Under the pieces are notes generated by a model that did no database searches, was not told where the DNA came from, and worked only from the letters and a program-made list of their open reading frames with translations. 39,535 bases of DNA from Verrucomicrobiota bacterium (GTDB lineage: Bacteria; Verrucomicrobiota; Verrucomicrobiia; JABWAM01), in contig JACQHZ010000166.1 in NCBI GenBank assembly GCA_016198745.1, forward strand, positions 1-39,535. Direction: 5' to 3'. Below are positions 1 through 39,535 of this stretch, one piece after another. Both the position numbers and the translations under genes were made by a program. Position 1 is the stretch's first letter. Every line of letters starts with the position of its first letter.

Positions 1-34
1 GGCTACCCAGCACAATGCAGCTCACGCATCGATT

Positions 35-144
35 CCGGCAGTCTGCCGGAAACCCTTGAATCAGACAAACACTCGCAAGATCTTGTGGCACAAAGTGCTG
101 CCTGGCCTCTTGGCCAGGTGCATTTTTCACCTTGTGAAAAATGC
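35..144. repeat. Cluster of three perfect short hairpins (35-49, 101-118, 120-144)
   Basis: CCGGCAG-T-CTGCCGG; CCTGGCC-TCTT-GGCCAGG; GCATTTTTCAC-CTT-GTGAAAAATGC, all perfect arms, in an intergenic region. Confidence 0.7.
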
Positions 145-366
145 AGGTTAGGGCCTCATCCTCACGAAAATACAAACATCAACCAAAGATTCCATTCGTA
201 ATTCTTAATTCGTCATTCACAATTGATCAGGAACCTTGACTATGATCAGAGCAAGGCGTGTTTCGATCTCTTCTGCAAACCGGCCTCCGAGACCTTGCTC
301 CTGCGCTTCATAGAAGCGCGGCTACAACATCAGAGAAATCTTCTCCGGAAAACAAGAACGGCAGTT

Positions 367-1182
367 TCACTGCATCCGGCCGACAATGGACTGTTGCTGT
401 TGCAGCTTGACGATGGTATTGGGAGGGCAGACTCCCCGCCAGGAAACGCCCGGATAAAGCATCGCGCGACGGCCGAGCACCGAACCCGGATTCAAGACGC
501 AGTGACAACCGGCCTCTGCATGGTCGCCGAGGATCGCGCCGAATTTCCGCAAACCGGTGTTGATCTTGGCGCCGCTGAACATGATCTCGATGCTGCCCTG
601 GGTGATCTTGACGTTCGAGAGCGTGACGCCCGATCCCAGGTGCGAATGATACCCCAAAACGGAATCGCCCACGTAAGCAAAGTGCGGCACTTTCGCCTCG
701 TTGAAGAGGACGCAGTTCTTGAACTCGCAACTGTTTCCCAGCACGCATCCATCGCCGACGATCACGTTGCCGCGCAGATACGCGCCATGTCGGATTTCGC
801 AGTTTTTTCCGATCCAAACGGGGCCGCGGATATGCACATGGGGTTCAATCACCGTTCCAATGTCAACAAAGACGCTCCCCTCGATCACCGTTCGAGGCGA
901 GATTTTGCCGAAATTCTCGTGCTTCAGATGCTGTTCCAGATAAACGCCGATTTTTGGGAGCGCCTCCCACGGATACACGCAACCCTCAAAAAGCCCCGCG
1001 TGATCGGTCTGACTCAGGTCCAGCAGCTCTGACACGAATAGAGACATGACGCACCAATACCAGAAGTCCCGCCTTCCGACAATATCCAAATAATCAAGGC
1101 GGCAAGTCAGAGCCTGTTTTAAAAGCAGGGTGGGGTCTGTTGCGAGTGCCGCAAGAGCCGGCGCATGAGGCGGCAGGGTCAA
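367..1182 (-). CDS. Left-handed beta-helix (hexapeptide-repeat) protein, GlmU/NDP-sugar acyltransferase-like
   Basis: Repeated hexapeptide-like turns (GSVFVDIGTVIEPHVHIRGPVWIGKNCEIRHGAYLRGNVIVGDGCVLGNSCEFKNC). Its ATG overlaps the stop of the upstream ORF (ATGA). Confidence 0.8.
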   Translation of the reverse strand: MTLPPHAPALAALATDPTLLLKQALTCRLDYLDIVGRRDFWYWCVMSLFVSELLDLSQTDHAGLFEGCVYPWEALPKIGVYLEQHLKHENFGKISPRTVIEGSVFVDIGTVIEPHVHIRGPVWIGKNCEIRHGAYLRGNVIVGDGCVLGNSCEFKNCVLFNEAKVPHFAYVGDSVLGYHSHLGSGVTLSNVKITQGSIEIMFSGAKINTGLRKFGAILGDHAEAGCHCVLNPGSVLGRRAMLYPGVSWRGVCPPNTIVKLQQQQSIVGRMQ

Positions 1183-1610
1183 TCGTTCCGTCCGATATCC
1201 ACGGCGATTTCCGTCGCGCTTGCGACCGGCGGTTCCCGCGCCGCGGAACGGATGGACGATGCACGAACGAGATTGGGTTGTTCCGTACCAATGTCCACCT
1301 CCTGCGGGGGCACAGAGGAGGATTTGCAGATGACATAGGCCTGGCGCGGATGGTTGGGTTGTTCGGGATGAAAGAACCGGAGTTTTCCCTGTTGGAGCAA
1401 CCGTTTGACGGCGGTGTTTTGCAGATAGACCGGCGAGCGTTGCAGAAGACGTGCGATTTCATGAAGCCGCAAAGGACGGGTTGCCGCCAATGTCAGGATG
1501 ATCCGATCCAGTTCGCGGGGCAAGAGACGCCGCTGCAGTCGGCTCAGGTTCTGTCGGACAGCCGCTGGCAGTCCCGTCACAGACTCCCTATGTAATGATT
1601 TGAACTTCAT
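1179..1610 (-). CDS. Winged-helix protein (RecG/Fic C-terminal-like wHTH)
   Basis: LPRELDRIILTLAATRPLRLHEIARLLQRSPVYLQNTAVKRLLQQGKLRFFHPEQPNHPRQAY resembles wHTH domains at the C-terminus of RecG/Fic-like proteins. Confidence 0.6.
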   Translation of the reverse strand: MKFKSLHRESVTGLPAAVRQNLSRLQRRLLPRELDRIILTLAATRPLRLHEIARLLQRSPVYLQNTAVKRLLQQGKLRFFHPEQPNHPRQAYVICKSSSVPPQEVDIGTEQPNLVRASSIRSAAREPPVASATEIAVDIGRND

Positions 1611-1886
1611 AGGTAATGGGTGTTTTCAGGATTAACTGCCTATGTATCCCGCTTGGGGGATGGGATGTCAAGCATGCAACACCATCATGTTTCCTCAATA
1701 AAGGTCAGCCCGCCTCATAAAAAGGCCGGTTTTGATTCTCGCCCCCTTGCGTCCCCTTGATCTAGGATGGCTGACTGGCCGTGTGCAAACGGAAAAAACC
1801 GAAATCCAAATGTGCGCCATGAATGCCGGCGCGTAATCTTTTCACAAATTCGGATGACATCTCGTGAGAACTCAATACTGCCAACG

Positions 1887-2537
1887 ATGAACAAACGATC
1901 CAACATCAGAAAAATCATCATTGCGGGTTGCGGACCGGGAGGTCTTGATCACCTGACCCCTGCCGTGCGTCAAGCCATCGAAAGCGCCGAAATTCTTGTG
2001 GGCGCCCCGCGGCTGCTGGAAAGTTTTCCGGCGCCCGATGCGGAACGGATCGCGGTGAGGGCAGACATCCAGGAGGCGATTGAAAAAATGGCCGTTCATG
2101 TCGGTCGCAGGAAAATCGTGATCCTCGTCACCGGCGATCCCGGCCTGTGCAGCCTGGCGCAACCGGTGATCCAGCGTTTTGGCCGCGCCGCCTGTCAGGT
2201 CCTTCCCGGCATCAGTTCCATCCAGGTTGCTTTTGCGCGCATCGGTCTCGACTGGCTGGATGCGAGGATCATCAGCGCGCACAATCTCATCCCGGAGTTG
2301 GACCCGCGGTCGTTGGTTGATGTCGGAAAAATCGCCGTCTTGATGGGCGGCGTTTCATCGTTCCGCTGGATTGCAGGCGTGGCCAGGACCCTTGGAGCGT
2401 ATCGCAGAATTTTTGTCTGCGAAAATCTCACTCTGGCCGATGAACGCGTTCGTGAAATCAAGCTTTCGGACATCGCCGCGCTTCGCGCCTCCTCGAAAAC
2501 CGTCGTTTTATTGATCAAGAAAGACCTGGCGGCGTGA
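1887..2537 (+). CDS. cbiE: Precorrin-6Y C5,15-methyltransferase CbiE-type subunit (tetrapyrrole methylase fold)
   Basis: IIIAGCGPGGLDHLTPAVRQAIESAEILVGAPRLLESF...VILVTGDPGLCSLAQPVIQRFG...VLPGISSIQVAFARIGLDWLDARIISAHN. The internal ATG at 1887 is preferred over the ORF start at 1767. Confidence 0.8.
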   Translation: MNKRSNIRKIIIAGCGPGGLDHLTPAVRQAIESAEILVGAPRLLESFPAPDAERIAVRADIQEAIEKMAVHVGRRKIVILVTGDPGLCSLAQPVIQRFGRAACQVLPGISSIQVAFARIGLDWLDARIISAHNLIPELDPRSLVDVGKIAVLMGGVSSFRWIAGVARTLGAYRRIFVCENLTLADERVREIKLSDIAALRASSKTVVLLIKKDLAA

Positions 2538-2671
2538 TGGGCGCGTTTTCTGTCATCCCCGTCTGTGCGTCTGACACGCGGTGCTCCATCGGGTTGATCA
2601 ACCACGAGGGGGACCCTCGCACCGGCTTCTGCAGAATGGTGTCAAGCGTCAGTTGAGCGGCCGGGGCAGGG

Positions 2672-3724
2672 TCACGAACGCCATTCCTTCACAGTTTCAA
2701 CCATGGCGACGAAGTTCCGCAGGGGGACGTAATCCGGCACGGAATTGCCGGAACCGGGACAGTAACCGCCATCGCGGGCGAGGAGATCGAGATTGCGTTT
2801 CGTCTGCTCGCGGACTTGTTGCGGTGCGCCGCGCGCCAGCAGGTCCACGTCAATATGTCCGAGCAGACATAGGCGGTCGCCCCATTGTTTCTTCAATGCA
2901 ACAGCATCCATCGGCTTCGGCTCGATCGGATGCAGGCCGGCGAATCCGCAGTCCACAATGTCGCCGATCAGGTCCTTCATCTGGCCGTCGGAATGATAGA
3001 TGTAAATGACGCCGCGTTTGCTGCACATTGCGCCCATGCGTTTGTAAGCGGGAAAGACGTGGCGTCGAAGAACAACGGGATTGACCATCGGCCCGCTGAA
3101 ATAAGCCAGGTCGTCGGCGTGCAGCACAGCCCCGACCGCGGGGTGCGCGATCACACGCTCGGTGATGCGCGTCTGGATTTCGGCGACGCGCTCGAACACG
3201 CGTCCGACGAGCTGCGGGTGGTCGTGAATCGCCTCCGAAAAGAAAGTGAAGCCCATCAATTGCCACGTACCCGTGAAAATTTTGCCGATATTGGCGATGA
3301 CCTTCATCCCGTGAGGCAGCAGCGGCAGCGCCTCATCGAGCATGGAAAGACTCATCTTCTCAGGGTCCGGCCACACAAACTTCTCGAAATCTCCATCGGA
3401 AGCGATCACCCCGGTGCCTGTTTCAGCCCATGCCATTTCGATGTCCTCATTCCGATAAAGGCTGTAATGGGCGTGGCCGACATGTTGTTGCGCGCCCACC
3501 GTGGCCATTTTTCCGCCAAACTGGAGCAATCCGAAACTGACAGGGTAGAAACAATAACCAGCCTCCTTCCAGAAATCGATGTCGTCCTGGATGCTGTTGA
3601 TGGGACGTCCCAAATAGGCCTCGCGAACGTCCTTGCCCACCCCCGCCTCGAAATGAGGCGGCGGCGACATTGCCTCCCGATGAACAATCGCGCGTTGAAT
3701 CCGGTCAAAACGATCTTCTTTCAT
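2672..3724 (-). CDS. Uroporphyrinogen decarboxylase-like (URO-D superfamily) protein, copy 1
   Basis: URO-D-like layout; YIYHSDGQMKDLIGDIVDCGFAGLHPIEPKPMDAVALKKQWGDRLCLLGHID. Confidence 0.8.
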   Translation of the reverse strand: MKEDRFDRIQRAIVHREAMSPPPHFEAGVGKDVREAYLGRPINSIQDDIDFWKEAGYCFYPVSFGLLQFGGKMATVGAQQHVGHAHYSLYRNEDIEMAWAETGTGVIASDGDFEKFVWPDPEKMSLSMLDEALPLLPHGMKVIANIGKIFTGTWQLMGFTFFSEAIHDHPQLVGRVFERVAEIQTRITERVIAHPAVGAVLHADDLAYFSGPMVNPVVLRRHVFPAYKRMGAMCSKRGVIYIYHSDGQMKDLIGDIVDCGFAGLHPIEPKPMDAVALKKQWGDRLCLLGHIDVDLLARGAPQQVREQTKRNLDLLARDGGYCPGSGNSVPDYVPLRNFVAMVETVKEWRS

Positions 3725-3771
3725 GGTGCTTTCCGAGTTGATGCTTCGTCATGGAAGGGCGACTCTTTCGC

Positions 3772-4920
3772 TCAAATCCAGCCGGTCTCTTTGGCGAGCA
3801 ACCGGCAGTAATCCACAAAATTCGGCCAGGAGACATCGTGCGGAATGCCATGATCGCAGCCGGGGATATAACCCCCGCTCTTGATGGCAGGCCGCAGCCG
3901 CTCGAATTCCGCGCGGATCACCCTGCCGCCCTTGGCCATCGCGCGTTTGTCAACTCCGCCGCGGTGAGCCATCTTTGAACCAAAATTCTTGCAATAAGCG
4001 GGAAGATCGTTGCCGGCGGCGACCTCCTGCGGCGAATTGCAATTGATGCCCGCTTCGATCCAGACCGGGATCAGATCGCCGACGAACCCGTCTGAATCAC
4101 AATCAATGATCGGCACGAAAGCGGCCTTCGCCTGTTCCGTCCACGTTCGCCAGCAAGGAAGCAGAAACTTCCGGCACATGTCGGGACCGACCATCGGCTT
4201 GGATTTGTAGGCCATGTCCTCGCTGATGACAATAAAGTCGGGCACGTAACTTGCGAGCACCCGCTGCAGCATTCGCGCAATGAATTTTTGCCAGAAATCA
4301 ATCATCTCCTGCACGAAGTCCGGATCGTCCATGAGCATCATGCACACCCCCTCGAAGCCAAGCCACTCGCGCAATTGCCAGAACGGGCCGTTCACAACAA
4401 AACCGCTGGGGTAGTCGCGCCCTTTCAATTTCGCGCAACGGTCCGCGAAATCGGCGGGAAACCGTTTCGGATCATCCGGATCATAACGACACGCCATGTC
4501 CGGCCAGTCCTTGCGCGATTCGACGGGACATTTGATCCATTTGCGGGTCACAAAATCAATTGCCATCCGCAGATAAGTCACATCGAACTCGTCGGATATT
4601 TCACAGATGTTGCCTTTCCAATCCTGCACGATCAGCGTGCCGGGGCGCCGCTCCAGGACCTTCTCCTCGAACTGCGGAATCATCCGGAAATCCACGCCGC
4701 AATCAACCGGCTGTTGCGCGCTGCCCGGCGGAATGCCGATGATCTTCCGGACATGTTCCAGGTAGTTGTCCACTTTCGCCGGTAATCCTTGTTGATGCCA
4801 TGCCCTGAGCGTGGAACGCCGCCCCCCACCGGGCATAAACGGAATGCGGTCCGTTTTTTGAAAGGCCAGCGCGGCAATATAACGTTCGCGTTCGTTCATA
4901 AAAAATTGGTTGCGCTTCAT
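3772..4920 (-). CDS. URO-D-like protein, copy 2
   Basis: MNERERYIAALAFQKTDRIPFMPGG...ISEDMAYKSKPMVGPDMC...DCDSDGFVGDLIPVWIEAGINCNSPQE. Starts at 4920 or 4899; the long ORF start at 5181 runs through a palindromic repeat. Confidence 0.8.
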   Translation of the reverse strand: MKRNQFFMNERERYIAALAFQKTDRIPFMPGGGRRSTLRAWHQQGLPAKVDNYLEHVRKIIGIPPGSAQQPVDCGVDFRMIPQFEEKVLERRPGTLIVQDWKGNICEISDEFDVTYLRMAIDFVTRKWIKCPVESRKDWPDMACRYDPDDPKRFPADFADRCAKLKGRDYPSGFVVNGPFWQLREWLGFEGVCMMLMDDPDFVQEMIDFWQKFIARMLQRVLASYVPDFIVISEDMAYKSKPMVGPDMCRKFLLPCWRTWTEQAKAAFVPIIDCDSDGFVGDLIPVWIEAGINCNSPQEVAAGNDLPAYCKNFGSKMAHRGGVDKRAMAKGGRVIRAEFERLRPAIKSGGYIPGCDHGIPHDVSWPNFVDYCRLLAKETGWI

Positions 4921-5046
4921 TGTGCCACAGTGCGGAACAAGTTCCACCTTTTTCTGAGCGCCAGGGCCGACGGCATCGCCAACAGCAGCCTGGCAATGAT
5001 CGTGTCTATATAGGCGGTCATAAGTGTTTGCGAATAGATCGGCAGA

Positions 5047-5106
5047 ATGGAGGGCGCGGCTCTGTCCGCGCCACCCCGCAGGCGCCGACGAAGCGGCGCC
5101 CTCCAT
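5047..5106. repeat. REP-like element: outer inverted repeat enclosing two hairpins
   Basis: Outer ATGGAGGGCGC (5047-5057)/GCGCCCTCCAT (5096-5106); inner GGCGCGG-CTCTGT-CCGCGCC approx. 5053-5072 and GGCGCC-N8-GGCGCC at 5081-5100. Confidence 0.75.
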
Positions 5107-5125
5107 GTTCTCGAAGAATGCGCAA

Positions 5126-6283
5126 TTATTTATTGCCGCGTGCATAACAACCGTCGGAACTCCTCCAATTTCGCACTGCATCGATCATGGTCCGGTACTG
5201 CGGGAAACAGGTTTCGCCCGCGCCGGTGATGAAGGCCGAGGCGGTGGGACATACAATGAGACCGCGACGGTCGTCGAAGACATCCCGGATAAGGGCAAGG
5301 GTTTCCTCGCGAATCTCGTCCGGGGTTGCCTCGTAGAAACGGGCGATCTGAATGTTTCCCTCCATGCATATCTTTCCGCGGATGATTTTCTTGGCCTCGG
5401 CGGGGGTGATGTCCCCCATCGGCGGCGCTTCGATCGGATGGAGCACGTCAACCCCCGCGTCAACAAATCCCTTCAGCACTTTCTTCATCGAACCATGGCT
5501 GTGAACGTACATCCGGGCGCCCCCGTTGTGGACCAGGTCAACGATGGGCTTGTCGTATTTCAGGTTGAAATCCTTGAAATCCCCCGGCCCGTGGAGCGGG
5601 GGCACGAGATATTCCTCCCCGCTGAGGGAGAAAAAGGGGCCGATTTTTTTCACAAGCAGATGCTTTGCCGTAGCCAGCATGATTTTCATCTGCCGTTCGC
5701 AGAGGGCGTGCAGGATGTCCCGGTCGCTCCGGGTGAAAAGGGCGAAATTCTCGGAACCGAGCAGTTCCACGACAAAACCGGCCGGATTAAAACCAAGCCA
5801 GCAGATGATGACGCCGCGCTCGCCGATCTTGAGGTCCATTTCAAAAAATGGATCCGTTTCCGGCTCGATCGTGGGCAAGGACAACGATAAAAATTTTTCC
5901 GCGTCCTCCCGGGATTGGATGAAATGCCTCTCGGCAAGGCCGGGCTGACCTTTCAAGTTGCGAAGGAATATCGCCTTCAATTCCCCCTTGGGAGTTTTCA
6001 ATATGCGGATGATCCGCTCAAAATCTTCGGAGTGCGGTTCGACCGTGCGCATGCACGGATACCTCCTCTCGATCGTATTTTGCGCATCGGCCAGGGGCTC
6101 GACGCAACTCACTTCGCGTCCGCACCACCAGGTCAAGCGCCGGTCGCAATGCTCACTGACATAAGCCCGGGTTTTTTCATAGGTTGGGTCATTGGCCGGA
6201 TAATTCTCCCAGACCGTTACCGCGGGACGGTCCGTTTCCTGGTGAAAAAAGCATCGGGTCAAACGTTCGCGGGAATTGAGCAT
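5126..6283 (-). CDS. URO-D-like protein, copy 3
   Basis: MLNSRERLTRCFFHQETDRPAVTVWENYP...ARMYVHSHGSMKKVLKGFVDAGVDVLHPIEAPPMGDITPAEAKKIIRGKICMEGNI. Confidence 0.8.
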   Translation of the reverse strand: MLNSRERLTRCFFHQETDRPAVTVWENYPANDPTYEKTRAYVSEHCDRRLTWWCGREVSCVEPLADAQNTIERRYPCMRTVEPHSEDFERIIRILKTPKGELKAIFLRNLKGQPGLAERHFIQSREDAEKFLSLSLPTIEPETDPFFEMDLKIGERGVIICWLGFNPAGFVVELLGSENFALFTRSDRDILHALCERQMKIMLATAKHLLVKKIGPFFSLSGEEYLVPPLHGPGDFKDFNLKYDKPIVDLVHNGGARMYVHSHGSMKKVLKGFVDAGVDVLHPIEAPPMGDITPAEAKKIIRGKICMEGNIQIARFYEATPDEIREETLALIRDVFDDRRGLIVCPTASAFITGAGETCFPQYRTMIDAVRNWRSSDGCYARGNK

Positions 6284-6315
6284 GAGGGTATCGAGTGCGC
6301 GCCTCGAACATTTGA

Positions 6316-7575
6316 TCAGTCCAAACTCACCCGGTATTGATACAGATCGGCGTCAATCCACTCGGCCGCAGGCGGATAACCGCGCTCGCCGTAGCGCGTG
6401 AGGTAAAGCACGACGTCGCCGGTCTCGCGGTCCTGATAGAATTTGAAGTTCGAGTGTTGGGTGTCGGGATGTTCGCCCGGTTGCGCCCGATCAATGACAG
6501 TGATGGTCTTTCTTTTGATCGCCACCGGACTTTCCTGCATTTCGGCGATGTAAAGCGGGCTGCGCGGCATGTTGCCGTTCGGACGGCGGCCTTCGAGACA
6601 GAGGTTGCCGATCCAGTAAAGTTGATTGTTCTTGATCGAACGAAACAACGCCGACCCGGTGGCGCTCGATTCAATGACGCTGCCATCGTCGCAAGGCAGG
6701 GGAACGACTTCCGACCAGGTCGTTCCGCCGTCTTCCGAAAAAGAGAGCCACTTGTAACCGGGTTTTTCCGGCCAGGCCTCGTTGCTGCCGCGCAAGATCA
6801 TGCAGAATCGGCCATCTGACAATTCCGCGACGGTTCCTTCGCACATCCCGCGCGACGATTTGTCGAACTTGCACGGCACGGCCTTGCCCACGCGCCAGTT
6901 CAGGTTTCCGGTTTTCTGAAATTCGCCGATCAAAAGGCCGACCTCCCATACGTCGGAGAACACCTCGGGCATATCCTTGCGCGCAGCGTAATCGCGCGCG
7001 CCGATCCTTTCGGCGGCAGCGGGCGTCACGGTTGGCTTCAGGTTCGCGGGAACGAGGTGCGCCTTCTTTTGCCATTGAACCGGCGCCAGCACGCGCCCAT
7101 GCGAATCGAGAAACGGCGTGGCGAAACTGACGTAAATGCCCTGTTTCAACCCGAAATCGGAGATGAACACGTCGGGCGCCATCCCTTTCGACACCGAATT
7201 GGGATCGCCCGTCGTGATGCGAATTCGCGCGCTTGCATCCGGGTCGTAGCCGCCTTCCAACGATGATTCCAGTTTGTCATTGGTCCAATGGATCAGGAGG
7301 TTGCGATCAGCCAGATAGAGCGCCGCGTTTTCGGTGTGCACGATGACGCCGCCCGGCGCCGGAACGCTGCTGAGCGCGGAACGCGATTCGCCCCAGGTCT
7401 TGCCGTTATCATGGCTGACAGCGTCGCTGAAGTTGTCGTGAATATCATTGCTCACTTCCCATCCGATCCGCCTGAGCAACACGCGCTTGATCGCGTCGAT
7501 GTAAATGATAAAGCCGCACAACGGCGCGCGGCCGGGTTGATGAGAGAACACTTTTCGTTTGAGGATCATTTGCAT
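6316..7575 (-). CDS. BNR-repeat sialidase-like (exo-alpha-sialidase) protein
   Basis: Asp-box-like motifs SHDNGKTWGESRSAL and SEDGGTTWSEV; six-bladed propeller-like spacing. Confidence 0.7.
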   Translation of the reverse strand: MQMILKRKVFSHQPGRAPLCGFIIYIDAIKRVLLRRIGWEVSNDIHDNFSDAVSHDNGKTWGESRSALSSVPAPGGVIVHTENAALYLADRNLLIHWTNDKLESSLEGGYDPDASARIRITTGDPNSVSKGMAPDVFISDFGLKQGIYVSFATPFLDSHGRVLAPVQWQKKAHLVPANLKPTVTPAAAERIGARDYAARKDMPEVFSDVWEVGLLIGEFQKTGNLNWRVGKAVPCKFDKSSRGMCEGTVAELSDGRFCMILRGSNEAWPEKPGYKWLSFSEDGGTTWSEVVPLPCDDGSVIESSATGSALFRSIKNNQLYWIGNLCLEGRRPNGNMPRSPLYIAEMQESPVAIKRKTITVIDRAQPGEHPDTQHSNFKFYQDRETGDVVLYLTRYGERGYPPAAEWIDADLYQYRVSLD

Positions 7576-7632
7576 GATAGAATCCGGTTTTGAGGTTTGT
7601 CTGGCAGGGCCCTTTTCTATTCCGATGGGCGC

Positions 7633-8157
7633 TCATGACGATTTCGACAACCAATTTCTCTGAATCACATCACACCGCGCGCCCTGCCGGCGCAGAAATT
7701 CAGCCACCGCGTAGTACGTGCCCATAGAGGGTCCTTCATCGTTGCCCGCCAAAATCAATGTGTCGCCCTTGGCGTGGATCACATAGTCTTCCTCGTTGCG
7801 TTCCGGCGTCAGGCCGGACGGAATCTGCAGCCCATGCAGCGGCGCTGTGCGTTTGCTCGCGCCGACGAGGACCACAACACCGTTGACTTCTTGTGCGTCC
7901 GACATAATCGGCAGCTTGGCGCCGCTCATTTTTTCGATGTAAATTTGCAGGTCGGTTGCCGCAAGCTTGACTTTGCCGTCCGGCGTTCCGGTTTGGCTGC
8001 GTGCAGGCTTGTATGCCTCGGCCTTAAACACCGAATCGCGAATGACAATGGCGGTGGAGGGATTCCCGTCCTTGACCAGCGTTGCGGCCTGCAATGTGAG
8101 AACGACCATCGGATCTGAAATCAGCGCATAAACAATAACGTGAAGATTTGGGAGCAT
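7633..8157 (-). pseudogene. Truncated DUF4838/GH67 N-terminal-like fragment
   Basis: DLQIYIEKMSGAKLPIM...TLILAGNDEGPSMGTYYAVAEFLRRQGARCD aligns by eye with DLASYIERMSGAKPAI...RVYLAGANDDSHYYAAVELLRQWGCRW of the 9.6-12.1 kb gene, but ends soon afterwards. Confidence 0.6.
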
Positions 8158-8188
8158 GGCAAATACTCAGGTAAGCGTAGGAATTTCA

Positions 8189-8220
8189 CCGCAAAAACAC
8201 AATCCTACCGGTTTTTGTGG
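8189..8220. repeat. Inverted repeat (possible terminator or operator)
   Basis: CCGCAAAAAC (8189-8198)/GTTTTTGTGG (8211-8220), 9 of 10 pairs, between the pilin gene and the DUF4838 fragment. Confidence 0.4.
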
Positions 8221-8392
8221 GGTGTCACCGGTCGAATCAACGCCGCTGGTTCTTTTGCCCGCTGGCGGCCCCACCACTGCGGGATTGGCGCCGCAACGGC
8301 AGGAGTCCACAAGGGATATTCTCCCTCTTCGCGACTTGCCGTCAGCCAAAATTCCGGCGCGGCTTTTGTTCAATTGATTTTACGGCAGCCCC

Positions 8393-9340
8393 TTACGGAT
8401 CGTAATAATTCCGCAAATACTTCCAGCTGGGACCGCCTCCGTCCAATGCGTGTTTGATGGCCGCCACATGTCCATCCAGATAGACCATGTTGGCCCGGCG
8501 TCCCGGATGGCGAAAAGCATAGTAAAACCCCCTGTTGCCGCCCGTATAGTTCCAATAAATCGGGTCGGTGTTGTCGATGTCAATGAAGTATTCACTGACT
8601 CCTCCGTCACCTATGTCCTGGCAATCAACGACCAGCGTCGCGTCGGAAGGCGCGCCTGCATACTGAACGGAGGGCGCACTCCAAGGATTGGATTCTGCAA
8701 AGCTGGGTAGCTTTGAAAAACCTCGTTGCGGAACGCCGTATTGGTAGCCGCTGACACTCCAATTGACAACATAACTGCAGCCGTTGAGACTGTACTCATA
8801 GTAGTCTTTGGTGACAGCTTGGCAGCCGTTGGACGGGTTGCGCTTCGACTTGTATTCAGCCGGGCAATGCAAAACTTTTGCGCGCCGCATGGAACCCCAA
8901 GGTTCGGTGCTTCCCAAATAGCCGCCTCGCGCAAGGAAGTTGTGCCATTGGTTGGGTGCAGAACCGTTTGCGGGCATATAATCATCCCAATCGTTGGCGT
9001 AAAGGGCAAAGGCATGCCCGATCTGTTTCAGGTTATTCATGCAAACAATGGCCTTGGCACTTTCCCTTGCATTCTTCAATGCCGGCAGCAGAAGCGCGGC
9101 CAGGATGGAGATGATGGCAACCACCACCAGCAACTCGATGAGCGTGAAGCCCCGCAGGGCGGAGCGAGACACGAGACACGGATCATGAGACACGGGGGCT
9201 GAGGCGTGAATCGCCTGCCCCGTCCCGCTCAGCGGGATGGTGAATCGTGAATCACAGCAAAGCGGTTGCCGTGACTTGCAGCAAAACTGCATCGTTCGGT
9301 CGCCACGGCGAATCCGTCCTTTGGCGGATGAATTGTTCAT
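8393..9340 (-). CDS. Type II secretion/type IV pseudopilin-like protein with prepilin N-methylation motif and H-X9-DG C-terminus (pilin 1)
   Basis: [55 protein letters not shown]...[19 protein letters not shown]. Confidence 0.9.
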
Positions 9341-9472
9341 GATGAAATACGGATAACTGATTACTGATCACTGCCTCCTCATTTCCCCGCTCGGCGCGCG
9401 CAGGACCTGGGATGTGAACGCAATGCAAATATGTCCGCCATTTGACTGATCGGGTATGTCAATGTCTTGATA

Positions 9473-9537
9473 TGTGGCACAGCCGTCCCCGGCTGTGGTT
9501 TCTCCTGCGGAACACAGCCGGGGGCGGCTGTGCCACA
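9473..9537. repeat. Long imperfect hairpin / REP-like palindrome
   Basis: TGTGGCACAGCCGTCCCCGGCTGTG (9473-9497)/CACAGCCGGGGGCGGCTGTGCCACA (9513-9537), 25-nt arms with one G-T position, 15-nt loop. Confidence 0.85.
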
Positions 9538-9576
9538 CATTTTCCGGTGAGCACCTGAACCGTTGCTTCGCATGGG

Positions 9577-12075
9577 CTATTTTTCGGTGGATTCGTAGAG
9601 GAATGGGCGGCGGAACATCCCACCCATGTGGTGCGGATTATGAATGCGCAGAGCGAGGGTGTTCTTGCCAGGCTGGATTTTACCGGCGAGGTCCACATCC
9701 CATTCGAACTTGTAATCGCTCAGCCACCATAGTGACGGGAACGGGCGATACGCGACAAGGCGGCCGTTGCAGTAGAGCCAGCATTCGTTGAACAGACCGG
9801 GAAAACGGATGTGAACCTTGCCCTTGGCCGCGCCGGAACCAATCTCGATGTCGGTGCGATACCAGGCGTGGCCATTGTAATAATTGTAATCGGGGTGAAG
9901 GACGCCCTGCGCCTGCGCGTACAGATCGGTGCGGAGCATTTCCCACCGGCTGCCGCTGTGAATGCGGCTCTCGATGCTGCCGCGGTTCTTCAGTCCCTGC
10001 CACTCGCGCAAATCCACTGGCGCGCTCGCCCAACGGCGAACAACGCCCGCGTCGTGGGGATCGCGCCGAAACGCCCATTCCAGCGGGGTTTTCATCAAAA
10101 GCGCGCCTTTTGCGCCGTCGGTGAAAGCGAGCAGATCGCGATATTGCTTCACTTCGCCGCACCACCAGGCGGGTCCGCCGGCCTCGGTCTCCTCGGCCAC
10201 GCCGATGACGCGGGTGGTGAAGGTCGTGTTCATGGCCGCCAGTTCCTTGCGCGCGGCCAGGCCCTTCTCGCCCGCGGCAACCGCCGCCTTGTAATCGCAC
10301 TCGGTTGCGGCGGCTGTGACCATCGCGACATAGTTTTCGAGCACGCCGAAACCGAGGCGGGTGAATTTCATCCTTTCATCGGGTCTCCCGCCGCCTGCGC
10401 CGGGCTGTTTCATGGCGGCCTCGGCAGTTTCGAGATGTTTCCTCAGTTCCTCGATCAACTGCGGCGTGTAGATCGCGGGGATGACGAAATACTCGTGTTC
10501 GGTCACGATCGTATCGTTCCACGCCTTGAAGATCGCGTTCCAGTAGGCGGCCATCGGTTTTGCAGCAGGACCGTAGAACTTCCCGTAAAACTCGGCCAGC
10601 ATTGCCTCTGCGTCGGCATCGGGATTCCACATCAGTTGGCCGCGAAGATAAAGGTTCAGGAAGACGGTTGCGATTGCGTTGCGGCTCTCGGTGGCGACGC
10701 CGAGGATGCCGGCCTTCCGGTAATGTTTGAAGTCGTCGCGGATGGTGGCAAGCGATGGGTTCGGGAGGTCGCGCCAGACGAGCATGCCCTGGTCGTAATC
10801 GTAAATCGCCACGCGCCCCTGCATGACCTCGGCCCAGCGATACATGATGTCGCGATATTCCTGTTGCGGCGGCGAACGCGGATCGTCCATGCCGTGATTC
10901 GGATCAACGTCAATCGGCGCAAGGTAGGCGATCAGCGGCTTGGCGGCGACGATGTCTCGTTGGGGGGGGATGGTGATGTTCGAGTAAGCGAGGAAACCGA
11001 GTTTGGTCGGGCTGTTCGGATGCTGTTTCATCAGGATTTCCGCGACATGATTGTAGAACACCATGAAACCGTCGGTGAGCGTCGGGATGAGAAAGTATTT
11101 GTCGAATAGCCCTGCCTGCAGTTCCTTGTCCTTAGGCGAATCCGATTTGTACGTGCCATCCTCCATGCCGAGCGAGATGGAGGGCACGCCCTTGCCAAAC
11201 TCGGCGGCGATTTGTTTGGCGACATGCTCCGCGGTGGCGTCTTCGGCGATCGGGACGGCGAACATGTCCTTCCCGGCCGGGATGATGTCCTTGGTGTAGG
11301 CGTTGAGTCCATGGCCGCTGTGAACGTTGACGTTGTTCATGAAATTGCGGCGCTTGAACTCCTCCCGTCCCGCCTGTTCGCCGTTCCAGGCGATCCAGTA
11401 ATTTCGGATTTCGAAGGGCGGCGCCCAGGCAACATCAAGCTTGCCGATCTTCAACACGGGTTGTTGGGGGATGCATTCCCCGAAGTCCGATGGCAGATAC
11501 CATCGGCATCCCCATTGACGCAACAGTTCGACGGCGGCGTAGTAATGCGAATCATCGTTGGCGCCCGCGAGATACACTCGATTCGCCGCACGCCGCAGCA
11601 CGATGGCATCGGCCTGCAACACGGGATTCTTTTTGGCGACCTTCGCCAGTTCCTTGCGCAAATCGGGTTCGGCCTGAAGCGCCTCCTGGCCCATGATGAG
11701 AAGCGGGGTTTTGGCCTTGAGCGCCGCTGCAATGGGTTCCGTAGCATTCGCGATTGCCGGCTTGGCGCCGCTCATCCGTTCGATATAAGAGGCCAGGTCG
11801 CCGGCTGCCCGCTTTTCCCATTCGCCCGCCTGCGGCGACACAATGATCGCGGCATCGGTTGCGCCTTTTTCGGCGATCACCAAATCATCTGTTCCCGAAA
11901 CCCCTGCCACTTGAGCGCCAGAGAATTGCACGCACCCGATTGTGAGTATTCCAATCCAGATCAAAAGCAGATTCTTAATTTTCAGCTCGATGCGGGTGAA
12001 TGCGGGCCGCCGCCGTCGCTCCCAAATCCGGGCGATGCGGCGCTTCCGCGACGGGCCATTTTCTTGAACAACCAT
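9577..12075 (-). CDS. DUF4838-type (GH67 N-terminal-like) carbohydrate-active protein, secreted or membrane-anchored
   Basis: DLASYIERMSGAKPAI...; AVELLRQWGCRWYLPSDFGECIPQQP; FEIRNYWIAWNG; GLNAYTKDIIP; N-terminal hydrophobic segment LLLIWIGILTIGC. Start uncertain: ORF opens with TTG at 12141, ATG at 12075. Confidence 0.75.
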   Translation of the reverse strand: MVVQENGPSRKRRIARIWERRRRPAFTRIELKIKNLLLIWIGILTIGCVQFSGAQVAGVSGTDDLVIAEKGATDAAIIVSPQAGEWEKRAAGDLASYIERMSGAKPAIANATEPIAAALKAKTPLLIMGQEALQAEPDLRKELAKVAKKNPVLQADAIVLRRAANRVYLAGANDDSHYYAAVELLRQWGCRWYLPSDFGECIPQQPVLKIGKLDVAWAPPFEIRNYWIAWNGEQAGREEFKRRNFMNNVNVHSGHGLNAYTKDIIPAGKDMFAVPIAEDATAEHVAKQIAAEFGKGVPSISLGMEDGTYKSDSPKDKELQAGLFDKYFLIPTLTDGFMVFYNHVAEILMKQHPNSPTKLGFLAYSNITIPPQRDIVAAKPLIAYLAPIDVDPNHGMDDPRSPPQQEYRDIMYRWAEVMQGRVAIYDYDQGMLVWRDLPNPSLATIRDDFKHYRKAGILGVATESRNAIATVFLNLYLRGQLMWNPDADAEAMLAEFYGKFYGPAAKPMAAYWNAIFKAWNDTIVTEHEYFVIPAIYTPQLIEELRKHLETAEAAMKQPGAGGGRPDERMKFTRLGFGVLENYVAMVTAAATECDYKAAVAAGEKGLAARKELAAMNTTFTTRVIGVAEETEAGGPAWWCGEVKQYRDLLAFTDGAKGALLMKTPLEWAFRRDPHDAGVVRRWASAPVDLREWQGLKNRGSIESRIHSGSRWEMLRTDLYAQAQGVLHPDYNYYNGHAWYRTDIEIGSGAAKGKVHIRFPGLFNECWLYCNGRLVAYRPFPSLWWLSDYKFEWDVDLAGKIQPGKNTLALRIHNPHHMGGMFRRPFLYESTEK

Positions 12076-12225
12076 GTCAACCGGAACTATCGCCGCAAAG
12101 CCTTTCGAGAACAAAAGTTTTCCTTTGCTGTCCTTTTGCAAAAAATTGTCGGCCGCTTCTTTTGCTCATCGCGAATCAAGAATTTTGGTTGCTCACCGAC
12201 CGCCAGCTTTCATAATCACTCCTGA

Positions 12226-13182
12226 ATGAAGACGAAACGTTTGGGCGTCGGGAAACGCTACTGGCGGGGCGGAAAAGTGCCGCTGGGGGTCGAGTATTAT
12301 CATTTTCCGAGCAAATTCGCCCAGGATTTCCTGCTCCACGTAGCGGTGTTGGGACGATCATCCACGCCGACGGGTTTTCGCCATCAGCACGAACACGAGG
12401 CCCGGTTTCTCCTGCATTATATCCGTCGCGGCGAACTCTGGCACCAGGTGAGGGAACGCGTCCACCGGCTCGGTTCGGGAAGCGTCTGTTTGATGGATTT
12501 GCGCGAACCCGTGCGTTACGGCAACGACGGACCGCGCGCGGCGGACAATTGGTGGGTTTGTTTCGACGGGAAAGAATCACCGCATCTCCAAAGCAGGCTT
12601 TGCGCCGATGAAAATCCGGTCTTCACGGGAGTCAACCTCAAGCGTTTTGAAACCTTGTTTCGCGAATTGCTCGCCATTACCGTCCACAAACCGCCTGCTT
12701 ACGAATGGAGGGCGTCGGGTCTGCTCACGCTCCTGCTGGCGGAGTTGTCCGCTTCGCGGAGGGATGAGGAAAAATTTGACATCGATCTGGTACCCATCCC
12801 GAAACAGACCGGACCGCTGTCTTTGCCGGTGCGCGACAGCCTTCGTTACATGGCGCGATTTTACCGCGACCGTCTGGACCTCAAGGGACTCAGTTCGGTG
12901 TCGCGGTTGAGCTTGTATCATTTTGCCCATCAATTTCAGCGCGAAACGGGCATGTCGCCGATGAACTACCTGAGTCGTTACCGCATCGAGCAGGCCCGCC
13001 GCATTTTGAGCGCAAGCCATCATCCGATCCACCAGGTCGCAAAGATGGTCGGAATTTCGAATCCGTTCAATTTCTCCCGTCTGTTCCACAAGTTCGCCGG
13101 TTCCACGCCTGCAAAATACCGCGCACGGGCAAGACGCCTGGCAGTCATGGCGCGGAATCGTGCCTGCGCGGGAGGGCGATGA
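12226..13182 (+). CDS. AraC-family transcriptional regulator
   Basis: C-terminal double HTH: LSLYHFAHQFQRETGMSPMNYLSRYRIEQARRILSASHHPIHQVAKMVGISNPFNFSRLFHKFAGSTPAKYR. Divergent from the DUF4838 gene. Confidence 0.9.
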   Translation: MKTKRLGVGKRYWRGGKVPLGVEYYHFPSKFAQDFLLHVAVLGRSSTPTGFRHQHEHEARFLLHYIRRGELWHQVRERVHRLGSGSVCLMDLREPVRYGNDGPRAADNWWVCFDGKESPHLQSRLCADENPVFTGVNLKRFETLFRELLAITVHKPPAYEWRASGLLTLLLAELSASRRDEEKFDIDLVPIPKQTGPLSLPVRDSLRYMARFYRDRLDLKGLSSVSRLSLYHFAHQFQRETGMSPMNYLSRYRIEQARRILSASHHPIHQVAKMVGISNPFNFSRLFHKFAGSTPAKYRARARRLAVMARNRACAGGR

Positions 13183-13296
13183 TCGCCGTGGCTGAAGGCG
13201 ACGGCGCCTGTTCCGGGCCTGCCCCGGTTGCGGCCACGCTCACGGATATTTCCAGGTCCAATTATGCTGGGTGCGGTCATAAACTGAGCTTTCAAT

Positions 13297-13369
13297 TGTA
13301 GGGGAGGGCTTTATGTCCTCCCATCTGATCGGAGCGGGATGGTCCCGCCATGGCGGGACATCCCCTACA
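13297..13369. repeat. REP-like element: outer inverted repeat enclosing two hairpins
   Basis: Outer TGTAGGGGA (13297-13305)/TCCCCTACA (13361-13369); inner GGGAGG (13302-13307)/CCTCCC (13317-13322) and perfect GTCCCGCCATGGCGGGAC (13342-13359). Confidence 0.75.
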
Positions 13370-14570
13370 CGGGGCAGCTGAACCGGATCAAAAAAACACA
13401 ATTTATGCCCGTGTTGAGTATATGCTTGCCCGTCTGCAGGTAATGTTGGACGGCGGCAACGTGGCCATCGTAATAGAGCACATTCGCGCGATTTCCGGGA
13501 TGGCGAAATCCGTAGCCATAAGCCCGGTTGTCCAGCCCCCATTGATCGTCAACATGATCATCAAAATTAAAATACCCATACCCCCAATCCCCATTGTAGT
13601 CATCGGGGACACCCCCATTGTTGTCGTTCGCATACAAGGAAAATGCGGTGTAGAGTTGCTTCAAGTTGCTCATGCACACGACCGATCGCGCCGACTCGCG
13701 GGCGTTTTTCAACGCCGGCAACAACAAGGCCGCCAGCAGGCTGATGATGGCGACCACGACCAGAAGCTCGATGAGCGTGAATGCTCCGGCAAAAACAGAT
13801 CGTTTTCCCGGTGCCCGCTTCCCGTTTCGCGCTGAGGGTTGAGATTCTCCCGTCCCGAAATGGTCGCCGCTCAAAACAGCCGCGATCCCGTCTTCCTTTG
13901 AAAGAAGGATATGTCTGCGGATTGTTTTTTCCGCCGCATCGGGGTCGCGCGAGGCCAGCGCGCGGACAATGTCGCGATGCCGCGGAATGTTTCTTGAATC
14001 CGGCGGCGAACCCAGAGGGGTGGTGATTCCCATTTGAATGCAGCATTCCACAAGGCTTTGCGTGGAAAGAATTCGCGCGATGGTCCTGTTCCCGCTTAAC
14101 CGGGCGATTTGGTTGTGGAAATCCTTCTCCAACCGTTGGACTTCACCCCACTGCTTTGGGTCTGCCAGTTGCTTGATGAGCAAGCAATCCTCCAGCGCAT
14201 CAATCCTGTCCGCCATTTTTCGCAATTGAAAAAGCTGGGGCCGGCTTGCGCGTTTGCAGGCGAGGCGGGCGGCAAATCCTTCCAGGATCATGCGCACATC
14301 CATGATCTCGCATTGTTCTTCCAGGCCGATCTTGCGGACGAATGTGCCCGACCGATGGATCCTCTCAAGGACGCCGGCGGACACCAGCCGCTCGAAGGCC
14401 AGCCTCACAGGGGCGCGTCCCACGCGCATTTCACGCGCGACCGACTCTTCGCCAAGCTTTTGGGCCGGACGAAGCATGCCCTTGCGAATCCGTTTGATCA
14501 GTTCGGCGGTGCAACGGTCGGCATGGGAGGTCCCCATGTTGAGAAAGGATTCGTTTTGATCGAAAGGCAT
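13365..14570 (-). CDS. GntR/FCD transcriptional regulator fused in frame to a prepilin-type/H-X9-DG pseudopilin (pilin 2)
   Basis: N-terminus: [58 protein letters not shown] wHTH plus FCD-like helices ([25 protein letters not shown]). C-terminus: [56 protein letters not shown]...[24 protein letters not shown]. One uninterrupted ORF; ATG at 14570 preferred over TTG at 14585. Confidence 0.85.
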
Positions 14571-14592
14571 GCCCAAACCATACAATCTAGCA

Positions 14593-14600
14593 TACTAGTA
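14593..14600. promoter_or_regulatory. Candidate palindromic operator upstream of the GntR-pilin ORF
   Basis: TACTAGTA perfect palindrome inside CATACTAGTAGG, about 23 bp upstream of the ATG at 14570. Confidence 0.25.
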
Positions 14601-14684
14601 GGCAACTCATTTCTTGCCCTGAAGGACTACAATCCGACCTGTTTCTGGGTGATGGTGAACCGGGGGATCAGTTTGGGCATATCA

Positions 14685-14720
14685 GATTCATTCAAGCTTT
14701 TTCGTCAAACCTTCAAGACA
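14685..14720 (+). repeat. 36-bp repeat copy A (encodes DSFKLFRQTFKT)
   Basis: GATTCATTCAAGCTTTTTCGTCAAACCTTCAAGACA; 33/36 identical to 22859-22894. Confidence 0.8.
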
Positions 14721-14791
14721 AATGACGCGCCTGATGGCATGATAAGAATTCCTCTCACCATCCATTGGCAACAGTCACCCCAGGAAAATCC

Positions 14792-15031
14792 ATGAACGGG
14801 CGCGAAAGATATTTGGCCGCGATTCTTTTTGAAAAACCCGACCGGATTCCATTCCAACCCGGTAAACCACGCGAGATAACCCTGACAACCTGGCGCCAAC
14901 AGGGGCTGCCGGAAGGGGCGGACTGGTTCCAGTGTCTCTGTAAACAGATGGAAAAAATGCTGGCAGGCGTGGTTCCCGACCGGGTGCATATCAACGAGGA
15001 CATGGCTTACAAGCAGAAACCGATCCGATGA
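14792..15031 (+). pseudogene. URO-D-like copy 4, internally deleted remnant
   Basis: MNGRERYLAAILFEKPDRIPFQPG...TWRQQGLP matches the N-terminus of copy 2, then jumps to KMLAGVVPDRVHINEDMAYKQKPI, matching RMLQRVLASYVPDFIVISEDMAYKSKPM much further into copy 2. Confidence 0.8.
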
Positions 15032-15348
15032 ATGAATTCAGCTTGCGGGATTTCAGTGAACTCGCGGCGTCGCGGGAACAGTCGCGCGCGCCGGTTTGGG
15101 ACGCGCTGTGGGGGCGGCGTTCGATCGGACGCCTGGCCGTCCAGGTGACGGCTGATCCCGAGTGGATCGAGGAAGCGCAACGAATTGTTGCGGCCATGCC
15201 GTTGGCGGAACCCTCCTCGCAACCGCCGGGGTGGACCGAAGAATGGCGCAAGAGCGTGCAGAATGACCTGGCGGTCGGCGAGATTCCGCTGTGGAACGAC
15301 CTGTGCCGCGCCGCCGGCGCGGAGTGGAACTCCGTGGGTTTAAAATGA
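15028..15348 (+). CDS. Small hypothetical ORF, probably a gene fragment
   Basis: 106-aa ORF, ATGA-coupled at both ends to neighbouring remnants; no family recognised. Confidence 0.35.
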   Translation: MNEFSLRDFSELAASREQSRAPVWDALWGRRSIGRLAVQVTADPEWIEEAQRIVAAMPLAEPSSQPPGWTEEWRKSVQNDLAVGEIPLWNDLCRAAGAEWNSVGLK

Positions 15349-16221
15349 ACTCCTATTCAATCCCCAACGAACCGCGCTTCGCGCCGCTGCGTCTCGAGGC
15401 CGAACATTACCTGAAACCCGCCGGCTTTGTTCCGGGCGAACGGCGTGACGCTCGTCTGCACATCGCCGTGGCGGCCGGCAACGGCGCGGCGGAAGGATAT
15501 TCGATCGAGCGAACGAATCAGCGCCTCACGATTCGCGCGGACGGCCCGCGCGGCGCGGCGCACGGGTTTCATCACGCGCTGCGGTTGCTGGGGTTTGGAT
15601 TCAGTTTCTTCGCCGACGCCACTCCCAAACAGCCGGTGCTGCGCTGGCCCGCGGCCGACGACACATTGCGCGTTCAACCGGCGTTCGCAACGCGGGGACT
15701 TCTGCCTTGGGGTAATCTATTGAACAGCATCAACGTTTGGAACTTCGAGGACTACGCGCGTTACCTGCTGACGCTGGGGCGCTGGGGCGGCAACTTCGTT
15801 TGGTTTCACAATTACGACTTCGAGCCGCTCGCCGCGTTCCGCGACGCCGAGGGAAAATGGTCTTACGGAAAGCCATATCCGAACTCGTTCAACCCGCCAT
15901 GCGGAGGCGTTCCCGGCATTCGCGTCGGGAAATTTCCGCACGGCACGGCGCGCCATTTCCCGGATGCGCGGCGCGGCGTCTGGGGAGCGCGCCACGCCTT
16001 TGCGCGCGATTCAATCGCGGCGGCGCAGACCGAGTTTCGCCGGAGGGTCGCGTTTGCTTGCCGATTACCGGCGCGGCGTCATGAAAGTGGAGCGTCTCTG
16101 GAAGGAGGTCTTCCGCGCGCAGGCGGCCCGGCTTGATACCCGCAGCGATCTCGGCACGCTGGCCACCATCAACGTGAAAGCCTGGCCGAAATGGAAGGAA
16201 TTCGTGAAGGCCGTCGAATAA
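15345..16221 (+). pseudogene. GH67 N-terminal-domain-like glycosidase remnant, frameshifted and probably internally deleted
   Basis: AAHGFHHALRLLGFGFSFFADATPKQPVLRW...NLLNSINVWNFEDYARYLLTLGRWGGNFVWFHNYDFEP, then coding character moves to the +1 frame (LADYRRGVMKVERLWKEVFRAQAARLDTRSDLGTLATINVKAWPKWKEFVKAVE). Confidence 0.65.
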
Positions 16222-17640
16222 ATGCAATCCAATCCTCATCTCATCCTCGATCAAGAATCCGTGGCCGAATCGCACGGCGTCACGTTTCACCTCAACCCCG
16301 CGATGAAGCATCCCGAGAATCCGGTGATGCTCCCCGGCGAGCCGCACCAATGGGACAGCCTGTGCGTGAGCTGGCCCGGCACCGTGCTCTACAGTCCGGG
16401 TGACCGGAAATTTCGCTGTTGGTATACGGGACTGGACGTCATGCAGACGCCTGATCGCACCTGGCATTGCGGCTACGCCGAGAGCGGCGGTGGCGTCCAC
16501 TGGACAAAGCCCAATGTCGGACAGGTCGAGCTTTTCGGGAAGCCGACCAATTGGATCAAGCCGGATTGGAACACCAACCTGCTCAGCCTGGTGTTTGAGA
16601 ACCCGCTGCCGGACGCCCCGCCCTCGCAGCGATTCGGCGGTTACTGGGGAGAATCCCGTGCGACCGATGCGAAAGTGGATTTCAAGCAAACCCTGTTCTG
16701 CAAGAGCCTGGCTTGGTCGCCGGACGGCAAAATCTGGACGCGCGCCGGCACCGCCTATGGCGAGATGGTCCGCGCGCCATTCCTGGATGTCTCCCAACTC
16801 CTTTACGACCCGGATGATCCGGATCCGAGTTACCGATGGAAGGCTTACGGCCAGCTCTTCAAACCGCGGCCCGATGGCAGCGGTTGGCCGGGCGTCCGCA
16901 ACATCGCGCTGGCGCACGGTGTGGATCCCATGCACTTGAAAGAGCCGCCGCTTGACGATTTCGATGCGCGGATCATCTTCGCTCCCGAGAAGGGAATCGA
17001 CGAGGAGATCCACTTCGCCGCAGTTCAGAAAATCGGCGCGACCTACCTTATGCTGTTCGAGTCCGACCGATTCAGCCAAAACCCGCTTCACGGCGATCTG
17101 CGGCTCGCGGTCAGCAAGGACGGACGCCATTTCCGTCGCATCCATCCGCGCACACCCCTGGTCGCGACCGGTCCCAAGGGCAGGTGGGATGAAAACCTGC
17201 TCGTGACGAATTCCGCTGGCTGGCAGGAAGTCGGCGACGAAATCTGGATTCACTACTTCGGCTGTCCGCGGATGTACCAGCATTGGCCCGCGCAATACGC
17301 CGTCAACCCCGAACGGCGCGGCTGCTTCTTCGCGCCCGTTTATCTCGGCTTGGCAACGCTCCCGCGCGACCGGTTTGCCTTTGCAACAGGCGAGGGCGCG
17401 CTGACAACCCAACCGTTGGAGATGGGCGACGCTGGCTTTTGGCTGAACGCCGAAGGCGAAAGCCTGAGCGTGGCTGCGCTGGATGCATCCCGAAAACCGA
17501 TGGCGCTTGGAACATTGGGCGGCGAGCGGCGACAGACGGTTTATCGCAAGGTTCTTTGGAAGAACACTCCGCCGCGCGGAAAATGCCGCTTGCAAATCAA
17601 ACTCAAGGCTGGAGATAAACTCTTCAGCGTGCTGTGTTGA
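16222..17640 (+). CDS. Glycoside hydrolase-like five-bladed beta-propeller (GH32/43-like fold), copy 1
   Basis: WDSLCVSWPGTVLYSPGDRKFRCWYTGLD...GYAESGGGVHWTKPNVG...LAWSPDGKIWTRAG; similar layout to the ORF at 24158. Confidence 0.65.
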   Translation: MQSNPHLILDQESVAESHGVTFHLNPAMKHPENPVMLPGEPHQWDSLCVSWPGTVLYSPGDRKFRCWYTGLDVMQTPDRTWHCGYAESGGGVHWTKPNVGQVELFGKPTNWIKPDWNTNLLSLVFENPLPDAPPSQRFGGYWGESRATDAKVDFKQTLFCKSLAWSPDGKIWTRAGTAYGEMVRAPFLDVSQLLYDPDDPDPSYRWKAYGQLFKPRPDGSGWPGVRNIALAHGVDPMHLKEPPLDDFDARIIFAPEKGIDEEIHFAAVQKIGATYLMLFESDRFSQNPLHGDLRLAVSKDGRHFRRIHPRTPLVATGPKGRWDENLLVTNSAGWQEVGDEIWIHYFGCPRMYQHWPAQYAVNPERRGCFFAPVYLGLATLPRDRFAFATGEGALTTQPLEMGDAGFWLNAEGESLSVAALDASRKPMALGTLGGERRQTVYRKVLWKNTPPRGKCRLQIKLKAGDKLFSVLC

Positions 17641-17757
17641 ACAGTTGGGCAGGGCACGATTTCACCTTCCAACGACGCCTTGGAAAACAACTCGATGAAC
17701 TTTTCCATCAGCATCGGATGAAGAAAGATGGCTCTGTTGAGATCCTCATGCGATGGA

Positions 17758-17833
17758 TGTCATCCTGAGCGAGGCGAAGGATCCCTTTTTACGATTCAAC
17801 AGAAAGAGATTCCTCGCTACGCTCGGAATGACA
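17758..17833. repeat. Interspersed repeat with terminal inverted repeats
   Basis: TGTCATCCTGAGCGAGGCGAAGGATC (17758-17783) versus right end GATTCCTCGCTACGCTCGGAATGACA (17808-17833, reverse complement TGTCATTCCGAGCGTAGCGAGGAATC). Confidence 0.7.
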
Positions 17834-17840
17834 ACCATGA

Positions 17841-18083
17841 TTGAAGTTAAACAGCAGGAACTCAATAAAGCTAAGAATGATCAACATGATCGCCCGCCAT
17901 TTTGTTGAAACCCTGCTTTGCACGATCCGCCTCGATCGAAAAAATGGCAACTTGATCGGGCTGAAGTGGAAAAATTCAAAAGTTGAAATCATCCGCGAAC
18001 CGCGTCTTGGCGAAAATTTCCGGCTGCACTTGCCGCCGCGCAGTTGCGCTGTTGTGGCCGCCGAACAATTCAAATCGAGGTAA
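17841..18083 (+). pseudogene. C-terminal fragment of a glycosidase-like protein
   Basis: TIRLDRKNGNLIGLKWKNSKVEIIREPRLGENFRLHLPPRSCAVVAAEQF resembles the terminal beta domain of large glycosidases; no catalytic region present. Confidence 0.35.
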
Positions 18084-18089
18084 ATTGCA

Positions 18090-18920
18090 TTGAAGACCAT
18101 CGAACTTTCAAACCCCGCGTGCCGGGTTCAGGTGTCACCCGAAAGCGGCGGACGGATCGTGAGTTTTTACAGCGTGAGTTCGGGAATTGATCACGTCGGC
18201 CCGAAACATCTTCAAACTTGGCTCAAGACCGGCCCCGTGCGCGATCCGACGGTTGGCGTGCTGCATCTTTTTTACGGCGACTTTCGCACCCGCGATTTCG
18301 AAATCGACAAGAAGGGTCCATCGAATAGCGTCAGTTTCCAAGCAGAATCTGAGGGGATTGTATTTCGTAAACGTGCGCGCCTCGATGATACCCAACCGGT
18401 CCTGACACTGGAGTTTGAAGCCGTCAATCGCGGCGAGTCGGACCCGGTCGTTCAATTCGAGAGTTTCTTCAACTGGACCTTTGGCCCGACGACGTCCCGT
18501 CGAAACGTGAGCACGCTCCTCCAACGGCACGGCACCAGCACGCTCTCCCCTTTGCCACCTTATGGATCAATGGACGGTTGTGCATTGGACATTGACGGAG
18601 GAACTCTGGCGCTCTGCGATGTGGATCACAACGAGACGTTGCGAATCGTGCCGGATGCGAACTGGCAGCGGTTCGCGATTTATCAAATGGCCGGGAGTTG
18701 GCGCGGCCCGTATTCGCCGGAGCGATCGCTTGCGTCAGGCGAGACCTTTCGCGCGACATTGCGGCTCGAGCTTTCGTCCGGGTGTGAGGCATTGAAGGGA
18801 ATTCCTCAAGCAACCGAGCCGTCCGGTGAAGCTCCACCACCAAAGGTGGTGGCATCTCACGGATTGGCGCGAGTGAAAGTCTGCTGGACGGCGGCGACGA
18901 GTGCAGGGAAAACTCATTGA
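18090..18920 (+). CDS. Galactose mutarotase/aldose 1-epimerase-like protein
   Basis: MKTIELSNPACRVQVSPESGGRIVSFYS... beta-sandwich layout with ESFFNWTFGP; TTG start. Confidence 0.5.
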   Translation: MKTIELSNPACRVQVSPESGGRIVSFYSVSSGIDHVGPKHLQTWLKTGPVRDPTVGVLHLFYGDFRTRDFEIDKKGPSNSVSFQAESEGIVFRKRARLDDTQPVLTLEFEAVNRGESDPVVQFESFFNWTFGPTTSRRNVSTLLQRHGTSTLSPLPPYGSMDGCALDIDGGTLALCDVDHNETLRIVPDANWQRFAIYQMAGSWRGPYSPERSLASGETFRATLRLELSSGCEALKGIPQATEPSGEAPPPKVVASHGLARVKVCWTAATSAGKTH

Positions 18921-18949
18921 ATTTCGCGTTCATTCGCTGAATTGACTTG

Positions 18950-18969
18950 CAAAGGTTTTATAACCTTTG
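18950..18969. promoter_or_regulatory. Perfect palindrome upstream of the methyltransferase gene, candidate MerR-type operator
   Basis: CAAAGGTT-TTAT-AACCTTTG, 8-bp perfect arms, 13 bp upstream of the ATG at 18983 and just downstream of a TTGACT -35-like hexamer (18942-18947). Confidence 0.6.
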
Positions 18970-18982
18970 TAGGTTGGTAGGC

Positions 18983-21130
18983 ATGAAAGAGCGCCTTTCC
19001 CTCACCGAAACCGCATCGCTGCTCGGCGTTAGCAAGGAAACGCTGCGAAATTGGGATCGAGCCGGTAAGCTTAAGTCGATTCGCCACCCGGTGAACAACT
19101 ACCGCACCTATGACCGGGAGAAGGTCATGAAGGTGCGAGAGGAACTGACGGCAATCTACCACGTTGGGACTTCCGCTGAGTCCTTCGTGACCGTTACGCG
19201 ACCGGCAACTCAGGAGAGCGGGCTGTCTGAGGATCAGTTCAAGCGCCAGTTGGCGCGGTTGCACAAGTGCTTGCGCGACACTGACGGTGATAGCTCCCTT
19301 GTCGCGCGGTTCGACGAATTGACCAAGCTTTTCTTCATCAAGGTTTTATCGGAAAGCAGCCCTGAAGGCGGGGAGCTTTTCAACCAGTTCCTCGAATCCG
19401 ACCAAGTATTCGCCAAGCGGATTCGGAAGTTTTACGACGACGCCTGCAAGGAGCACGAACACGTCATTCCGCAACGATTTCGCAAGCTCAATCCCTCTGA
19501 TCACGCCCTAGTTGAAGTCGGCAAGATTTTGAGTGCTTTTTCGCTGTCGGGCTCTGTCGCAGATTTTAAGGGAGTCGCTTACGAGGAAGTTGTTCGTAAC
19601 ACTTTTGATAAAGGCGACAACCAACAGTTTTTCACACCACGGGAGATTGCCAGTTTCTTGGTTTCGCTGCTCAAGCCGAAGATCAAGGGCGTCGTCGGTG
19701 ACCCAGCAAGCGGTACAGGAGGATTTTTGGTCGAGATGCTCAAACAGGGCGTTCATCCTTCCCACATGATTGCGCTGGAGATTGATGACCGTCTCGCGTG
19801 GGTTACCGGAGTTAATCTGTTCCTCAACAACGCCCATTCGTTCGAGAGTGTATGTTTGGGTAATAGCGGAAGCCTTGGACACAAAGCGCAACCCTACTTT
19901 AAGCGGTTCAACGCGATTATCACCAATCCGCCGTTCGGTAGTGATTTCTCCGAATCTGCTGCATTGCAGGCATTCGAGCTTGGCAAGGGTTTTACTTCGA
20001 GACGGCGGGGGATTCTCTTCATCGAGCGTTGCTTGGACATGCTCAAAGAAGGCGGATATTTGGGGATGATTATTGACGAGGGCGTACTGTCTTTGCCATC
20101 GACGGCAGACGTAAGACAGCTTATCGGGAAACGAGCCGAGTTGCTGGCAGTCATAAGCCTACCGGAAACGGCGTTCATGCCGTACGCTTCTGTCAACACC
20201 TCGATAATTATTCTGCGCAAGACGAGCAAGCCCTCACAGTCATGCACGACGTTTTACGCAAAGTCGGAACGAGTTGGCCGTAAGCCGAACGGAGAACCTG
20301 ACACCACGTATGATTCTCACGGCAATCCTGTTCCGAACAGCGACCTTCCTCAGATTCTCGAAGCGTGGGAGACGTTTCAGAAAACCGGTAAGTTGTCAGA
20401 CGAGACGGAAACTGCATTCCTCGCCAACCCCTTTGCGGAAGTGGGCGCGACTGAGAACTTGCGTCTCGATTTCCGGTATCATCATCCCGCTCGCCTCCAC
20501 TCAGCTTCCGCTCTCAAAAGGTGCAAGTTCCGTACGGTTACGCTTGGAGAGATTTGTTCGGAACGAAATGAGGTCTTTGTCCCATCGCAGGATTTTGGCG
20601 ACCAGTTCATCTTGCATACCGGGCTTGCACAGATGGAATCGAGAAACGGAATTGCCCGGCAGGTATCTGTGCCGGCTCAATCGTTGAAAAGCACTGTGAA
20701 GAAATTCTACAAGCACGACATTCTTTTTGCTAGGATGCGACCGAACTTGCGCAAGTGTCACTACGTCGAGTTTCAACAGCCTGGATACACTTCGTCTGAG
20801 TGCGTTGTCTTGACGATTCGGGAGGGTGCTGACGGAAAACCGTTCGATCCGTTCGTTCTCTCCGTCCTTCTCCGATCTGATTTCGTTTTTGGGCAGATCA
20901 TGCACCATGTTGCCGGAATCGGACGCCCACGCTTGGCTGCGCATGATTTGAAACAGATCAAGATTCCGGTGCCCCCCCCGGAAGTTCAGGCAGCACTGAG
21001 AGACACCTTCCTCAAGACGCAAGCCACGTACAATGGCCTCCGGGAACAAGCAGAGCAATTGCTGAAACAGGCAGCCAGCTTGGAAGGTCAAGCCGTCGAG
21101 AACGTTGCCAAAGGCCTCTGTGGAGTGTAG
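18983..21130 (+). CDS. MerR-type HTH + HsdM-like N6-adenine DNA methyltransferase + single-TRD HsdS-like specificity domain
   Basis: LSLTETASLLGVSKETLRNWDRAGKLKSIRHPVNNYRTYDREKV (MerR wHTH); GDPASGTGGFLVEML (motif I); NPPFG (motif IV); C-terminal TRD and helical region ending IKIPVPPPEVQAALRDTFLKTQATYNGLREQAEQLLKQ. Confidence 0.9.
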   Translation: MKERLSLTETASLLGVSKETLRNWDRAGKLKSIRHPVNNYRTYDREKVMKVREELTAIYHVGTSAESFVTVTRPATQESGLSEDQFKRQLARLHKCLRDTDGDSSLVARFDELTKLFFIKVLSESSPEGGELFNQFLESDQVFAKRIRKFYDDACKEHEHVIPQRFRKLNPSDHALVEVGKILSAFSLSGSVADFKGVAYEEVVRNTFDKGDNQQFFTPREIASFLVSLLKPKIKGVVGDPASGTGGFLVEMLKQGVHPSHMIALEIDDRLAWVTGVNLFLNNAHSFESVCLGNSGSLGHKAQPYFKRFNAIITNPPFGSDFSESAALQAFELGKGFTSRRRGILFIERCLDMLKEGGYLGMIIDEGVLSLPSTADVRQLIGKRAELLAVISLPETAFMPYASVNTSIIILRKTSKPSQSCTTFYAKSERVGRKPNGEPDTTYDSHGNPVPNSDLPQILEAWETFQKTGKLSDETETAFLANPFAEVGATENLRLDFRYHHPARLHSASALKRCKFRTVTLGEICSERNEVFVPSQDFGDQFILHTGLAQMESRNGIARQVSVPAQSLKSTVKKFYKHDILFARMRPNLRKCHYVEFQQPGYTSSECVVLTIREGADGKPFDPFVLSVLLRSDFVFGQIMHHVAGIGRPRLAAHDLKQIKIPVPPPEVQAALRDTFLKTQATYNGLREQAEQLLKQAASLEGQAVENVAKGLCGV

Positions 21131-21147
21131 GCTCGCTGCCCAACATC

Positions 21148-22221
21148 ATGAGCAATCGAGACTTGGCAAGGGCGCTGCTCCTCCGAGCAGTGGAGCGAGT
21201 GAACAAGAGCGTATCGAAGACGCTGACGGCGAGGCGTTCCATTGAAACTCCCCCGATGGATTCCCGCCACCTCACGGACACGCGCACCAGAGTTTCGACG
21301 CTTTTGGAGTATTCGCTGGCCTACGAAATGAACCATTTGCTCGAAGCGGAGGGTAAGGGATTCAGCCTCTCGGCGGTTCTGTGGAACGTGTTCCCGGATC
21401 TCCTGATGCGCGATGCTTCGAGGACGCCGACAATCGGTTTCGAGGTAAAGGCGCTGCACACCGCTGCTGAGGAGAAATCCGCAAACCTCTCAACACCGCT
21501 TCACATGATCAACAAGGGTGGAGATTTTCTCGTTATCGTCATTTGGGGCTGGCAGCGCGAGGTGGTCGGCTCTGTGAGCATAACCTACCCGCACATTCAT
21601 CTTGTGGAGGTATTCGACGCTTACGTGTTGGCGCAAACGAGGGATTACAGCTGGCTCTTCACACAGGGAAACCGCATCAAAGGGATCGACATTAGCACGC
21701 CGATCATCACGCCGGAAGACAAGCCCAAAGGCGACCGATTCAAAGCTGAAGAAGGCAACATGGGCAAGCTCATGCGCATCGGCCTTGACCCCAACCTGCC
21801 AGCAGAGACCCCGAATTTGGAGGCTTTGAAAGCAGAGGCGGCGACTTATGACGCGTTCAAACAGCGTGTCTTGGCTTTTGGTCTCACCGAGACTTTCCGT
21901 GAAATCTGTTTCCTGCAAGAGGCTGAGAACGTGAAAATGCAAACAGTGCAGGCATATCCAGAAGACCTTCAAATGTTGGGACAAGCCCGCTTGAAGGGCG
22001 GAAACGAGTTCTGCTTGCTGGCAGGGAGGAACTTGTCTCAGTGGCAAAAGGAGGAGGAAATGAAGTCCATTCACACACAAGGCTCAGTGTCCCTCTGGCT
22101 GTCGTCAAAGCTCAACTGGCATGTCCTTCAAAAGGGTGAGCATGGTTGGAAAGTCGTTGGCAGCGGCGAGAAACCCGATAGTGCGTACGACAAAATTGGG
22201 GAGTTACTGGCCAGCAAGTGA
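21148..22221 (+). CDS. Restriction endonuclease, PD-(D/E)xK type, paired with the upstream methyltransferase
   Basis: FPDLLMRDASRTPTIGFEVKAL fits PD...ExK; starts 17 bp after the methyltransferase stop, same strand. Confidence 0.75.
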   Translation: MSNRDLARALLLRAVERVNKSVSKTLTARRSIETPPMDSRHLTDTRTRVSTLLEYSLAYEMNHLLEAEGKGFSLSAVLWNVFPDLLMRDASRTPTIGFEVKALHTAAEEKSANLSTPLHMINKGGDFLVIVIWGWQREVVGSVSITYPHIHLVEVFDAYVLAQTRDYSWLFTQGNRIKGIDISTPIITPEDKPKGDRFKAEEGNMGKLMRIGLDPNLPAETPNLEALKAEAATYDAFKQRVLAFGLTETFREICFLQEAENVKMQTVQAYPEDLQMLGQARLKGGNEFCLLAGRNLSQWQKEEEMKSIHTQGSVSLWLSSKLNWHVLQKGEHGWKVVGSGEKPDSAYDKIGELLASK

Positions 22222-22230
22222 CTGCCCGTT

Positions 22231-22581
22231 CTATTTTTCGGATGTGATTCGATTGCGTAGCACTTGGAAATGCTGTTGCCACTTTGGATCGTAGTTCCCG
22301 CCCGAAGCGTGCTTGATCATTTCTACCAGTTCGTCTCGTGAAGCCACAGGAAACAGCAGTTTTTTCGTGATGTCCCTCACCTCATACTTGGCTGAAATTT
22401 GCTGGATGTTGAACAGGTAGCCGAGACAGTCATCATCCAGTCCCCTGAACGACACACAAAGCGAAACCTTGCCGTCATGTTTCCGCAGAAGTTTCTCCAG
22501 CGCGGCACTGTTGACCTTCTCCAGAAAGAGCTTCTCCTTCGGAAAGGGCAGCTTCATCTCGCCTTGGAAATACTTGGGCAT
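22231..22581 (-). CDS. Hypothetical protein convergent to the R-M genes
   Basis: 116-aa ORF with non-shadow composition, ending about 10 bp from the endonuclease stop. Confidence 0.5.
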   Translation of the reverse strand: MPKYFQGEMKLPFPKEKLFLEKVNSAALEKLLRKHDGKVSLCVSFRGLDDDCLGYLFNIQQISAKYEVRDITKKLLFPVASRDELVEMIKHASGGNYDPKWQQHFQVLRNRITSEK

Positions 22582-22858
22582 AACGGTTCGTTTATCATGG
22601 CCGATTCATGTCCGGCAATCATTTCTTCTCGGAAGCAGCCGTGCGTTTGCCGCACACGGGAACCCGACGATGCGCCGATGCCTTCTTGATCGAGCAGAAT
22701 CAGACCCGCAACGCACCGGCGGCGACATTCTCATGGTGAACGGAGCAGGCGGTCTACCGCAGCAATCGCATTCTGTCCTTCACGGAAGCGGCGCGGGTGG
22801 GGACGGGAACCATCAGAAAAATATGGAAACCAAACGGATCACCTCTGCCGTCGTGGCG

Positions 22859-22894
22859 GATTCATTCAAGTTTTTGCGCCAAACCTTCAAGACA
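22859..22894 (+). repeat. 36-bp repeat copy B (encodes DSFKFLRQTFKT in the pilin 3 leader)
   Basis: GATTCATTCAAGTTTTTGCGCCAAACCTTCAAGACA; 33/36 identical to 14685-14720. Confidence 0.8.
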
Positions 22895-23295
22895 TCAGCC
22901 GCCCGGTGTGTCATCCTGTTGAGCATGAGGGCAACTTCCCTTTCCCGGCGATTCGCGCGGCGCAACGTGGCTTCCTTCACTCTGATTGAGTTGCTTGTGG
23001 TGGCGATCATCGGCATCCTGGCGGCCATGCTGCTGCCGGCGTTGAAAAATGCCAGGGAAACGGCGAAATCCGTTGTGTGCAGAAAAGGAGTCAATCCAAT
23101 TATTGTAACAAACTACAGCCCTTTTCGAGTTTCCGCCACCGAGCGGTTAAAGCGCAGTCCGAATTCATTCTTTGTCCGGCCTGATAAATGCCGTTGCTCA
23201 TTCCCCCCCGCGTCCGCACCCCAATTACTCGCCAGTCACTTCACCGACACCTTGTCGTGGCCGTGGGTTGAGGGGAAAGCCCCCCTTGGTCCCAT

Positions 23296-23320
23296 GGACG
23301 CGACAGAGCGCGTCCCTCCA
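23296..23320. repeat. Partial REP-like hairpin related to the 5047-5106 element
   Basis: GGACGCG-ACAGAG-CGCGTCC-CTCCA; its reverse complement TGGAGGGACGCGCTCTGTCGCGTCC resembles TGGAGGGCGCGGCTCTGTCCGCGCC at 5048. Confidence 0.6.
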
Positions 23321-23417
23321 GATCCAGGATCAGTCCGGGTTTCATGATCCAATCAGAGTGTTTCGGCGTCAGACTCGCGCAATAGCCATTTTTTGTCCGG
23401 TTTCATCGGTGACTTCC

Positions 23418-23771
23418 TCAGCGGTTGACACGATACACAACACTGCGCTCTCGCACTTCAAAGCCAATCTGTCGTCTCGGCGGTTCCGGTTCGGGCGGTG
23501 GGTCGAGCAAGCGCATGATGCGCTGGAGCACTTCCACATTGGCGGCCATGATGGCGCCGTTTTCGGTGAAGGTGAGGGGAAGAACGGGTGAGAATTTGAG
23601 CCGGGTAAGGCGGTCACAATTTGTGACCACCTCCGTTTTCTCTTCTGATGTAAGTTGGAAAACAAAATCGGCGGGGAACGGTCGGCATTGCGTTTCACAC
23701 CCTCGCTTGGTGGCGCGGTAGCCCAGCGCCCCACAGGATTCGCAAGAGATTTGGCGGTTTTTGCATTCCAT
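23418..23771 (-). pseudogene. ORF6N-domain (KilA-N/Bro-type) protein, internally deleted
   Basis: FPADFVFQLTSEEKTEVVTNCDRLTRLKFSPVLPLTFTENGAIMAANV, then directly EVLQRIMRLLDPPPEPEPPRRQIGF, which looks like a C-terminal tail. Confidence 0.6.
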
Positions 23772-23799
23772 ACCGGCGGAGGGCCGGTACACTTGTGCC

Positions 23800-24072
23800 A
23801 TGCAAACGGATATTTTCAGTCACCCTTGGAGCGGAGTGTTTCCGGCAACTTTGTGTCCTTTTCACGAGGACGAATCCATTAACGAGCCGGGTCTGCGCGC
23901 TTACTTCCGCGAACTGGCCGGAGTGGATGGGGTCAAGGGGCTGGTCTGCAACGGGCATACGGGGGAAATCATGTCCTTGCGTCCACCCGAACGCGCGCGC
24001 GTGACGCGGATCGCGGCGGACATCCTCTGCGCCGCCTGCATTTTCTCAAGGAGTTGGACAATTGCGGCTTGA
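23800..24072 (+). pseudogene. N-terminal fragment of a DapA/dihydrodipicolinate synthase-family protein
   Basis: VFPATLCPFHEDESINEPGLRAYFRELAGVDGVKGLVCNGHTGEIMSLRPPERARVTRIAADIL, then coding similarity is lost; the barrel is absent. Confidence 0.7.
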
Positions 24073-24157
24073 TCAACGATAAAGACGTCGGCAATCGTTC
24101 GTCATGATTTGGCAGTCAACGAATCACTTCCAACGCAACCGGGAAAACCGTCCGAAT

Positions 24158-25558
24158 ATGAACCGGAAACCTGATCTGACCCAAGCCCAACTGTTCCTCG
24201 ACGACGCATGGATCGAGGAAGCCGCGTTTGTCAGCCGCCAGTGGCATCAACCGAGAAAATTTCCAGATCCAGTCCTCAAGCCCGAACATCCGTGGGAACG
24301 CTGGTGCCCTTCGCTCTACGGCACGGTGCTGCATTGGCGCGGCAAGTTTCGCATGTGGTACACGTGCTGGACGCGCGACGGCAACCAGCCGCGCACCGCT
24401 TATGCGGAGGGCGCCGACGGCGTGGCATGGGAGAAGCCCCGGCTTGGCGTCTGCGAGTTCGGAGGCAACAAAGACAACAACATTATCCTCGATGCGGTCG
24501 CCCCGCGTTATATTGACGACCTTACGGTCATTGACGATGCCGGCGACTCCGAGTGGCCGCTGAAAGCGTTGTATTGGGAGGGCGCCACGCACGATTGGAA
24601 GAAACAAGATTGGGGCATTTATCTGGCGCGCTCGAAAGACGGCATTCACTGGGATCGTTCACCGGGGTTGGTGCTCCCGCAATGGATTGATCGGTTCAAC
24701 GCCGTTTCCACGAAACTCAACGGCCAATATGTTGTTTATGGACGATCGGCGGATTTGCAGCGCGGAATGGGGCGCAACGGACGCAGCGTCTGGCGCACCG
24801 AGAGCGCGGACCTGATCCATTGGAGCAAGGCCAAACTTGTGCTCCAACGCGACCCGGAAGACCCGGTGAACATGGAGTATTATTCCGCGTCGGTATTTCC
24901 GTACGAGGGCCTTGCGCTTGGCGGGCTTGAACGCATGCACATGTCACCCGACCGCCTCGATACCGAACTGATCTGGAGTCACGATGGCGGCTGGAAATGG
25001 GAACGCGCTCCCAAACGGCCCGCGTTTCTCAGTCCGTCATCGGATCGACGATGGGACGACACCTGGGTGTGCCTGCCGACCAACGCGCCGATTCGTCGCC
25101 ACCATCGGCTTTGGTTCTATTATTCGGGCCGCAGCGGCGCGCACGGTTCCGAATATCCGTCCAATCACGGCGCGATTGGACTGGCGTTTTTGCGCATGGA
25201 CGGTTTTGCGTCGTTGATGGCCGGCGAACGGAAAGGGGTTGTCGTGACGAAACCCATGCGCTGGCCGAAAGCCGCCCTGCACATCAACGTTGACCCCCGC
25301 CGCGATCTCGCGTCGCATCCGGGCTTTTGCACGGGTGAACTCCGCGCCGAACTGCGCACCGCGGCCAACCAACCGATCAAGGGATTCACGTGGGACGATT
25401 GCGTTCCGTTCACCAGAAACACCGCGGCGGCGGAGAATGCCGCCTGCCCCGCCATCTGGAAGAAAGGAAAATGCGCGCGCGATCTGGCGGGCAAATCCAT
25501 TCGCATCGCCTTCAAGTTGCACGACGCGCATCTGTACAGCTTTCGTTCGAAACCCTGA
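24158..25558 (+). CDS. Glycoside hydrolase-like five-bladed beta-propeller (GH32/43-like fold), copy 2
   Basis: WERWCPSLYGTVLHWRGKFRMWYTCWTRDGNQPRTAYAEGADGVAWEKPRLGV parallels 16222-17640 (WDSLCVSWPGTVLYSPGDRKFRCWYTGLD...AESGGGVHWTKP). Confidence 0.65.
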   Translation: MNRKPDLTQAQLFLDDAWIEEAAFVSRQWHQPRKFPDPVLKPEHPWERWCPSLYGTVLHWRGKFRMWYTCWTRDGNQPRTAYAEGADGVAWEKPRLGVCEFGGNKDNNIILDAVAPRYIDDLTVIDDAGDSEWPLKALYWEGATHDWKKQDWGIYLARSKDGIHWDRSPGLVLPQWIDRFNAVSTKLNGQYVVYGRSADLQRGMGRNGRSVWRTESADLIHWSKAKLVLQRDPEDPVNMEYYSASVFPYEGLALGGLERMHMSPDRLDTELIWSHDGGWKWERAPKRPAFLSPSSDRRWDDTWVCLPTNAPIRRHHRLWFYYSGRSGAHGSEYPSNHGAIGLAFLRMDGFASLMAGERKGVVVTKPMRWPKAALHINVDPRRDLASHPGFCTGELRAELRTAANQPIKGFTWDDCVPFTRNTAAAENAACPAIWKKGKCARDLAGKSIRIAFKLHDAHLYSFRSKP

Positions 25559-25625
25559 ATCACTCGCGCCTTTCCCAATGGTGTTCCGGTGCACGATCCA
25601 GCGTGGGGTTTTCTCAAATTGACGC

Positions 25626-25865
25626 ATGATCAGCGCGCTTCGCGGGATGCCGCTCAAACAGCTTTATCTCCATGATTGCCCGGCGCTGACTGATCTCTCC
25701 CCGCTGGCTGATTGCGCGGCTCTGGAACAACTGACAATTCCGAAACAATGCCGCGACATTGAATTTCTGCGGCGATTGCCTCGCCTGGAACGTCTTTCTT
25801 ACACCGCAGTGTCCCACCCCGCCGCCGAGTTTTGGAAGGAATGGGACGCGAAGAAGGGGAAATAG
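25626..25865 (+). pseudogene. Leucine-rich-repeat protein fragment
   Basis: LRGMPLKQLYLHDCPALTDLSPLADCAALEQLTIPKQCRDIEFLRRLPRLERLSY: two to three LRRs without the rest of a protein. Confidence 0.6.
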
Positions 25866-26094
25866 AAAACTCGTCAATCCACTTTCCATCATCGCTCAAG
25901 CGGCGGCCATGTTTTCATGGGAGGGAATGTTGGGATCAGTTTGGAAAACGGCCCAAGGGCTTTGGTTACTACTCAGGTTCAGAGTTTGCCCTCGCGAAAG
26001 CGGGGGGGTCAATGGTTCGCGGTTTGCGACGCATGATCAGGGCTTCTGAGTAAAACCGACTTGCTAATTCGTTTTTTTATGCTAAAAACGACTC

Positions 26095-26753
26095 ATGTAT
26101 CCACGATTGCTTTCGGCGCCAACCAAGGGAAGTTTCTTCCTGTTCGGCCCGCGCGGGGTGGGCAAGACCGCCTGGCTGCGGCGAGTTTCTCGCAAGGCAG
26201 TGTGTTGAACATGACGGCGGTGGCGCGGGAGTGCGCCGTCTCGGCCAAGGTGGTTGAAGATTACTTCGGCATTCTGGAGGATCTGCTGCTTGCGGTGCGC
26301 CTGCCGGTGTTCACGAAGCGGGCCAAACGACGGATGATCGCGCATCCGAAGTTCTACTACTTTGATGCGGGGGTGTTTCAGGCGATTCGACCGCGTGGGC
26401 CGTTGGACGTTCCCGGCCAGATTCATGGTCCCGCGTTGGAAACGCTTTTCTTGCAGCAACTGCGGGCCCTGAATGATTATCGAAGTCTCGGCTTCCGATT
26501 GCACTACTGGCGCACCGCCGCAGGCGACGAAGTGGACTTCGTGTTGCACGGCGAACGCGGTCTGTTCGCGTTCGAGGTGAAAATGGCGCAGAACGTTCGT
26601 CCGGACAACCTGCGCGCCTTGGAACGTTTCCGCGCGGACTTTCCCCAGGCCAAGGCGCACTTGCTCTACCTGGGCAACCGCCGATGGCACGAACGCGGCA
26701 TTGAGATTGTCCCGTTCATCGAGTGCGTCACCCTGTTGGACAAATTCTTGTGA
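26095..26753 (+). pseudogene. ATPase/DUF4143-family protein with internal deletion and frameshift
   Basis: Frame from 26095: MYPRLLSAPTKGSFFLFGPRGVGKTAWLRRVSRKAVC* (Walker A). A different frame continues SVLNMTAVARECAVSAKVVEDYFGILEDLLLAVRLPVFTKRAKRRMIAHPKFYYFDAGVFQAI...DEVDFVL...FEVKMA (DUF4143). The ATPase core between them is missing. Confidence 0.8.
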
Positions 26754-26761
26754 CCTGTTGC

Positions 26762-26820
26762 TGTAGCGGCGGTCTATGACCGTCGCCACCACCTTGCGGC
26801 GCTCATAGAGCGCCGCTACA
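26762..26820. repeat. REP-like element: outer inverted repeat enclosing two hairpins
   Basis: Outer TGTAGCGGCG (26762-26771)/CGCCGCTACA (26811-26820); inner CGGTC-TAT-GACCG and GGCGCTC-ATA-GAGCGCC (26798-26814). Confidence 0.8.
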
Positions 26821-27219
26821 ATTGGCCGCTTGAAAAATTCATTTTTGAAATAGAAATGACATGAAATATCCGGGTCATTTCGTCGCCTGCCGCTTCCGCG
26901 ACCGAGCATGCGGTTTTGGAGACGGGCCGTACTCGATGGTTTTACGTCAGTGATGGGATTGGCCTCTGGCATGAGCACGCGGGGCTCAAAGTAATAGAAG
27001 CGGCATCGGAACATTTCCTCGCGAAAGGCGGTGAGGTGCGGATAGTGAGGCGCGTAGAGCGAATGAATTTCCAGTTGAATCTTGTAGCGAAGGAGGCGAT
27101 GCGTTATTCGACTTTTCTCCTGTGAAACCCCATTCACGATGACTTCACCTCCTGGCCGGGCGTGAGTGCGGGATGGCGGATTTCCAAAGAGCCAGGGTTC
27201 GTAACTTTTGAATCGAATC

Positions 27220-29610
27220 ATGAAAAAGTCAAAAACGCTGAATTGGAAAATTAACGTTACAAGTTCGCCCAGCGGTTTGAGCCATTGGCCGGCTCGTGTC
27301 AGCATCCCGCTCCCCAAGGGGATGGATGCGAAGGCGGAATTCTCGATCAGAGGACCCGATGGACGGACCGTCTCCGCCCAATCGCGGGTTTTAGTTCCAT
27401 GGCCGGATGGTTCGCCGCGCTGGGTGCAGTTGGATTTCCAAGCCGGGCAAACGGGTGAGCACATCGTCTCCAACAAGTTTGCGCCGGAGAAACCAACGTT
27501 GCCTGTCGAAGTCACCCGTGAAAAAAGCATGGTCCACGTCACAGTCGGGCGAATGCGCGTTACGCTCTCCCCGGAAGGCGCCAGCCTCATCGCAGGCATC
27601 ACGTGGGACCATCGGCCGCTCACGGGTAACGCTGCTTCATGGCGGTTCACCGTTACCGTCGAGGACGGGAAGGTCCATCCGCTTGCGCCATCAGCCGGTC
27701 GGAATTTGACTATCGAAGCCGACGGACCCCATCGCTATCAAATTTCGTGGGAAACCCATCACGCTGATGGCGGTGACCGCCGTTCGCTCGACGCGCGTTT
27801 TCGGTTCGAGGCGCTGGCAGGCATGGAAGGATTTACGCTGTCGTATCAGTTCTTCCACAAGTTGCCGGGACATGAGGCGCTGAAATTCAAGGGCATCCAA
27901 GGTGAATTCGAATTCGGACCGCTCGGAGACCGGAAGGGGCGGGTGGTTGTGGTTCAGTCCTCCTACAATAACGTGGGGCTGCCGCGCATGGTGCGAACTC
28001 GCAATGAGGTCACGGTGCATGTAGATCACACCCAGTTTGCGGCACATGTGGAGGATGCAGTGGTCCTGGACGATCATTTCGATTACCCGCATTTTCTTCT
28101 CAGCACCAATCTCTCCACGGGCAGCGCGGCGGCCCTGGAAAACGATCAAGCGGCGGTTCTGTGCGCGATGCGGGATTTTGAGTGTCAGCGACCCAAGACC
28201 CTGACGGTCCGGCCGGGCGGAATTCATTTTGGCATCTGGCCCGAAGAGGCGGGAACCCTGAAACTGCCCCAGGGACGCAGCAATCGGCAGGTTTTTTGTT
28301 TTCGGTTCTGTGATCCCGATCAGAAAAAAGTGGACGGTCTGCTTGCCAATCCGGCATCCTGCCATTTGGAACCGGCCGTTTGCTGGCTGGACAAGGCGGA
28401 CAGCATCCATGCCGGAGCGACGTGGGACCAACCGCGATTGTTCGACGGCAGCGAACCGGGCGCTGCGTTTTTCTCGCACCTGTTGCAGCACAACACCGGT
28501 CGATTTGAAACCGTGCCGGAAATGTTTCACTACGGTGACGCGCCGGATCCGGGCTATACCGTGGCTTATCCCTCGACCGGTCGCACGCCGAAGATCGGGG
28601 ACGCTCCAACGAAATTCATCTTTGCAGCAGCAGCCCACGTCCTTCATGGACATTTCCACAGCCAGGATCACCTGCCGCAGGTTTGGTCGAACAACGAGTA
28701 TGACGCCATCTATTGCCTGGCGCTGGAAACCATGCGCGCGCGCAACGCGGGCATCCTTCGCAGGCTTCAGGCCGCCGTCCGCCATCAAATCGAGGTGGAT
28801 TTCGTCCACTACGCCGATCATTGGCAGCATCATCGGGGCACGCCGGCGCATTCCTACGATCACGTGTCCGGAACGGCTGTGATCATGAGCCATCAGTGGA
28901 CCCAGGGATTGTATTACTACTATGCGCTGACCGGCGACGACGATGTGCCGGAAGTGGTCCGGGCCATTTGCGATTACAACATCGCCTTCATCAACCGCGA
29001 CGAGGTTTCTTTCACCCTCGGTTTCGACCGGGAACTCGGCTGGGCGCTGGTCGCCCTGGTCTTTGGCTACGAACTGACCGCCGAAAAGAAATACATTGAC
29101 GTCGCGCGCCTGGTTGCCCGGAAGCTCCAGCAATTCGCCCGTTCAAACGATCCCAAAGGGCTGATTAAAACCTCCTCTCCATCTGTTGGCGTGAAGGCCG
29201 CTGCCATTGGCGGAGGGTTCTATTATAATACGATTCCCCTTGGGTTTAAGGCGTACCATCAGGCGACCAACGAATCGTGGGCCAGGGATTTACTTCTCGA
29301 ATGGGTGGATTACGGAATGACCAATTTCAACAACAAGGCCACCGGGAACAAGTTGACGGAGTTGTTTCCGGAAATCTTCTGCTACGTGTGCGAATTGACC
29401 GGCAACAAGCGTTATCTCAAACAAAGCTTGTGGCACCTGATCATGTTCTTTCGCGGTTTCAGCACCATTGGCTGGCTTGACGAGATGGGCGGTCCGCTCT
29501 CCACCAAGCAATATGCGCGGGTCTATCGCGGATTGCTCCCTTTTCTCTCAACGCTCGCCCGCACAGGAATGCTGAAAAAGGTCGAGAAACGGTTGATGGG
29601 CGATTTGTAA
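27220..29610 (+). CDS. PcRGLX/YetA-like RIFT-barrel protein (exo-rhamnogalacturonan lyase family)
   Basis: N-terminal RIFT barrel-like SGLSHWPARVSIPLPKGM...SAQSRVLVPWPDGSPRWVQLDF; C-terminal alpha/alpha-toroid-like HSYDHVSGTAVIMSHQWTQGLYYYYALTGDDDVPE. Confidence 0.75.
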   Translation: MKKSKTLNWKINVTSSPSGLSHWPARVSIPLPKGMDAKAEFSIRGPDGRTVSAQSRVLVPWPDGSPRWVQLDFQAGQTGEHIVSNKFAPEKPTLPVEVTREKSMVHVTVGRMRVTLSPEGASLIAGITWDHRPLTGNAASWRFTVTVEDGKVHPLAPSAGRNLTIEADGPHRYQISWETHHADGGDRRSLDARFRFEALAGMEGFTLSYQFFHKLPGHEALKFKGIQGEFEFGPLGDRKGRVVVVQSSYNNVGLPRMVRTRNEVTVHVDHTQFAAHVEDAVVLDDHFDYPHFLLSTNLSTGSAAALENDQAAVLCAMRDFECQRPKTLTVRPGGIHFGIWPEEAGTLKLPQGRSNRQVFCFRFCDPDQKKVDGLLANPASCHLEPAVCWLDKADSIHAGATWDQPRLFDGSEPGAAFFSHLLQHNTGRFETVPEMFHYGDAPDPGYTVAYPSTGRTPKIGDAPTKFIFAAAAHVLHGHFHSQDHLPQVWSNNEYDAIYCLALETMRARNAGILRRLQAAVRHQIEVDFVHYADHWQHHRGTPAHSYDHVSGTAVIMSHQWTQGLYYYYALTGDDDVPEVVRAICDYNIAFINRDEVSFTLGFDRELGWALVALVFGYELTAEKKYIDVARLVARKLQQFARSNDPKGLIKTSSPSVGVKAAAIGGGFYYNTIPLGFKAYHQATNESWARDLLLEWVDYGMTNFNNKATGNKLTELFPEIFCYVCELTGNKRYLKQSLWHLIMFFRGFSTIGWLDEMGGPLSTKQYARVYRGLLPFLSTLARTGMLKKVEKRLMGDL

Positions 29611-29661
29611 ACCAGGCGCAACGCTGCAAATCCCGCACAGCGCCTTCATCCGCCATCCGGG

Positions 29662-30372
29662 TCACTCTCCAAGGATGCCCATTTGTTTGAGACTGATAAA
29701 ACTGTCGGAACGGGCGACGGAAGGGCGGCCGATGATGACGTGATCCAATAACGGAACGCCGAGCACTTCTCCCGCGCGTTTCATCTCGCGCGTGGTGCGA
29801 ATGTCGTCCGGACTCGGTTTGGGATCGCCGCTCGGATGGTTGTGGACGAGCACCAGATGGACCGCCGACGCGGCAATCGCCTCGCGGAAGACCTCGCGCG
29901 GATGCGCGAGGGTCTGATTGGTCAGGCCGCTTGTCACCTCGTAGCAACGCAAGAGACGAAGTTTGGAATCCAGCGCCAGACCGAAAAGAACCTCAACATT
30001 CAAGAACCGAACCCGCTCGGCCATGAGTTCGTAAATTTGTTTCGGATTGTCCAGCGGCCGATTCAGCATCTTGCGGGAACTGATGCGTTCGTGCAAATCG
30101 AACGCCGCCCGCAGGGCGGTCGCCTTCGCATTTCCGATTCCGGGAATGCGCGACATTTCGCGCACGGAACATCGCATGAGCGATTCCAGCCCGCCATAAT
30201 GTTTCAGCAACTTCTCACCCAGTTGCACCACCGAAAGCCCCTTGAGGCCGGTGCGCAACAGGATGGCGAGCAGTTCTGCGTCCGTGAGCGCCGCCGATCC
30301 AAACCGTTCCAGCCGTTCCCTCGGACGATTGTCTTCGGGGATTTCACGCAACAGGCCGCCGGGAGATTTCAT
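29662..30372 (-). CDS. radC: RadC family JAB-domain protein
   Basis: HLVLVHNHPSGDPKPSPDDIRTTREMKRAGEVLGVPLLDHVIIG plus N-terminal HhH-like IPGIGNAKATALRAAF. Confidence 0.95.
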   Translation of the reverse strand: MKSPGGLLREIPEDNRPRERLERFGSAALTDAELLAILLRTGLKGLSVVQLGEKLLKHYGGLESLMRCSVREMSRIPGIGNAKATALRAAFDLHERISSRKMLNRPLDNPKQIYELMAERVRFLNVEVLFGLALDSKLRLLRCYEVTSGLTNQTLAHPREVFREAIAASAVHLVLVHNHPSGDPKPSPDDIRTTREMKRAGEVLGVPLLDHVIIGRPSVARSDSFISLKQMGILGE

Positions 30373-30412
30373 GGGATGCTCGATGTCAATGGGATTTCCA
30401 CTTTTGTGAAAT

Positions 30413-31063
30413 CTATTTGTGGCGCGACGCGGTGTCGGTCGTGTGATTATCTTGCGGCGACTGCCGCCCCGCGCTTGCGGAGTTCAGCGACGTCCAGAGA
30501 TTGGTCCACGAGAAAAGTCGGCCGGGACAATCGCTGTCTTCGCCGTAAAACTGGCCGTGCCCATGAATGTACTCTTCGGGGATATGAAACTCCGTTTGCA
30601 GACGAAGGAGGAGCTTGCCGAGCGACGCCATCTGACGCGCCGTGGGCCCCTTTCGGTTGAAATTGCCGATGAGACAGATGCCGATGCCGCAATCGTTCAA
30701 ATGATCCTGATGACAATGGCCGCCCTGGAGTTGGAATTTCCATCGGTGTCCCTCCACAATCGCACCATCCCCCAATCCCGCGCTCCCGTTGCCGATGAGA
30801 AAGTGATAGGCCATCCCGTTTTCCATCCCGCGATGAAGGTGTCCGGTCTGAATGATGTCTTCGTTGCCTTTCGTTGCGCCGCTGTGATGAATGACGATGT
30901 AGCGCCATTCCCGCGTCCCGGTCGGGATCGGCGCCGGTTCTGGCCGGGCGTACGATGCCCGCGCGCATGCGCAATTCAGCCACGGCGAGATCTCCGACGC
31001 CAACAAAAACAAGCTTGCGGCCGTCAGCCATCTCCAAGAGATGGATTTCATCATGCGTTTCAT
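30413..31063 (-). CDS. N-acetylmuramoyl-L-alanine amidase / PGRP-like
   Basis: YIVIHHSGATKGNEDIIQTGHLHRGMENGMAYHFLIGNG...GICLIGNFN...IHGHGQF; N-terminal signal-like segment; ATGA overlap with miaA. Confidence 0.85.
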   Translation of the reverse strand: MKRMMKSISWRWLTAASLFLLASEISPWLNCACARASYARPEPAPIPTGTREWRYIVIHHSGATKGNEDIIQTGHLHRGMENGMAYHFLIGNGSAGLGDGAIVEGHRWKFQLQGGHCHQDHLNDCGIGICLIGNFNRKGPTARQMASLGKLLLRLQTEFHIPEEYIHGHGQFYGEDSDCPGRLFSWTNLWTSLNSASAGRQSPQDNHTTDTASRHK

Positions 31064-32013
31064 GTGAGAGGATGTTGGTTGGCCGGGCTTTCCGCCATTT
31101 CGCGGATGCGCTCCGTAATCCTAACCGACGATTCATCCTCAGACAAGTCCAACCATCGAATGTTTGGTTCATGCCGAAACCAGCTCAGTTGACGCCGGAC
31201 GAATTGACGGGTTCGTTGCTTCACCAGGAAGATTGTCTCTTCGAGACCGAGTTCGCCGGACAGGTGTCGGATCACCTCCGCGTAACCGATGGCCTTGGCA
31301 GCCGTCGGACCTTGCTTGAGGCGGCGTTCAAGCAACTGCCGGACCTCCTCCACAAAACCCCTGACAAACATTCGATCCACCCTTTCGTCGCAACGACGGT
31401 GCAATTCGGGCCGCGGCCGATTCAGCCCCACCAACGGAACGGCTGCCGATGCCCCTTGTTTCCACTGGGTTTGAAACGAGGAGATGGGGCGTCCCGTTGC
31501 CTCGAACAATTCAAGCGCACGGATCATTCTTCGACGGTCCCTTGCCTCGATGCGGCAGGCGGCCGCCGGGTCTGCTTCGAGAAGGCGCTGTCGCAGGCGT
31601 TCCGTTTCCATGGACTCCAATTGGTCGCGGAGCTTCTGGTTTCGACCGGGACCCTGAAAAATCCCCCGGGTAAGGCTGCGGACGTAGAGACCGCTCCCTC
31701 CGACCACGATGGGTCGGGCGTCGCGCGATTGGATTGCGGCGATGGCGGCGACCGCCAGTTCCCGGAACTTCGCCACATCCCAGGATTGGGTCACATCGAG
31801 AAGGTCGAGCAGATGGTGGGGAACCCCGCGTCGTTGTTCCATGGTGAGCTTGGCCGTTCCGATGTCCATGCCGCGGTAAACCTGCATCGAATCCGCAGAA
31901 ACGATCTCGCCGCCCAACTGCAACGCCAGTTCGACCGCGACCTCGCTCTTGCCCACCGCTGTGGGACCGACCAGAAAAGCAGGGGAACGCAAAGCGGTTG
32001 ATTTCAGTTGCAT
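31060..32013 (-). CDS. miaA: tRNA dimethylallyltransferase
   Basis: LVGPTAVGKSEVAVELALQLGGEIVSADSMQVYRGMDIGTAKLTMEQRRGVPHHLLDLLD; AIGYAEV; QRTRQFVRRQLSWFR. Confidence 0.95.
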   Translation of the reverse strand: MQLKSTALRSPAFLVGPTAVGKSEVAVELALQLGGEIVSADSMQVYRGMDIGTAKLTMEQRRGVPHHLLDLLDVTQSWDVAKFRELAVAAIAAIQSRDARPIVVGGSGLYVRSLTRGIFQGPGRNQKLRDQLESMETERLRQRLLEADPAAACRIEARDRRRMIRALELFEATGRPISSFQTQWKQGASAAVPLVGLNRPRPELHRRCDERVDRMFVRGFVEEVRQLLERRLKQGPTAAKAIGYAEVIRHLSGELGLEETIFLVKQRTRQFVRRQLSWFRHEPNIRWLDLSEDESSVRITERIREMAESPANQHPLT

Positions 32014-32398
32014 GAGGCGGGGAGCGTCTCGTTCAGGCCGTCGATGTCGCGTAAAGACAACAAGGTTTGCCCCACAAGGAATTGGTCAGGATATGGTTCG
32101 GCAGTCAATGCCAAAGAGAAAGCCGGGAGCATTACCTCCATCTCGGCCTTTTTCCAGACTCTGGTCCCGCCACGGCGGTATTTTGCAAACGCGCCATCCA
32201 ACGGGCGTCCCGCTCGGCGGTGGACAGAAGACGGATGACTCGCCGCCGCGCTCCCGGCCAAGCGGTTCCGACGCGGGACAACGCGTTATTCCGGAAACCA
32301 TCGCTAAAATATTCCGCCCAAAAGTCGCTGGATTACTGCAGCAGGCCGGAAACCCTTCTCGCTTGCATGACGCGCGGCAGTTGTGAATCATTCGGCGG

Positions 32399-33613
32399 AT
32401 GAACAAGCGCATCGTTGTTGCCGGGTTCATGACCTCCTGTCCCATCGCGGGCGTGGTGTGGCAGCATATCCATTATCTCCTCGGCCTCAAGAAATTGGGT
32501 TATGATCCCATTTATATCGAGGACACCGCGCGCCAACCGTACAACGCCGAGACCTTCGAGACCGGTGAAGGCGCGATTCCCGGCGTGGCCGCAACGACGC
32601 GCCGTCTGGCGCAACGATTCGGGTTTCAATGGGCGTACCGGACACGGTTCACCCGTCCCATGCAAACGCATGGCGATCTGACGGAAAGCCGGATCGCCGA
32701 CGCCTTCGCCAACGCGGCGGCAACGTTCAACCTCTGCGGCGCGCAGGAGTTGCATGACGCTGTGTTGAAATCAAGATGCCTGGTCTATGTCGAAAGCGAT
32801 CCCGGCGTCGAACAGATCAAGCTCGACAAGAAGATGGAAGATACCCGCGCGTACCTGAAGGCGCACCATGCGCATTTCACGTTCGGCGAAAACATCGGCC
32901 AACCGGATTGCCCCCTCCCCGCCGGCGGATTCCAGTGGCGCGCCACGCGCCAGCCCGTGGCGCTCGAACTCTGGCAAAATCAGAAAACAAAAATCCCCGC
33001 GCGCCATTCATCGGGCGCGCAAAATCAAAAATCAAAAATTCGCTTCACCACCGTCGCCAACTGGGAGACGAAGGGCAAGGACATCGTCTGGAAAAACCAG
33101 ATTTATTACTGGTCGAAGACCTTCGAGTTTCTCAAGTTTTCCGATCTTCCACGATGGCTGGGCGCGCCGCGGTTTGTCTGGGAACTGGCCACGGACATGA
33201 GCCGGGACCCGGCCTCCCAACAGCTTTTTGAACGTCAGGGCTGGCGGACCGCCAGCCCGCATCCGCTCTCATGCAATTTTGACGCTTACATCCGCTACAT
33301 ACAGGAGAGCGGCGCGGAGTGGACCGTGGCGAAGGATCAATACGTGCGGCTCAAGACCGGATGGTTCAGCGACCGCAGCGCCTGTTATCTCGCCACAGGC
33401 CGTCCGGTCATCACGCAAGACACGTCTTTCGACAGGTTCATCCCGACCGGAGAGGGGTTGTTCGCATTCCGGTCGCTGGACGACATCCGCGCAGCGGCGG
33501 AAGCGATCTCGAGCGACTACCCGCGGCACTCGCGCAAGGCGGCGGAAATCGCGCGCGACTGCTTTGCGGCGGAAAAAGTCGTAGGGAAAATGCTCCAGGC
33601 CATCGGCATCTGA
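32399..33613 (+). CDS. Glycosyltransferase-like protein
   Basis: MNKRIVVAGFMTSCPIAGVVWQHIHYLLGLKKLGYDPIYIED; C-terminal VRLKTGWFSDRSACYLATGRPVITQDTSFDRFIPTGEGLFAFRSLDDI. Confidence 0.65.
   Translation: MNKRIVVAGFMTSCPIAGVVWQHIHYLLGLKKLGYDPIYIEDTARQPYNAETFETGEGAIPGVAATTRRLAQRFGFQWAYRTRFTRPMQTHGDLTESRIADAFANAAATFNLCGAQELHDAVLKSRCLVYVESDPGVEQIKLDKKMEDTRAYLKAHHAHFTFGENIGQPDCPLPAGGFQWRATRQPVALELWQNQKTKIPARHSSGAQNQKSKIRFTTVANWETKGKDIVWKNQIYYWSKTFEFLKFSDLPRWLGAPRFVWELATDMSRDPASQQLFERQGWRTASPHPLSCNFDAYIRYIQESGAEWTVAKDQYVRLKTGWFSDRSACYLATGRPVITQDTSFDRFIPTGEGLFAFRSLDDIRAAAEAISSDYPRHSRKAAEIARDCFAAEKVVGKMLQAIGI
32976..33040. repeat. Repeat-like insertion inside the CDS: A-rich motifs flanking a GC palindrome
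   Basis: AAAATCAGAAAACAAAAATC ... GCGCGCC-ATTCATCG-GGCGCGC (32999-33020) ... AAAATCAAAAATCAAAAATT; encodes QNQKTKIPARHSSGAQNQKSKI in frame. Confidence 0.6.
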
Positions 33614-33770
33614 TACCGGCCATTCACACGTCTCCGGGCGCATCCCTTGGTTGTTGGTGATAATCACACCGTCGCCCAAAGATCAGGCTTGAATTCGAAG
33701 TCAAACGCTGCTGAGATGACGCCTATGCTGGGTTTGGATAGGATTTTCATCCTTTGACAACCTTTTTCCC

Positions 33771-34388
33771 ATGAGCCAACCTGTCCGCGCAACGTTGTTT
33801 TGTTCACTGCGAGTCGCTTTCTTGGTCATGGCAGCCATGTTGTTCCCTCGATGTTTTGCGCAATCGCCGGACACCAAAGCCGCCGCGCCGTCTTATCATC
33901 GGCCGTGCAAGGCCGATGATTTACCGGGAACCTGGAAGGTGGTGAAGTGGACCTGTTACTTCAAACCTCCCGAAAAAGATATTGCCAACGTCTGGTTTCA
34001 CGATGACCAATGGTGCCAGTTCACGGGCGACGGGAAAATGAAAAGCGCCAGCGCGATGAAAGGCGGCCGTTTGCTGGATGCGAAAGCGTTTGAGCGGCTC
34101 CCGGTCACCCGCAGCCTCTATGACCGTTTCAAGGTTCCTCTGGAAAGCGGTGTTCTTGAAAAACTGCCGGCGGTCATCGCGTACGCCTGCGAAACAGACG
34201 GGCGCGTGGTGGTTACCCGCACGGATTTGCAAGACCATCGTGAAATTTGGTTTTCAAATCTGATTACCGAAAACCGGTCCGAGCCGACCGTTGATGTTTT
34301 CCTTGAAAAGGGCGACCTGCTTATGACCATCCTGAATGCTCAAGGGAAGCCTGCCTATCTTCGCCAGCTTCGTCGCCTTCCGGAGTGA
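33771..34388 (+). CDS. Secreted hypothetical protein
   Basis: Signal-like LFCSLRVAFLVMAAMLFPRCFAQ followed by LPGTWKVVKW... and a beta-rich composition. Confidence 0.65.
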   Translation: MSQPVRATLFCSLRVAFLVMAAMLFPRCFAQSPDTKAAAPSYHRPCKADDLPGTWKVVKWTCYFKPPEKDIANVWFHDDQWCQFTGDGKMKSASAMKGGRLLDAKAFERLPVTRSLYDRFKVPLESGVLEKLPAVIAYACETDGRVVVTRTDLQDHREIWFSNLITENRSEPTVDVFLEKGDLLMTILNAQGKPAYLRQLRRLPE

Positions 34389-35743
34389 TCTTCGCATCGT
34401 TTCCATATCGGTGTTTTCGTTTTTTTGCCGCAGCCAAGGAATGGTTCGCCCGGCGGTTCACCCGCAACGGGCTGCTCCTTCTCGCGGGACTCGGTTTTTC
34501 TGCGGTGCTGGGTTTGGACACCAATCAGACCGTAACGTATCAAATTTTCACGTTCCTTTTCGCCGCGCTCATGCTCGCCGTTGCGGGCAGCCGGTTTCAA
34601 CGCGCGCCTTTTGCTGCGCAAAGAACGCTTCCGCGTTTCGGAAGCGCAGGCGAACCTTTGGCATATCCGGTGCTCATTGAAAATCAAACCTCACGATTGC
34701 AGGAGGGGTTGGCGCTTTTTGAAGACCTTGCCGATCCACGACCGACCTGGGAAGAATTCATTGCCACGCCGGAACCGGAGGAACGGCGGCGGAACTGGTT
34801 TGATCGCGCCTTTGGATACTACCGATGGCGATGGCTGCTTCGACGCAAACAGTGCGGCGTTTTTCAGGAACAACCGCTGCCGGCGATGCCCGCAGGCGGT
34901 CATGTCGAAATGCGCGTCGAGATCACGCCGGCGCGCAGAGGCCGGTTGCAATTCCGGGGAATGACTCTCGCCAGGGCGGACCCGTTGGGCATTTTCCGGT
35001 CCTTGACACTGAGAAAGGCGGAAGGGTCGGTTCTCATTCTGCCGAAACGCTATCCGTTGCCGGCCGTCGCAATGCCGGGCACGATGCGGTACCAACAAGG
35101 AGGCGTGGCATTGGCATCGTCGGTGGGTGAATCCGAGGAGTTCATTTCACTGCGGGATTATCGCCCCGGCGATCCGTTGCGGCATATCCACTGGCGAAGC
35201 TGGGCGAAGATCGGGAAACCCATCGTCAAGGAATTCGAAGATGAATTTTTCGTCCGTCATGCCCTGATTCTGGACACCTTTCTTGACGCCAACGGCAACG
35301 GCGATTTGTTTGAGGAAGCGGTTTCGGTCGCGGCCTCTTTCGTTTGCGCGGTTCAGACGCAGGAGTCGCTTCTGGACCTGATGTTCGTGGGACCCGATGC
35401 GTATTGTTTCACGATGGGAAGAGGGCTTGGCCACGCGGATCGCATGCTGGAAATCCTCGCTTCCGTGACGCCATGCCGGAACAAGCCCTTTGTTTCGCTG
35501 CATCAGGCAGTGATTCAACATGCGCGGGCGGTAAGCGGTTGCGTCTGCGTTTTCCTGGCCTGGGACGACGCCCGACAGGAGTTGGTCCGACAACTCCGGG
35601 CGCTTGACATTCCGATGCTCGTTCTGGTCTTGACCGAGACCGGCAAAGCGCAATGGCTGGATGCCGGGCCGCTAAAAGACCAGGTCGACCGGTTTCACCC
35701 GCTTGAAGTCGGCAATGTCGGGGAGGGACTGGCGCGATTATGA
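34385..35743 (+). CDS. DUF58 domain-containing protein
   Basis: EFISLRDYRPGDPLRHIHWRSWAKIGKPIVKEFEDEFFVRHALILDTF. Confidence 0.9.
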   Translation: MIFASFPYRCFRFFAAAKEWFARRFTRNGLLLLAGLGFSAVLGLDTNQTVTYQIFTFLFAALMLAVAGSRFQRAPFAAQRTLPRFGSAGEPLAYPVLIENQTSRLQEGLALFEDLADPRPTWEEFIATPEPEERRRNWFDRAFGYYRWRWLLRRKQCGVFQEQPLPAMPAGGHVEMRVEITPARRGRLQFRGMTLARADPLGIFRSLTLRKAEGSVLILPKRYPLPAVAMPGTMRYQQGGVALASSVGESEEFISLRDYRPGDPLRHIHWRSWAKIGKPIVKEFEDEFFVRHALILDTFLDANGNGDLFEEAVSVAASFVCAVQTQESLLDLMFVGPDAYCFTMGRGLGHADRMLEILASVTPCRNKPFVSLHQAVIQHARAVSGCVCVFLAWDDARQELVRQLRALDIPMLVLVLTETGKAQWLDAGPLKDQVDRFHPLEVGNVGEGLARL

Positions 35744-37809
35744 AGACGCCGCCGTTTCTCATGGGGGCCGCGCTCCTGTTCTGGGGCTGGCAGACGGGGT
35801 TGATGGTCTTCGGCGCAATAGCCGCGATTTTTCTGGAATCGTCCCGCTTCGTTGCCTGGCGTTGGGAATTTTCAAACACCGGCCTCAATCGCGTATGGGA
35901 TTTGTGCGTTTTCCTGTTTCTTGGCGTGACGATTTATTGTTATTTTTCCGATCAAGCCCGCAGCGCGCTGTTTGTCCTGCTTGAATGGTCGCCGATGATT
36001 TTCCTGCCGTTCATGGCGGCCCAGGCTTATGGCGCCCAGGAAAAGGCCGGGCTCCACACGTTCTTCTGGCTCTTGCGGAAAGGGAAATCCCGAAGAGAAG
36101 ATTCAGACGCGTCGTCCATCAATGTTTCGCATCTATATTTCGGCGCGTGCATCCTCGCTGCAAGCGCGGGAAACGTTCGGCATTTCTCCTTCTACATGGG
36201 CCTATGTCTGCTCTGCGGCTGGGCATCCTGGTTCATGCGTCCCGGTCGGGCGTCTCGGATTCTATGGGGCGGGTTGCTGGCGGTTGCGTGCGCCGCTGGT
36301 TATGTGGGGCATGTCCGGCTTCATCAGTTGCACAATTTTCTTGAGGGCAGGTTTTCAGAATGGTTTTCCGAGTTTGATCGCGGTCCCAGCCTTTATGAGA
36401 GCGCAACTGCGATCGGGAGAATCGGCGATCTCAAACTCTCCGGGCGGATTGTGTTCCGGGTGGTCCCCGAAGATTCGCAACGGCCTCCGCCGCTTTTGCG
36501 GGAAACCGCTTACAACGCCTTCAAACAGACATTCGGCGACTCGAAATGGTACGCGCGCGGCATCCGGTTCGAGTCGTACCAGGTTCGGGCGGACGCCGGT
36601 CGAACGGTCTGGAAACTCTTGCCGGAGAAACAGGGCGACCGATGGGTGACCATCTTCACCCGTTTGAAGGGAAACATGAACATCCTCGCCCTTCCGAGGG
36701 GAAGCGCGCGGATCGAGAATCTGCCGGCCCTGGCGGTGGAGCGCAACCGTCTTGGCGCCGTCGGCGTGGTCGAGGCGCCGGGTTTTGTCCGCTTTCGCGT
36801 CAACTACGGCGAAGGGGCTTCCATTGACGGCCCGCCGGATGATGACGACCTGCAAATTCCGGAAAAAGAGGACCCTGCGATTGCGCAGATTGCCGCCGAA
36901 CTGAAATTGAAATCGCTTCGGCCTCGCGAGGCTCTGAAAAAAGTCGCGTCCTTTTTCGAACAGCGTTTCACCTATTCCACTTATCAGGCCGGCGACCGGT
37001 CTGCGTCCTGGAAGAAAGACACGCCGATTGCCGCTTTCCTTCTTCGAACCCGATCAGGACATTGCGAGTACTTCGCCACCGCCACGGTCTTGTTGCTGAG
37101 AAAGGCCGGGATTCCGGCGCGTTACGCCACCGGTTATTCCGTGCAGGAATTGGATCGGGACGGGCGAATGTACGTGGTCCGGAAACGGCACGCGCATGCC
37201 TGGACGCTGGCTTATGTGGATGACGCCTGGCGGGATTTCGACACCACACCCCCTTCGTGGAGCGCCGTTGAGGAGAAGAACGCGTCGCTTTGGGAGCCTG
37301 TCTATAATGTGTTCTCGTGGCTCCGCCATCGTTTTTCGAGCTGGTTTTGGTTGAGCAACGATGCGGAACGTCGAAGGCCGTTGGTGTGGCTTTTGATTCC
37401 GCTCATGGTCATCCTGGCCTGGAGACTCTTTGGGCGGAAACAATGGGCGCGGTTGAAAAAGACAAAGGCCGTCGCCATCGCGATGCCGCCGCAGGGGTCG
37501 GATTCCGAGTTTTATCTCATCGAACGGCGGATGGCCGACCAGGGCTTGCCGCGCCACTCATGGGAAACGCACACGAATTGGCTCCGACGCCTCGCGATGA
37601 CGCGTCCGGATGCGATCTCGATGGCATTGCTCCATCCGATTCTCGCCCTGCATGATCGGCATCGTTTTGATCCGCAGGGATTGGCGTCGAGAGATCGCCA
37701 GGCTTTGCGCGACGGCGCGCATCAATGGCTGACTCGATATGGCAGAGAGCTTGCGGACCGGCGTGCATCCGCCGGTCTGCGCCACGACTCGACATCCCAT
37801 GCGGGTTGA
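35740..37809 (+). CDS. TgpA-like membrane transglutaminase-like protein
   Basis: Multiple N-terminal TM segments; RTRSGHCEYFATATVLLLRKAGIPARYATGYSV...VRKRHAHAWTLAYVDDAWRDFDTTPPSW; ATGA overlap with DUF58. Confidence 0.9.
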   Translation: MKTPPFLMGAALLFWGWQTGLMVFGAIAAIFLESSRFVAWRWEFSNTGLNRVWDLCVFLFLGVTIYCYFSDQARSALFVLLEWSPMIFLPFMAAQAYGAQEKAGLHTFFWLLRKGKSRREDSDASSINVSHLYFGACILAASAGNVRHFSFYMGLCLLCGWASWFMRPGRASRILWGGLLAVACAAGYVGHVRLHQLHNFLEGRFSEWFSEFDRGPSLYESATAIGRIGDLKLSGRIVFRVVPEDSQRPPPLLRETAYNAFKQTFGDSKWYARGIRFESYQVRADAGRTVWKLLPEKQGDRWVTIFTRLKGNMNILALPRGSARIENLPALAVERNRLGAVGVVEAPGFVRFRVNYGEGASIDGPPDDDDLQIPEKEDPAIAQIAAELKLKSLRPREALKKVASFFEQRFTYSTYQAGDRSASWKKDTPIAAFLLRTRSGHCEYFATATVLLLRKAGIPARYATGYSVQELDRDGRMYVVRKRHAHAWTLAYVDDAWRDFDTTPPSWSAVEEKNASLWEPVYNVFSWLRHRFSSWFWLSNDAERRRPLVWLLIPLMVILAWRLFGRKQWARLKKTKAVAIAMPPQGSDSEFYLIERRMADQGLPRHSWETHTNWLRRLAMTRPDAISMALLHPILALHDRHRFDPQGLASRDRQALRDGAHQWLTRYGRELADRRASAGLRHDSTSHAG

Positions 37810-37845
37810 GCTTGACACCGTTCGTTTCGATTGTGACAAATCCTC

Positions 37846-38370
37846 ATGCGGCCCATGAAACTGACGAGACCAACATGGCTGGGCGCACTCATGATAATGA
37901 GCATTGCGCTTGCGCAAAACGATCCGATGGAACAGGGCGTGGTGACGGGCGACCGGGTCAATGTGCGCGCGCGCGCGCTTCCGACCGCTGAGATTTGTTG
38001 CCAGTTGGCCAAGGGCGACACGGTGGAAATTCTGGAACACCGCCTCGTGCAAGTCATCGGCACGAATACCGAGGAGTGGGTGCGGATTGTGCTTCCCAAC
38101 AAGGCGCAGGTGTGGTTTCAATCCAACCTGGTTGACACGAACGGGACCATGACGGCGCGAGCCAACGGACGCGCCGGCCCAAGCCTGATGTGGCCCGTGC
38201 TTTGTGTGCTCTCCAAGGGAGATGCAGTAAATATTCAAACCAACCATGCTGACTGGGTGGGCGTGGCGCCTCCACGAAGCGCCTCCGCCTGGATGTCGGG
38301 GCATTATGTTCGCCCGGCTTCCGAGGGCGGCCCCTCGGTCTCGACAACACCCGTAACACGACACAAATGA
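37846..38370 (+). CDS. SH3-domain (bacterial SH3b-like) protein
   Basis: GVVTGDRVNVRARALPTAEICCQLAKGDTVEILE...EEWVRIVLPNKAQVWFQSNLVD...ANGRAGPSLMWPVLCVLSKGDAVNI. Confidence 0.75.
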   Translation: MRPMKLTRPTWLGALMIMSIALAQNDPMEQGVVTGDRVNVRARALPTAEICCQLAKGDTVEILEHRLVQVIGTNTEEWVRIVLPNKAQVWFQSNLVDTNGTMTARANGRAGPSLMWPVLCVLSKGDAVNIQTNHADWVGVAPPRSASAWMSGHYVRPASEGGPSVSTTPVTRHK

Positions 38371-39272
38371 GCGCAAAAATTATTGATGGAAAAGCCATTT
38401 CGGAGCAGGTCCTTGCCGAGACCCAGACCGGAGTGGCTGAATTTCGGAAAACCCACGGAACGACGCCGGGACTGGCTTTTGTTCGCGTCGGCGAAGACCC
38501 GGCCTCCGTGGTTTATGTGGGCGCCAAGGCGCGAATGTGCGAACGGCTTGGCATTCAATCCCAAACCTTTATTCTGCCGGAGACGTCGTCTGAAAGCCAG
38601 GTGTTGGAATTGGTGCAAACGTTGAACAAACAGGCGACGGTTCATGGCATCCTGGTCCAGGCGCCTTTGCCGGGCGGTCTCAGCCAGGACCGGGTTTTCG
38701 AAACAATTGATCCCCGGAAAGACGTGGACGGCTTCCATCCGCTCAACGTCGGCAAACTGGCCGTGGGTGATCGCACCGGCTTTGTGGCCTGCACGCCCGC
38801 CGGCATTCATCAGCTCCTGATCCGAAGCGGCATCGAGATCGCGGGCCGGCATGTGGTCGTTCTTGGCCGAAGCCGGATCGTCGGCAAGCCGATGTGCCTG
38901 ATTTTGATGGAAAAAGGAAAACTGGCGGATGCCACCGTCACCGTCTGCCACTCGCGCAGCCTCAATCTGGTTGCGATGACTCATCAAGCGGACATTGTGA
39001 TTGCGGCGATGGGAGTCAACAACTTTGTAAAGGCCAACATGGTGCGCGATGGCGCCGTGGTTGTGGACGTCGGCATCACGCGGGTGCCGGACCCTTCCGC
39101 CAAAAACGGCTATCGTTTGCAGGGCGACGTGGATTATGCGGAAGTGTCGAAAAAGGCCGCATGGATCACCCCGGTCCCGGGAGGCGTCGGTCCCATGACC
39201 ATCGCCATGTTGATGGCCAACACCCTCAAGGCCGCCCAACTTCAAGCCGCCAGCGCCGCCTCCGGACATTGA
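38367..39272 (+). CDS. folD: Bifunctional methylenetetrahydrofolate dehydrogenase/methenyltetrahydrofolate cyclohydrolase
   Basis: PGLAFVRVGEDPASVVYVGAKARMCERLGI; GILVQAPLPGGL; DPRKDVDGFHPLNVGKL; VVLGRSRIVGKPM; ITPVPGGVGPMTIAMLMANTLKAAQ. Confidence 0.97.
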   Translation: MSAKIIDGKAISEQVLAETQTGVAEFRKTHGTTPGLAFVRVGEDPASVVYVGAKARMCERLGIQSQTFILPETSSESQVLELVQTLNKQATVHGILVQAPLPGGLSQDRVFETIDPRKDVDGFHPLNVGKLAVGDRTGFVACTPAGIHQLLIRSGIEIAGRHVVVLGRSRIVGKPMCLILMEKGKLADATVTVCHSRSLNLVAMTHQADIVIAAMGVNNFVKANMVRDGAVVVDVGITRVPDPSAKNGYRLQGDVDYAEVSKKAAWITPVPGGVGPMTIAMLMANTLKAAQLQAASAASGH

Positions 39273-39535
39273 TGCCACGGCGACATCCAGACTCGTCCTT
39301 GGCATTCAGCGGATACGTGGAATTGCGGTGATAGCGGTCAGAGCGTGGAACCGCCGCCACCGGCTCGCCGACCCGCCGACCGCCAACGGGCGCATGGCAG
39401 TTTTGCCGGGTTTTTTCCATTGGCAGATTGGCAGCGCCGACCAAAGGACGCCTGCCCGTCTGCATGCTGCAGAAGTTGATTGCGATTGTTCGCTGATTTT
39501 CGACGCGGTCGCTTCCGAGTGATCACTCGACAGCA

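What the first reader, a model, noticed from the sequence alone, without database searches (positions are those of the whole stretch)
18950..22221. R-M locus with a built-in MerR-type DNA-binding domain on a fused M-S methyltransferase
The 18,983 ORF joins a MerR-like HTH, a HsdM-like methyltransferase and a single-TRD HsdS-like module, followed by a separate PD-(D/E)xK nuclease. There is no HsdR-type translocase and no separate C protein. Inference: the fused HTH may do the timing job normally done by a controller protein, making the methyltransferase its own repressor or activator. The local composition looks less GC-rich than flanking genes, consistent with horizontal acquisition.
Basis: partly seen in the sequence, partly recalled or inferred. 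Interest (0 to 1): 0.62.

Follow-up and report, generated by a model that had tools for sequence, protein, structure and literature searches.

The report
Restriction-modification locus with built-in regulator domain
This is a rare relative of the DrdI restriction-modification system whose protective methyltransferase carries its own DNA-binding regulator head, and it comes with a previously unnoticed small partner gene; it is a variant of a known kind rather than something new in principle.

Summary
Window 18983-21130 encodes one 715-aa chain with a MerR-type HTH, a gamma-class N6-adenine methyltransferase and a single HsdS-like TRD. A PD-(D/E)xK nuclease follows 17 bp later.

The locus belongs to the DrdI kind of Type II system. 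The methyltransferase is 36% identical to M.DrdI and the nuclease matches R.DrdI (102 bits to the PADLOC model that R.DrdI itself fits at 943 bits). A fused chain without HsdR is ordinary for this class.

The HTH is the unusual part. M.DrdI lacks it, but a Porcincola homologue has it, and it is the best-conserved region between those two proteins (57%), followed by an unconserved linker (10%).

A perfect 8+8-bp inverted repeat, found nowhere else in the 6.4-Mb assembly, ends 13 bp before the start codon. Twelve bases of it recur at the same place in Porcincola.

I read the methyltransferase as its own repressor, as M.SsoII is. Because M and R are tandem, this would damp both genes rather than delay R.

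Its function is unknown.

New variant of a known kind.

The parts
18945..18974 (.). Putative operator: inverted repeat ACTTGCAAAGGTT-TTAT-AACCTTTGTAGGT (perfect 8-bp arms at 18950-18969), directly before the methyltransferase start
   Evidence: 8-bp perfect arms in 7 of 2000 dinucleotide shuffles; 28 of 1274 window tiles; only site in the 6.43-Mb assembly at up to 2 mismatches; 12-mer AGGTTATAAAAC shared with the Porcincola leader
18983..21130 (+). Fused methyltransferase: MerR-type HTH (aa 1-49), variable linker (50-85), helical N-terminal part, gamma-class N6-adenine MTase (about 191-470; DPASGTGGF, NPPF), single TRD (about 516-650), C-terminal tail; homologue of M.DrdI
18983..19129 (+). MerR/HTH_17-type DNA-binding domain (aa 1-49), also matched by the mad1 model of the MADS defence system
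   Evidence: 57% identical to Porcincola, absent from M.DrdI
21148..22221 (+). PD-(D/E)xK restriction endonuclease, homologue of R.DrdI
22231..22581 (-). Conserved small protein (116 aa), third component of DrdI-type loci, convergent with the nuclease gene; function unknown
   Evidence: held-out recovery at E 2e-6 to 4e-6 among 2613 ORFs

Best explanation
A DrdI-type Type II restriction-modification system that acts as follows. The methyltransferase chain probably pairs with itself and, through its single TRDs, methylates one adenine in each half of an interrupted palindrome; the TRD similarity makes GAC-N6-GTC or a close variant the first guess. The separate nuclease cuts the same site when it is unmodified. 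The N-terminal MerR-type HTH, dimerised by the methyltransferase, binds the inverted repeat just before its own start codon when enough methyltransferase has built up. It thereby represses the tandem M-R transcript, a negative feedback that caps both enzymes. The conserved convergent small protein is an accessory of the system, perhaps a modulator of the nuclease. Shown here: domains, homology to DrdI, conservation of the HTH, existence and uniqueness of the repeat, conservation of the small gene. Inferred: binding, sign of regulation, recognition sequence, role of the small protein.
For: Methyltransferase 36% and nuclease 30% identical to the pDrdI-encoded pair. R.DrdI assignment: PDLC03462 matches that plasmid's protein end to end at 943 bits, and M.DrdI is the cloned GACN6GTC enzyme of pDrdI (PMC6430315) described as 2 gammaM~[GAC] (PMC3874165). 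Same gene order with the HTH in Porcincola. HTH 57% identical against 49% for the MTase core and 10% for the adjoining linker. Unique inverted repeat before the start codon, with a 12-mer shared with Porcincola and, there, two TTATAAAAYATG boxes that occur nowhere else in that 14-kb locus. TRD 52% (Porcincola) and 41% (DrdI) identical, about as conserved as the catalytic domain. Precedent for HTH-headed methyltransferases repressing their own gene: M.SsoII binds a 15-bp quasi-palindrome (PMC3978073; review PMC3874152).
Against: Only two loci carry the HTH version, so operator conservation rests on two promoters, and the Porcincola 12-mer partly overlaps its ribosome-binding site. About 2% of 62-nt tiles in the window hold an equally good inverted repeat. 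No sigma-70-like promoter was found before M, so the relation of the repeat to the promoter is unknown. M.DrdI manages without the HTH. The recognition sequence is a guess. The nuclease structure prediction was too poor to use (pLDDT 39).
Confidence: 0.6

Rival explanations
1. The HTH is not an autoregulator but an extra DNA-binding or assembly arm of the enzyme: it anchors the methyltransferase on DNA, or binds elsewhere such as phage or plasmid DNA, and the inverted repeat is incidental or an mRNA hairpin over the start codon.
For: MerR-like HTHs of this kind also sit on enzymes such as IS607-type recombinases, a ResIII/DEAD helicase and an m5C methyltransferase. Equally good repeats occur in about 2% of window tiles.
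Against: The repeat is placed exactly before the HTH gene, is unique in the genome, and shares a 12-mer with the leader of the only other HTH-bearing homologue. M.DrdI does without the HTH, so it is not needed for methylation.
Confidence: 0.22
2. The HTH represses the locus until an outside signal such as phage infection or DNA entry relieves it, so the system is inducible like the RptR-controlled island, rather than simply self-limiting.
For: A HTH of the mad1 type stands alone at the head of another operon with defence-like genes (PADLOC mad1 match; Planctomycetes K2D plasmid operon). hsdM behind RptR is upregulated on infection (PMC12255303).
Against: Repressing the protective methyltransferase together with the nuclease and then inducing both at infection would not favour restriction. 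No ligand-binding domain follows the HTH, only a variable linker.
Confidence: 0.12
3. The locus is a fragment or relative of the MADS defence system (mad1-mad2-mad5 fused).
For: The HTH matches mad1, the MTase mad2 and the Porcincola TRD mad5 in PADLOC.
Against: NCBIfam MAD2 score 152 against a cut-off of 720. The partner is an R.DrdI-like nuclease, and no other mad gene was seen beside it. M.DrdI scores similarly against mad2.
Confidence: 0.03
4. A decaying or orphan R-M locus in which only the methyltransferase functions.
For: None specific; no clear Shine-Dalgarno sequence is seen before the nuclease gene.
Against: All three reading frames are intact, and catalytic motifs (DPASGTGGF, NPPF; PD...ExK) are complete and conserved.
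Confidence: 0.03

Closest known systems
DrdI Type II restriction-modification system (Deinococcus wulumuqiensis 479, plasmid pDrdI, NZ_CP031163)
   Same: Fused gamma-MTase with a single TRD (36% identical), PD-(D/E)xK nuclease (30%), and a homologous small third gene next to the pair
   Different: M.DrdI has no HTH; in pDrdI the small gene and R are divergent from M, with an IS4 transposase gene between small gene and R
Uncharacterised locus of Porcincola intestinalis (L009, NZ_VULZ01000007)
   Same: Same HTH~MTase~TRD chain (43%), nuclease and convergent small gene in the same order
   Different: Operator-like sequence is two direct TTATAAAAYATG boxes 30 bp apart instead of one inverted repeat
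M.SsoII / M.Ecl18kI autoregulatory methyltransferases
   Same: N-terminal HTH on the methyltransferase and a palindromic site before its own gene (PMC3978073, PMC3874152)
   Different: They are cytosine-5 enzymes with a phage-434-repressor-like head, and the R gene is divergent and indirectly stimulated; here an N6-adenine M~S enzyme has a MerR-type head and R lies downstream in tandem
PADLOC PDLC03348 (a 727-aa Type II methyltransferase model)
   Same: Its N-terminus matches this HTH and its body is a gamma-MTase, so HTH-headed Type II adenine methyltransferases are already in sequence databases
   Different: Only about 59 bits to the whole protein; no described regulation found here
AhdI-like 'Type 1 1/2' systems with a C protein
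   Same: Two MTase plus two single-TRD units recognising GAC-Nx-GTC (PMC3874165)
   Different: M and S are separate chains there and a separate C protein (C.AhdI) exists; here one chain and no C gene

Membership tests
DrdI-type Type II system (homodimeric gamma-MTase) | MTase and single TRD in one chain | tested here: met
   PMC3874165 Table 3
DrdI-type Type II system (homodimeric gamma-MTase) | Separate nuclease homologous to R.DrdI | tested here: met
   held-out profile E 1.7e-38
DrdI-type Type II system (homodimeric gamma-MTase) | C-terminal coiled-coil dimerisation helix | tested here: inconclusive
   The C-terminal tail (651-715) aligns but is only 17-25% identical; no structure made
DrdI-type Type II system (homodimeric gamma-MTase) | Interrupted palindromic recognition site with m6A, cut without ATP | not testable with these tools
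   Needs methylome and cleavage assays
Type I restriction-modification | HsdR translocase subunit and two-TRD HsdS | tested here: not met
   No HsdR-like gene in the locus, single TRD
M.SsoII-type self-regulating methyltransferases | N-terminal HTH on the methyltransferase | tested here: met
M.SsoII-type self-regulating methyltransferases | Palindromic site before the methyltransferase gene, bound by the HTH | tested here: inconclusive
   Palindrome present and unique; binding not testable here
M.SsoII-type self-regulating methyltransferases | Cytosine-5 methyltransferase | tested here: not met
   N6-adenine gamma-class enzyme; may work like one, but is not a member
C-protein-controlled R-M system | Separate small HTH controller gene | tested here: not met
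   The only small neighbour (22231-22581 -) has no family or HTH match
MerR transcription regulators | MerR-type winged HTH | tested here: met
   PF00376 33.3 bits, cut-off 28.2
MerR transcription regulators | Dimerisation helix and effector domain after the HTH | tested here: not met
   Unconserved linker 50-85, then the MTase
MADS defence system | MAD2 methyltransferase at the curated score, with the other mad genes | tested here: not met
   152 bits against a cut-off of 720; no other mad genes beside it

The most novel reading that the evidence does not exclude
DrdI-type systems are three-gene systems: a so far unnoticed small protein travels with M and R in three distant hosts and controls the nuclease. 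In one branch the methyltransferase has also taken on a MerR-type head that makes one chain the antidote, the specificity factor and the repressor of its own toxin-antidote operon, the first such case for a gamma-class adenine methyltransferase.
Probability: 0.25. Interest if true: 0.58.

Novelty: new variant of a known kind. Interest (0 to 1): 0.42.

Why it matters
R-M systems must balance a toxic nuclease against its protective methyltransferase. Known solutions are C proteins, promoter methylation and HTH-headed cytosine methyltransferases. An adenine methyltransferase of the DrdI class with a MerR-type head would show the same solution reached independently with different parts. The placement of similar HTHs on an m5C methyltransferase, on a helicase, and alone at the head of another operon suggests a reusable control module. 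A conserved third gene beside a well-known enzyme (DrdI) would be an overlooked component that can be tested at once.

Tried and rejected
More homologues were sought and not found: phylum and class of the host (289 and 384 genomes); family, class and phylum of Porcincola (348, 391 and 399 genomes); viral contigs (searches gave none; one search gave only ordinary HsdM-type relatives without this HTH); phages. The system is therefore rare and patchy, and operator conservation could not be tested on more than two promoters.

Structure predictions: the nuclease model was too poor to search (pLDDT 39). The small protein (pLDDT 67) had no significant structural match and no significant sequence match among solved structures.

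Rejected: Type I (no HsdR), MADS (score far below cut-off), C protein in the small gene (no HTH match). I counted GACN6GTC in the window (9 sites, 12 expected by base composition): uninformative.

Full report
What is there. The + strand ORF from ATG 18983 to 21130 encodes 715 residues. Pfam places a MerR-type HTH at residues 10-43, N6_Mtase at 194-466 and a Type I specificity domain at 564-670, all above their curated cut-offs. The nuclease gene starts 17 bp after the M stop (21148-22221). It has no Pfam or NCBIfam family but matches the PADLOC model PDLC03462, a Type II restriction enzyme, at 102 bits.

What kind of system it is. A plasmid search with the methyltransferase gave one strong full-length relative: a gene on plasmid pDrdI of Deinococcus wulumuqiensis 479. 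A search with the nuclease gave a single hit, on the same plasmid, with only a small gene and a transposase gene annotated between the two. That plasmid protein matches PDLC03462 from end to end at 943 bits, so the model is in effect that protein. The published methylome of the strain lists on pDrdI an active M.DrdI (GACNNNNNNGTC, cloned) and an inactive Type I methyltransferase, DrdORFCP (PMC6430315). My hit is the fused M~S gene near the nuclease, and the other HsdM-like gene on the plasmid lies elsewhere, so I assign the pair as M.DrdI and R.DrdI. This assignment is inferred from gene context and models and was not checked in REBASE. The Type I review lists M.DrdI as two identical chains, each one MTase joined to one TRD reading GAC (PMC3874165). 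The fused chain, the single TRD and the missing HsdR are thus standard for this class.

The HTH. A Porcincola intestinalis locus (L009) has the same chain with the HTH (42-43% identical over the full length), the nuclease directly after it (1-nt overlap), and the small convergent gene. M.DrdI has no HTH, and none was found in the 11.9-kb stretch around it. Between window and Porcincola the HTH is the best-conserved part (57%), the following linker the worst (10%), the MTase core 49% and the TRD 52%. The HTH is thus under constraint but is dispensable for methylation as such, which fits a regulatory add-on. Similar HTHs head an m5C methyltransferase beside a vsr gene in Methylobacterium and a ResIII-type helicase in Polymorphobacter, stand alone in front of a helicase-ATPase-methyltransferase operon on a Planctomycetes plasmid, and form the mad1 protein model of MADS. 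PADLOC model PDLC03348, a Type II methyltransferase of 727 residues, also starts with this HTH, so the fusion as such is not unique.

The candidate operator. The 62 bp between the upstream gene and the ATG hold the inverted repeat ACTTGCAAAGGTT-TTAT-AACCTTTGTAGGT at 18945-18974. Perfect 8-bp arms arise in 7 of 2000 dinucleotide shuffles of this stretch, while 28 of 1274 tiles of equal length across the window have one as good. In the whole 6.43-Mb assembly CAAAGGTTNNNNAACCTTTG occurs only here, even with two mismatches. Its core AGGTTATAAAAC (minus strand) occurs exactly once in the 14-kb Porcincola locus, directly before the M start. A shared 11-mer or longer arose in 16 of 5000 shuffles and in 3 of 334 tiles of that locus. 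Part of the Porcincola match is its AGGAGG ribosome-binding site, so the evidence is moderate. That leader also holds two TTATAAAAYATG boxes 30 bp apart, found nowhere else in the locus.

How it probably works. By established knowledge of the class, the chain dimerises and methylates both half-sites of an interrupted palindrome. The TRD is nearly as similar to that of M.DrdI (41%) as the catalytic domain is (45%), so GAC-N6-GTC or a near variant is my first guess (inference). The HTH pair of the dimer would bind the repeat and repress transcription of M and of the tandem R. M.SsoII is the precedent: its N-terminal HTH binds a 15-bp quasi-palindrome and represses its own gene (PMC3978073; PMC3874152). 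A difference from SsoII and from C proteins follows from the gene order: with R in tandem behind M, one operator would cap both proteins and would not by itself delay R. A delay would need another device, such as weak translation of R; no clear Shine-Dalgarno sequence precedes R.

The third gene. Window 22231-22581 (-) encodes 116 residues without any family match. Porcincola has a homologue in the same convergent position, and pDrdI has one divergent from M.DrdI. With a profile built from any two, the third is recovered at E 2e-6 to 4e-6 among 2613 ORFs, and no unrelated ORF scores better than E 0.4. The gene therefore belongs to the DrdI kind of locus. Its role is unknown; the structure search gave nothing.

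Rarity and origin. No relative of the nuclease was found in 383 other genomes of the host's class nor in samples of 347 and 398 other genomes from Porcincola's family and phylum. The locus has a lower GC than the window. Both fit horizontal acquisition; the patchy distribution is the stronger argument.

Verdict. Real, correctly observed, and a new variant of a known kind: a DrdI-type system with a MerR-type head on the methyltransferase and an overlooked third gene. The self-regulation idea is plausible (about 0.6) but rests on two loci and needs a binding test.

Noticed in passing
window 22231-22581 (-); L009 9172-9513 (-); L010 4338-4793 (-): A small protein family without any annotation accompanies all three DrdI-type loci, including DrdI itself.
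   Followed up: yes
L019 5962-7293 (Methylobacterium aquaticum plasmid pMaqPC3): A MerR-type HTH is fused in frame to the N-terminus of a cytosine-5 methyltransferase next to a vsr endonuclease; the deposited annotation starts the gene downstream of the HTH.
   Followed up: partly
L020 5974-12147 (Planctomycetes bacterium K2D plasmid): A stand-alone HTH of the same type heads an operon of RapA-like helicase, AAA protein and methyltransferase that may be an uncharacterised defence operon.
   Followed up: no
L010 / NZ_CP031163 210489-213841: On pDrdI an IS4 transposase gene sits between the small gene and the presumed R.DrdI gene, which is annotated only as a hypothetical protein.
   Followed up: partly
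L023 5025-6962 (Acetobacter pasteurianus plasmid): Another adenine methyltransferase (TaqI-like TRD) with a weak N-terminal MerR-like match.
   Followed up: partly
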